Below, one piece after another: positions 1 to 41,659 of a stretch of DNA of 41,659 nucleotides. The stretch comes from an uncultured Candidatus Melainabacteria bacterium (GTDB lineage: Bacteria; Cyanobacteriota; Vampirovibrionia; Gastranaerophilales; Gastranaerophilaceae), in the NCBI GenBank assembly GCA_947090755.1, contig CAMUPF010000015.1, positions 1 to 41,659 on the forward strand, in the 5' to 3' direction. A model generated the notes under the pieces. It made no database searches, was not told the origin of the DNA, and saw only the letters and a list, made by a program, of their open reading frames with translations. Position numbers and translations under genes: made by a program. Positions within the stretch are counted from its first letter, which is position 1; each line of letters opens with the position of its first letter.

Positions 1-11
1 CCCCCCCCCCC
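1..11. repeat. C homopolymer (11 bases seen) at the window edge, beside prepilin copy 1
   Basis: The window opens with 11 consecutive C, immediately upstream of the conserved prepilin N-terminus of copy 1; its full length is unknown because it touches the edge. In the copy 1 frame it reads as a short proline run. Copies 2 and 3 carry a run of 12 or 11 G at the corresponding place on their coding strand; here the coding strand carries C, so this leader is not a simple duplicate of theirs. Confidence 0.8.
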
Positions 12-966
12 TCTCTTAACCGGCTTCACAATGGCGGAAATATTGTTGTCGTTGACAATAATCGGCGTAGTTGCAGCCATAACTTTACCGTCATTGACCG
101 GCAATATTAACGAAAGAACTTGGAACACACAACGAAAAGCACTTTATGCAAGATTTTCTCAAGGTTTGGCTTTAATGCCATCTTTAAGCGGATATGGAAC
201 TTATCAGCTTGCTGACGAAGCAACATCGACAAGCGCCGTCGACACAGCCGCTGAAACTTTTGTTACTGAAGGTTTATCTAAAGTTATTAAAATTAACAAC
301 ATTTGTGACCACGAGCACCTAGAAGATTGCGGTATCGTTGCTTCTTACACAAATATGGTCGGAAGTGTCAATTCTTGGCCGACTAAGCTGTCTGAACTAA
401 ATAGTATGTTTACAGGTACTTTTAGCAATGCTACGGGCAGTTACACAAATCCCCAAAAAGATATAGACACCAGGGCCGCCGCGTTTGAAACTCAAAACGG
501 AGAATCTATCGCGGTTTATTATAATCCCCAGTGTCAAAGCGATATGCAAGAAACTGCTACGCATATTATTCAACCCAAAATGTGTGCTAACTTTATTTAT
601 GATTTAAACGGTAATAAAGGCCCAAATACCGTTGGTAAAGATATTGGTTTTATTACGGCGCTGTATCCTTCTGATTCTGTTGTCGTTGCGCCAGTACCGA
701 CGCAACAGAATTTAACCAATACACACACCCAAACTCAAGCTACAGAAGCTTGTACAAGGATGGATTCCGAACTTAGAGTGCCAAATAAACATGAATTAGC
801 AGCGATGTTTTACAACAAGGATTTAATTGGTGGTTTATCAGGCAGTGCATATTGGTCAAATACAATCTTTTCACCGGATAAAGCTTGGGGTATAGATTTC
901 AATATTGGAAATATGGGCCCTATTGCACGAGATAATGGACGTTGGATACGCTGCGTCAAAAGATAA
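1..966 (+). CDS. Type IV prepilin-like protein with C-terminal Lcl_C/DUF1566-like domain, copy 1 (5' end missing)
   Basis: Surface or periplasmic fibre subunit of the type IV pilin/type II secretion pseudopilin class. The frame is open from base 1. The first ATG at 31 lies inside the conserved class III signal (G, then FTMAE with Glu at +5), so the true start is upstream of the window. A hydrophobic helix (EILLSLTIIGVVAAITLPSL) follows. The mature part carries six cysteines, a Ca-site-like DLNGNKGPNTVGKDIGF stretch and a C-terminal domain with PNKHELAAMFYNKDLIGG, YWSN and a final IRCVKR, as in Lcl_C/DUF1566 proteins. Paralogues lie at 12948, 38035 and 41523. The last ~26 residues align without gaps to the paralogues but differ at most positions. 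The exact function (adhesive minor pilin or pseudopilin) is inference. Confidence 0.85.
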   Translation, partial: PPPPLLTGFTMAEILLSLTIIGVVAAITLPSLTGNINERTWNTQRKALYARFSQGLALMPSLSGYGTYQLADEATSTSAVDTAAETFVTEGLSKVIKINNICDHEHLEDCGIVASYTNMVGSVNSWPTKLSELNSMFTGTFSNATGSYTNPQKDIDTRAAAFETQNGESIAVYYNPQCQSDMQETATHIIQPKMCANFIYDLNGNKGPNTVGKDIGFITALYPSDSVVVAPVPTQQNLTNTHTQTQATEACTRMDSELRVPNKHELAAMFYNKDLIGGLSGSAYWSNTIFSPDKAWGIDFNIGNMGPIARDNGRWIRCVKR

Positions 967-980
967 AACTTAATATTTCG

Positions 981-1054
981 TTACAAATAACCTATTTGCA
1001 TGTCAATATTTGTTCTCAAAAAAACTTTATATACATGTAATAGGTTATTTGTAA
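981..1054. repeat. Perfect 16-bp inverted repeat with 42-bp spacer
   Basis: TTACAAATAACCTATT at 981-996 is repeated exactly in reverse complement at 1039-1054, and ACATGT-like bases flank the inner side of each arm. It sits between the copy 1 stop and the next gene. It could be a long hairpin ending the pilin transcript, a cruciform, or the remnant of a small inverted-repeat element. The tail after the right arm is not T-rich on the plus strand, so it is not a standard terminator. Confidence 0.7.
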
Positions 1055-1076
1055 TTGAAAAAGTAGGTTGGTCAAA

Positions 1077-1499
1077 ATGATTGGTGAATTGTATACTCCT
1101 CCAATGCACAGAGATTTAATATCGTCAGGCATGATGATGCCGTTTGAATTTGACCCGACAATGATGGGAATGGGTTCAATGTACGGCGGAATGGGTATGG
1201 GTATGTATAATACCAATTATCTTGGCGGCGTAAGTTTGAAACCAAGACTCGATCGGGATACTGTTAATATTATTCATAAAAAAGATGCTGAAGCCAAATC
1301 TAATATGCTTAATTTTGCAAAACTTGCACTTGGTGTTGTAGGTTTAAGTGTTTTGAGCGGGCTTTTCAAAGGTAAAAAGACCCCGTGGTACAATAAACTA
1401 GGTAACTGGACAAGTTCCCATGTTCCTGCGAGACCTGTTGGCTCTAAGACATGGTATAAACCGTGGACATGGTTGAATAAGTCTGCCCCTACACCTTAG
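1077..1499 (+). CDS. Hypothetical Met/Gly-rich protein with one hydrophobic segment
   Basis: I do not recognise this family. The 140-residue product has an N-terminal half rich in Met and Gly (MMMPFEF, then MGMGSMYGGMGMGMY), a basic linker, one hydrophobic segment (LALGVVGLSVLSGLF) and a Trp/Lys-rich tail with three Trp. It could be a membrane-anchored small protein, but neither signal peptide nor catalytic motif is visible. The ATG at 1077 has an upstream TAGG; an in-frame TTG at 1068 is an alternative start. It stands alone between an inverted repeat and the yajQ promoter. Confidence 0.65.
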   Translation: MIGELYTPPMHRDLISSGMMMPFEFDPTMMGMGSMYGGMGMGMYNTNYLGGVSLKPRLDRDTVNIIHKKDAEAKSNMLNFAKLALGVVGLSVLSGLFKGKKTPWYNKLGNWTSSHVPARPVGSKTWYKPWTWLNKSAPTP

Positions 1500-1512
1500 T
1501 AAATTTTTATGT

Positions 1513-1518
1513 TATAAT
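1513..1518 (+). promoter_or_regulatory. Extended -10 element of yajQ
   Basis: TATAAT preceded by TG one base upstream (TGTTATAAT) lies 33 bases before the yajQ start; an SD (AAGGGGG) follows at about 1535-1541. No clear -35 is seen, which fits an extended -10 promoter. Confidence 0.55.
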
Positions 1519-1550
1519 CCCTGAAGGTAAAAGTTAAGGGGGTTATACTT

Positions 1551-2051
1551 ATGGCAAAAGATTGCAGTTTTGATATTGTGTCAGAATTCGACAGACAGGA
1601 ACTTGTCAACGCGGTTGATCAGGTTAAAAGAGATGTTGCGTCACGTTTTGACTTAAAAGATTCCGGTTCTGAAATTGATTTGGACGCGGATAAAGAGATT
1701 GTTGTTACAACAAAAGATGATATGAAATTGCGTAATATTTATGATATTTTGCAGTCAAAAATCAGCAAACGCGGTTTGAATATCAGAATTCTTGACCCGC
1801 AGCCGGTGGAAAATGCACTGGGCGGTAACGTAAGACAGGTTTATAAACTTAAAAAAGGTTTGACACAGGAACTGGCTAAAAAAATTGTTGCTGACATTAA
1901 AGATTTAAAAATCAAAGTTCAAGCGTCAATTCAGGGCGATCAGGTTCGTGTTTCCGGCAAAGATAAAGATGATTTGCAGGCGGTTATCAAGGCGCTGCGT
2001 GAAAACGAAGCGAAATACGATTACCCGTTGCAATTCACAAATTACAGATAG
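1551..2051 (+). CDS. yajQ: YajQ family nucleotide-binding protein
   Basis: The 166-residue product matches the YajQ/UPF0234 family in length and pattern. It starts with CSFDIVSEFDRQELVNAVDQ, then has RFDLKDSGSEI and the C-terminal VRVSGKDKDDLQAVI. Members are small cytoplasmic proteins with two RNP-like folds; some bind cyclic di-GMP and act as regulators, and others bind RNA or nucleotides. Which role applies here cannot be read from sequence. It has its own promoter and SD and is a single-gene unit ending before a convergent terminator. Start choice is secure because the SD spacing and family N-terminus agree. Confidence 0.95.
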   Translation: MAKDCSFDIVSEFDRQELVNAVDQVKRDVASRFDLKDSGSEIDLDADKEIVVTTKDDMKLRNIYDILQSKISKRGLNIRILDPQPVENALGGNVRQVYKLKKGLTQELAKKIVADIKDLKIKVQASIQGDQVRVSGKDKDDLQAVIKALRENEAKYDYPLQFTNYR

Positions 2052-2145
2052 GCGGTGTAACCGCCCCTCTTAAAGGGTTAATTGTCCGGAGGTAACGCTT
2101 GATATTTCTATATTAGTATCTGACGGAAACCATATATAAACTATT

Positions 2146-2171
2146 AAAAGCCACGTTATGCGTGGCTTTTT
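2146..2171. terminator. Bidirectional terminator between yajQ and rdgB
   Basis: AAAAGCCACG and its complement flank a short loop and end in a T run on both strands. The rdgB stop codon lies in the loop, so the hairpin serves the minus-strand operon and can also stop yajQ transcripts. A second hairpin (GGCGGT/ACCGCC) sits just after the yajQ stop without a T tail. Confidence 0.85.
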
Positions 2172-2749
2172 AAGTATTCAATAATTTTTTTTAGTGCGTT
2201 TGCGCGGTGGGAAATAGTGTTTTTTTCAATGTCTGACATTTGCGCAAGTGTGATTTTTTCAGGGTTGTTTTCATCAGGAATAAATATCGGGTCAAATCCA
2301 AAACCGTTGGTACCCGCGCGATTTAATGCGATTTCACCGTGGCACTCACCAAGTTCTACGGTAAGGATTTTGCCGTTTTCATCCAGTAAAGTCATTGCAC
2401 AGACAAATTTTGCGCGGCGATTGGTTTTGCTCTTCATTTCACCGAGTAATTTTTCGATTTTTTCGTCCTGAGTGTCAGCGTAACGTGCTGAGTGTAGCCC
2501 CGGGCGTCCGTCAAGCGCTTCCACACAAAGACCGGAATCGTCTGCAAGTGTCATCATGCCGGTTAATTTGTTGGCTTCGCGTGCTTTGATTAAAGAATTC
2601 GCCTCAAAAGTGGTGCCGTTTTCATCAGGGTCGAAAGGTTTTGGCGGGGTTGAAAATTCAATAAAATTCGCATCGCCTGTGACAAGTTCTGTAATCTCTC
2701 TTAATTCTTCTAATTTATGTGCATTTCCTGTTGCAAATGTTATTTTCAT
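2156..2749 (-). CDS. rdgB: XTP/dITP diphosphatase (RdgB/HAM1 family)
   Basis: House-cleaning enzyme that hydrolyses ITP, dITP and XTP to the monophosphates so that deaminated purines are not incorporated into DNA or RNA. The 197-residue product shows the family hallmarks: the N-terminal TFATGNAHKLEEL, the DDSGLCVEALDGRPG loop with substrate and metal residues, GFGFDPIF, and the terminal SHRANAL. It has a strong SD (GAGGTGAT directly before the ATG). It is the last gene of a trxA-uppS-rdgB unit and ends in the bidirectional terminator. Confidence 0.95.
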   Translation of the reverse strand: MKITFATGNAHKLEELREITELVTGDANFIEFSTPPKPFDPDENGTTFEANSLIKAREANKLTGMMTLADDSGLCVEALDGRPGLHSARYADTQDEKIEKLLGEMKSKTNRRAKFVCAMTLLDENGKILTVELGECHGEIALNRAGTNGFGFDPIFIPDENNPEKITLAQMSDIEKNTISHRANALKKIIEYLKSHA

Positions 2750-2802
2750 ATCACCTCAAATCTTTCGTGACCGTAAGCCAACAAGCCAAATATGGATGTC
2801 GC

Positions 2803-3522
2803 TCAGCGACCATAACGTCTTTGTCTATGTTCAAATTCCGTAATCGCCTCAGCGAGTTCTTCTTTCCCGAATTCAGGCCAAAACTTTTGCACTACAAGGA
2901 TTTCAGAATACGCAGCCTGCCAGAGAAGAAAATTAGAAATCCTTTTCTCTCCGCCGGTTCTAATTAGCAAATCGGGGTCTGGAATCCTTGCCGTGTAAAG
3001 GTTTTCAGTGATTAAGTCTTCTGTAATTTCTTTTTTGCCGCTGTCCACTATTTTTTGAAGTGCGTGAACGATTTCGGCGCGCGCACCGTAGTTGAACGCG
3101 ATTTGTAAATTGACACCCGTGTTATTTTGGGTGACTTCTACCGCGTTATTTAAAATTTCCTGCAATTTCGGGCTTAACTTTGTAGTGTCACCGATAAAGC
3201 TTATAACCACATTGTTTTCGTGCATTTCTGCAAGCTGGTTTTTAAGCGTTTCGCCCAACAAGTTCATCAAAAATTCGACTTCTTCGGGCTTACGGTTCCA
3301 ATTTTCGGTTGAAAACGCGTAAACTGTCAGGTATTTCACGCCAAAATCATCGCATGCGCGCATTGTCGCTTTTAATGCGTCAACGCCTTTTTTATGCCCG
3401 ACCATTGAAGGCAGGTTGCGCTCCTTTGCCCAGCGGCGGTTTCCGTCCATTATGACCGCAATATGTTTTAATCCGGTGGATTTTACCACCTCTTTTATTT
3501 TTTCATCTTCCAGCGTTAACAT
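2803..3522 (-). CDS. uppS: Isoprenyl transferase / undecaprenyl diphosphate synthase
   Basis: Cis-prenyltransferase that extends farnesyl diphosphate with isopentenyl units to undecaprenyl diphosphate, the lipid carrier for peptidoglycan and O-antigen. Visible motifs are the catalytic IMDGNRRWA near residues 24-32, GHKKGVDAL, YAFSTENWNR, and the IRTGGEKRISNFLLWQ block that binds the homoallylic substrate. The length of 239 residues is typical. It follows trxA by 3 bases, so the two are cotranscribed. A small GTCGCT/AGCGAC palindrome overlaps its stop codon. Confidence 0.96.
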   Translation of the reverse strand: MLTLEDEKIKEVVKSTGLKHIAVIMDGNRRWAKERNLPSMVGHKKGVDALKATMRACDDFGVKYLTVYAFSTENWNRKPEEVEFLMNLLGETLKNQLAEMHENNVVISFIGDTTKLSPKLQEILNNAVEVTQNNTGVNLQIAFNYGARAEIVHALQKIVDSGKKEITEDLITENLYTARIPDPDLLIRTGGEKRISNFLLWQAAYSEILVVQKFWPEFGKEELAEAITEFEHRQRRYGR

Positions 3523-3525
3523 TAT

Positions 3526-3852
3526 TTAGCCTATATGTTTCTCTATATTTGCGATAACAGTCGATTTAGGCACAAAACCTACCATTCTTTCAAGCGCTTT
3601 GCCGTCCTTGAAAATCAATACACTTGGCAGGCCGCTGATTGAATAATCCTTTGCAACTTTCATATTTTCATCTGTGTTAATTTTTACAAACTTGATTTTT
3701 TCGCCAAACTCGTTTGCAACTTCATCAAGCATAGGTGAAAGTTTTCTGCAAGGTGCACACCATGTTGCCCAGAAATCAACCATTACAGGAACATTGCAAT
3801 TCAAAACTTCCGTTTCAAAAGTTGAATCGTTTATTTCAATAGGTTTCGCCAT
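3526..3852 (-). CDS. trxA: Thioredoxin
   Basis: Cytoplasmic disulfide reductase with a single thioredoxin fold, 108 residues. The active site reads WCAPC, one residue different from the usual WCGPC; the cis-Pro motif GLPSVLIFKDG and the FVKINTDEN strand are present. The ATG at 3852 is preferred over an in-frame upstream ATG at 3945 because it has an SD (GGAG, 10 bases upstream) and gives the normal thioredoxin N-terminus. It heads the trxA-uppS-rdgB unit. Confidence 0.93.
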   Translation of the reverse strand: MAKPIEINDSTFETEVLNCNVPVMVDFWATWCAPCRKLSPMLDEVANEFGEKIKFVKINTDENMKVAKDYSISGLPSVLIFKDGKALERMVGFVPKSTVIANIEKHIG

Positions 3853-3882
3853 TTGTAAATCTCCTTTATTTCTGTTATATTT

Positions 3883-3907
3883 TAGCATAAATTTTGTTTT
3901 TATGCTA
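3883..3907. promoter_or_regulatory. Divergent promoter pair for trxA and the exonuclease, built on an inverted repeat
   Basis: TAGCATAAA and TTTATGCTA form a 9-bp inverted repeat with a 7-base centre. On each strand the outward arm creates an extended -10 (TGCTAAAAT leftward, TGCTATTAT rightward), and each arm can act as -35 for the opposite promoter at about 17 bp. The two promoters therefore occupy the same DNA, which may make them compete. Confidence 0.55.
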
Positions 3908-3938
3908 TTATTAGTGGGTAATTCAATTGGATATAAAT

Positions 3939-4865
3939 ATGGCAAGAAAAAAAGTAATTGAGATTGTTTTAGATACCGAAACCACAGGTTTGGATTTTAC
4001 AAGAGAGAGATTAGTTGAATTCGCTGCAGTTAGGCTTGAAAACGGCAAGATTAAAGATGAGTTTCAAACCTTAATTAATCCTGAGCAGCACATAAGAAAA
4101 TCAAGTATTGCGATTCACGGCATAACACAGGAAATGGTTGCTGACGCACCAACCGAAGCCGAAGCAATGCCAAAAATTATGGAATTTATCGGCGATTACC
4201 CGATAGTCGCTCATAACGCAATTTTTGACTATTCCTTCCTTAATGAGGCTTCAAAACGGGTTTTCGGAAAGGAACTTGAAAACCCCAGAATTGATTCACA
4301 ACAAATGTTCAGGGAGTGTTTTCCGGATTTGGAATCACACGGGCTTGACGCTTTAAGTAAAAAGTTCTCGGTGGAATTGATTAACCATCACCGTGCAATG
4401 GCTGACACTATGGCGCTTGCGCTTTCTTATCCGAAACTTAAAAAACTTTTTAACCAGAAATACAACTGGGAAATGAAACAGCTTGAAAACGTTGAATATC
4501 TTTTTGAAAGATATTTGCGTATTCAAAACACGGTTACAACCTTGCAGTCAGAATTGCAGGACTTGAAATCCGTGTTCAAAATCTATTTTGAAGAAGGCGG
4601 TACGCCAATCGTTTCACAAACAGGCGAAACCTTGACCTACGCTTCAAAACAGTCCTTCGGTTATGATTTTGATAAAGTGAAAGATGTTCTTATTGAAGTG
4701 GGCGCTTTATCAAAAGCAATCAAACTAAACAACGGATTTTTAGACAGACTCGCTCACGGCCACGGGCTTACAGACGAGCAAAAAGACATCCTTTGCAGCG
4801 CAAGGCTGGAAGTATCAGAAAACAGAAATGTACAAGTAATAAAGGCGAACAATTATGGCAAGTAA
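3939..4865 (+). CDS. DEDDh 3'-5' exonuclease (DnaQ/PolC epsilon-like) with extra C-terminal domain
   Basis: Exonuclease domain at about residues 5-170: LDTETTG (Exo I), the HGITQEMV and VAHNAIFDYSFL (Exo II) stretches, and HRAMADTMAL (Exo III, DEDDh type). The remaining ~130 residues contain a probable coiled coil around VTTLQSELQDL and an unrecognised tail. Stand-alone proteins of this kind are linked to proofreading or repair. The ATG at 3939 is preferred; an in-frame TTG at 3927 is possible. The stop overlaps the start of the transporter gene by 11 bases, suggesting translational coupling, although the functional link is not obvious. Confidence 0.88.
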   Translation: MARKKVIEIVLDTETTGLDFTRERLVEFAAVRLENGKIKDEFQTLINPEQHIRKSSIAIHGITQEMVADAPTEAEAMPKIMEFIGDYPIVAHNAIFDYSFLNEASKRVFGKELENPRIDSQQMFRECFPDLESHGLDALSKKFSVELINHHRAMADTMALALSYPKLKKLFNQKYNWEMKQLENVEYLFERYLRIQNTVTTLQSELQDLKSVFKIYFEEGGTPIVSQTGETLTYASKQSFGYDFDKVKDVLIEVGALSKAIKLNNGFLDRLAHGHGLTDEQKDILCSARLEVSENRNVQVIKANNYGK

Positions 4866-6231
4866 ATTTTTTGAATTTTTTAAGGAACCGCCGTCACAAC
4901 CGGTAATTGAAGACAAAGCAAAAGTCGACAGTATGTATGCTCACTGGAGATGGAGAATATTTTATTCTTGCTTTATCGGCTACACAGTGTTTTATCTTTG
5001 TAAGAAAAACATCGCGGTAGCGCTTCCGGGGTTGAGTGAGGAATTTAACTTCACTAACACCGAACTTGGTTTATTAGGCAGTTCACTCTATTTGACTTAC
5101 GGTATCGGTAAATTTGTAAACGGTGTTTTGGCTGATGGCTCTGACGTTAGAAAATTTTTACCGACAGCTCTGATTATGACAGCAATCGCAAACCTTTGCT
5201 TTGCACTGTCAGCAGTTTTCATCACTCCGGGTGAATTTACGTTCTTCGGACTTCCGACAAACACCATTATCCTCTGGTTATTCGTATTCTTCTGGGGCGC
5301 AAGCGGATGGTTCCAATCAGCAGGCTTCCCTGCTGTTGCAAAAAGTTTGACCTACTGGTATTCAAACTCTGAACGCGGAACTAAATGGTCATTATGGTCT
5401 TGCTCTCACCAGATGGGAACATTCCTGAGTGTAATCGTTTCAGGCTTTTTGGTTGCACACTACGGATGGAGAATGGCATTTTTCGTACCGGGTACAATTG
5501 CAATCCTTGTTGCAATCTGGTTATACAACAGATTAAGAGATAAACCGCAGTCACTCGGACTTCCTGACGTCGAATCTTACCGTGAAGAAGTTTCTGTGAA
5601 AAAAGATGCAGGCTGCGAAGTTGATAACAGAAGCTATCTTGAAGTTTTCAAAGAAAACATTTTATTCAACAAAACAATCTGGCTTCTTGCAATCGCTTAC
5701 GTATTCGTTTACGTAATCCGATTCGGCGCAGAAGACTGGATGATAAAATACCTTAGCGAAGCTAAAGCTAACAGCCTTGAACTGGCTTCATTGAAATTAA
5801 GTTCATTGCCGCTGGTTGGTATTGCAGGTACAGTATGCGCGGGCGTTATTTCAGACAAAGTTTTCAAAGGCAAACGTGCACCTGTTAACCTTATTTATTT
5901 AATCGGTGTTGTAGTTTGTTTGGTGTTGTTAAGATTCAACACAATCAGCACACTTGACTTTGTACTTATCGGCTTGCTCGGTGCGTTCACATACGGCCCG
6001 CAAATGATGATTGGTGGACTTTGCGCGGTAGAAAGTAGCTCTAAAAAAGTAGCGTCAGCCGCAACAGGTTTTACAGGAACCTTCGGTTATGTAGGTGCTG
6101 TTCTCTCTGCAACAGGTACAGGCTTTATGGTTGATAAATTCGGCTGGAACGGCGCGTTGTCATTCTGGATTGCTTCCGCTGTAATCTGTATTATAATTTG
6201 CGTAATGCTCTGGCAGAATGAGAAAAAATAG
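4855..6231 (+). CDS. OPA-family MFS transporter (organophosphate:phosphate antiporter, GlpT/UhpT/PgtP-like)
   Basis: Inner-membrane antiporter of the major facilitator superfamily with about 12 hydrophobic segments in 458 residues. The N-terminal YTVFYLCKKNIAVALPGL and GLLGSSLYLTYGIGKFVNGVLAD are characteristic of the organophosphate:phosphate antiporter family, as is WSLWSCSHQMG in the middle. Family members import glycerol-3-phosphate, hexose phosphates or phosphoglycerate in exchange for Pi; the substrate cannot be decided here, and UhpC-like sensing is also possible. It overlaps the upstream exonuclease gene by 11 bases and ends 35 bases before a terminator. Confidence 0.9.
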   Translation: MASKFFEFFKEPPSQPVIEDKAKVDSMYAHWRWRIFYSCFIGYTVFYLCKKNIAVALPGLSEEFNFTNTELGLLGSSLYLTYGIGKFVNGVLADGSDVRKFLPTALIMTAIANLCFALSAVFITPGEFTFFGLPTNTIILWLFVFFWGASGWFQSAGFPAVAKSLTYWYSNSERGTKWSLWSCSHQMGTFLSVIVSGFLVAHYGWRMAFFVPGTIAILVAIWLYNRLRDKPQSLGLPDVESYREEVSVKKDAGCEVDNRSYLEVFKENILFNKTIWLLAIAYVFVYVIRFGAEDWMIKYLSEAKANSLELASLKLSSLPLVGIAGTVCAGVISDKVFKGKRAPVNLIYLIGVVVCLVLLRFNTISTLDFVLIGLLGAFTYGPQMMIGGLCAVESSSKKVASAATGFTGTFGYVGAVLSATGTGFMVDKFGWNGALSFWIASAVICIIICVMLWQNEKK

Positions 6232-6265
6232 TCGACTGAGTCGACAACCATAATTGGTTGGTAAA

Positions 6266-6294
6266 AAAGGTGGGGATTTAAACCCGCCTTTTTT
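6266..6294 (+). terminator. Terminator of the exonuclease-transporter unit
   Basis: AAGGTGGG pairs with CCCGCCTT (one G-U pair) around an A/T loop and is followed by six T on the plus strand. Confidence 0.75.
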
Positions 6295-6301
6295 GTCCGA
6301 G

Positions 6302-6415
6302 AAAGACTCGCGATAAGGAACGTGAGTGAGTCTTTTGAGTGGCGTATTAGACAGCGGAGTCGCGGGTTGGCTTGCGTGAGCAGGACAAGCAGGCGACGGA
6401 GAACTGCTTTTAATG
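6302..6415 (+). repeat. Interspersed repeat, copy A
   Basis: A hairpin (AAAGACTC/GAGTCTTT, 6302-6335) is followed by a block that closely matches the sequence at 16751-16828: GAGTGGCGTATTAGACAGCG, a GC-rich middle ending in GCAGGCGACGGAG, and AACTGCTTTTA. The two copies start with hairpins of different sequence but the same layout. Core motifs (TGAGCAGGACAAGCAGGCG) also resemble the elements at 13908-14079 and 35100-35170. It is much richer in GC than its surroundings and no protein is supported in it. Confidence 0.7.
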
Positions 6416-6418
6416 TGC

Positions 6419-6600
6419 AAAAAAAAAACTCTATCTTAGATAGAGCTTTGGAATCTGTTTTTTAATTCCTCATGTGTGTGTAGAAGGTTAGTGTGTAGTA
6501 GGTAGTGTGTGTTAGTTTGTATATCTCGTGTTAATTTAATGCGTTTGTCGTTTTGTCTTTTGTGTTATGTCTTACATATTAATAAAGTATTTTTGATGTA
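6419..6600 (-). ncRNA. Candidate small RNA or orphan leader ending in a strong terminator
   Basis: This 180-base stretch has no credible gene. On the minus strand it is AC-rich and low in structure (runs of ACACAC, CTACCTACTACAC) and ends in the hairpin CTCTATCT/AGATAGAG followed by ten T (6419-6445). AT-rich, -10-like sequences (TTAATATG) lie upstream near 6580-6600. Because RloB upstream already has its own terminator at 6642-6675, this terminator needs another transcript, which suggests an independent small RNA. The only reading frame next to the terminator is three codons. The 5' end is a guess. Confidence 0.35.
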
Positions 6601-6641
6601 TATAATTGCTATATACACCTTATTTCTTTACAATTCGTTAC

Positions 6642-6675
6642 AAAAGCTCTCATATAGATTATATGGGAGCTCTTT
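6642..6675 (-). terminator. Terminator of the ATPase-RloB unit
   Basis: On the minus strand AGCTCCCATAT pairs with ATATGAGAGCT (one G-U pair) around a 4-base loop and is followed by four T. It lies 25 bases after the RloB stop. Confidence 0.65.
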
Positions 6676-6700
6676 ATGTAAATAGTGGAATTAATCGGAA

Positions 6701-7312
6701 TTATTTTTTATATTGATTTAATAGTTCAACGAGTTCAAATACATTTGTTGAGGGGTTATTTTTTTCAGGATTATTTTTTTCATATGATGATAATAGTCGT
6801 TTAGCATTTTTAATTGCTGTATTTTGTTTGGGCAAAAGTTTTTGATACATATCTTGTGAATTTTTCTTATATTTTTCATTAAGATATTCAGAAAGTTTTG
6901 TTTTATATTGTTTTCTGCTTATTGCTGTATCATGATAATTAAAATGTAATAAATACCAGAGTTCAAATGCTTCATTTGAATAAACAATTTTGATTTTTGG
7001 ATATTTTTTTATCAATTTAAATGCACGGTTAAAATTCTGTTTTTTAAAACTATCACGGTCAAAGACACACCAAACCTGTTCATAATCTTTTTGGCGTGAA
7101 ATAGCTTCTTCAACGATAGTATCTGTATTTGAGCCCAGTCCGTCTATGAATATGTTATGAAGTTTAAAATCTTTTTGAAACCCATTAAAATATAATGGTT
7201 CCGTTTTTTCACCTTCACATAGAATTAAGATTCTATCGGGCATATTTTTTTGTTTGCTTTCGCGTTTTTCTTTTAACAATTTTTCCTTTTTAAATAAATC
7301 ATCCGTGCCCAT
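6701..7312 (-). CDS. RloB-family TOPRIM-like protein (AbiLii-like), likely phage defence
   Basis: The 203-residue product matches the RloB family. LILCEGEKTEPLYFNGF carries the conserved glutamate motif and VWCVFDRDSF the DxD motif, together a TOPRIM-like metal site expected in nucleases. SNEAFELWYLLHFNY is the other conserved RloB block. RloB proteins pair with an SMC/ABC-like AAA ATPase, as here: the ATPase gene ends 10 bases upstream and an SD (GAGGT) precedes the ATG. The same pairing occurs in the lactococcal abortive infection system AbiL and in rloA-rloB beside restriction loci. The defence role is inferred from family and gene pairing. Confidence 0.85.
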   Translation of the reverse strand: MGTDDLFKKEKLLKEKRESKQKNMPDRILILCEGEKTEPLYFNGFQKDFKLHNIFIDGLGSNTDTIVEEAISRQKDYEQVWCVFDRDSFKKQNFNRAFKLIKKYPKIKIVYSNEAFELWYLLHFNYHDTAISRKQYKTKLSEYLNEKYKKNSQDMYQKLLPKQNTAIKNAKRLLSSYEKNNPEKNNPSTNVFELVELLNQYKK

Positions 7313-7322
7313 AATACCTCTT

Positions 7323-8588
7323 TTATTTTAGGAAATTTTCGTCATTCCAGAATCCGAAATCATCAATAAATGGGATAGCATCATATCTTCCTTCAAGATA
7401 ATCTTTATTAAAAGTTCTGTCATAACGTACATTGTAGTCGTTTAATGAGTATAAGGATGATTCACCATATTTGTTTTTATCTACAAAATAAATTTGGTCA
7501 CGTCTGAAAATTTTGTTTGTTAGTAAATCAGTATTATGTGTATTAAAAATAAACTGTGCATTTTTATTTTTGTAATGCAATAATTTGATAATGAATCTTG
7601 TTATTAAAGGATGAAGTCCAGCTTCTAATTCATCAATTACCAAAATTTTCCCCTCTAAAATCGTGTCAAAGATAGGCCCGAGTAATGAAAATAGGTTTTG
7701 TGTTCCGTCTGATTCGTTATCTATTAAATCAAATTCAATATTTTCAACGGGTTTTTTATCTTTGTTATATTTTTTATGTAAGGTTTTGATTTTTGGTGGT
7801 AGTTCTAATGAAATTCCTTCCTTTTTAGCTTTTTCCAGTTCTTTTTGTAAAAATTCTGGAATTGATGATAGTTCTCTATTTTTAATAGAAAAACTATCGA
7901 TTGAAAAATCAGCTATTTTAAAAATCTTTTCAAATTCTGCCTGAAGTTTAGAATCCTTCAGGAATTGAGTTGTAATTCTGTTATATTTAATAAATGAAAG
8001 ACTTGAAATTACATTTAAATTTTTAAACCAACTAATTACTGATTTAGCAATTGGCCCGTTAAACTGGGCTACAACTGACAAAAATAACGCATTATTCCTT
8101 GTCATATCGACTAATTTTTGGCCTTCTTTGAATGTATTTCCTAATTCGATACTTTGTTTGTGCCTGATAAATAATTGTTTTTCTTTAATTTTTTCGGCTT
8201 CAAACAACCATTCATCAACGATTTCATCTTTATTTAATCTAAAACCGTATCGGTATTTTTTATTATTGTTAATAAAGATAAATTCAAAAAGGCTTGGTTT
8301 ATTTTCTGTTTCAGTAGATAGCAAAAATGGTTCAACGGGAATGTTTTCCTCAGCTTGTGTATCTTTTGACGAACTAATAATAAAATCCCGTGCGAATTCA
8401 ATAGCATTAAAAAGATTGCTTTTTCCGCTGGCATTTGCCCCAAAAATCGCAATAGTTTTTAAAAGTTTATAGTTTTCTCCAGCAATGATATTTGTTTCAG
8501 AATGTTGAGTCATTGATGAAGCAATTAAATCAAGCGTGAACTGGTCTTTAAAAGATAAGTAATTTTCAACAGTAAATTTTAGTAACAT
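7323..8588 (-). CDS. AAA/ABC-type ATPase (AAA_15/21 family), AbiLi/RloA-like
   Basis: The 421-residue product starts LLKFTVENYLSFKDQFTLDL, typical of SMC/RecF-like ATPases in defence pairs. Walker A is FGANASGKSN (about residues 52-61). Near the C-terminus come an SDGTQNLFSLLGPIFD signature-like motif, Walker B (ILVIDELEAGLHP) and FIFNTHNTDLL with the conserved His. The ATG at 8588 is chosen over one four codons upstream because it has an SD (GAGGT) at proper distance. It is the first gene of a two-gene unit with RloB and probably senses infection and controls the TOPRIM partner. No toxic effector other than RloB is nearby. Confidence 0.88.
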   Translation of the reverse strand: MLLKFTVENYLSFKDQFTLDLIASSMTQHSETNIIAGENYKLLKTIAIFGANASGKSNLFNAIEFARDFIISSSKDTQAEENIPVEPFLLSTETENKPSLFEFIFINNNKKYRYGFRLNKDEIVDEWLFEAEKIKEKQLFIRHKQSIELGNTFKEGQKLVDMTRNNALFLSVVAQFNGPIAKSVISWFKNLNVISSLSFIKYNRITTQFLKDSKLQAEFEKIFKIADFSIDSFSIKNRELSSIPEFLQKELEKAKKEGISLELPPKIKTLHKKYNKDKKPVENIEFDLIDNESDGTQNLFSLLGPIFDTILEGKILVIDELEAGLHPLITRFIIKLLHYKNKNAQFIFNTHNTDLLTNKIFRRDQIYFVDKNKYGESSLYSLNDYNVRYDRTFNKDYLEGRYDAIPFIDDFGFWNDENFLK

Positions 8589-8608
8589 ATTATACCTCAT
8601 CTATTAGT

Positions 8609-8647
8609 ATTTTATCATAAAAATTGAAAATTTGAGAAATTTTCTCA
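8609..8647 (-). promoter_or_regulatory. Putative promoter with palindrome for the ATPase-RloB unit
   Basis: TAAAAT (8609-8614) lies 18 bp from TTCTCA (8633-8638). A 7-1-7 palindrome (TGAGAAA/TTTCTCA, 8633-8647) covers the -35 element and could bind a repressor. The -35 match is poor. Confidence 0.35.
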
Positions 8648-8697
8648 TATATTAACAAAAATTAAGCAATTTTGTATATTAAATAGTTGTTTAGTTT

Positions 8698-8982
8698 TTA
8701 TATTGTTTTAGCTAACACGAAGTGTTCGTAGCTCAGAGCGTAATTGTAGAGCGCGTTTATAAGGACGCGGCCGCTTTCTGATTTTCCGATTATTAGATAT
8801 TCGTTGTATTTGTTTTTGGCTAGTGTGATTTCAGAATGGATAATTTTTTCGACGTTAGTTTTTGCATTTTTGGACATAATGGCGCGAATCCAGTCCGATA
8901 GAATGTTGACGGCTGTGGATTTGTTGCTGATTATTTCTTCGTCTTTTGTTTGTATATATTTTGAAAATTCACTCAGTATCAT
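8698..8982 (-). CDS. Hypothetical protein downstream of comF
   Basis: Small, probably cytoplasmic protein of 94 residues, mostly predicted helical, rich in Lys, Ile and Glu and without cysteine. I do not recognise a family. Its start overlaps the comF stop by four bases (ATGA), so it is translationally coupled to comF and forms the last gene of the SNF2-comF unit. No clear terminator follows in the ~50 bases before the defence unit's upstream region. Confidence 0.7.
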   Translation of the reverse strand: MILSEFSKYIQTKDEEIISNKSTAVNILSDWIRAIMSKNAKTNVEKIIHSEITLAKNKYNEYLIIGKSESGRVLINALYNYALSYEHFVLAKTI

Positions 8983-9623
8983 AATTTTGGTGTGGTTGTT
9001 GCAAAACAGGTGATGTCAGTTATACCGGCGGCCTTCAGGGTTTTAATCATCTCGGTAAAGGTTGAACCTGTGGTGCAAATATCGTCTAATATCAATATTT
9101 TATCACAATTTGACCCGTTTTCATCAACCTTAAATGCGTTGTGTAAGTTTTCGGCGCGTTCTGATGGTGTAAGTTTGTATTGCGGTTTCGTGTTTTTAAC
9201 ACGGGTTATTAATTTTGTGTTGAGGGTGTTGCCGGAAAGTCTGCAAAATTCTTCTGCGACAAGTTCCATATGGTTGTAGTGGCGTTTGTACTGACGTTCT
9301 TTATGAAGCGGCACCGGAACTACTACAAAATCCTTTTTGTCGGTAATGTTTTGCCAGTATTCCCACATAAATTTAGCCTGATAAAACGCTAAATCACGCT
9401 GGTTGTGGTATTTAAGGCCGCGGATAAGTTTTTGTAAGTTTTTTTCGTAGACGCCTGCGACGTAAACACTTACGCCATCTATAGCAAGGCGTTTTCCGTA
9501 ACTTAAAAACTCAAGACTGTCATAGCACTTAGAACACATTTTCACGCTTTCACGTGACTGACGGCAAAAGTAGCATTTCTTTTTATAAATCCAATCAAGA
9601 AGGTTTATGAAAAATGTCTTCAT
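8979..9623 (-). CDS. comF: ComF family phosphoribosyltransferase-like protein
   Basis: The 214-residue product begins with a four-cysteine zinc ribbon (CYFC near residue 18 and CSKC near 32) and ends with a type I phosphoribosyltransferase motif (ILILDDICTTGSTF) and the FVVVPVPLHKERQYKRHYN block. These are the landmarks of ComF/GntX proteins, involved in uptake of transforming DNA in competent bacteria, with a still unsettled biochemical role. It follows the SNF2 helicase gene by 6 bases and overlaps the next gene. Together with pilT and prepilins in this window it is compatible with natural transformation, but that is inference. Confidence 0.9.
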   Translation of the reverse strand: MKTFFINLLDWIYKKKCYFCRQSRESVKMCSKCYDSLEFLSYGKRLAIDGVSVYVAGVYEKNLQKLIRGLKYHNQRDLAFYQAKFMWEYWQNITDKKDFVVVPVPLHKERQYKRHYNHMELVAEEFCRLSGNTLNTKLITRVKNTKPQYKLTPSERAENLHNAFKVDENGSNCDKILILDDICTTGSTFTEMIKTLKAAGITDITCFATTTPKL

Positions 9624-9629
9624 TGCGCC

Positions 9630-12600
9630 TTATTCCATACTAAAGATTTCTTTAATATCGTCCATTGTGAGCGATTTGGTGATGTTTCTGTCAACCGAAA
9701 TTACGCTGTCAACAAGATTACGTTTGAACATTTTGAGTTTTTGGATTTTTTCTTCAACCGTATTTTTGGTGATAAGACGGTATACAAAAACTTTTTTGGT
9801 TTGGCCGATACGGTAAGCACGGTCGGTCGCCTGATCTTCAACCGCAGGGTTCCACCATGGGTCGTAGTGGATTACATAGTCTGCGCCTGTGAGGTTCAAA
9901 CCTGTACCGCCGGCTTTCAAGCTGATAAGGAATATCGGTATATGCGGATTGTTGTTGAATTTTTCAACAGCAGCCTGACGGTCTTTTGTCTTGCCTGTGA
10001 GATATGAATATGGGATTCCGGCACGATCAAGCCAGTCTTTAACAATATCAAGCATTTCGACGAATTGGCTGAACAAAAGAACACGGTGTTTTTCAGAAAT
10101 AATCTCTTCAAGCATGACTTTAAGTTTTTCGAATTTACCTGACTGCATAATATTTTTGACGTTGTCTTTGTCGTAAAGCCGCGGGTGACAGCATATTTGA
10201 CGTAAACGAAGTAATGCAGAGAAGATTGAAAGTCTGCTTTTTTCGAGTCCGTTTTGTTCGATAGATTTGAAGAGTTCTTCTTTTGTGCTGTCGAGAACCT
10301 GTAAGTAAAAATCGCGTTGGTCGTCTGTAAGTTCGCAGTATGCGATGTTTTCTACTTTATCCGGTAAATCTTTTGCAACATCGCGTTTCATACGACGTAG
10401 GATAAACGGATAAATTTGGAGTTTAAGCCTTTTTTCAACTACTTTGTCAGCACGTTCCATAATAGGGTTGACGTAGCGGTAATTGAATTCGTGAACATCA
10501 AACAGGAAGCCCGGCATGAGAAAGTCGAAGACTGACCAGAGTTCTTCAAGTTTATTTTCGATTGGAGTACCAGAAAGCGCAAGTTTGTGTGTTGCGTTAA
10601 GCTTTTTAACGGCCTGTGCTGTTTGTGAACCGGCGTTTTTGATATTTTGCGATTCATCCAGTACTATGTAGCGGAAATTGTATTCTTTGAGTTTTTCAAT
10701 GTCGCGGCGAACGAGCGCGTAACTTGTGATTACAATGTCATATTCCGGAATTTTTTTGAACAAGCCTTTGCGTTCTGTGCCGGAAATTTTCAGGCAAGAC
10801 AACTCCGGTGCAAATTTTTGGATTTCGGATTCCCAGTTGAAAACGACTGTTGTCGGGCAGATAACAAGTGTTGGCATAGGGCCGTCAACATCTTTTGCCT
10901 TTTGGATTACTGTGAGGGCCTGAAGTGTTTTACCAAGCCCCATATCGTCTGCGAGGATTCCGTTTAGTCCGTATTTGTACATAAACCAGAGCCAGCCGAA
11001 ACCTTTTTGCTGGTATTCACGGAATTCGGCGTTAATAGATTGCGGAAGTTCCGTAGAATCTGCGGTGGAGAATGTGGACATTTGTGACCAGAATTCTTCA
11101 AACTCTTTGCTTAAAATTGTTTCAACATGGAGGTTTTTAAGTTCGTTAATTAAGCCTGCGCGGTAAGTTTTTACGATAAATTTGTTTTCGTCGTTGCGGT
11201 AAACGTCAAATGAGTTGAACGCGCGCATAAGCCCGTAAATATCCTGTGCAGGGTATTCGACAAAGCCTAAACTTCTGATACGGCTGTATTTTTCTCCGCC
11301 CTGAATAGTTTCGTACATTTCGTCAAAACTTACTATTTCGTCACCTGCGCGTCCGTAAAGATAGATTTCAAAAGAGTCTTTGGTTTCTTTGCTGAAGTCG
11401 ATATCTGCGCAGAGTTGGAACGGATTGTCCAGAATTTTAAAGAAATTCATATCATCTTTTTCAACAAATTTCCAGCCCTCGCCTGCTTGTTGAATATGGT
11501 AGTTATAGAAATCAATAGCGTTTTCTTTTTCAAGGGCGAGGTTGTTTGTCTGCATCGGAACAAACCGGCAGGCAAGAAGCATATTGTAGGCTTCCTGTTC
11601 GTGTTTGACGTTGCGTTTTACCCAGTAGACTAAATCTTCGTTAGGCTTTTTAACTGTGACGTACGGGAGTTTGTCGCCGGTTGTTTTTGAGTACGGAACT
11701 TTTACGCCGTCGTATTCGAATTCTAACGACGCTTTTAACGATTGGTCATAGTCGATACCAAGTGTTACAACGTTAAGCGGCGGACGTTCTTCAAGCATTA
11801 ATTTACAAATATTTTCCGCTATTTCAACGTTCATAATCTGTTGAAGTTCAGGGAGGTCTTCGTGGATAAACTTGCCGCCCTCAGCGTCTTTGAGTTCTGT
11901 GAAAGATGATTTTAATATATTTGTCGGCAAAGATTGCATTGCAACATTTGTCGGGAAAATTATGTTTTTGTATCTGCCCCATTTGAGGTGTTTTGAGAAG
12001 TAACGAACTTCTTCAAACGGATAAATTTCGTCTTTGTCAGGTCTTGTCCATTCAAGAGCCAGAAGCAGAGAGCCGCTTTGTCCGGAATTAACCGTGAGAT
12101 TTAAAGTCCATTCCTCGTCAACAAATTTTAATCTTTCTTTGGTTTTTTCGTCAAGAACTTCATCGGCTTTAGCAAGCAGGGCAAACATAGGGCCAAATTT
12201 GGTAATCGGAATATCGTACCAGCCTGCTTTTTTGTCCTGACGGGCAATAGTTAGTAATTGCTGAAAGATAGCGATTTCAACTTTTTGTGAATTGTTGAGT
12301 TCAAAATCAGGGTTTTGACGCTGGGCTTCAATCAGTGCGCGCAGAATACTTTCAATCTGACGGACAATTTTGCCGTTTTCTCTTGAGCGAACAAGAACGG
12401 AAAAGAAATTAACTTTTCTTTTTGAGTTGAAGTGAAAAATATAGCTTCCGCCTGGTTCTTCGGTCAGGGCTGTGTTTTCGTCGGGATAATCGGTTTCGAT
12501 TCCGTATTTAGTTTCAAGCCAATCTTCATAAGCGTGGTCGTTAATAGCTTTGATTGCGACTGCGACGGCGTGTTTGCACCATTCGTCTTTAAGCGGACAG

Positions 12601-12809
12601 TTGCAGCGTGCTTCGACTTTATTCTTCTTGAAAATCAAATCGGTGTTATAAGAAGCTTGAAAATTGCCTTTAACCTTACCCATATAGAAGTTTTTTTCAG
12701 GGTAGGATTCAAGAACCATATCTTTGGAATAAAGTTCGTAACCTCTGCGCCAAGCGCCGGCACCTGCCTTTTCTTTTACCAGTTTAAAATTAAATTCTTC
12801 AGTCGCCAT
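9630..12809 (-). CDS. SNF2-family DNA helicase/translocase with N-terminal SWIM zinc finger
   Basis: The 1059-residue product has a SWIM zinc finger near residues 69-80 (CNCP...WCKH, CxCx6CxH), then a long region of about 500 residues, then a two-lobed SNF2 ATPase: GILADDMGLGKTLQAL (Walker A, about residue 620), DESQNIKN (motif II, about 716), ALSGTPIENKLEELW, and in lobe two FLISLKAGGTGLNLTGADYV and DRAYRIGQTKKV (about 998). It belongs to the bacterial HepA/SNF2 group that moves along DNA to remodel protein-DNA complexes; the exact role is unknown. It starts with a good SD (AAGGAAG) and a strong promoter and leads a unit with comF. Confidence 0.93.
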   Translation of the reverse strand: MATEEFNFKLVKEKAGAGAWRRGYELYSKDMVLESYPEKNFYMGKVKGNFQASYNTDLIFKKNKVEARCNCPLKDEWCKHAVAVAIKAINDHAYEDWLETKYGIETDYPDENTALTEEPGGSYIFHFNSKRKVNFFSVLVRSRENGKIVRQIESILRALIEAQRQNPDFELNNSQKVEIAIFQQLLTIARQDKKAGWYDIPITKFGPMFALLAKADEVLDEKTKERLKFVDEEWTLNLTVNSGQSGSLLLALEWTRPDKDEIYPFEEVRYFSKHLKWGRYKNIIFPTNVAMQSLPTNILKSSFTELKDAEGGKFIHEDLPELQQIMNVEIAENICKLMLEERPPLNVVTLGIDYDQSLKASLEFEYDGVKVPYSKTTGDKLPYVTVKKPNEDLVYWVKRNVKHEQEAYNMLLACRFVPMQTNNLALEKENAIDFYNYHIQQAGEGWKFVEKDDMNFFKILDNPFQLCADIDFSKETKDSFEIYLYGRAGDEIVSFDEMYETIQGGEKYSRIRSLGFVEYPAQDIYGLMRAFNSFDVYRNDENKFIVKTYRAGLINELKNLHVETILSKEFEEFWSQMSTFSTADSTELPQSINAEFREYQQKGFGWLWFMYKYGLNGILADDMGLGKTLQALTVIQKAKDVDGPMPTLVICPTTVVFNWESEIQKFAPELSCLKISGTERKGLFKKIPEYDIVITSYALVRRDIEKLKEYNFRYIVLDESQNIKNAGSQTAQAVKKLNATHKLALSGTPIENKLEELWSVFDFLMPGFLFDVHEFNYRYVNPIMERADKVVEKRLKLQIYPFILRRMKRDVAKDLPDKVENIAYCELTDDQRDFYLQVLDSTKEELFKSIEQNGLEKSRLSIFSALLRLRQICCHPRLYDKDNVKNIMQSGKFEKLKVMLEEIISEKHRVLLFSQFVEMLDIVKDWLDRAGIPYSYLTGKTKDRQAAVEKFNNNPHIPIFLISLKAGGTGLNLTGADYVIHYDPWWNPAVEDQATDRAYRIGQTKKVFVYRLITKNTVEEKIQKLKMFKRNLVDSVISVDRNITKSLTMDDIKEIFSME

Positions 12810-12876
12810 ATCTTCCTTTATGCCGCGAGTAAAGTACCATATAGAACGGTTATTCTATAAACTCAGGGTCACTCAT

Positions 12877-12905
12877 ATTATGCCATAAGCAGCAGAAAAA
12901 ATCAA
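12877..12905 (-). promoter_or_regulatory. Sigma-70 type promoter of the SNF2-comF unit
   Basis: TTGATT (12900-12905) and CATAAT (12877-12882) are separated by 17 bp on the minus strand, leaving a leader of about 60 bases before the helicase start. Confidence 0.6.
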
Positions 12906-12918
12906 GTGGGTAAATATT

Positions 12919-12940
12919 AAAAAGCCCGCCATCGGCGGGC
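12919..12940 (-). terminator. Terminator of prepilin copy 2
   Basis: On the minus strand GCCCGCC pairs with GGCGGGC around a 3-base loop and is followed by TTTTTAA. It starts 8 bases after the stop of copy 2. Confidence 0.85.
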
Positions 12941-12947
12941 AAAATTA

Positions 12948-14108
12948 TCATCGTTTTATACAGCGTACGTTGAGTGGGTAGGTCTTTGGATCCGGCCCGC
13001 GGACACCCGTATGGGAAACCAGGTGCAGCGCAGTCCCGGATTCGCCGGAAGAAACTACTGAGCCGGACCAGAAATCACCGGACGGAATACCAATAAGGTC
13101 TTTGTTGTAGAACATAGATGAGAGTTCGTCTATGTTAGGAAGTCTTGATTCAGCATCCATACTTGTGCATGCTTCACCAGCTTCTGTTTGCTTTTTTTGC
13201 CCGCTAACATTTCGGGTTAATGGTACCGGAGCAACGACAACGGGGTCACTGGAGTATAACGCAGAGATAAATCCGATGTCTTTACCAACAGTGTTCGGGC
13301 CCTTGTTTCCGTTCAAGTCATAGATGAAATTAGCACACATTTTAGGCTGTGAGTAATGCCAGCCTGTTTCTTCCATATCACTCTGACAATTCGGGTTGTA
13401 ATAAACGGCTACGGATTCCCCGTTTTGTGTTTCAAAAGCGGCAGCAAAAGTATCAATGTCTTTTTGGGGATTTTGATAGTTCTCTCCACCAGCTGCTGAA
13501 CCATTGCCGTAAGAGCTGGTGAACACAATGTTTAATTCAGACAATTTAGTTGGCCAAGAGTTCATACTGCCAGCCAAATTTGTATAAGAAGTAACAATTC
13601 CGCAGTCTTCTAAATGCTCGTGGTCACAAATGTTGTTAATTTTAATAACTTTAGATAAACCTTCAGTAACAAAAGTTTCAGCGGCTGTGTCGACGGCGCT
13701 TGTAGATGTTGCTTCGTCTGCAAGCTGGTAAGTTCCGTAACCACCTAATGACGGCATTAAAGCCAAACCTTGAGAAAATCTTGCATAAAGCGCTTTTCTC
13801 TGTGTATTCCAAGTTCTTTCGTTAATATTACCGGTCAAACTAGGCAATGTTATTGCGGCGACAACACCAATAATCGTTAATGACAGCAAAATTTCGGCCA
13901 TGGTAAAGGCGCAATGCTGGTTCTTCCGCCTGTCAAATCTTAGCTCAATTGCTTTGCAATTGGCAGATTTGTGCGCTCCTTTCACTCTCGTTCCAGTCGC
14001 AACGGCGGTGACATAATGCTCGCCTGCTTGCCCTGCTGACCGCAGGTCAACACCGCGAGCACCGGCTGACGCAGTCTTGCCCCCCCCCCCCTCAGCGGAA
14101 ATGCCCAT
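12948..14108 (-). CDS. Type IV prepilin-like protein with Lcl_C/DUF1566-like domain, copy 2 (leader frame out of phase)
   Basis: Paralogue of copies 1, 3 and 4. It has the class III signal core FTMAEILLSLTIIGVVAA, six cysteines, DLNGNKGPNTVGKDIGF, PNIDELSSMFYNKDLIG, FWSGSV and a terminal VRCIKR. The start with a proper SD (GGAGGT, 14145-14150) is the ATG at 14140, giving MKKQILKSRV as in copy 3, but with 12 G in the tract at 14080-14091 that frame leaves the pilin frame and stops at 13982-13984 after 52 residues. The frame shown uses an internal ATG at 14108, which has no SD. Ten or thirteen G would restore the long form. A ~162-base repeat insertion, a multiple of three, separates tract and signal core. 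The gene as sequenced is probably switched off. Confidence 0.8.
   Translation of the reverse strand: MGISAEGGGGKTASAGARGVDLRSAGQAGEHYVTAVATGTRVKGAHKSANCKAIELRFDRRKNQHCAFTMAEILLSLTIIGVVAAITLPSLTGNINERTWNTQRKALYARFSQGLALMPSLGGYGTYQLADEATSTSAVDTAAETFVTEGLSKVIKINNICDHEHLEDCGIVTSYTNLAGSMNSWPTKLSELNIVFTSSYGNGSAAGGENYQNPQKDIDTFAAAFETQNGESVAVYYNPNCQSDMEETGWHYSQPKMCANFIYDLNGNKGPNTVGKDIGFISALYSSDPVVVAPVPLTRNVSGQKKQTEAGEACTSMDAESRLPNIDELSSMFYNKDLIGIPSGDFWSGSVVSSGESGTALHLVSHTGVRGPDPKTYPLNVRCIKR
13908..14079 (-). repeat. Repeat insertion inside the leader of prepilin copy 2 (repeat copy C)
   Basis: Copy 3 has 10 bases between its G tract and the FTM codons; copy 2 has 172. The extra ~162 bases are GC-rich, contain TCAGCAGGGCAAGCAGGCGA as in the other repeat copies, and include a hairpin (AAATCTGCCAATTGC against GCAATTGAGCTAAGATTT). 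The length keeps the reading frame. The limits are set by comparison with copy 3 and are approximate. Confidence 0.65.
14080..14091. repeat. Homopolymer of 12 (G on the coding strand) in the leader of prepilin copy 2
   Basis: Twelve C on the plus strand, read as 12 G in the gene. It lies 49 bases after the SD-linked start, and gain or loss of bases switches the downstream frame. Such tracts are well known as contingency loci in other bacteria. Confidence 0.85.
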
Positions 14109-14144
14109 AAAACACGGCTTTTCAAGATTTGTTTTTTCATTGAT

Positions 14145-14194
14145 ACCTCCAAAATTTATATAATTATATTAAACTATTTTTCAGGGGTTGTCAA
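14145..14194 (-). promoter_or_regulatory. Promoter and SD of prepilin copy 2
   Basis: TTGACA (14189-14194, overlapping the recF stop) and TAATAT (14166-14171) are 17 bp apart, followed by the SD GGAGGT (14145-14150) before ATG 14140. The arrangement is the same as for copy 3. Confidence 0.8.
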
Positions 14195-15285
14195 CTTATT
14201 TGACCTCGCTCAATGTTGTAAATTTTGACGTCGCGAAGGAATTCTTCTTCAAAATGCAGGGTGTCGACCGAGGTTATTATCGTTTGAACACCGGATTTTA
14301 TTGATTTTAAGAGGAAATTTTGGCGGATGTCGTCGAGTTCTGCAAGTACATCATCCAGCAATAACACGGGGTTTTCACCTGTTTTATCCGTGATAATTTC
14401 AAGCTCTGAAAGTTTGAGCGCCAGAACGATTGTACGTTGCTGACCCTGTGAGGCAAATTTTGTGGCTTCGCTGTCGTTAATGTAGAATAAAATATCGTCG
14501 CGCTGCGGGCCGACACAGGATTGACCGCGGCGGATTTCTTCGCTCATACGCTCTTCAAGCGATTGTGTGAAAAGCTGCGAAATAGTTTCAATATCTTCTT
14601 CACCGTTTAGGAATGAGCAGTCGTATTTGATTCTTAATTCTTCGCTTTCGCTGATAATTTTGTGTTTTTCGCGCGCTATGCGTTCGATTTCTTTCAAAAA
14701 TTTCATACGCAAAAAGATTATATTGCTTCCGGCGATTGCCATTTGTTCGTTGTATACACGCAAAAGGGTTTCGTCAATGTAGTCGCTTTTTAGTAAGTTA
14801 TTTTTTTGAATACGGATTTTGTCGTATTTTGAAAGCCTTTCATCGTAAGCCGGATATACCTGCGAAATTGCGCGGTCTAACCATTCGCGTCTGTCAGAAG
14901 GGTTCCCGCGGAGTAAAAGCAAATCAGGCGTTGCAAAAAGCACCGTGCGCAAAACAGATTTGAAATTTTTTGGCGTAGTTTTAAGTGTGTTGACGCGAAG
15001 TTCACGGTTTTTTTCACGGTTGTAAAAGAAAGTCAGTTCTACATCCGCGTCGGCTTTTACTATATCCGAGTGGATTTCGACAAACTCCGATTCAAAGTTT
15101 ATAAGTTCCTGATTATTAGAGGTTCTGGGGCTTTTTAGCGCAGAGAGAAAATACACGCTTTCAAGAATATTGGTTTTGCCCTGTGCGTTTTTCCCGATAA
15201 TCAAAATCTTGTCAAAACCTAAATCCAGCGTGATTGACTTGCAGTTTCTATAATTTTTTAATGTTAAATTTTGCAGCCTCATCAT
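14191..15285 (-). CDS. recF: DNA replication and repair protein RecF
   Basis: SMC-like ATPase that loads RecA at single-strand gaps with RecO and RecR. The 364-residue product shows LKNYRNCKSITLDL, Walker A IGKNAQGKTN (about residues 30-39), the signature region FASQGQQRTIVLALKLSELE and Walker B LLLDDVLAELD near residue 310, all typical of RecF. Two adjacent ATGs (15285 and 15282) are possible; the second gives the usual MRLQNL start. No SD is visible, and a -10 element lies only 4-7 bases upstream, so the mRNA may be leaderless. It is not next to dnaN or gyrB here. Confidence 0.95.
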   Translation of the reverse strand: MMRLQNLTLKNYRNCKSITLDLGFDKILIIGKNAQGKTNILESVYFLSALKSPRTSNNQELINFESEFVEIHSDIVKADADVELTFFYNREKNRELRVNTLKTTPKNFKSVLRTVLFATPDLLLLRGNPSDRREWLDRAISQVYPAYDERLSKYDKIRIQKNNLLKSDYIDETLLRVYNEQMAIAGSNIIFLRMKFLKEIERIAREKHKIISESEELRIKYDCSFLNGEEDIETISQLFTQSLEERMSEEIRRGQSCVGPQRDDILFYINDSEATKFASQGQQRTIVLALKLSELEIITDKTGENPVLLLDDVLAELDDIRQNFLLKSIKSGVQTIITSVDTLHFEEEFLRDVKIYNIERGQIS

Positions 15286-15289
15286 TTAT

Positions 15290-15295
15290 ATAATA
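15290..15295 (-). promoter_or_regulatory. -10 element of recF, suggesting a leaderless mRNA
   Basis: TATTAT lies 17 bp from TTCAAT (15313-15318) and ends 4 or 7 bases before the two candidate start codons, so transcription would begin at or next to the ATG. Confidence 0.45.
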
Positions 15296-15324
15296 CTTCA
15301 AATATATGATTTATTGAATAGCTC

Positions 15325-15353
15325 TTGATGAAACCGTAATTTTCCTATATAAT
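15325..15353 (+). promoter_or_regulatory. Promoter of the 81-residue protein-pilT unit
   Basis: TTGATG (15325-15330) and TATAAT (15348-15353) with a 17-bp spacer, 24 bases before the first start codon and followed by the SD AGAGAGGA. Confidence 0.75.
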
Positions 15354-15376
15354 TCAGTATAAGAGAGGAAAAATAT

Positions 15377-15622
15377 ATGTTACCTGTTATTACGGAAGAG
15401 ATATCAGCAGAGATTTTTACGGAAGTATTTAAAGATGTTCCGCTCTGGCGAAAGAAAATGATTCACTATTTGAAGGAAGAAAATCCGGAGATTAATACTG
15501 CGATTATTGAGGCCGCTAACAAAACGGATTTAGACCCGAAAGCCGTTGCACTCGGTGCTTATATGACTTATCTCCTAATTGAAAGAGCGACAAAAGAACA
15601 AGATATTTTCTTAGAGGATTAA
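15377..15622 (+). CDS. Small hypothetical protein cotranscribed with pilT
   Basis: An 81-residue soluble protein, acidic at the C-terminus, probably all helical, without cysteines or a signal peptide. I do not recognise the family. It has a strong SD (GAGAGGA) and promoter, and its stop lies 4 bases before pilT, so a role linked to pilus retraction or its regulation is possible from context only. The stretch DLDPKAVALGAYMTYLLIERA looks amphipathic. Confidence 0.75.
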   Translation: MLPVITEEISAEIFTEVFKDVPLWRKKMIHYLKEENPEINTAIIEAANKTDLDPKAVALGAYMTYLLIERATKEQDIFLED

Positions 15623-15626
15623 TAAA

Positions 15627-16706
15627 ATGATTATAGAAGATTTATTAGAACAACTTGTAAGAGAAGGGGGTAGTGACCTTCACGTGTCAAGCAACTTATC
15701 CCCTGTTATTCGTGTGGATGGTAAGTTAAAACGTATTGATGTTCCGCCTCTTAGTCCGCAGGATGTTGAAACTTTATTGTTCCCTATGCTTTCTAATGAA
15801 CAACGCCGGAAACTTGAACAGGACTGGGAACTTGACTTTTCTTACGGGATTGAAGGCCTTAGCCGTTTCAGGGTAAACTTCTATAAAGATAAAGGTAATT
15901 ATGCGGCTGCATTCCGTACTATTACATCTACTGTTCCGAGTTTTGAACAACTTGGACTTCCTGAAGTTGTCAAACGTACCGCGAATTCGCCCAGAGGGCT
16001 TGTGCTGGTTACAGGGCCTACCGGTTCCGGTAAATCTACAACACTTGCGGCTATGATTGACCATATTAACCAGACAAAAGCAGAGCACATCCTTACAATC
16101 GAAGACCCTATCGAGTTTGTGCATACGTCCAAGAAAAGTGTTGTTCACCAGCGTGAATTAGGTATGGACACACGTTCGTTTGCTAACGCTCTTAAATCCG
16201 CACTCCGTGAAGACCCTGATATCATTCTGGTCGGTGAGATGCGTGACTTTGAAACAATTTCTCTTGCTCTGACAGCGGCTGAAACAGGTCACTTAGTGTT
16301 CGGTACACTTCACACCTCTTCTGCTTCACAAACCGTTGACCGTATTATCGACGTTTTCCCTGAAGGTCAGCAGCAACAAATTCGTGTACAGATTGCAAAC
16401 TCTCTTGTTGCGATTTTTGCACAAACACTTTTGCCGAAAACGCTTCCGGACGGAACGAAAAAAGGTCGTGTAATGGCTCAGGAAATTCTTATTTCTAACG
16501 GTGCAATCTCCAACCTTATTCGTGAAGGTAAATCCGCTCAGATTTATTCTTCTATCCAGATGGGACAAGGACAGGGCATGCAAACTCTTGAAGCATCACT
16601 TGCGGAACTTTGTAACAAAGGACTTGTTACTGTTGAAGACGCGCTTGCAAAAACTTCAAGACAGGAAGAGTTTAAACGTCTTTTGAAAGAAGCTAAAGAA
16701 AGATAA
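15627..16706 (+). CDS. pilT: Twitching motility ATPase PilT
   Basis: Hexameric ATPase that depolymerises type IV pili and powers retraction, twitching and DNA uptake. In 359 residues one sees the N-terminal GGSDLHVSSNLSPVIRVDG, Walker A GPTGSGKST (about 130-138), the Asp box, Walker B DIILVGEMRD (about 197-206), the His box TGHLVFGTLHTSSA, and the PilT hallmark AISNLIREGKSAQIYSS. It shows that the host has a retractable type IV pilus system, into which the prepilin-like proteins of this window could fit. It is followed by a repeat instead of a standard terminator. Confidence 0.96.
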   Translation: MIIEDLLEQLVREGGSDLHVSSNLSPVIRVDGKLKRIDVPPLSPQDVETLLFPMLSNEQRRKLEQDWELDFSYGIEGLSRFRVNFYKDKGNYAAAFRTITSTVPSFEQLGLPEVVKRTANSPRGLVLVTGPTGSGKSTTLAAMIDHINQTKAEHILTIEDPIEFVHTSKKSVVHQRELGMDTRSFANALKSALREDPDIILVGEMRDFETISLALTAAETGHLVFGTLHTSSASQTVDRIIDVFPEGQQQQIRVQIANSLVAIFAQTLLPKTLPDGTKKGRVMAQEILISNGAISNLIREGKSAQIYSSIQMGQGQGMQTLEASLAELCNKGLVTVEDALAKTSRQEEFKRLLKEAKER

Positions 16707-16708
16707 GT

Positions 16709-16825
16709 TCCGAAGAAATTTCGCGATGTGTCAGTATAGCGAAATTTCGGAGTGACGTGTTAGACAGCGCAGCCGCGGATTGGCAAACCGCGTTTGCCAA
16801 ACAGGCGGCGGAGGACTGCTTTTAT
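16709..16825 (+). repeat. Interspersed repeat, copy B
   Basis: A hairpin (GAAATTTCGC at 16715-16724, GCGAAATTTC at 16739-16748) is followed by AGTGACGTGTTAGACAGCG, CAGCCGCGGATTGGC and GGCGGCGGAGGACTGCTTTTA. It closely matches repeat copy A (6302-6415) after the hairpin. It ends right at the ATG of the next gene and its GGAGGA may serve as that gene's SD. Confidence 0.7.
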
Positions 16826-17806
16826 ATGAAAACGGCACAGGTTTTTGACGGACATATAAAGATTAAAAATGTTTCTGATTTGAAACTGGATGGACGCAAA
16901 GGGGCTATAGTTAAGGTTTTGGGCTGCGGCCTGTGCGGTTCTGATATAATAAAAGTTGACCATAAATCCGTGCCGGATGGAACTGTACTCGGGCATGAAA
17001 TTGTCGCAGAGATTTTAGAAATTGATTCAGAAACGGAATTTAAAGCCGGCGATGTTATAGTTACAACGCACCACATCCCTTGCGGAAAATGTACATACTG
17101 TAAAAACGGTAATGTTTCAATGTGCAGACATTTTAAAGAAACAAATCTTTTGCCCGGAGGCTTTAGCGAACAAGTTTTTCTTTCTGAAGAACATTTGCAA
17201 AATGTCGCGTATTTAAAACCCGAAAACCTGAGTGTTACTGAAGCGTCTTTTTACGAACCGCTTTCCTGCTGTGTAAGAGCCGTCAGGCGTGCAAAACTTC
17301 TTCCTGAGAGTGAAGTTCTTGTTCTGGGGCTTGGTTCAATCGGGATTTTGATGGCGCAGACGCTTAATGCGGACGGAATGAAGGTTTTAGGTTGTGACTT
17401 GCGTCCTGAACGTGTTGAAGCGTTGAAAAATTTTGGCGTTGACGCTGTGACTTCGCTGCCGGAAGGGTTTCGGCCGAATGCTGTTTTCCTAACTGCCGGT
17501 GCTGACAAAACCGTTGAGATTGCGATAAAAACCGTACGTGATGGCGGAAAAATTGTCGTTTTTTCCAGCACTCCGAATGATTTCCCGTATTCAAATAACG
17601 AAATTTATTATCGTGAATTAACCGTGCTGGGAAGTTATTCGCCTGATTTGTGTGATATGCGTCAATCACTGCACTTGCTTAGAACCGGACGTGTGAAGGT
17701 TAAAGGGCTGTCAACGGTCTATGCACTTGAAGATTTGGAACAGGCGATAAACGACACCAAAAGCGCGAAAATTATAAAAGCGTTTATAAAAATTGCCATG
17801 TCTTGA
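16826..17806 (+). CDS. Zinc-dependent medium-chain alcohol/polyol dehydrogenase
   Basis: NAD(P)-dependent dehydrogenase of the MDR superfamily (threonine/sorbitol dehydrogenase-like), 326 residues. The catalytic zinc ligands appear in CGLCGSD and GHE, the structural zinc cysteines in CGKCTYCKNGNVSMC, and the Rossmann motif in GLGSIGILMAQ. The substrate cannot be read from the sequence. The start is taken at 16826 because the frame upstream is repeat sequence and the family N-terminus begins at MKTAQVF. The GGAGGA inside the repeat, 11 bases upstream, is the only SD candidate. It ends before a hairpin shared with the convergent 26-residue gene. Confidence 0.88.
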   Translation: MKTAQVFDGHIKIKNVSDLKLDGRKGAIVKVLGCGLCGSDIIKVDHKSVPDGTVLGHEIVAEILEIDSETEFKAGDVIVTTHHIPCGKCTYCKNGNVSMCRHFKETNLLPGGFSEQVFLSEEHLQNVAYLKPENLSVTEASFYEPLSCCVRAVRRAKLLPESEVLVLGLGSIGILMAQTLNADGMKVLGCDLRPERVEALKNFGVDAVTSLPEGFRPNAVFLTAGADKTVEIAIKTVRDGGKIVVFSSTPNDFPYSNNEIYYRELTVLGSYSPDLCDMRQSLHLLRTGRVKVKGLSTVYALEDLEQAINDTKSAKIIKAFIKIAMS

Positions 17807-17837
17807 CAAACGGATAAAAATCGTAAATAATATAAAT

Positions 17838-17894
17838 GTAGGGCGAGAGCCTTTAGCCTTAAGCAACACTAAAGACTCTTTCTACGCACCCTAC
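17838..17894. terminator. Long imperfect hairpin between two convergent genes
   Basis: GTAGGGCGAGAGCCTTTAG pairs with CTAAAGACTCTTT and CACCCTAC around an inner loop. On the minus strand it is followed by ATTTATATTATTT, and it overlaps the stop codon of the 26-residue gene. Confidence 0.6.
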
Positions 17895-17971
17895 GGTTTA
17901 ATCAAATTTAATGCTATTACTGCGATTGAAAATGCTAGTAATAGCATTATTATTTTGTCAACCATAGACAT
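17891..17971 (-). CDS. 26-residue single-span membrane peptide
   Basis: A short gene with a near-perfect SD (AAAGGAGGGC, 4 bases before the ATG) and a good promoter upstream. The product starts MSMVDKIIMLLLAF, continues SIAVIALNLIKP and is almost entirely one hydrophobic helix with charges only at the ends (Asp/Lys at the N-side, Lys at the C-side). Small membrane proteins of this kind are often toxins of type I modules, transporter regulators or leader peptides. An ATG 6 bases further on is also possible. A hairpin terminator overlaps the stop. Confidence 0.6.
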   Translation of the reverse strand: MSMVDKIIMLLLAFSIAVIALNLIKP

Positions 17972-18045
17972 TTGCCCTCCTTTCGTCCAATTTCTACGTA
18001 AAATCGTGTGTGACGAAGTAGCAAGTGTGCTAGCCCTACAAAGTA

Positions 18046-18073
18046 ATTATATTATAAAATTGCCTTAATGCAA
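18046..18073 (-). promoter_or_regulatory. Promoter of the 26-residue membrane peptide
   Basis: TTGCAT (18068-18073) and TATAAT (18046-18051) with a 16-bp spacer. The start of transcription would be near 18039, leaving a leader of about 68 bases with a possible hairpin (CTTCGTC/GACGAAAG) that ends at the SD. Confidence 0.55.
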
Positions 18074-18121
18074 TAAATTATGACTTTGACGCCGTATATG
18101 TCAGTCGGTTTTATTCCCTTC

Positions 18122-18197
18122 TGTCACCCTGAACTTGATTCAGGATCTGGCCGCCGTCGCAACATTGGATAGATGCTGAAACAAGTTCAGCATGACA
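18122..18197. repeat. Palindromic intergenic repeat
   Basis: TGTCACCCTGAACTTGATTC at the left is the near reverse complement of GAAACAAGTTCAGCATGACA at the right, with CAGGATCT and AGATGCTG as inner arms. This motif type is widespread as a dispersed palindromic repeat in many bacteria. It lies between the 26-residue gene and murI and has no reading frame. Confidence 0.75.
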
Positions 18198-18231
18198 AAA
18201 TGCATTGATTTATTAAGTGTACTTACTTAAC

Positions 18232-19029
18232 TTATAACGTCACGAGTTCCGGTGTTTGGTTGAGTTCGCAGAAAAGTTTTGAGGCGGTCATAAAGTTTTC
18301 GGGGTTGGACGAAACATAAAAATGTTCACTGCCCTTGCCCGCCGTGTTAATAAGTCCGGAAGCAGTCAAATCTTCTTTGATATACTGCGCAAAATGTTTT
18401 GATGGATCGATTAAATCCGTTTCAGGGTAGAATTGTTTGATAATATCTTTCAAATAAGGGTAGTGCGTGCAGCCAAGAATTATTTTTTGCGGGTTGTACG
18501 GAAGCATTTCATTTACCCTTTCTTTTATTTGCATAAGGCTTTGAGGTTGGTTAAGTCTATGTTCTTCGACAATCCGAACCCATGCAGGGCAGGCGATTTC
18601 GGTGATTTTGAGTGAAGGATTGAGTTTGTTAATTGCCTTTGCGTAGGCGTGTGAATTAATCGTCGCAGGAGTGGCAAAAACCCCTAAGCGTTCTATAGGA
18701 AGCGTCGACATAACTTTTGCAACTGACTGGATTATAGGGTAAATTTTGAAGTCATAATCATCCTTGAGGGTTTCGTAAGTCATGGCAGAAGTGGTATTGC
18801 AAGCCATAACAACAGCTTTTACATCTTTTGCCGCGAAGAAATCGAAAATTTTGCGTGCGATTTTGATTAGTTCTTCCTGTGTTTTTTCGCCGTAAGGCAT
18901 ATTAATTGTGTCGCCGAAATAAAGAAAATCTTCATACGGAAGAAGTTTTTTCACTTCTTTATAAACGGTCAGTCCGCCGACACCTGAATCAAAAAACGCT
19001 ATTTTCCCCGTTGTGTTACTCTTGTCCAA
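18232..19029 (-). CDS. murI: Glutamate racemase
   Basis: Converts L- to D-glutamate for peptidoglycan. The 265-residue product shows FFDSGVGGLTV with the first catalytic region, the proton-relay VVMACNTTSA with the first catalytic Cys, and ILGCTHYPYL with the second Cys, all in the usual order. The start overlaps the amidase gene by 14 bases, so the two are transcribed together, fitting a cell-wall unit. No terminator hairpin is seen right after the stop. Confidence 0.96.
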   Translation of the reverse strand: MDKSNTTGKIAFFDSGVGGLTVYKEVKKLLPYEDFLYFGDTINMPYGEKTQEELIKIARKIFDFFAAKDVKAVVMACNTTSAMTYETLKDDYDFKIYPIIQSVAKVMSTLPIERLGVFATPATINSHAYAKAINKLNPSLKITEIACPAWVRIVEEHRLNQPQSLMQIKERVNEMLPYNPQKIILGCTHYPYLKDIIKQFYPETDLIDPSKHFAQYIKEDLTASGLINTAGKGSEHFYVSSNPENFMTASKLFCELNQTPELVTL

Positions 19030-20866
19030 AATATTTCAATACTCCCTCAACAATAGCTTTAGCTGTTTCCTGTTTTCTCTTTTCTGTTACGAGAAGTTTG
19101 CGTTCTTCTTCGTTTGATATAAATCCGATTTCGCAAAGGATTGCAGGAATTTCTGTATGATTTATAACATAAAATTTAGACTTAAACAAGCCCCTGTCAA
19201 AAGGTTTAAGGTTACTGATTAAGGTTTCGTGAACGGATTGTGCAAGTCCCATGCTTTCAGGATGGTAGTAGTGGGTTTCGATACCTTCGATTTCGGGTTT
19301 GACGCTGGAATTAACGTGGATACTGACGAAGATGTCGCCTTTTTCATTTGCAGCGGTTTCGACACGTTCCTGTAAAGAAACGTAATCGTCGGTGGTTCTG
19401 GTCATAATTACGTGGTGGCCAAGTTTTGTGAGTTCTTTTTGAACCTTTTTAGCCACATCAAGGGTGATTGTTTTTTCGTTAATTTCTCCCCTTATTGCGC
19501 CGTGGTCGGTTCCGCCGTGGCCCGCGTCGATTACGATTCGTTTTGACGGGATTTTGCTGGTCGGAATGTTGAATAATTGTTTTTTACTTCTTGCGGTTTC
19601 TTTTAAAACTACCTTTATGGATTTGCCGTCAGCGCCAAGATATGTGTTTACCTGAGAGTCCTGCCTGAGCGGAAGATAAATTCTCACACCCGCGCCTTTT
19701 TCAGAACAGATTAGTTTTGCGTTCCAGAAGAATGAGCCTGCGAAGTTTGACTTAAACTCTTCTTCGCTGAAATTAATTGCGTTATAGATTGTTAAAACAA
19801 GCGCGTTATTTTTGCGGTCAATACTGTGAACTACAGGCATGTCAAAGTTTAGGGTCATTGACTGCGTAAGGTCATTGATTTCCTGCGCTGAATATTGTAC
19901 GGGTTTTGAAAAGTTTTGTACAAGCTGCGCCGTGTCGTAAGTCTTTTGATTGATGAGCAGTACGGATTGATTGTCGGCAGCGATTACAGGTGTGTAGGCT
20001 TCTACGTTTTCAGTGTAGATTACGGCGCGTATTTTGTTTATTGCAAACTGCCCGATAACAACTTTATCTGTTTCATTAATCTGATATTCACGGTTTCTGA
20101 CCTCAGGCGCTGACAATGAGTTTGGAAAATCGTAGATTAATCGTGTCGGGTTTTGTAAAACCATTGGTTTTTCGAATGTCATTTCGCCAAACCCGCTTAG
20201 AAGTATAGAATTAGGGCGTGCCGTTACGTTGTTCAAATAGTACTTTGTATTCAGTTTAAATCTTTTAAAATCCGGTTCATCCTTTTGCTGCACAATAGTT
20301 TCCGACGGTTGAACGTTAAAAGCATTTTGAATCTCGACGGCCATATTTAGGGGTGTTACAGGTTCTGAATACACGACTTTTAAGTTTTCGTAAAAATCGC
20401 TTGATGAAGCATGTTCGTCGCGGTAGATATGTTGATAGTAATCATTTTGAATATCATTACCGTTCAGGCGCATAATGATATTGTTTTTTATTCTGTAAAA
20501 TTTTATGTCTTTAATTACTTTGTCATTTTTAGGATAAAGTACAACGCGAACAATATTCGGATTGTTTTGAAACTGGCTGATTAAGATTCTGTCAAAGTTT
20601 CCGCTATGAAACACCCAGTCTTGTTTAGGAATTGTTAAGACAGTTGAATCAATATCAAAATAGTATCTCGTCGGATTATCAAGTTTTTTTAGCGTAATAT
20701 TTTCCGCAATAGTGCCCTCGAATGTATCTTTTGCACTGAGCACCACAATCGCGTTTGACAGGTCATAATTCGCCGAAACCACTCTGAAATCTGCGCCAAA
20801 AGCCGTTTGGGCAAATACAAGAATCATTATTAAAAATAGTTTTAAAACAAGAAAAAATCTTCCCAT
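19016..20866 (-). CDS. N-acetylmuramoyl-L-alanine amidase (Amidase_3) with AMIN-like N-terminal region
   Basis: Exported peptidoglycan hydrolase that cleaves the amide between N-acetylmuramic acid and L-alanine. It has a signal peptide (VLKLFLIMILVFAQTAFGA), a long beta-rich region of about 400 residues with AMIN-like repeats for cell-wall targeting, and a zinc-dependent amidase_3 domain from about residue 440: VIDAGHGGTDHGA, a downstream Glu in GEINEKTITL, FVSIHVNSS and the terminal AILCEIGFISNEEE. At 616 residues it resembles AmiC-type enzymes. It forms a unit with murI. Confidence 0.92.
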   Translation of the reverse strand: MGRFFLVLKLFLIMILVFAQTAFGADFRVVSANYDLSNAIVVLSAKDTFEGTIAENITLKKLDNPTRYYFDIDSTVLTIPKQDWVFHSGNFDRILISQFQNNPNIVRVVLYPKNDKVIKDIKFYRIKNNIIMRLNGNDIQNDYYQHIYRDEHASSSDFYENLKVVYSEPVTPLNMAVEIQNAFNVQPSETIVQQKDEPDFKRFKLNTKYYLNNVTARPNSILLSGFGEMTFEKPMVLQNPTRLIYDFPNSLSAPEVRNREYQINETDKVVIGQFAINKIRAVIYTENVEAYTPVIAADNQSVLLINQKTYDTAQLVQNFSKPVQYSAQEINDLTQSMTLNFDMPVVHSIDRKNNALVLTIYNAINFSEEEFKSNFAGSFFWNAKLICSEKGAGVRIYLPLRQDSQVNTYLGADGKSIKVVLKETARSKKQLFNIPTSKIPSKRIVIDAGHGGTDHGAIRGEINEKTITLDVAKKVQKELTKLGHHVIMTRTTDDYVSLQERVETAANEKGDIFVSIHVNSSVKPEIEGIETHYYHPESMGLAQSVHETLISNLKPFDRGLFKSKFYVINHTEIPAILCEIGFISNEEERKLLVTEKRKQETAKAIVEGVLKYFGQE

Positions 20867-20951
20867 AATAAGAATTATAATCCTGCGAAATCAACTGCGC
20901 AAAAATGTAAAGAATGTTGAGAAATCCCCCCTATACAAAAACCGATTTATA

Positions 20952-21066
20952 TGCTACTATATTCTTACATGTAGTAGATAAAATTTTTTATAATATATGC
21001 AATGATAAATCAAAGATAAATTTTAATAATATTTGATAGAAAACCTGATAGGTTACATGTATCAGG
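20952..21066 (+). promoter_or_regulatory. Promoter and structured leader of rny
   Basis: An extended -10 (TGCTACTAT, 20952-20960) lies upstream of a leader of about 145 bases. The leader contains a hairpin CCTGATA/TATCAGG (21044-21066). No T run follows it, so it may be a regulatory or RNase site, not a terminator. The same intergenic region must hold the amidase promoter on the other strand. Confidence 0.4.
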
Positions 21067-21110
21067 CTTTGTATATCTTATTAAAAAATAGAAAAAGGAT
21101 AAGAACATTT

Positions 21111-22634
21111 ATGACTAACGTTTTATTAGTTGTTGCTGTTTTAGCGGTAATGGCTTTGACAGCGGTGCTTATCTCTCAGAATTCAAAAGTAAAAAAAGCC
21201 TTGACTGAAATTGAATTTGAAAAAAAATCAATTTCCGAAAAAGAAGGGCTTTTACTTAAAGAAGCGAGAATTAAAGCAAAGGAAGAACTGCAATCCGACA
21301 GGGAAAAACTTAACGAAGAAGAAAGAGAAAGACGTCAAGAGTTTGCAAGGTTAGAACAAAAACTTACTAAAAAAGAGGATATGCTTGAAGATAAGATTCA
21401 GGAATATACCGAAAAAGACTTACAGGCGCAAAGAAAACTTGACGAATTACTGGAAAAAGAAGACTATTTAGCAGGCATTGTTCAAAAACAAACAGAAGAA
21501 CTTGAAAGAATTTCAGGACTTTCTGCAGAAGACGCCAAAAGGATGCTTTTAGAACAAATTAAAAACGATTTGGCGCAGGAACAAATGCAGTTAATAAGAG
21601 AGAATGAAGCCAAAATAAAAGAGGTTTCACAGGAAAAAGCAAAAGAGATTCTCTCAACAACAATGCAAAGATGTATGATTGAACAGGTTGTTGAAACAAC
21701 GGTTTCGGTTGTAGCTTTGCCAAACGACGAGATGAAGGGCCGTATTATTGGCCGCGAAGGACGTAACATCAGAACTTTAGAAACTTTAACCGGTGTTGAT
21801 TTAATCATCGACGATACTCCGGAAGCTGTTGTTCTTTCAGGTTTTGATCCGATACGCCGCGAAATCGCCAAGTTGACACTCGAGAAATTAATCGTTGACG
21901 GACGTATTCACCCTGTAAGAATCGAAGAAACCGTCGAAAAAGCCAGAGAAGAAATTGACAAGAAAATCTGGCATGAAGGTGAAAATGCGGTTCTTGAAAT
22001 GGGTGTTATGGGCTTAAACAAAGAATTAATCAAGACTTTAGGCCGCCTGTATTACAGAACAAGTTACGGTCAGAATGTTTTGAAACACTCAATAGAAGTT
22101 GGCGCAATTGCCGGCATGCTTGCTGCCGAAATAGGTGCAAACGTAGCCGTCGCAAAACGTGCAGGCCTCTTACACGATATCGGTAAAGCCGTTGACCAGA
22201 CTCAAGAAGGTACCCATATTCAACTGGGTGTAGAACTTGCGAACCGTTATGGTGAAAAACCTGAAATTATTCACGCAATCGAAGCGCACCACGACGATGT
22301 AGTTGCAAACACAATCGAAGCAGTTCTTGTAAAAATTGCGGACGCAATTTCAGCGGGCAGACCGGGTGCAAGACGTGATACTCTTGAAATTTATATCAAA
22401 CGTCTTCAAAAAATCGAAGAAATCGTTAACAGCTATGAAGGAATCAAGCAATCGTTTGCGGTTCAGGCGGGTCGTGAGGTTAGAATTATAGTTCAGGCTG
22501 AAATGTTTGACGATCTCGCATCTCAAAAACTTGCGCGTGACGTTGCAAAACGCATTGAGGATGAACTTGATTATCCGGGACAAATAAGGGTAACAGTAGT
22601 TCGCGAATTTAGGACTACAGAAATCGCGAAGTAG
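21111..22634 (+). CDS. rny: Ribonuclease Y
   Basis: Membrane-anchored endoribonuclease that starts mRNA decay. In 507 residues one sees an N-terminal transmembrane segment ([18 protein letters not shown]), a long charged coiled coil (about 25-190), a KH domain with [15 protein letters not shown], and an HD domain with [11 protein letters not shown] and AIEAHHDD. The ATG at 21111 is chosen over an upstream in-frame ATG at 21033 because it has an SD (AAAAAGGA) and puts the membrane segment at the N-terminus as in known RNase Y. It leads the ymdB-PHP series. Confidence 0.95.
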
Positions 22635-22636
22635 TT

Positions 22637-23461
22637 ATGACAGAAAAATCAACGATAAAAATATTGTTTTTTGGTGATATGGTAGGCAAGCCGGGCAGGC
22701 TTGCCGTCCATGATTTTCTTGCCGGAAACTCAAAGAACTATGATTTTGTTATCGCAAACGGCGAAAACGCTTCGCACGGATTCGGGCTTACGTTAAAAAA
22801 TTACAACAACCTGTTGGATTTCGGTATTGATTGTATAACTTCGGGCAACCATATCTGGGATAAAAAAGAGATTTTTGAATACATTGACACTGCGGAAAAT
22901 TTAGTCCGTCCGCTTAATTACCCGAAAGGTACAAAAGGTCGCGGATGGAGAATTCTTGAAACTAAAAGCGGTGTGAAGATTGGTGTTATAAACTTTTTAG
23001 GGCGCGTGTTTATGAGCCCGATTGATTCACAATGGGAACTCGCTAAAGAAGCGATTGATGAAATTAAAAAAGAAACACCGATTGTGATTATTGATTTTCA
23101 CGCAGAAGCAACGGCAGAAAAAATCTGCTTTGCAAAGTACTGTTCAGAACTTGGTGTAAGTGCATTTTTTGGAACACATACCCATGTTCAAACAGCAGAC
23201 GAAAAGATTTTAAACAACATGGCATACATTACAGACGCAGGGTTTTGCGGAACCGTTGACAGCGTCATCGGGATGGAATACCAGACTTCACTAAACAGAT
23301 TTTTAACCTGTATGCCTGAACGTTATGATGTAGCAGACAGCAACGAAACCCAAATTAATGCGGTTGAAGTTGAAATTGATATCAACACAGGCTATGCTGT
23401 TGCTATAAAAAGGATTTCTTGTAATAGTAAAACAGAGGAAATAAAGGAACATGAAAATTGA
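22637..23461 (+). CDS. ymdB: YmdB-type metallophosphoesterase
   Basis: TIGR00282-family phosphoesterase, 274 residues, with metal-binding motifs ILFFGDMVGKPGR, VIANGENASHG, TSGNHIWDK, IIDFHAEAT and FFGTHTHVQTAD. The Bacillus homologue hydrolyses cyclic nucleotides and affects biofilm and RNase Y-linked gene expression. Gene order rny-ymdB is the same as in many Firmicutes; here the start is 2 bases after the rny stop. It overlaps the PHP gene by 11 bases. Confidence 0.94.
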   Translation: MTEKSTIKILFFGDMVGKPGRLAVHDFLAGNSKNYDFVIANGENASHGFGLTLKNYNNLLDFGIDCITSGNHIWDKKEIFEYIDTAENLVRPLNYPKGTKGRGWRILETKSGVKIGVINFLGRVFMSPIDSQWELAKEAIDEIKKETPIVIIDFHAEATAEKICFAKYCSELGVSAFFGTHTHVQTADEKILNNMAYITDAGFCGTVDSVIGMEYQTSLNRFLTCMPERYDVADSNETQINAVEVEIDINTGYAVAIKRISCNSKTEEIKEHEN

Positions 23462-24305
23462 CTTGCATGTGCACACCCTGTACTCGGACGGCGTGTACTC
23501 ACCTGAAAAAATAGTCGACACCGCAATTGATGTCGGATTACAGGCAATCTCTTTGACTGATCACGACAATATATTGTCGTGGCAGGTCGCGCAGGATTAT
23601 TTAAAACAGAAAAATTTAAACGATAAACTTGAAGTTATTCAAGGTGTTGAAATTAATACACTCCATAAAAATTATGAGGTTCATATCCTCGGATACTTTA
23701 TGGATACGACAAACAGTGATTTTAAAAGCCTTTTGAAGGCGCAGCAGCAGGCTCGTATTGTTCAGACAAAAGAAATCCTTAATCTTCTTGCTAAAAAAGA
23801 GGGTATAAAGATTAAGTTTGAAGATATTCAAAAACAGGTGGCCGAAGGCGGTAGTATCGGCCGGCCTCACATAGCCAAAGCTATTGCCAATGCCGGCGGA
23901 ACCAGTAATGTTATAGAGGCATACGCAAAATATATCAATGATTCATCACATGTTTATGTGCCGAGAAAAACAGTTTCCCCGTACGAAGCTGTAGAAGTAA
24001 TCTATGGTGCGGGCGGTGTTCCTGTAATTGCGCACCCTTATGACATTGATATCGCTGAGAAACTTATCAAAAACTTGATGTCCTGCGGACTTCGCGGAAT
24101 CGAGGCATACCATAGAAAACACTCACCTGCCTGTGTTGAATATTTTTCATCAATGGCAGAAGAATTAGGACTTATCGTTACAGGCGGTTCGGATTTCCAC
24201 GCACCGAACTCTCTTAACGGACAGATTGTGTTAGGCAAAAACTTTGTTCCTGAATGGATTTATGACAAACTGGTTCAGGAAAAAAGAATGATGGACTTAG
24301 CATAA
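23451..24305 (+). CDS. PHP-domain phosphoesterase (RNase AM/YciV-like)
   Basis: 284-residue PHP phosphoesterase. The metal motifs are DLHVHTLYSDG, SLTDHDN, EVHILGYF, IGRPHIAKA, VIAHPYD and GGSDFHAPN, in the order seen in the YciV/TrpH group, whose members act as 5'-3' exonucleases on short RNAs or as 3',5'-bisphosphate phosphatases. The overlap with ymdB and proximity to rny suggest RNA turnover. Exact substrate is inferred. Confidence 0.9.
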   Translation: MKIDLHVHTLYSDGVYSPEKIVDTAIDVGLQAISLTDHDNILSWQVAQDYLKQKNLNDKLEVIQGVEINTLHKNYEVHILGYFMDTTNSDFKSLLKAQQQARIVQTKEILNLLAKKEGIKIKFEDIQKQVAEGGSIGRPHIAKAIANAGGTSNVIEAYAKYINDSSHVYVPRKTVSPYEAVEVIYGAGGVPVIAHPYDIDIAEKLIKNLMSCGLRGIEAYHRKHSPACVEYFSSMAEELGLIVTGGSDFHAPNSLNGQIVLGKNFVPEWIYDKLVQEKRMMDLA

Positions 24306-24360
24306 GCGCCTGAGGCACCTCCTATTTGGATTCGGGCTGACGGTCAACGGAGAACTTCCT

Positions 24361-25002
24361 ATGAATTTTAGAAAATTCTGGAAAATTGAATATACATTAA
24401 CACTTTTTGCGATATTTGCAATATTTATTCTGCTTTTGCCGACAACTATTCAAAACGCAAGACAGGCAAGCCTTATTTCAAAGTGGAACGCAAAATATAA
24501 TCGTGTAAATTATATGTTTTCGGTTTTGAACACTCACTCAAACGAGGATATAATCAAGAGTTTGAAAAATGCCTCAACAAATGAAGAAAAAAGCAGGTTG
24601 ATGATATTGTTAATGCGTCCATACCTGCGTATATCCTCGCATCATGTTCCGAACCGGCGTTATCACCCGAAATATATGAATAATTCCAAAATAGGCAAGG
24701 AACATCCATACTATTTTGAGGATTTTTATTTTGCAGAGAATAATACAATAATTGGCATAAAAGATTTGGAACAGGTTAGAGAAACTGACCCTATGTTTAT
24801 GCTGATGTTTGATATGAACGGCATGTTGCCTCCTAACCGCTGGGGCAAAGATATTTTCGGTGTAAATATATTTAGTCAGGGACGTATTGAACCGTTTGGC
24901 AAACAGTTTGATGTTCCTGAATTAAAAGTTGATTGTTCGGAAAAAGGGTTAGGTATAAATTGTTCTTATTATTATATAATAGGCGGGGGGTTCGATGAGT
25001 AA
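24361..25002 (+). CDS. Divergent minor prepilin-like protein with atypical N-terminus
   Basis: The 213-residue product starts with a short basic stretch (MNFRKFWKIEYTLTL) and one hydrophobic helix (FAIFAIFILLLPTTIQNARQ). It lacks the canonical G-FTxxE cleavage site, although a Glu lies just before the helix. Further on, MLMFDMNGMLPPNRWGKDIFG aligns with the DLNGNKGPNTVGKDIGF block of the Lcl_C-type prepilins in this window, and Cys residues occur only near the end. I take it as a relative of these prepilins, possibly anchored by an uncleaved helix. SD is GGAGAAC. It overlaps the LOG gene by 8 bases. Confidence 0.6.
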   Translation: MNFRKFWKIEYTLTLFAIFAIFILLLPTTIQNARQASLISKWNAKYNRVNYMFSVLNTHSNEDIIKSLKNASTNEEKSRLMILLMRPYLRISSHHVPNRRYHPKYMNNSKIGKEHPYYFEDFYFAENNTIIGIKDLEQVRETDPMFMLMFDMNGMLPPNRWGKDIFGVNIFSQGRIEPFGKQFDVPELKVDCSEKGLGINCSYYYIIGGGFDE

Positions 25003-25591
25003 AAAAAGAGTGTGCGTGTTTGCATCATCCAGTAATTTTTTAGATGAGATTTATTATGAAGAAGTCGGCGAATTAGGTTATTTACTTGCAAAAGCTGATT
25101 TTGATTTTGTATACGGCGGTAGTAATCTTGGTCTAATGTGGACATGCGCGAAGGCCGCAAAACTGGAGGGCGCGAAGATATATGGTGTTATGCCTGAAAA
25201 GCTTTTCAATATCCTCGGGCCGGAATCCAGTGAAATTTGTGATGAACTTCATGTTACCGAAACTATGCGTACGAGAAAAGCGAAATTGGACGAAATTTCC
25301 GACGCTGTTGTTGCCGTTGCCGGCGGATTCGGAACATTAGAAGAACTTTCGGAAATGATTGTTCAAAAGCAGCTTGGTTACAACAGTAAGCCGATTGTAA
25401 TTTTAAATACAAATGGTTTTTATGATAAACTGCTAGAGTTTTTTGAGAATATGATGAGCGAACATTTTGCGAATAAAAGTTGTTCGGATTTGTATTATGT
25501 GGCAGGTACCCCTCAAGAGGCTGTTGACTATTTGCTGTCATACCGCGCCGTGGAAAGGGTTATTGATAAAGACGCGATTTATAAGCGCTAA
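24995..25591 (+). CDS. LOG family protein (TIGR00730-like nucleoside monophosphate phosphoribohydrolase)
   Basis: 198-residue Rossmann-like protein with VYGGSNLGLMWTCAKAA, ETMRTRKAKLDEISDAVVAV and AGGFGTLEEL, which corresponds to the LOG motif PGGxGTxxE with Ala for Pro. Members cleave nucleoside 5'-monophosphates to base and ribose 5-phosphate; bacterial ones are often annotated as cytokinin-activating by homology to plant LOG, without hormone function being implied. It overlaps the upstream prepilin-like gene, and the biological link is unclear. Confidence 0.88.
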   Translation: MSKKRVCVFASSSNFLDEIYYEEVGELGYLLAKADFDFVYGGSNLGLMWTCAKAAKLEGAKIYGVMPEKLFNILGPESSEICDELHVTETMRTRKAKLDEISDAVVAVAGGFGTLEELSEMIVQKQLGYNSKPIVILNTNGFYDKLLEFFENMMSEHFANKSCSDLYYVAGTPQEAVDYLLSYRAVERVIDKDAIYKR

Positions 25592-25615
25592 GGATTTTTG
25601 ATTATTAAACTTTTA

Positions 25616-25624
25616 TGCTATAAT
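25616..25624 (+). promoter_or_regulatory. Extended -10 promoter of gatB
   Basis: TG one base before TATAAT (25619-25624), with a TTTGAT-like -35 about 16 bp upstream. SD AAGGAG follows before the ATG at 25648. Confidence 0.6.
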
Positions 25625-25647
25625 AACAGCATTAATAAGGAGACATT

Positions 25648-27093
25648 ATGGACACATTAAGAGATAAGTATGAAGTGGTTATCGGGCTGGAAGTTCACGC
25701 TCAATTGAAAACCAAATCTAAGATTTTTGCGCCGGACGGAACCGAATTCGGACAGGAACCTAATACACAGACTTCACCGATTACGCTTGGAATGCCGGGG
25801 GTTTTGCCGGTTTTAAATAAAGAAGTTGTTAACATGGGGATTTTGACAGGTCTTGCTTTGAACTGTGAAATTCCTGAACGCTGTAAATTCGACAGAAAAC
25901 AATATTTTTATCCTGATTTGCCGAAAGGTTATCAGATTTCTCAATATGACGAACCTATTTGCGTAAACGGCCATCTTGATATAGGCGGCAAGAGAATCGG
26001 TATTACAAGAGCGCACCTTGAAGAAGACGCCGGAAAACTCGTACACGCCGGCGCTGACGGTCTTGCAGGTTCAAGTTATTCACTTGTCGACCTGAACAGA
26101 GCCGGAACTCCGCTTCTTGAAATCGTTTCCGAACCGGATATGCGTTCATCTGCCGAAGCACGCGCTTATATGGAAGAACTTCGCAGTATCGTCCGTTACA
26201 TCGGCGTTTGCGACGGAAACCTCGAGGAAGGCTCCATGAGATGTGACGCTAATATTTCTATTATGCCAAAAGGTTCTGATAAATTTGGAACGCGTGCGGA
26301 AATCAAAAACGTAAACAGTTTTTCTGCGCTTCAAAGAGCAATTGAATTCGAAATCGATCGTCAAATTGAAATCGTTGAAGAAGGCGGCGAAGTCGTTCAA
26401 GAAACTCGCCTCTGGGATGATAATGCAAGAGAAACCCGTTCTATGAGAGGCAAAGAGGACGCGCACGATTACAGATACTTCCCTGAACCGGATTTGAAAC
26501 CGCTAGTTATTTCGCGCGAATGGGTTAAAGAGATTCAGGATAAAATGCCGGAACTTCCGGCCCAAAAACGTGCAAGATATCAATCTTTGGGCTTGAGTGA
26601 ATATGACGCCAATGTCGTCGTTGAACAAATGGAATTAGCGTTATTCTTCGATAGAGTTTTAGAACTCGGCGCTAACGCAAAAACAGCCGTCAACTTTATT
26701 ATGGGTGAGATTGCGGCATATTTGAAAGAAGAAAAACTTGAGTTAAGCGAAACAAAATTGACTCCTGAAAACCTTGCCGAATTGATTGCTTTAATCGAAA
26801 AAGGTACAATTTCAAACAACATTGGTAAACAAATTATTATCGAAATCATGCAAACCGGCAAAGCTGCTTCACAAATTGTTGAGGAAAAAGGTTTGAGCCA
26901 GATTAGCGATGAAGGCGCAATTAAAGCAATCGTCCAAAAAGTTGTTGAGGCAAACCCTCAGCAAGTTGAGGCCTACAGAAACGGTAAAACTAATTTGTTA
27001 GGTTTCTTCGTCGGACAAATTATGAAAGAAACAAAAGGCCGCGCTAACCCTAAAACAGTTAATGAACTATTAAAAGGATTTTTAGACGCGTAA
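25648..27093 (+). CDS. gatB: Asp-tRNA(Asn)/Glu-tRNA(Gln) amidotransferase subunit B
   Basis: 481-residue GatB, the kinase and tRNA-binding subunit of the GatCAB complex that amidates misacylated Glu-tRNA(Gln) or Asp-tRNA(Asn). Hallmarks are [68 protein letters not shown], and the C-terminal YqeY-like tail ending [16 protein letters not shown]. GatA and GatC are not adjacent, as in many genomes. It has its own promoter and terminator. Confidence 0.97.
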
Positions 27094-27104
27094 TGTAAAA
27101 TTAT

Positions 27105-27135
27105 GCGGGGTAGATTCTACCCCGCTTTAAAATTT
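27105..27135 (+). terminator. Terminator of gatB
   Basis: GCGGGGTA pairs with TACCCCGC around a 5-base loop, followed by TTTAAAATTT. An in-frame ATG at 27103 for the next gene lies in this hairpin and is therefore not used as start. Confidence 0.75.
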
Positions 27136-27144
27136 GAGGAAAAA

Positions 27145-28203
27145 ATGTTTTTCAAGACAAAAAAAGAAAAAACTTTTATGGAACGTGAAATTTTTGCACA
27201 GCCAAAAATTTTAAGTGATATTCTGGAATGTTATCTAAACGGTGACGAAATTAAATATGATATTCCGTCTGATATTGAAAAAGTTGTGCTTGTGGCAAGC
27301 GGCTCTTCTTACAACTGCGCCCGTTTTAGTGCGGATTTGTTTGACAGAATCGCAAGTATTGAGGCAACCGCGGTTTATTCCAGCGAATTCCTTTTGAAAT
27401 CTATTGTTCCTCATAGCGACAAAATGCTTTATATTTTCATCACCCAATCCGGCGAAACATCAGATACGAACAAGGCGTTGATGAAGGCAAAAGAATACAA
27501 CCTTAAAACCCTTTGTATTACTAATTCTGAGAATTCATCAATCTGGAAGTTGGCGGATTACCAGATTAACTGCCATGCGGGAGAGGAAAAAAGCATTGCT
27601 GCGACAAAATCCTTGACTGCACAAATGCTTTGTACGGCGCTTCTGGTTTTGAAATACGCACAGATGAAAGGCGTGGATGTTTCTTACTACTTAAAAGACC
27701 TGAAGACTTTACCGCCGGCACTTACTAACACGCTTGCATTGCGCAGTAAAATTAAAAAGTACGCCAAATTGCTGCTTTCCTATAAGAATATTGTTATCAC
27801 GGCGGATGGAATGGCTTATGCACTTGCACGCGAAACCGCTTTAAAGATGAAGGAAACAACCTATTTGAACATCACGTCGTACATTCTGGGAGAATTCATG
27901 CACGGTCACGTGGCGGTTTTGAACGAAAAATCTGCTATGATGTACATTGCAACAAGCGACTTAAATTACACATCAACCAAAAATCTTAATAAGATTAAAA
28001 AGGATTACAAACCGTTCGTTTTCCTTGTCGGTAATGCTAATGATAAAATTAATGCAAATATTAACATCAACGTAACCATAGAAAGTCCTCTTGTGAAATC
28101 CTTTGCGATTATAGTGATTTCGCAGCTGTTTGCGCTGGAAATGGCGCTTCGGATGAAACACAACGTTGATAAGCCAAAAGGTCTGGAAAAAGTCGTTCAA
28201 TAA
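27145..28203 (+). CDS. Double SIS-domain sugar isomerase/deaminase-like protein (GlmS/AgaS-like)
   Basis: 352 residues with two SIS (sugar isomerase) domains: VVLVASGSSYNCARFSADL and ITQSGETSDTNKAL in the first, and KNIVITADGMAYALARETALKMKETTY with GEFMHGHVAVL in the second. This matches the isomerase half of glucosamine-6-phosphate synthase and stand-alone AgaS/FrlB/NagB-II proteins; there is no glutaminase domain. The likely substrate is an aminosugar phosphate. The start at 27145 has SD GAGGA. Its last codons overlap the convergent XRE gene by 7 bases. Confidence 0.88.
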   Translation: MFFKTKKEKTFMEREIFAQPKILSDILECYLNGDEIKYDIPSDIEKVVLVASGSSYNCARFSADLFDRIASIEATAVYSSEFLLKSIVPHSDKMLYIFITQSGETSDTNKALMKAKEYNLKTLCITNSENSSIWKLADYQINCHAGEEKSIAATKSLTAQMLCTALLVLKYAQMKGVDVSYYLKDLKTLPPALTNTLALRSKIKKYAKLLLSYKNIVITADGMAYALARETALKMKETTYLNITSYILGEFMHGHVAVLNEKSAMMYIATSDLNYTSTKNLNKIKKDYKPFVFLVGNANDKINANININVTIESPLVKSFAIIVISQLFALEMALRMKHNVDKPKGLEKVVQ

Positions 28204-28412
28204 TCCTTAAATAAGTCGATAAAGTTTACACCAAAGTAATCTGCTATTAATGTGATTTTGTCAATGGTTGCGTTGACATTCTCATTTTCAAGCTTAGAAA
28301 TATAAGAGTTGTCAAATCCGAGTGTTATGGATAACGCTTCTTTTGTCATTCCCAATGACTCTCTATATTTTTTAACATTTTGTGCAAGAAGTTTTCTTGG
28401 TGCTTGACTCAT
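28197..28412 (-). CDS. XRE-family helix-turn-helix transcriptional regulator
   Basis: 71-residue single-domain Cro/C1-type DNA-binding protein: LLAQNVKKYRESLGMTKEALSI, DNSYISKLENENVNATIDKI and ADYFGVNFIDLF. The ATG at 28412 has a GGA-type SD; an upstream in-frame ATG at 28457 falls in the divergent regulatory region. It is divergent to the small HAD protein gene, and a palindrome lies between them, so it probably represses one or both promoters. Confidence 0.85.
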   Translation of the reverse strand: MSQAPRKLLAQNVKKYRESLGMTKEALSITLGFDNSYISKLENENVNATIDKITLIADYFGVNFIDLFKDY

Positions 28413-28431
28413 ATTCCAATTATGTGGTATA

Positions 28432-28460
28432 TTAAATATAAATAACAGGAATGTCATTCC
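28432..28460. promoter_or_regulatory. XRE/HAD divergent promoter region with perfect palindrome
   Basis: GGAATGTCATTCC (28448-28460) is a perfect 6-1-6 palindrome. It overlaps a possible -35 (TGACAT) of the leftward XRE promoter, whose -10 (TAATAT) lies 16 bp away near 28432. A second copy of ATTCCAAT occurs near 28413, giving a candidate half site. Confidence 0.5.
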
Positions 28461-28484
28461 AATAATGGGTTATAGAGAGGACTA

Positions 28485-28817
28485 ATGCACAAACGAACTA
28501 TTTTAATAGATTTGGATGGGGTATTGAATACTTATACAGGCGCTTATCAAGAGGGCTATATTCCACCTATAAGTTCTGGTGCGAAAGAGTTTCTTGAAGG
28601 TTTAGCGGGTGATTTTGATCTTAAATTGTTTACTACTAGACCAGTTCAATTAGCAGAAAAATGGCTGATTGATAATAATGTTGCCAACTTTTTTTCGGAC
28701 ATTACAAATATTAAAAAGACGGCTTGGCTGATTATTGATGATAGATGTCTAACATTTGAAGGGGATTTTGAAAAATTAGCCTTGCAGATTAATGATTTTA
28801 AACCTTGGTATAAATAA
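28485..28817 (+). CDS. Small HAD-superfamily phosphatase-like protein
   Basis: 110 residues with HAD motif I (ILIDLDGVLN), a KLFTTRPVQLAEKWL helix that carries motif II-type Thr, and WLIIDDRCLTF with motif IV-type acidic residues. The cap domain is minimal. The substrate is unknown. It is alone between a divergent XRE regulator and a bidirectional terminator, suggesting a small accessory module of regulator plus enzyme. Confidence 0.75.
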   Translation: MHKRTILIDLDGVLNTYTGAYQEGYIPPISSGAKEFLEGLAGDFDLKLFTTRPVQLAEKWLIDNNVANFFSDITNIKKTAWLIIDDRCLTFEGDFEKLALQINDFKPWYK

Positions 28818-28841
28818 AGGCGGGTTTTAAACCCGCCTTTT
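28817..28841. terminator. Bidirectional terminator between HAD gene and fabZ
   Basis: AAGGCGGGTTT and AAACCCGCCTTTT form a perfect stem with T runs on both strands. Confidence 0.85.
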
Positions 28842-28846
28842 AAATA

Positions 28847-29287
28847 TTATTTCAATGCGAACGTCATATCCGCTTCGACGCAGACTTTGCCGTCCACTTT
28901 GCCCACACCGTGTGCTTTGCAGATAGGGCCTTTAACTTTTACAAGTTCTACTTCCATATCGAATCTGTCCCCGGGGCGAACGATATTTTTAAAACGAACG
29001 CCGTCGACTCCTGCGTATAATGTCAATTTGCCTTCAAATTCCGGCATTGTCATCAGGATTGGCGCAGAGCATTGTGCCATTGCTTCAAGCTGTAAAACCC
29101 CCGGCATAATAGGGTTGTTCGGGAAGTGTCCCTGGAAAAACGGTTCGTTCCAGGTAAGATTTTTGTAGCCCTTTGCGTATTTGCCAGGAACGCATTCTAC
29201 AACGCGGTCTACCAGCAAAAACGGGTAGCGGTGCGGAAGCATGTTCATAATGTCAATCGCGTCAAAGCTTTTAATTTCTTCTGTCAT
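28847..29287 (-). CDS. fabZ: 3-hydroxyacyl-[acyl-carrier-protein] dehydratase FabZ
   Basis: Hot-dog fold dehydratase of fatty-acid elongation, 146 residues. [14 protein letters not shown], the catalytic His in [20 protein letters not shown] and the Glu in the same block are visible. SD is AAGGAG. It is last in the asd-rfaE2-lpxD-lpxC-fabZ unit, where its acyl product also feeds lipid A acylation. Confidence 0.96.
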
Positions 29288-29302
29288 ACTTTTCTCCTTA
29301 TT

Positions 29303-30118
29303 TTAACATTCTATAAGTTTGTCTTTTAAAATTTTTGCGGTTTTTACGTGGACTGCGTGGCCGGCTTCTTTTACTAAGATTTGGGCTTTCAGATGAAGCG
29401 GGTTAACGCCTGTAAGGTAAAAGTCGCCAATCAGGTCTAAGATTTTGTGTTTAACCGGCTCGTATTGTGAACGAAGTTCGGTTGTGAAGCCCTCGTCGAG
29501 CATTCCTACGGTGTTTTCCTGAGTAACGCCCTGTGCAAAGCCTAACATCTGGTATTTTTTCAAATCCTTGTAGAATCCGAATGTACGCGCGTCGCGAATT
29601 TCGTCAAATTTTTTGAAATCCACGTTAACCCAGCGGTTTTTCAAATCCGGATGGTCATAGTTGACGGCGTAGGAAATAAAAAGTTCGTCGTCAGGCAGGA
29701 CTACAAGGCTTGTTTTACCGTTCAAGTAATAGACCGGTTCGCTCACTGTGAATTTTTTCGGCTTGTAAAGAAGCGGTTTGTCGATTCCGGCAGATTTGAA
29801 GAGTTCCACCCATTCTTTTGAACTTCCGTCGAGAATCGGCACTTCTTCTTCGCTCATATAGATATCAAGCGAATCGATTTCACAGATTGCAAGCGCCGCT
29901 GAGAGATGTTCCTCCAGCATTGCGCGGGCTTTGCCTTTACCAAGTGTCACGCAGTGGTCGGTAGAAATCACGTTATCAACAGTCGCTTCAAAAGGTTCGT
30001 TATCTTTTACGAAATAACGAATTTTCCCGAGCGAAGAGGGTTTGAAAGTTACTGTGCAGGGTTTGTTTTTCATCAAACCGTTGCCGGATATTGAGATTTC
30101 CTTTTTGAGAGTTATCAT
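29303..30118 (-). CDS. lpxC: UDP-3-O-acyl-N-acetylglucosamine deacetylase LpxC
   Basis: Zinc enzyme for the committed step of lipid A synthesis, 271 residues, shorter than the ~305 of E. coli. It carries LEEHLSAALAIC with the first zinc His, PILDGSSKEWVELF, and KHKILDLIGDFYLTG with the second His and Asp. The ATG directly follows the lpxD stop (TAGATG), so the two genes are coupled. It is clear evidence for an LPS-type outer membrane. Confidence 0.95.
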   Translation of the reverse strand: MITLKKEISISGNGLMKNKPCTVTFKPSSLGKIRYFVKDNEPFEATVDNVISTDHCVTLGKGKARAMLEEHLSAALAICEIDSLDIYMSEEEVPILDGSSKEWVELFKSAGIDKPLLYKPKKFTVSEPVYYLNGKTSLVVLPDDELFISYAVNYDHPDLKNRWVNVDFKKFDEIRDARTFGFYKDLKKYQMLGFAQGVTQENTVGMLDEGFTTELRSQYEPVKHKILDLIGDFYLTGVNPLHLKAQILVKEAGHAVHVKTAKILKDKLIEC

Positions 30119-31225
30119 CTAATTTTCTTCCTTTGAGTCAGCGATGAATTCGTTCAACATCGGTTCTACTTTGCGGAATTTTGAAATGATTTCCTGAGCG
30201 TCTTTCATAGTTTTGAGTTGTTTGATGAACTCTTTTCTAGGAACGGCAGGGATACCGACGATAATTGATTTTTCAGGGAAGCTTTTTGTAACGCCGGCTT
30301 TAGCCGCAACGATTGAATCAGCGCCGATTTCGATGTGGTCTGCTAAGCCTGCTTGACCGGCTAGAACTGTTCTGTCGCCTATTACACAGCTTCCGGCGAT
30401 ACCGACTTGTGAAACGATTAAACAACCTTTGCCGATGCGGCAGTTGTGGCCAATCATAACAAGGTCGTCGATTTTTGTGTCGTCGCCGATTACGGTATTT
30501 TCGATTGTTCCGCGGTCGATTGCGGTGTTCGCACCGATTTCGACATTGTTACCTACAACAACTGAGCCGATTGAAGGGATTTTGAAGATAACCTGTTCAA
30601 CTTTCTGGTCTTTAATTTCGCCGTCTTTGCGTGCTTGTTCAATGTTGTTAGGGTTTTCGGTTACAAAGCTGAAACCGTCTGCGCCGAGTGAAACGCCGTT
30701 ATGTAAGATTACTTTATTACCTACTTTTACGCGGTCGCCGATGTTTACGCCGGAGTGGAAGAAACAGTTTGCGCCGATTTTAGCATTGTTTCCGATGTAG
30801 GTGTTACCGAGAAGTTTTGTACCGTCGCCGATTTCTGCGTTTTTAGAAACGATAACGTTAGGGCCGATTTGGACATTCTGGCCGATTTTGGCTGTTTCGT
30901 GAACAACTGCTGTCGGGTGGATGTTTGTGCCGCCGGTCAAGACTGCAGGTTCTTCGTAGAAGAGGGTGATTAACTTCATCATTGCAAGGCGCGGACGTTC
31001 AACTTCGATTGTGGTGAAGCCGTTGATGTTAACGCCCAGCGGAACGAGTGCCGCTTTTGCTTTGGATTTTGCAAGGTTTGCGATTTCTTCTTCACTCAAA
31101 GCAAGTGCCAGAGTGTTTTCATCAGAAAGTAGAGGCGGTGCAATTTGTGTGATTGTCGGTGCTTCTGCTTTTGTCAGCATGCCGCCTACGATTTGTGTAA
31201 TTTCTTCTACTGAAAAACTTCTCAT
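30119..31225 (-). CDS. lpxD: UDP-3-O-acylglucosamine N-acyltransferase LpxD
   Basis: Left-handed beta-helix acyltransferase adding the N-linked acyl chain in lipid A synthesis, 368 residues. The middle is built of hexapeptide repeats ([20 protein letters not shown] is an example), followed by the catalytic region with [19 protein letters not shown]. The N-terminal uridine-binding part and a C-terminal helix are in place. SD AAGGAG lies before the ATG at 31225. It sits 5 bases downstream of rfaE2. Confidence 0.95.
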
Positions 31226-31230
31226 AGTTT

Positions 31231-31704
31231 TTACTCCTTATTATTAATTTTATTTATCAGATTTGTGGTTGATTGACCTTCAACGAAGCTTATGAATTCA
31301 ACGCGAATGTTGTTTTTGCGCATGATATCGGCTTCGGGTAGGGTTTCCATTGTGTAGTCCGCGCCTTTGGTGTAGACATCGGGTTTGATTTCGTCGATTA
31401 AACCGGCCGGACTGTTTTCGTCAAATAGGACGACAAAGTCTACACAGCTAAGCGCACAGAGGATTTCTGCGCGATTAAGTTCGTTGTTTATGGGCCGTGA
31501 ATCGCCTTTTATTGCTTTGACGGATTTGTCAGAGTTTAGAAGAACGATTGAGTAATCGGCGAAAGTTTTTGTTTTTTGCAGGTATCGGACATGTCCGACG
31601 TGAAGAATGTCGAAGCAGCCGTTTGTGACGACGACTGTTTTGCCGCCGGCTTGTAACTTTTCTACAAAACTTCTGATGTTTTCGCGTTTAATTATTTGAC
31701 CCAT
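31231..31704 (-). CDS. rfaE2: D-glycero-beta-D-manno-heptose 1-phosphate adenylyltransferase (HldE C-terminal type)
   Basis: 157-residue nucleotidyltransferase that makes ADP-heptose precursor for the LPS core. [20 protein letters not shown] carries the HxGH motif, with [17 protein letters not shown] and [14 protein letters not shown] following, as in the second half of E. coli HldE; there is no kinase half here. The start at 31704 overlaps the asd stop (TAATG), and the upstream in-frame codons are part of asd. Confidence 0.92.
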
Positions 31705-32726
31705 TAGAACAAATCCATTTCTATAACTTTTTGACAAATACGAACCGTGTTGAGTGCTGCGCCGATTCTTAAGTTGTCTGCGACGCACCAGAGCGAAATT
31801 CCGTTGTTGAACGCCAAATTTTTTCTGATTCTTCCCACATAAACAGGATTGTTTCCGCTCGCGTCGCGTGTTGTCGGGTATTCAAAGTTTTCAGGATTGT
31901 CGATAACCTCTACGCCAAAAGCGTTTTTAAGAATCTCACGAACCTCGTCCGGCGTTACTTCTTTTTCAAATTCAATGTCCACGGCTTCAGAGTGGCCGTT
32001 GAATACCGGAACTCTTGCCGCGGTGCAGGAAATCGGTAAATCTTCCGGCAGGTGAAGAATCTTCTTTGTTTCGTTGACAACTTTTAACTCTTCTTTTGTG
32101 TAGCCGTTTTCGCAGAAAACATCGATTTGCGGGATTACGTTAAACGAAATCGGTTTTTTGAAACAAACATTTTCAAATTTTTCGCCTTTCAAATTCGCTT
32201 CTGTGTCTGCACGAAGTTCGTTAATAGCGGCAAGTCCTGCGCCTGAAACAGCCTGATAAGTAGAAACAATAAGGCGTTTAATCCCAAATTTTTCGTGAAG
32301 CGGTTTTAAAACAAGCATCAACTGCGAAGTTGAACAGTTAGGGTTTGCGATAATCCCTTCATGTTTTCTCAAATCCTCGTCATTAACATAAGCGATGACA
32401 AGCGGAACATTTTTTTCCATCCTAAACGCGCTTGAATTATCAATCAAAACGCCGCCGCGTTTTACGATTTCCGGAGCAAATTTTTGGCTTGTTGAACCGC
32501 CTGCGGACGCTAAAACAATGTTTACGCCCTCAAAGCTTTCCGGTGTCGCTTCTTCAACAATATATTTCTTGCCCTGAAATTCAATCTCAGAACCCGCGCT
32601 TTTAGCACTTGAAAGAAATTTTATCGTGTTAAAGTCAATCTTTAACTCGTCAATAATTGCTGTAATCTCTCTTCCCACAACGCCTGTAGCGCCTAATACT
32701 GCTAAATTTGCTTTTCTATTCGACAT
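31704..32726 (-). CDS. asd: Aspartate-semialdehyde dehydrogenase
   Basis: NADPH-dependent enzyme of the aspartate pathway leading to diaminopimelate, lysine, threonine and methionine. The 340-residue product has the N-terminal NLAVLGATGVVGREI, active-site Cys in ANPNCSTSQLM, STYQAVSGAGLAA, and VFNGHSEAVDIEF. The start at 32726 gives the family N-terminus; an ATG 12 codons upstream is less likely. It leads the lipid A unit, with a promoter 35 bases upstream. Confidence 0.95.
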   Translation of the reverse strand: MSNRKANLAVLGATGVVGREITAIIDELKIDFNTIKFLSSAKSAGSEIEFQGKKYIVEEATPESFEGVNIVLASAGGSTSQKFAPEIVKRGGVLIDNSSAFRMEKNVPLVIAYVNDEDLRKHEGIIANPNCSTSQLMLVLKPLHEKFGIKRLIVSTYQAVSGAGLAAINELRADTEANLKGEKFENVCFKKPISFNVIPQIDVFCENGYTKEELKVVNETKKILHLPEDLPISCTAARVPVFNGHSEAVDIEFEKEVTPDEVREILKNAFGVEVIDNPENFEYPTTRDASGNNPVYVGRIRKNLAFNNGISLWCVADNLRIGAALNTVRICQKVIEMDLF

Positions 32727-32760
32727 CTCTTTTATCCCTATAAAGCTACTCCGTTCAATC

Positions 32761-32788
32761 ATTATAGCGCAAAATTTCTTTCAGGCAA
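32761..32788 (-). promoter_or_regulatory. Promoter of the asd-rfaE2-lpxD-lpxC-fabZ unit
   Basis: TATAAT (32761-32766) and TTGCCT (32783-32788), 16 bp apart on the minus strand. Confidence 0.6.
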
Positions 32789-32869
32789 ACTTTATGAAGA
32801 AACTTTGAGATTTTGCTGTTTTTGTGGTAAGCTTGAAATGCAAGAACAGCTTAAAAGTAAGGAGAAGTT

Positions 32870-34372
32870 ATGACGACAGTGCAGACACACGAATCAAACT
32901 CATCAATTAATCAAATTAGACAAACCAGAATCCAAAAGCTTGCGGATTTGGCTGATAAAGGCGTTAATCCATATCCGTATTCTTTTGATAAGACAATAAA
33001 CGCTAAAGATTTACAAGCGAAGTACGCTGACCTTGAAGCCGGTGTTGAAACAGAAGATGTTTACTCAGTTGCCGGACGTGTAATGGCAATCCGTAACACC
33101 GGAATGTTTATCGACCTTCAAGACGACAGCGGAAAAATCCAAATTTTCTCTCACAAAGAAAATGTGTCAGAAGAGCAAATGAAAATTTTAAAACTCATCG
33201 ATATCGGTGACATCGTCGGTTTTACCGGATCAGTCAGAAGAACTCCGCGCGGCGAACTTTCAATAAAAACAACTGAATTGAAACTTTTATCAAAAGCACT
33301 TCTTCCGCTTCCGGAAAAACACCACGGTCTTACGGACGTTGAAATCCGCTACCGTCAGCGCTACGTTGACTTAATCATGAACGAAGGAGTCAGAGATACT
33401 TTCCAAAAAAGAAGCTTGATTATCCAAAAAATCCGCGAATATTTAGCACAAAAAGGCTTCCTTGAAGTTGAAACTCCAACGCTTCAAACTATGGCGTCAG
33501 GCGCAAACGCAAGACCGTTCAATACTCACCACAATGCGCTTGAAATGGATTTAACCTTAAGAATTGCGCTTGAATTATACCTGAAAAGATTAATCGTCGG
33601 CGGCGTTTCAGAACGCGTTTTCGAAATCGGTAAATGCTTCCGTAACGAAGGTATCGACACACGTCACAACCCTGAATTCACTATGATTGAACTTTATCAG
33701 GCATACGCTGACTACAACGATATGATGGAATTAACCGAAAATATGGTCGCTCACGTTGCGCAGGAAGTTCTCGGAACAATGAAGATTCAGTACGGCGAAA
33801 ACGAAATCGACCTTACCCCGCCGTGGGATAGAAAAACAATGCTTGGCGCAATCAAAGAAGCAACAGGCGTCGACTTTATGGATATCTTCACAGTAGAACA
33901 GGCAATGCAGGAAGCCAGAAAACTTCACGTACCGGTTGAAGAAGGCATGAACTGGGGCCAAATTGTTGAGGCAGTATTTGAAGAAAAAGTTGAACCGGGT
34001 TTAATCCAACCTTGCCACATTATCGACTATCCGCGTGAAATTTCACCGCTTGCGAAAGTTCACCGCGATAACGACAGATTGACAGAACGTTTTGAAACCC
34101 GTGTTAACGGTTGGGAAATCGCAAACGCATTCTCTGAATTAACCGATCCTATTGACCAGAGAATGAGATTTGAAGATCAAGCCAAAGCGAAAGCAAACGG
34201 CGATGAAGAAGCGATGGATATTGATGAAGACTTTATCACCGCGCTTGAATACGGTATGCCTCCGACAGGCGGTATGGGAATGGGCATTGACAGACTTGTT
34301 ATGCTTCTGACCAACTCTCCGTCAATCCGCGACGTAATCGCATTCCCAACATTAAAGAAAAAAGAAGGGTAA
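32870..34372 (+). CDS. lysS: Lysyl-tRNA synthetase, class II
   Basis: 500-residue class II enzyme with an N-terminal OB fold (YSVAGRVMAIRNTGMFIDLQ), motif 1 (VRDTFQKRSLIIQKIREYL), motif 2 (RVFEIGKCFRNEGIDTRHNPEFT) and motif 3 (GMPPTGGMGMGIDRLVML). The length is usual. SD AAGGAGAAG precedes the ATG and a TTGAGA/TAAGCT promoter-like pair lies upstream. It ends just before a strong hairpin. Confidence 0.97.
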   Translation: MTTVQTHESNSSINQIRQTRIQKLADLADKGVNPYPYSFDKTINAKDLQAKYADLEAGVETEDVYSVAGRVMAIRNTGMFIDLQDDSGKIQIFSHKENVSEEQMKILKLIDIGDIVGFTGSVRRTPRGELSIKTTELKLLSKALLPLPEKHHGLTDVEIRYRQRYVDLIMNEGVRDTFQKRSLIIQKIREYLAQKGFLEVETPTLQTMASGANARPFNTHHNALEMDLTLRIALELYLKRLIVGGVSERVFEIGKCFRNEGIDTRHNPEFTMIELYQAYADYNDMMELTENMVAHVAQEVLGTMKIQYGENEIDLTPPWDRKTMLGAIKEATGVDFMDIFTVEQAMQEARKLHVPVEEGMNWGQIVEAVFEEKVEPGLIQPCHIIDYPREISPLAKVHRDNDRLTERFETRVNGWEIANAFSELTDPIDQRMRFEDQAKAKANGDEEAMDIDEDFITALEYGMPPTGGMGMGIDRLVMLLTNSPSIRDVIAFPTLKKKEG

Positions 34373-34380
34373 ATATATTT

Positions 34381-34408
34381 AAAAGGCGGTCGTAAGACCG
34401 CCTTTTTT
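34381..34408. terminator. Bidirectional terminator after lysS; identical twin at 35035
   Basis: AAAAGGCGGTC and GACCGCCTTTTTT form a stem around GTAA. The same 28 bases occur at 35035-35062, on the other side of the higBA module. The higA stop overlaps its T run. Confidence 0.9.
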
Positions 34409-34691
34409 ATAATGCTATAACCTCTACATTGTCTAAATTTACCCTTTGTTTTGCCTGCCACAAATCGTACATTTGCTGCATATTCAGCCAATATTGAGGC
34501 GTAGTGCTGAATGCTTTGGCTAATTTTAATGCCATATCTGCCGAAATCCCGTTTTTACCGTTCACAAGTTCGGAAGCGGATGTCCTTGAAATCCCAAGTT
34601 TCAGGGCAAACGCCGTCACGGACAATTTATAGTCCGGCAAGTAAATATCTTTGAGTATTTCACCGGGGTGCGGCGGGTTGTACATATCCAT
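34407..34691 (-). CDS. higA: HigA-family antitoxin
   Basis: 94-residue antitoxin with an XRE helix-turn-helix: PPHPGEILKDIYLPDYKLSV, LGISRTSASELVNGKNGIS and TTPQYWLNMQQMYDLWQA, the HigA/VapI pattern. It binds its toxin and the operon operator. Gene order here is toxin first, with a 17-base gap, as usual for higBA. Confidence 0.93.
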   Translation of the reverse strand: MDMYNPPHPGEILKDIYLPDYKLSVTAFALKLGISRTSASELVNGKNGISADMALKLAKAFSTTPQYWLNMQQMYDLWQAKQRVNLDNVEVIAL

Positions 34692-34708
34692 AATGCACTC
34701 CTTTCGTT

Positions 34709-34987
34709 TTAGTGGTAATCCGTATAGTCTAAGATGTACACATCTTTATTGTCAAATTCAAAAGTCAAACGCCAGTTAGCTTGTACCGTTATTGAATAAA
34801 GGTTTTGTTTGTCACCTTTCAATCGGTGAAGTCGTAGTGACGGCGTTCCTAGCTCGTCTATTGTTGTCATCGCGTTTAGAATAACAAGTAATTGTCTTAG
34901 TTTTGTTTCATGTATCGCCTGAATTCCTTTAGTATTTCCGGTCAAAAAGAATTTTTCAAGCCCTTTATGTTTGAAACTTTTTATCAT
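34709..34987 (-). CDS. higB: HigB/RelE-family toxin
   Basis: 92-residue mRNA interferase of the RelE/HigB fold acting on ribosome-bound mRNA. FKHKGLEKFFLTGNTKGI, the RLHRLKGDKQNLYSITVQ basic block and WRLTFEFDNKDVYILDYTDYH are typical. It lies first in the operon, at the very 5' end: the -10 box ends 6 bases before its ATG and there is no SD, so the mRNA may be leaderless. Confidence 0.93.
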   Translation of the reverse strand: MIKSFKHKGLEKFFLTGNTKGIQAIHETKLRQLLVILNAMTTIDELGTPSLRLHRLKGDKQNLYSITVQANWRLTFEFDNKDVYILDYTDYH

Positions 34988-34993
34988 GTTTAT

Positions 34994-35022
34994 ATTATAA
35001 ACCGTAAACTAACGGTTGTCAA
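34994..35022 (-). promoter_or_regulatory. Consensus promoter and operator of higBA
   Basis: TTGACA (35017-35022) and TATAAT (34994-34999) are exact consensus boxes 17 bp apart. The spacer holds an inverted repeat AACCGT/ACGGTT (35000-35005 and 35012-35017), a good operator for the HigA repressor. Confidence 0.85.
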
Positions 35023-35034
35023 GCAAGGGTTTAT

Positions 35035-35062
35035 AAAAGGCGGTCGTAAGACCGCCTTTTTT
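35035..35062. terminator. Second copy of the lysS-type hairpin, upstream of higBA
   Basis: The 28 bases are identical to 34381-34408. In this position it faces the adhE side and can insulate higBA from readthrough. Confidence 0.85.
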
Positions 35063-35069
35063 TATTAAA

Positions 35070-35090
35070 GCGGGTGTTATAAACACCCGC
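35070..35090 (-). terminator. Hairpin downstream of adhE
   Basis: GCGGGTGTT pairs with AACACCCGC; on the minus strand TTTAATAA follows. It lies about 85 bases after the adhE stop, beyond a repeat. Confidence 0.55.
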
Positions 35091-35099
35091 CAATTTTGA

Positions 35100-35170
35100 A
35101 ACGTCGCTGACGTTATGTGCACCCTGCTCACCTTGCTCACGCACGGGACACCGGCGCACACCGAGCTACG
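35100..35170 (-). repeat. Interspersed repeat, copy D
   Basis: GC-rich, no reading frame. Read on the minus strand it has GTGCGTGAGCAAGGTGAGCA and ATAACGTCAGCGACGTT, resembling the insertion in prepilin copy 2 (13908-14079) along most of its length, and more distantly the elements at 6302 and 16709. Boundaries are approximate. Confidence 0.5.
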
Positions 35171-35175
35171 CTATT

Positions 35176-37845
35176 CTATTTAACTTGGTAATCTCTAACG
35201 ATACCTTCAAAAGCGTCTTGGTAGATTTGTTTGATGTCTGACATCAACGGATATGCAGGGTTTGCGCCTGTGCATTGGTCGTCGAATGCCAATTCTACCA
35301 TTTCGTCTAACTTAGCATTGAATTGTTCTTCTGTTACGCCGAAGTCTTTAATTGATTTTGGCAGGTTAACTGCGCTCATCAATTTGTCTACTGCGTTGAT
35401 TAACAATTCAACTTTTTCGTCATCGTTTTTGCCGCCCAATCCTAATTCATCAGCGATTTGGCCGTATTTAGCTTTCGCATTAGGGAATTTGTATTGAGGG
35501 AAGATACATTGTTTTTTAGGGCAATCTGTTGAGTTGTATTTGATTACCTGTCTGATTAACAATGCGTTAGCAACACCGTGTGGAACGTGGAACATAGCAC
35601 CGAGTTTGTGAGCCATTGAGTGGCAAAGACCCAGGAATGAGTTTGCAAATGCCATACCTGCGATTGTTGCTGCGTAGTGCATTTTTTCTCTTGCGATAGG
35701 GTCGTTTGCACCTTCAGTGTATGAACGTTCTAAGTATCTGAATACTAATTTTGTTGCTTCAAGAGCGTTTGAATTAGTAAAGTTTGTTGCCATTGCTGAA
35801 ACGTATGCTTCGATAGCGTGAACAAGTGCGTCGATACCTGATGCGCTTGTTAAGCCTTTTGGCATTCCGTCAACGAAGTTAGGGTCAACGATTGCCATGT
35901 TTGGAGTCAATGCGTAATCAGCGATTGCGTATTTAACGCCTGATTTATCATCTGTGATAATCGCGAACGGAGTAACTTCTGAACCTGTACCTGATGTTGT
36001 AGGGATTGCAACCATTGTTGCTTTTTTACCCAATTCAGGAATTGAGCAGATTCTTTTTCTGATATCCATAAATCTCATTGAGATATCTTCGAATACTGTT
36101 TCAGGTTGTTCATACATTAACCACATAATTTTTGCTGCGTCCATTGGAGAGCCGCCGCCTAATGAAATGATTACATCAGGTTCAAACGGTTTCAAGATAG
36201 ACATTGCCTGATTAATTGTAGAAAGGGTTGGATCCGGTTTAACGTCAAAGAAGATTTGGTATTCGCAACCGATTTCATCAAGAACCGCTGTGATTTTATC
36301 AACAGCACCTGAATTGAATAAGAAGCTGTCTGTTACGATGAAGGCACGTTTTTTGCCTTGAAGTTCACGAAGCGCAAGGTCGATAGCACCTCTTTTGAAG
36401 TAAACTTTAGGTGGAACCTTAAACCATAACATATTTTCTCTCCTTTCCGCAACAGTTTTGTAGTTCAATAAGTTTTCAACGCCAACGTTACCGGAAACAG
36501 CGTTACCGCCCCAAGAACCGCAGCCTAAAGTCAATGACGGTTCGAGTTTGAAGTTGTAAAGGTCACCGATACCACCTTGAGATGATGGTGAGTTGATTAA
36601 CAATCTGCAAGTTGGCATTTTTTCTGCGTAGAAATTGATTCTTTCTTTAGAACGTGCGTCTGTGTAAAGAACTGATGTGTGGCCTGCGCCGCCTTTTGAA
36701 ACGAGTTCGTAAGCCATTTCAGCAGCTTCATCAAAATCTTTTGCTCTGTACATTGCAAGAACCGGTGATAATTTTTCTCTTGAGAATGGATCTTCCCAGT
36801 CAACAGCCGGTCTTTCAGCGATTAAAACTTTTGCGTTTTGATTAACTTCAAAACCTGCCAATTGAGCGATTCTGTAAGCACTTTGACCAACGATGTCAGG
36901 GTGAGCTGTACCGCGTTTAGGGTCGATGATAGGCAAATCTACCAATTTCTTTTGTTCTTTTTCGTCAAGTAAGTGAGCGCCTCTATAAGCGAATTCTTCT
37001 CTAACTTGATCGTATACGCTGTCAACAACAACAACAGATTGTTCAGAAGCACAGATCATACCGTTGTCGAAAGTTTTTGACATAAGGATTGAAGAAACAG
37101 CCATTTTAATATCAGCGGTTTCGTCGATAACAGCCGGAGTGTTACCAGGGCCAACACCTAATGCAGGGTTGCCTGAAGAGTAAGCTGCTTTAACCATACC
37201 AGGACCGCCTGTTGCTAAGATACAATCGATGTTAGGGTGTTTCATCAATTGGCTTGAAAGTTCGATAGTCGGAACATCAATCCAGCTAATGATGTCAGCC
37301 GGAGCACCTGCTGCAACTGCTGCGTCTAAAACTAATTTAGCAGCTGCGATTGTGCAGTTTTTAGCTCTAGGGTGTGGTGAGAAGATAATAGCGTTTCTTG
37401 TTTTCAACGCGATTAAAGATTTGAAAATTGCAGTTGAAGTAGGGTTCGTTGTAGGAACGATACCGGCAATAACGCCGAGAGGTTCAGCAACGATTTTGGT
37501 ACCGTTAACTTTATCTTCTTTAATAATACCGCAAGTTTTAGCGTTTTTGTGCTTGTTGTAGATGTATTCAGAAGCGAAGTGGTTTTTAATAATTTTATCT
37601 TCCAAAACGCCCATACCTGTTTCTTCAACAGCCATTCTGGCAAGAGGGATTCTTGCTTTGTCAGCGGCAGTAGCTGCAGCTTTGAAAATTGCGTCAACTT
37701 GTTCTTGAGAGTAAGTAGCGAAAATCTTTTGAGCTTTTCTAACTCTTTCAATCATCAATTCGAGTTTTTCAGCGGAATCAACAACAGAAGAAGAATTCAA
37801 AGCTTTTTCGAGGTTTTCGACAGTCTTTTGATTTTTGGTTGTCAT
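35176..37845 (-). CDS. adhE: Bifunctional acetaldehyde-CoA/alcohol dehydrogenase AdhE
   Basis: Fermentation enzyme reducing acetyl-CoA to acetaldehyde and ethanol while recycling NADH; it forms spirosomes. The 889-residue product has an aldehyde dehydrogenase half (about 1-440) with active-site Cys in [12 protein letters not shown] and an iron alcohol dehydrogenase half (about 460-889) with [10 protein letters not shown] and iron ligands in [13 protein letters not shown] and [26 protein letters not shown] Rex-like operator lies in its promoter region. It marks a fermentative, at least facultatively anaerobic life. Confidence 0.97.
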
Positions 37846-37883
37846 AAAATGTATTCTCCTTTTTCAATATCTTTCAGATATAT

Positions 37884-37901
37884 TCGTGAAATATTTCACG
37901 A
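37884..37901 (-). promoter_or_regulatory. Rex-type operator in front of adhE
   Basis: TCGTGAAATATTTCACGA is a perfect 18-bp palindrome and matches the Rex pattern TTGTGAN6TCACAA except for the outer T/C and G/A. It follows a TATAAA -10-like box by 3 bases, so a bound repressor would block transcription. Rex leaves DNA at high NADH, in line with adhE. No rex gene is in the window. Confidence 0.75.
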
Positions 37902-37980
37902 TTCTTTATAATAATATGATATCATGAAGAAAAATCCATTGCAAGTGTTATTATGACAATCTTTATTTAATTTTAATATT

Positions 37981-38007
37981 AAAAAAGGCGCGGGGGCCCC
38001 GCGCCTT
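37981..38007 (-). terminator. Terminator of prepilin copy 3
   Basis: GGCGCGGG pairs with CCCGCGCC; on the minus strand it is followed by TTTTTTAA. It lies 28 bases after the stop. Confidence 0.85.
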
Positions 38008-38034
38008 GTGGTATTATTCATAATCAACATTTCA

Positions 38035-39060
38035 TTAACGTTTCACGCAACGAACGAGGTAGCCAACGGACCGCGGTTCCGGGTCGCGGTGGCCCGTATT
38101 GAAACCCTGGTCCCATGCTGTGCCAGACTCACCAGAAGAAATGACAGAGCCGGACCAAAAGCTACCGGACGCAATACCAATGAGGTCACGGTTGTAGAAC
38201 ATAGCGCTCAGTTCATCCCTGTTTGGAAGTCTGGATTCAGCGTCTAATTTAGTGCATGCTTCACCTGCTTCGGTTTGCTTTTTAGTACCTGAAACATTTT
38301 GAGCCAATGGAACCGGTGCTACTACAATGGGGTCAGAAGGATAGAGCGCTGTAATAAATCCAATATCTTTCCCAACAGTATTCGGCCCTTTGTTACCATT
38401 TAAGTCATAGATAAAATTTGCACACATTTTTGGCTGTGAATAGTGCCAACCTTCACCCATATCAGCTTGGCAATTCGGGTTGTAGTAAACAGCGATAGAT
38501 TCACCGTTTTGAGTTTCGAATGCAGCGGCCTTGGTGTCTATGTTTTTCTGCGGGTTTTGGTAGTTAGTACCGCCGTTAGAACCACCATCGTTCCATGTGC
38601 CGGTAAACATTGAGTTCATTTCGCTTAACTTAGTCGGCCATGTCTTGATACTTCCTGCCAAGTTAGTATAAGAAGTAACAATCCCGCAATCTTGTAGATG
38701 GTCATGGTCGCAAATGTTGTTAATCTTAATAACTTTACTTAACCCTTCTGTAACAAAAGTTTCGGCTGCTGTGTCCTGCGCGCTTGTACCCGCAGTTGCG
38801 TCTGCAAGTTGGTAAGTACCGTAACCACTAAGTGACGGCATTAAAGCCAAACCTTGAGAAAATCTTGCATAAAGTGCTTTTCGCTGCGTGTTCCACGTAC
38901 GCTCGTTAATGTTGCCGGTCAAACTAGGCAAAGTAATCGCTGCGACAACCCCGATGATTGTGAGGGATAATAAAATTTCCGACATTGTGAAGGCAATCTT
39001 ACCCCCCCCCCCTGAGCAGAATGTCCATATTACACGGCTTTTCAGAATTTGTTTTTTCAT
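38035..39060 (-). CDS. Type IV prepilin-like protein with Lcl_C/DUF1566-like domain, copy 3 (leader in frame)
   Basis: 341 residues. The leader MKKQILKSRVIWTFCS continues through the G tract (GGGG in the protein) to KIA and the class III core FTMSEILLSLTIIGVVAA, with Glu at +5. The mature domain has six cysteines, DLNGNKGPNTVGKDIGF, PNRDELSAMFYNRDLIG, FWSGSV and VRCVKR. SD GGAGG lies close to the ATG. With 11 G the frame is intact, so this copy is on. Its promoter sits inside the 3' end of rnhB, and a terminator follows. It is the reference copy for the family in this window; assembly into type IV pili is inferred. Confidence 0.9.
   Translation of the reverse strand: MKKQILKSRVIWTFCSGGGGKIAFTMSEILLSLTIIGVVAAITLPSLTGNINERTWNTQRKALYARFSQGLALMPSLSGYGTYQLADATAGTSAQDTAAETFVTEGLSKVIKINNICDHDHLQDCGIVTSYTNLAGSIKTWPTKLSEMNSMFTGTWNDGGSNGGTNYQNPQKNIDTKAAAFETQNGESIAVYYNPNCQADMGEGWHYSQPKMCANFIYDLNGNKGPNTVGKDIGFITALYPSDPIVVAPVPLAQNVSGTKKQTEAGEACTKLDAESRLPNRDELSAMFYNRDLIGIASGSFWSGSVISSGESGTAWDQGFNTGHRDPEPRSVGYLVRCVKR
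39002..39012. repeat. Homopolymer of 11 (G on the coding strand) in the leader of prepilin copy 3
   Basis: Eleven C on the plus strand, 48 bases after the start codon, coding for four Gly. Gain or loss of one base would break the frame before the signal core. Confidence 0.85.
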
Positions 39061-39064
39061 AATA

Positions 39065-39114
39065 CCTCCAAATTTTTATATTTTTATTTTAAACTATGTT
39101 TATAAAAGTGTCAA
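39065..39114 (-). promoter_or_regulatory. Promoter and SD of prepilin copy 3
   Basis: TTGACA (39109-39114, within the last codons of rnhB) and TAAAAT (39086-39091), 17 bp apart, then SD GGAGGT at 39065-39070. The arrangement matches copy 2, so the family shares a regulatory design. Confidence 0.8.
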
Positions 39115-39750
39115 TTGTTTATTAAAATGGTTGCGCAGGTAGGACGGGCGATGGTATTTTGTCAGGCCGTATTTGTCGATTGCCGCTAAGTGTTCTTCTG
39201 ATAAATAGCCCGCGTTGGATTTCCAGTTGTACTGTGGAAACTCCTCGTGAAGTTTTTCCATATATCTGTCGCGCGAAACTTTTGCGAGAATACTTGCCGC
39301 CGCAATTGACGCAGATTTCCCGTCGCCTTTTATGATAAATTGTTGAGGGTAATCGTAATTTTTAATTAATTTGTTGCCGTCAACGAGGGTTAAAATATTT
39401 TTCTTTTCGTCGTCGTCAAGTCTAAGTTGTGCAATAACCGCTTCACAAGCAAGTTTCATGCCTTTTAAAGACGCGTTTAGGATGTTAATTCTTTCAATTT
39501 CTTCGACTTCTATGTTGATAATTGAGTGGACAGTGTTTGACTTAATAATATCAAAAAGGCCTTCCCGTTTTTTCTTCGAAAGCTTTTTGGAGTCGTTAAT
39601 TCCGGAAAGTTCTTGGATTAGGGTTTCGGATTTTTCGCGGAAACACGCGCACGCCACGAAAACTCCGCCTGCAGCCGGACCGCGGCCTGCCTCGTCGGTG
39701 CCTAAAATTATTTTCCCAAAACTCTCGTCAAATTTAAACAATTCACTCAT
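39100..39750 (-). CDS. rnhB: Ribonuclease HII
   Basis: Removes ribonucleotides from DNA. 216 residues with LGTDEAGRGPAAGGVFVA (first Asp and Glu; the usual DEAGRGPLAGPV is slightly changed), LVDGNKL, GDGKSASIAAASILAKVSRDRYM and the terminal YLSEEHLAAIDKYGLTKYHR. The ATG at 39750 has SD AGGTGAG; an in-frame ATG at 39795 directly after the rbgA stop is an alternative. It is last in the rplS-rbgA-rnhB unit, and its 3' end hosts the promoter of prepilin copy 3. Confidence 0.95.
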   Translation of the reverse strand: MSELFKFDESFGKIILGTDEAGRGPAAGGVFVACACFREKSETLIQELSGINDSKKLSKKKREGLFDIIKSNTVHSIINIEVEEIERINILNASLKGMKLACEAVIAQLRLDDDEKKNILTLVDGNKLIKNYDYPQQFIIKGDGKSASIAAASILAKVSRDRYMEKLHEEFPQYNWKSNAGYLSEEHLAAIDKYGLTKYHRPSYLRNHFNKQLTLL

Positions 39751-39795
39751 GTTTCTCACCTTTTTCGTGAAACCTTTGTACGGGTTAACATACAT

Positions 39796-40644
39796 TTACC
39801 CTTCATCTAAAATAAATTTTCCTATTTTCCCCTCACGGAAGTCGCGCAGAATATAAACTGATGTGCGTTCTGTGTCCGGCCGGCCGTTTGAGGTAATCCA
39901 GTTGCGCGCAAGGGCTAAATTTTCAACGGTCAATTCACCCTCGGGATAGTTATAGTATTCGCGCGTTTGGGCCTCGTAGCGCTCTTCAAGCATTGTCAGA
40001 AGTTCTTTTGCGACAAGTTCGTTTGAATACGCATTTTCGCTCACAGAATTTACAAAGGCAAGTTTGCGCGCGCGTTCCTGATCTTCCTGCTTCATCGGAA
40101 TAATCCCCGGAGTATCAAGAAGTTCAAGTTGCGGGTTAATCCTTACCCACTGTTGTTGTCTTGTTACGCCTGCTTTTGCCCCGATTTTGGTTTTCGAAGA
40201 GCGTGTAAGTTTATTGATAATACTGGATTTGCCGACATTAGGCATTCCGACAACCATAACGCGTGCAGGGCGGCGCAAAAGCCCCCGCGCCATTAACGCT
40301 TGAATACGGGGTTCGGATAGCTCAACGACCTTTTTCACAATCTGGTTCAAATCTTTAGAATTCTTAGCGTCTGTTGTGAAAACCGGACAGCCGGTTTTCT
40401 CTTCAAGCACCTTAATCCATCTTTTAAGTTCTTGTTTTTCTGTTAAGTCGGCCTTATTGAGTAATATTAAACGGGGCTTTTCACCTAAAAGCCCCGTTAT
40501 ATTTTCATAACAACTTGACAGTGGCAAGCGGGCGTCTAAGACTTCTATTACAGCGTCTACGAGTGAAAGCTGTTCTTTTAGTTTGCGTTCAGCTTTCGCA
40601 ATGTGTCCCGGATACCAGTGTATGTGTAACTTATCTTTTTTCAA
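39796..40644 (-). CDS. rbgA: Ribosome biogenesis GTPase YlqF/RbgA
   Basis: Circularly permuted GTPase needed for late 50S assembly, 282 residues. G4 (LLNKADL) comes before G1 (VVGMPNVGKSSIINKL) and G3 (LLDTPGI), as expected, after the N-terminal HWYPGHIAKAERKL. It overlaps the rplS end by 14 bases. The order rplS-rbgA-rnhB is widely conserved. Confidence 0.96.
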   Translation of the reverse strand: MKKDKLHIHWYPGHIAKAERKLKEQLSLVDAVIEVLDARLPLSSCYENITGLLGEKPRLILLNKADLTEKQELKRWIKVLEEKTGCPVFTTDAKNSKDLNQIVKKVVELSEPRIQALMARGLLRRPARVMVVGMPNVGKSSIINKLTRSSKTKIGAKAGVTRQQQWVRINPQLELLDTPGIIPMKQEDQERARKLAFVNSVSENAYSNELVAKELLTMLEERYEAQTREYYNYPEGELTVENLALARNWITSNGRPDTERTSVYILRDFREGKIGKFILDEG

Positions 40645-40984
40645 TTTTTTCCTTAATACGTGTTGCTTTACCTGAACGTTCTCTCAAGTAGTAGAGTTTA
40701 GAACGTCTAACATCACCGCGTCTAAGAACATTGATTCTTTCAACACGTGGAGAGTTTACTAAAAATACACGTTCAACACCAACGCCTTGGAATACTTTTC
40801 TAACAGTAATTGTTTTGTTAATGCCTGAACCGTGTTGTTTAATAATAGTACCTTCAAATGCTTGAAGTCTTTCTTTGTTACCTTCAACGATTCTAACGAA
40901 AACTTTAACGGTATCACCTGAGTTAAGTTGTGGCAATTCTTCTTTTAAATATGCTTTTTCTAATTCATCAATAATAGGGTTCAT
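40631..40984 (-). CDS. rplS: 50S ribosomal protein L19
   Basis: 117 residues with the L19 pattern: LNSGDTVKVFVRIVEGNKER, LQAFEGTIIKQHGSG, TITVRKVFQGVGVERVF and SPRVERINVLRRGDVRRSKL. It sits at the 30S/50S interface. SD AAAGGA. It heads the unit with rbgA and rnhB. Confidence 0.97.
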   Translation of the reverse strand: MNPIIDELEKAYLKEELPQLNSGDTVKVFVRIVEGNKERLQAFEGTIIKQHGSGINKTITVRKVFQGVGVERVFLVNSPRVERINVLRRGDVRRSKLYYLRERSGKATRIKEKIEKR

Positions 40985-41062
40985 ATCTTTTTCCTTTATA
41001 TTTTAGTAGTTGTAAATCGCGCCAGAGGTTTTTTCCACAATAAAACATTAACGCCTTCTCAG

Positions 41063-41091
41063 AATATAAAACAAAGATATTCGAAATGCAA
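41063..41091 (-). promoter_or_regulatory. Promoter of rplS
   Basis: TTGCAT (41086-41091) and TATATT (41063-41068), 17 bp apart, leaving a leader of about 75 bases. No L19-specific RNA motif was recognised in the leader. Confidence 0.55.
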
Positions 41092-41128
41092 GCATGACAG
41101 TTAACATGGTGTTACAATCATTATATAT

Positions 41129-41151
41129 TGTACTACTGGCCAGTATACAAG
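41129..41151. promoter_or_regulatory. Palindrome upstream of the LuxR-type regulator
   Basis: TACTGGCCAGTA (41134-41145) is a perfect 12-bp palindrome, with outer TTGTA and TACAA arms extending it to an imperfect 23-bp inverted repeat. It lies about 100 bases before the regulator start and is a candidate binding site. Confidence 0.45.
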
Positions 41152-41244
41152 ACTTAATGTTTGTAGGAACATATAACCGTTTGCGCATGAGTTGTGCATG
41201 ATACTAATATTGGGCGAAAAAAGAATAAAAAGAAGAGAGGCAAA

Positions 41245-41484
41245 ATGCTAGAAGATTTATCGGAACGAGAAATGGATGTATTACAATTGCTTGCAGTAGG
41301 GTACTCAAATATACAGATCGCAAAAAAGTTGTATCTGGCTTTATCAACAATAAAAGCACACGTACAGTCAATTTTGCAAAAATTAAATGTAAATAATAGA
41401 ATACAGGCGGCAATTATAGCCGCCGATTATTTTGGAATTCAACCGGAAGAAATAGTAAAGGTTGCAAACAGACCTAAATGTTAG
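41245..41484 (+). CDS. GerE-like single-domain LuxR transcriptional regulator
   Basis: 79 residues, only a LuxR/GerE helix-turn-helix: LSEREMDVLQLLAVGYSNIQ, KKLYLALSTIKAHVQSILQK and LNVNNRIQAAIIAADYFGI. It has no receiver or ligand domain, like Bacillus GerE. The ATG at 41245 has SD AGAGAGG; a GTG at 41194 is the alternative and would add 17 basic residues. It converges on prepilin copy 4, which may or may not be a target. Confidence 0.88.
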   Translation: MLEDLSEREMDVLQLLAVGYSNIQIAKKLYLALSTIKAHVQSILQKLNVNNRIQAAIIAADYFGIQPEEIVKVANRPKC

Positions 41485-41487
41485 AGT

Positions 41488-41513
41488 AAGGCGGAGCCGA
41501 ACGGCTCCGCCTT
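41488..41513. terminator. Bidirectional terminator between the LuxR regulator and prepilin copy 4
   Basis: AAGGCGGAGCCG and CGGCTCCGCCTT form a perfect 12-bp stem; T or A runs are short on both sides. Confidence 0.8.
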
Positions 41514-41522
41514 TAGTATTAT

Positions 41523-41659
41523 TTATCTTTTCACGCAACGGACATTGCAGCCACTGGAGCGCGTGAGCGGGGCGCGGGTGGACGTATTGAAATTCTGGTC
41601 CCATGCTGTGCCGGACTCTCCGGAAGAAATGACAGAACCGGCCCAAAAGCGACCTGATG
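41523..41659 (-). CDS. Type IV prepilin-like protein, copy 4 (C-terminal fragment cut by the window)
   Basis: Only the last 45 residues are inside. They show FWAGSVISSGESGTAWDQ, then a variable stretch, then NVRCVKR, matching the end of copy 3. The DNA up to the codon for Gln is nearly identical to copy 3 except for silent changes and two replacements; the next ~19 codons differ mainly at codon positions 1 and 2. The rest of the gene, including any G tract, is outside. Confidence 0.85.
   Translation of the reverse strand, partial: SGRFWAGSVISSGESGTAWDQNFNTSTRAPLTRSSGCNVRCVKR

Follow-up and report, generated by a model that had tools for sequence, protein, structure and literature searches.

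In the poly-G contingency loci of Neisseria and Campylobacter, a long G-tract in the 5' part of a gene for a surface protein sets the reading frame by its length, and genes caught in the OFF state keep intact bodies. Pilin diversity in Neisseria also arises at pilE/pilS, where many paralogous copies recombine; those at pilS are silent and have no 5' end. In Mycoplasma gallisepticum, dozens of paralogous vlhA surface genes are each placed under a simple repeat, and this GAA repeat acts upstream, on transcription. For Neisseria meningitidis, 115 phase-variable genes with read support have been reported (PMC5084427). Type IV pilus genes are likewise on record for Gastranaerophilales (PMC5877343), and a literature search found no link between Gastranaerophilales and phase variation.

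We describe herein a prepilin gene, copy 2, of an uncultured Candidatus Melainabacteria bacterium, a gut cyanobacterial relative. The window is the whole stretch of DNA that was analysed, 41,659 nucleotides of contig CAMUPF010000015.1 (assembly GCA_947090755.1). While copy 2 and its paralogues share with the Neisseria and Campylobacter loci all the features named above, a single family of prepilin paralogues here accounts for about 80-95 tracts, placed in a portion expected to be removed on maturation, the host is not a pathogen, one OFF frame is in strong excess, and the switch is predicted from sequence. Unlike pilE/pilS, the genes are complete, scattered and separately started, each with its own switch, and it is the leader that is exchanged; unlike vlhA, a G-tract within the leader determines the reading frame. 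The mechanism is the one known from Neisseria; its novelty here lies in the lineage that carries it and in its scale within a single family of pilins. We put at about 80% the probability that copy 2, as an intact member of a very large pilin-adhesin repertoire, is kept translationally OFF by poly-G phase variation; the sequence and its frames (Table 1), the paralogues with their intact bodies, the purifying selection on them and the predicted fold carry this reading.

Table 1. Coordinates of copy 2 and of the other pilus-related features in the window (SD, Shine-Dalgarno)
Feature	Position	Strand	Remark
Copy 2 prepilin gene	12948-14140	-	SD-linked ATG14140 down to body end
Sigma-70-like promoter match TTGACA-17-TAATAT, copy 2	14166..14194	-	10/12 consensus bases
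SD sequence GGAGGT, 4 nt ahead of ATG14140	14145..14150	-	
Leader part 1, SD-linked ATG to tract, 49 nt, MKKQILKSRVLWAFPL	14092..14140	-	
G12 tract, proposed length switch of copy 2	14080..14091	-	
Internal SD-less ATG, in the prepilin frame at 12 G	14106..14108	-	from translation
Premature stop met from ATG14140 at 12 G	13982..13984	-	from translation
Dispersed repeat inserted in copy 2 leader, translated as coding	13921..14077	-	
Ala codon ahead of expected prepilin-peptidase cut, A/FTMAEILLSLTIIGVVAA	13908..13910	-	
Mature pilin body, 319 aa	12951..13907	-	
C-terminal head, C-type-lectin-like fold	12951..13220	-	domain border approximate
Intrinsic-terminator-like hairpin and T run directly after copy 2 stop	12924..12940	-	
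Prepilin copy ON, ATG39060, G11 at 39002-39012	38035..39060	-	in frame
Prepilin copy truncated at contig end, leader missing (body 31-966)	1..966	+	
PilT-like type IV pilus ATPase (T2SSE, PF00437)	15627..16706	+	putatively PilT

The plus strand reads exactly 12 C at the tract, a length that is the consensus of a draft assembly. Translation of the minus strand from ATG14140 gives MKKQILKSRVLWAFPLRGGGARLRQ... and ends at the premature stop after 52 residues, just as the initial annotation had described. The prepilin frame begins 1 nt past the tract, so that 49+L+1 must be divisible by three and L must be 10, 13 or 16; the first two lengths had already been named. ATG14108, proposed earlier as an SD-less start in frame at 12 G, does open a single frame of 386 aa that ends at 12948, and no SD-like sequence was found upstream of it. 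The copy started at ATG39060 is in frame at 11 G and copy 2 is not, and the window thus holds one copy ON and one OFF, as had been claimed. The third copy has no readable state, its leader having been lost where the contig ends. At window positions 1-11 stands C11, probably a read-end artefact, in place of the G11-13 that CCTCTCTTAAC follows in the sister genes. Runs of eight G matched 13 times in the window, where 0.08 matches would be expected, which rules out chance or low-complexity noise as the origin of tracts in this 5' coding position.

Copy 2 is preceded by recF on the same strand and has an SNF2 helicase gene on its other side, and the gene for the PilT-like ATPase adjoins recF. In the three relatives compared (G002, G004 and G006) the SNF2 gene comes after recF with no counterpart of copy 2 between the two, and the recF-prepilin-SNF2 arrangement occurs only in the source genome. 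A search of viral_contigs found no relative. A prepilin peptidase (Peptidase_A24, PilD-like) is encoded elsewhere in the genome, which therefore holds both the peptidase and the pilus motor expected of a type IV prepilin system.

The cleavage motif of copy 2, A/FTMAEILLSLTIIGVVAA, is that of a prepilin, with Glu5 and a hydrophobic N-terminus, and E5 is invariant in 40 family members. The very short Pfam N_methyl model scored 18.9 bits on copy 2, below its cut-off of 21.2 (E=0.0011), and we regard this as a near miss. The predicted structure (mean pLDDT 88.5) has, as in a prepilin, a 47-residue N-terminal helix (residues 3-49) followed by a globular head. Mean column entropy is 0.23 bits over residues 1-60, an almost invariant helix, versus 2.36 over residues 230-319, and it is in the head that family members vary most. 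Its best fold match was the C-terminal domain of Legionella Lcl (PF07603; PDB 8q4e; E=4.4e-5, TM 0.63 on the target), and further matches included many C-type lectins, as expected of a C-type-lectin fold. Unlike Lcl, the head is borne here on a type IV pilin helix and copy 2 falls under the PF07603 cut-off (13.4 bits vs 34.9); 20 of the 40 family members match PF07603 at E up to 0.01. The model is most naturally read as an adhesin borne on a pilus, which would be processed, assembled into the pilus and bind.

Under the preferred reading, ribosomes would begin at ATG14140, pass the 12 G in the wrong frame and halt at 13982, and a slipped-strand change of +1 G (to 13) or -2 G (to 10) would restore the frame of copy 2, presumably within a clone. 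Prepilin peptidase would then cut off the leader, and, because the tract lies in this removed part, neither its length nor the inserted repeat should alter the mature protein. Promoter and terminator matches suggest that copy 2 carries its own transcription signals. Each cassette would supply a pilin whose lectin-fold head is variable, and all of them together a combinatorial, stochastic repertoire of adhesins; single-G gain and loss probably lets the bacterium reshuffle which sticky pilus tips are made.

The 1.78 Mb source genome, whose genus probably includes Candidatus Gastranaerophilus phascolarctosicola (93% RecF identity), contains 115 G-tracts of nine or more. In at least 80 of these, all in one pilin-adhesin family, an SD-linked ATG stands 27-50 nt upstream and the prepilin motif FTMAEIL follows the tract. 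The remaining prepilin-type tracts are mostly at contig ends. Nearly every prepilin gene with a tract has this pairing of SD and ATG. A DNA pattern for FTMAEIL occurs 117 times (reversed control, 0), and about 95 or more similar cassettes are dispersed through the genome. Four or more prepilins are free of tracts; in these a short conventional leader places the SD-linked ATG right before the motif. All of the complete prepilin bodies (76/76) are open, and the median dN/dS of OFF-OFF pairs is about 0.16, indicative of purifying selection. OFF is therefore not decay, and a pseudogene origin of the OFF copies was ruled out. The earlier view of copy 2 as the OFF allele of a phase-variable prepilin gains in strength from these data: the layout recurs in about 80 paralogues at varying tract lengths, tract length sets the frame between start and body, and OFF alleles keep an intact, selected frame. 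Loss of MutS was rejected as the cause of slippage, MutS being present in 7/7 genomes of the genus. Long G-tracts were also seen within or before other genes (L100, L101 with two tracts, L064, L065 and L126), some in frame and some not; this set includes proteins that by eye resemble acyltransferases or acetyltransferases.

The OFF states of these genes are not a random mix. Among 79 scorable prepilins (a further one, whose leader contains a stop, was excluded), 17 are ON, 57 have one G too many (+1) and five, copy 2 included, are in the third frame (+2). The imbalance of +1 and +2 among OFF genes has p = 3e-12, persists after near-identical junctions are collapsed to 69 distinct ones, and recurs in each length class: the commonest length is 13 in genes that need 12 G to be in frame, 12 in those that need 11, and 11 in those that need 10 or 13. 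When tract lengths were shuffled among genes, 57 was never reached in 100,000 trials (p below 1e-5), which rules out a single length distribution as the source of the excess. Free random switching does not predict such an excess either. Moreover, paralogue pairs with near-identical tract flanks share the tract length in 9/10 cases, a point against the preferred reading; it could stem from recent leader copying, from a low rate of switching or from frame selection. Possible causes of the +1 excess are frame selection, the spread of leaders already +1, or leaky recoding. Tentatively, and with no great confidence, we suggest that most of the roughly 80 pilin-lectin genes are kept one G above the in-frame length, a state of rest or low expression favoured by selection, that loss of a single G turns a gene on, and that leader copying spreads the state. 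The initial annotation had spoken of independently switching loci. With 57 of 79 genes at one G above in-frame, a picture of independent switches and equal OFF frames falls short; the swapping of leaders between paralogues is a further departure from it.

The bias depends on the genome: G006 resembles the source genome (9/12 at +1), G004 is mixed (seven ON, six +1 and two +2), and G002, with 37 prepilins, is mostly ON (18) with balanced OFF frames (nine +1 and ten +2). The same leaders occur at other tract lengths in relatives. Of the six other genus members, five have 87-127 tracts of at least 10 G and G005 lacks such tracts altogether. Counts in the family f1 often run high, reaching 127, while genomes in the other families of the order have 0-3; the feature is common in its own family and nearly absent from sister families. 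Tract-bearing prepilins are also found in a second genus (G009).

Leaders and bodies form a mosaic. The leader of copy 2 is 94-95% identical over 243 nt to leaders on C32 and C22, with bodies at 67-68%, and the nearest bodies, those of L133 (79%) and of the ON copy in the window (76%), have short leaders without the insert. Such mosaicism is general, as almost all of 31 pairs with at least 85% leader identity have bodies near 68%. Since leaders swap between paralogues together with their tracts, tract lengths are partly inherited together. Relatives of the insert in the copy 2 leader lie between genes (before rpsK, rplB and a bioD-like gene, neighbours named from their translations), and the leaders of two other prepilins also contain them. 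An intergenic repeat of about 150 nt, dispersed and also found among ribosomal protein genes, entered prepilin leaders in frame (L005, L015 and L021). Inserts may be tolerable there because the leader is presumably cut off.

Alternatively, ATG14108 might be a working start, with copy 2 expressed at 12 G, perhaps weakly, and the tract setting the level instead of an ON/OFF state. It lies in the prepilin frame at 12 G and could yield some product, which counts against a strict OFF state. Moreover, a paralogue with the same leader (L148; G000:C22, about 2745-3046) has an interrupted tract, GGGGGAGGG, that locks it out of frame from the SD start and in frame from the internal ATG; its ORF of 376 codons is intact, and the matching internal ATG is the first and only one before the motif. 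However, ATG14108 has no SD, ribosomes from ATG14140 traverse it, and of the eight genes in its leader class two have no counterpart of it. Other genes of the class, at 11 G, have neither start in frame, and among the G-tract members the internal ATG is in frame only in copy 2; the other large leader classes contain many members that, at the usual length, offer no start in the corresponding frame. ATG14108 is thus probably incidental, the second, weaker expression state once suggested for it has little in its favour, and we consider its functional use unlikely. We are similarly doubtful of a reading in which polymerase or ribosome slippage on the G-run gives OFF copies some protein and the frame sets the level, +1 being the low-expression state. 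The +1 preference in each of the three length classes, which no single length distribution can give, speaks for it. Nonetheless, G002 has no +1 excess, copy 2 itself is outside the +1 frame, and copied leaders could have spread one state, though the excess survives the collapse of junctions.

The tract length in the assembly might also be wrong or a population average, the true main allele being in frame. The sequence is a draft consensus, a prepilin leader or tract is found no more than about 350 nt from at least 33 of the 106 contig ends, and the C11 at the window start resembles an artefact. On the contrary, copy 2 is mid-contig, and an overcall by one G would put it at 11, likewise out of frame. 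A systematic one-G overcall is further argued against by six tracts within non-prepilin genes, which show no such shift (four in frame and two out; the 14 G of L100 join 225 and 184 codons in frame). A wrong or averaged length that hides an in-frame main allele is, on balance, improbable. Less credible still is that the out-of-frame copies are silent recombination donors for a few expressed genes, in the manner of pilE/pilS. The plain shuffling of leaders and bodies among paralogues speaks for this, but the scored copies have their own SD and start, in place of the missing promoter and 5' end of silent copies, copy 2 has promoter and terminator matches, and a G-tract would be pointless in a donor.

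Several further observations concern the family at large. The leaders of L163, L114, L083 and L093 contain peptides of the HAELVSAS/HPELVSES...SRNKFGMT type, resembling another dispersed repeat translated as coding. In L296, L297, L301, L309 and L312 (from G001 and G003), 63-232 residues separate the tract from the prepilin motif, a very long distance for a prepilin. Finally, L209 and L210, from entries (JAMPIJ) titled Fusobacterium sp. NALB_7963_5, belong to the prepilin family at 60-61% identity, and these entries are probably a mislabelled Gastranaerophilales MAG.

Follow-up and report, generated by a model that had tools for sequence, protein, structure and literature searches.

Type IV pilin variation in Neisseria proceeds by gene conversion between pilE and the silent pilS cassettes. 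In N. meningitidis, moreover, 115 genes are phase-variable through homopolymers (PMC5084427). Among diversity-generating retroelements (DGRs), the TvpA system of Treponema denticola is a cellular DGR with multiple targets, two to seven in number (PMC4891356), and Trichodesmium erythraeum carries 18 loci with homology between template repeat (TR) and variable repeat (VR) (PMC8867640). Cyanobacterial DGRs with remote variable proteins have also been described, the targets being mostly predicted to be cytosolic, in a paper that makes no mention of pilin or Melainabacteria (PMC7517822). For Bacteroides, type V pili with DGR-diversified tip pilins are reported (Macadangdang et al., cited in PMC12632263). 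Three elements are each known by themselves: the DGR that serves several remote targets, the pilin of a class other than type IV that is varied by a DGR, and poly-G phase variation. Searches of the open-access literature, which held few subscription journals and no preprints, returned nothing on DGRs together with Melainabacteria or on phase variation together with Gastranaerophilales, and within that same literature no report joins all three elements in a type IV prepilin family of the size described below.

The prepilin genes of the window

The window, meaning the whole stretch of 41,659 nucleotides analyzed here, is contig C15 of an assembly (GCA_947090755.1, Candidatus Gastranaerophilus, hereafter G000) that comprises 1.78 Mb in 53 contigs and is 99.98% complete. 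The genus includes the named Candidatus Gastranaerophilus phascolarctosicola along with other Gastranaerophilales. An earlier note on the window had proposed that a hypervariable block at the 3' end of two prepilin genes is the work of a DGR, and four prepilin copies are resolved among the following features:

1..966, plus strand: prepilin copy 1, truncated at the contig end, with a tail too diverged for the template to be recognized
12948..14108, minus strand: prepilin copy 2, with a weakly template-like tail
14080..14091, minus strand: leader-region poly-G tract of copy 2 (12 G)
15627..16706, plus strand: PilT-family type IV pilus ATPase (TIGR01420, 501 bits, cut-off 319)
37985..38007, minus strand: GC-rich hairpin after copy 3, a probable terminator and possibly a DGR homing hairpin as well
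38035..39060, minus strand: prepilin copy 3, with a poly-G-bearing leader, an N-terminal pilin helix (FTMSEILLSLTIIGVVAAITLP) and a predicted C-type-lectin-like C-terminal domain; putative DGR target
38045..38172, minus strand: VR of copy 3, 88% identical to the template repeat at C19:1090-1225, with 14 of 15 changes at template adenines
39002..39012, minus strand: leader poly-G tract of copy 3, 11 G as read on the coding strand; at this length the assembled gene is in frame
41526..41659, minus strand: C-terminal tail of prepilin copy 4, the gene body being missing at the contig end
41533..41657, minus strand: VR of copy 4, 83% identical to the template, with changes at 11 A and 9 non-A bases

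The reading frame of copy 3 is open from MKKQILKS. At the start of copy 1 (window positions 1-11) the coding strand carries poly-C at the place where other copies carry poly-G, which is likely a contig-end artefact.

A dispersed prepilin family with a predicted lectin-like tip

With copy 3 as query, 137 matches were obtained in its own genome, some of which are contig-end fragments, and 114 N termini and 110 full-length genes were extracted from them. About nine tails of some 130 still match the template. The earlier note had missed the more than 100 family members, these roughly nine tails and the poly-G tract present in most copies. Since the much less fragmented assembly G004 gives a similar count (108 matches, about 105 genes), the copy number in G000 is no artefact of fragmentation. 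By simple arithmetic, about 130 copies of about 1 kb would occupy roughly 7-8% of the genome.

The first 220 residues of the protein are mostly conserved, with block means for the majority residue of 0.8-1.0 interrupted by two variable stretches, and the mean for the last 40 residues is about 0.35. Prepilin hallmarks are present in the form of an (A/G)-FTMAEILLSLTIIGVVAAITLP leader and cleavage site, with F1, E5 and most of the helix invariant; matches to type IV prepilin profiles are weak and below cut-off, and a profile of the family had no match among solved structures. AlphaFold2 modeling on the 110-sequence alignment (pLDDT 91) returned a long N-terminal helix (residues 3-50) and a C-terminal domain for which the best structure match is the C-terminal domain of Legionella Lcl (8q4e, E=1.6e-5), followed by C-type lectins. 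The Pfam Lcl_C model scores 19.6 bits, below its cut-off of 34.9. The C-type-lectin-like domain named in the earlier note thus gains the backing of structure prediction, and we assign the family, on its hallmarks and predicted fold, to type IV prepilins with a C-type-lectin-like tip, assembly into a pilus and ligand binding being inferred. The genome also encodes pilus machinery, namely PilB-like and PilT ATPases and a prepilin peptidase.

Most of the prepilin genes are solitary and scattered over the chromosome, and a hairpin lies within 75 nt of the stop codon in 81 of 110 genes, compared with 5 of 110 in shuffled sequence. The site of copy 3, between rnhB and adhE, holds a prepilin gene in G000 and is empty in G001 and G002; in G003 a prepilin gene also follows rnhB. 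By sequence, then, the copies are dispersed and turn over. The gene unit contained no transposase, and the sole occupied/empty site compared showed neither obvious repeats nor a duplication. In G004 the strand of the copies follows the contig, mostly plus on C1, C4, C9 and C10 and mostly minus on C8, which suggests co-orientation with replication.

A DGR on contig C19

The earlier note was correct that the window holds neither a reverse transcriptase (RT) nor a template, both of which lie on contig C19. The genome search that it had proposed for a DGR-type RT and a template was positive, and the template carries AAC or AAT exactly at the variable codons. Contig C19 begins in a prepilin tail, followed in order by avd, the template repeat and the RT:

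L034:555-923: Avd gene (PF22296, bAvd, 48.3 bits, cut-off 40; PHROG "Avd protein of DGR", E=6.6e-20)
C19:1090-1225: template repeat, a 136-bp orphan copy of the block in copies 3 and 4
from about C19:1290: DGR RT

The template repeat reads ASGNFWSGSVISSGESGTAWNQNFNTGNRNPNTRSNGNNVRCVRR, with AAC or AAT at ten codons. Since NNY codons are never stops, up to ten positions would be free to vary. Matching VRs were found at nine places besides the C19 template itself. The RT gives a 59-bit match to RVT_1 and contains the motifs IGNLTSQ and catalytic YVDD. Its best PDB sequence match is 8ub7 (E=1.6e-41), part of a series that we take to represent the DGR of Bordetella phage BPP-1; group II RTs are far behind (3.6e-8), and the match to phrog_1423 has E=5e-98. 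The identities of RT and Avd rest on Pfam, PHROGs and PDB matches, those in NCBIfam being below its cut-offs. On such matches, without an RT tree, the C19 RT is placed in the DGR group, and assignment as a group II intron or retron RT was rejected because these matches were far under the curated cut-offs.

The genome contains three RVT_1 genes, and neither of the other two is the source of the C19 template: the RT on C11 is retron-like and that on C16 belongs to a separate DGR beside a lysozyme-like gene. The C11 gene (L003:1381-2298) resembles retron St85, under the curated cut-off. The second DGR lies in L119 (C16:30000-40076), with VR at 5617-5743 and TR at 6259-6385, and all 13 of its template-VR differences fall at template adenines; because the lysozyme-like gene adjoins, this DGR is probably in a prophage. 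The conserved stretch of the C19 template had no match in IMG/VR.

In several species the two repeats, TR and VR, cease to match at a common 3' point (CAGGTGATAA versus CAGGAG...), where an IMH-type element would be expected. No hairpin was found directly after the C19 VR, although hairpins do follow most genes of the family. Four contigs end in the 5' part of a VR (the starts of C19 and C30, the end of C32, and the end of C15 at window position 41659), as if near-identical gene bodies or mixed alleles had halted the assembler.

An RT was found in all seven genomes of the genus, with 82-88% identity to the C19 RT in five of them and 64% in G005, and template-like DNA is likewise present in 7/7. 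Most other genera of Gastranaerophilaceae are without a C19-type RT. In G002 the VR at the DGR locus (G002:C22:114842-114977) matches the template at every base of the repeat and its gene is without a poly-G tract, which possibly represents an unmutated state or an assembly chimera. The corresponding VR in G004 contains a run of N.

Adenine specificity of the substitutions

The two tails compared in the earlier note sit on the minus strand where it had placed them, at 38047-38103 in copy 3 and 41535-41591 in copy 4, and the hypervariability that it saw over these 19 codons stands; its count of 18 base differences does not, since a recount gave 17, distributed 6/7/4 over the three codon positions instead of 7/8/3. 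The 20 preceding codons hold 8 base differences (3/1/4). The pattern goes beyond chance: eleven of the 17 differing positions are A in the C19 template, though A makes up 16 of its 57 bases there, and against the template itself copy 3 has 9 A and one C changed within the block. Over the whole repeat (122 bases) the changes in copy 3 amount to 14 A, 1 C, 0 G and 0 T.

When eight VRs close to the template are pooled, A is changed at 103 of 232 positions (44%) and other bases at 43 of 744 (5.8%; Fisher OR 13, p=5e-40), a p-value that overstates independence because the eight are related genes. The spectrum of the A changes is A to G 53, A to T 27 and A to C 23. Adenines in GGAGAG and CACAGCATGG are almost never changed, and are probably kept by selection on the fold. 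In the VRs on C19 and C30 half of the adenines differ from the template (29 of 58) and all 186 non-A bases are unchanged, and we consider these two clean repeats sufficient by themselves for the case for adenine specificity. The weakly template-like tail of copy 2 has 19 of 29 A and 26 of 93 non-A bases changed (OR 4.9, p=4e-4). The earlier hypothesis of a DGR is thus supported by an RT, an Avd gene, a template repeat and substitutions specific to adenine.

One alternative hypothesis does without DGR activity and attributes the hypervariability of the block to diversifying selection or to gene conversion among paralogues. Donors for conversion would be plentiful among more than 100 paralogues, and the tails across the family have no third-position deficit, a test that is uninformative here, as the diverged tails vary at all three codon positions. 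Selection or conversion would nonetheless have to account for the complete restriction to adenine in the two clean VRs, and for the recurrence of the same template beside an RT in the genus, where species-specific VRs are altered almost solely at A (A/other changes: 10/1 in L125, 10/1 in L127, 9/2 in L128, 19/1 in L129 and 9/1 in G004). Moreover, no pair of tails is more than 81% alike among 110 aligned copies, so that recent conversion tracts are not seen. The adenine specificity already contradicts this hypothesis, and we give it hardly any credence.

On which tails, then, would the retroelement act at present? Only those on C19 and C30 combine purely adenine changes with retention of the template 3' flank. 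The remaining six close VRs have 43 of 558 non-A bases changed, from 7 to 57% of the changes in each being non-A, and most of the eight VRs are therefore not freshly rewritten. This leads to a second alternative, in which the DGR is real and now acts on one or a few genes (the neighbor of avd, perhaps the C30 tail), the copies in the window being former targets that drift and are kept variable by selection. The relatives, which have only one or two template-like VRs each, fit it as well. The pattern in copy 3, with 14 A changes and a single non-A change over 122 bases, would be hard to reach by drift, and the template-matching copies have tails as alike as their bodies (0.81 vs 0.79; 0.76 vs 0.74), whereas across the whole family tails are far more divergent than bodies (0.40 vs 0.62), as would be expected if retrohoming keeps resetting the former. 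We rate this alternative as a possible but rather doubtful one, and copy 3 may be either presently rewritten or a recent former target, which these data do not distinguish.

In the 103 copies that are not close to the template, the columns that match template AAY codons are still the most variable (entropy 3.79 vs 2.48 bits, p=1.5e-5). This fits descent from DGR targets, and it also fits surface exposure in a lectin fold. With about nine of 130 tails template-like, the others could vary by drift and selection alone.

Poly-G tracts in the leader

Most copies carry a poly-G tract of 9-14 nt in the leader, between the start codon and the prepilin-peptidase site (typically MKK...GGGG...AFTMAEILL), with lengths that cluster at 11-13 nt. 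DNA that had been chosen around prepilins contained 88 G runs of at least nine bases, and 83 of them precede a prepilin N terminus on its coding strand at a distance of no more than 330 nt; given how the DNA was chosen, this fraction does not describe the genome as a whole. The whole genome contains 487 overlapping G9 words, and the window has 13 G8 matches where 0.08 are expected. A start could be assigned in 80 genes. The tract leaves 15 of them in frame and puts 65 out of frame; of the latter, 55 would be restored by the loss of one G or the gain of two, 8 by the reverse and 2 by neither. In G004, 9 of 30 genes are in frame and 14 out of frame.

It could be argued that the tracts are no contingency loci and reflect noise in the assembly or merely the G-rich codons of the leader, since assemblers often get homopolymers wrong and contigs tend to end in them. 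Indeed, homopolymer lengths from short-read metagenomes may be off by one, which leaves single ON/OFF calls uncertain, and the length differences recorded here are between paralogues only, without read data. Noise would not readily give lengths clustered over so narrow a range or a change of 1-2 nt that reopens 63 of the 65 out-of-frame genes. Moreover, the tracts recur across the genus: five of the six other genus genomes contain 339-903 ten-mers of G, the sixth, G005, has few prepilin copies and no such run, and in the other families of the order every genome but one holds between 0 and 6. We find the noise explanation unlikely; poly-G slippage probably switches most copies on and off, the switching itself being inferred.

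Many ten-base G runs also occur in G025, G009, G018, G021 and other genera of the same family that lack close prepilin matches, where they perhaps mark other phase-variable families. On C1 of the present genome poly-G is found in at least two genes that are not prepilins (L158:42-1715 and L157 near 1734), and these are possibly phase-variable too.

Proposed model and comparison with known systems

We hypothesize, and regard as highly probable, that a cellular DGR rewrites the tails of the prepilins while poly-G slippage selects the subset expressed. RT and Avd would copy the template RNA, making mistakes at its adenines, and the resulting cDNA would replace the VR at the 3' end of the gene, which is the C-terminal 120-150 bp of prepilin genes. 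Up to ten AAY codons in the lectin-like tip domain would be randomized to NNY without ever creating a stop, the hypervariable block of copies 3 and 4 being one such VR. Slippage of the tract by one or two G would toggle translation, such that a cell would make only some of its pilins, and not always the same ones (the assembly has 15 of 80 genes in frame). Of this model, the DGR parts, the adenine-specific differences, the poly-G frames and the presence across the genus are read from the genome sequences and the fold is predicted; current DGR activity, switching, pilus assembly, ligand binding and the descent of the diverged copies are inferences.

If true, adenine-directed retrohoming and homopolymer phase variation would be joined in one surface gene family that takes up about 7-8% of a small genome, and the bacterium could keep altering the binding of its surface fibers. 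The model makes it testable how a DGR can feed a repertoire beyond its direct targets, and suggests, as a concrete hypothesis, a means of attachment, or of escape from phages or host immunity, in uncultured Gastranaerophilales of the gut. More tentatively, with a little less than even confidence, we propose a repertoire in two layers, in which the DGR locus generates tips, copies are seeded into about 100 sites as an archive, and poly-G slippage picks the few that are displayed.

The arrangement resembles the Treponema and Trichodesmium DGRs in having one or two RT/template cassettes, several remote targets with 3'-end VRs in a C-type-lectin fold, and some targets that drift from the template. 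It differs from them in its type IV prepilin targets, a family of more than 100 members and poly-G in the leader, features found in neither PMC4891356 nor PMC8867640. With the cyanobacterial DGRs it shares dispersed C-type-lectin paralogues and the same phylum-level group. As in BPP-1 (Mtd/Avd/bRT), there are an RT, Avd, adenine mutagenesis and a C-terminal lectin-fold VR; unlike BPP-1, the system is chromosomal, with pilin targets at many loci. As in the Bacteroides type V system, a DGR would vary the part of a pilus subunit that is presumed to do the binding, again in a gut bacterium; the present system differs in its type IV prepilin, type V pili being an unrelated pilin class, and in its large dispersed repertoire and its poly-G tracts. 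Neisseria likewise combines type IV pilin variation with slippage at simple repeats, but here a retroelement would bring about the sequence change that conversion from silent cassettes brings about there, and the copies are entire genes, most of them followed by a terminator of their own. The two-layer reading would be an equivalent of Neisseria pilE/pilS, driven by a retroelement and with no need for gene conversion.
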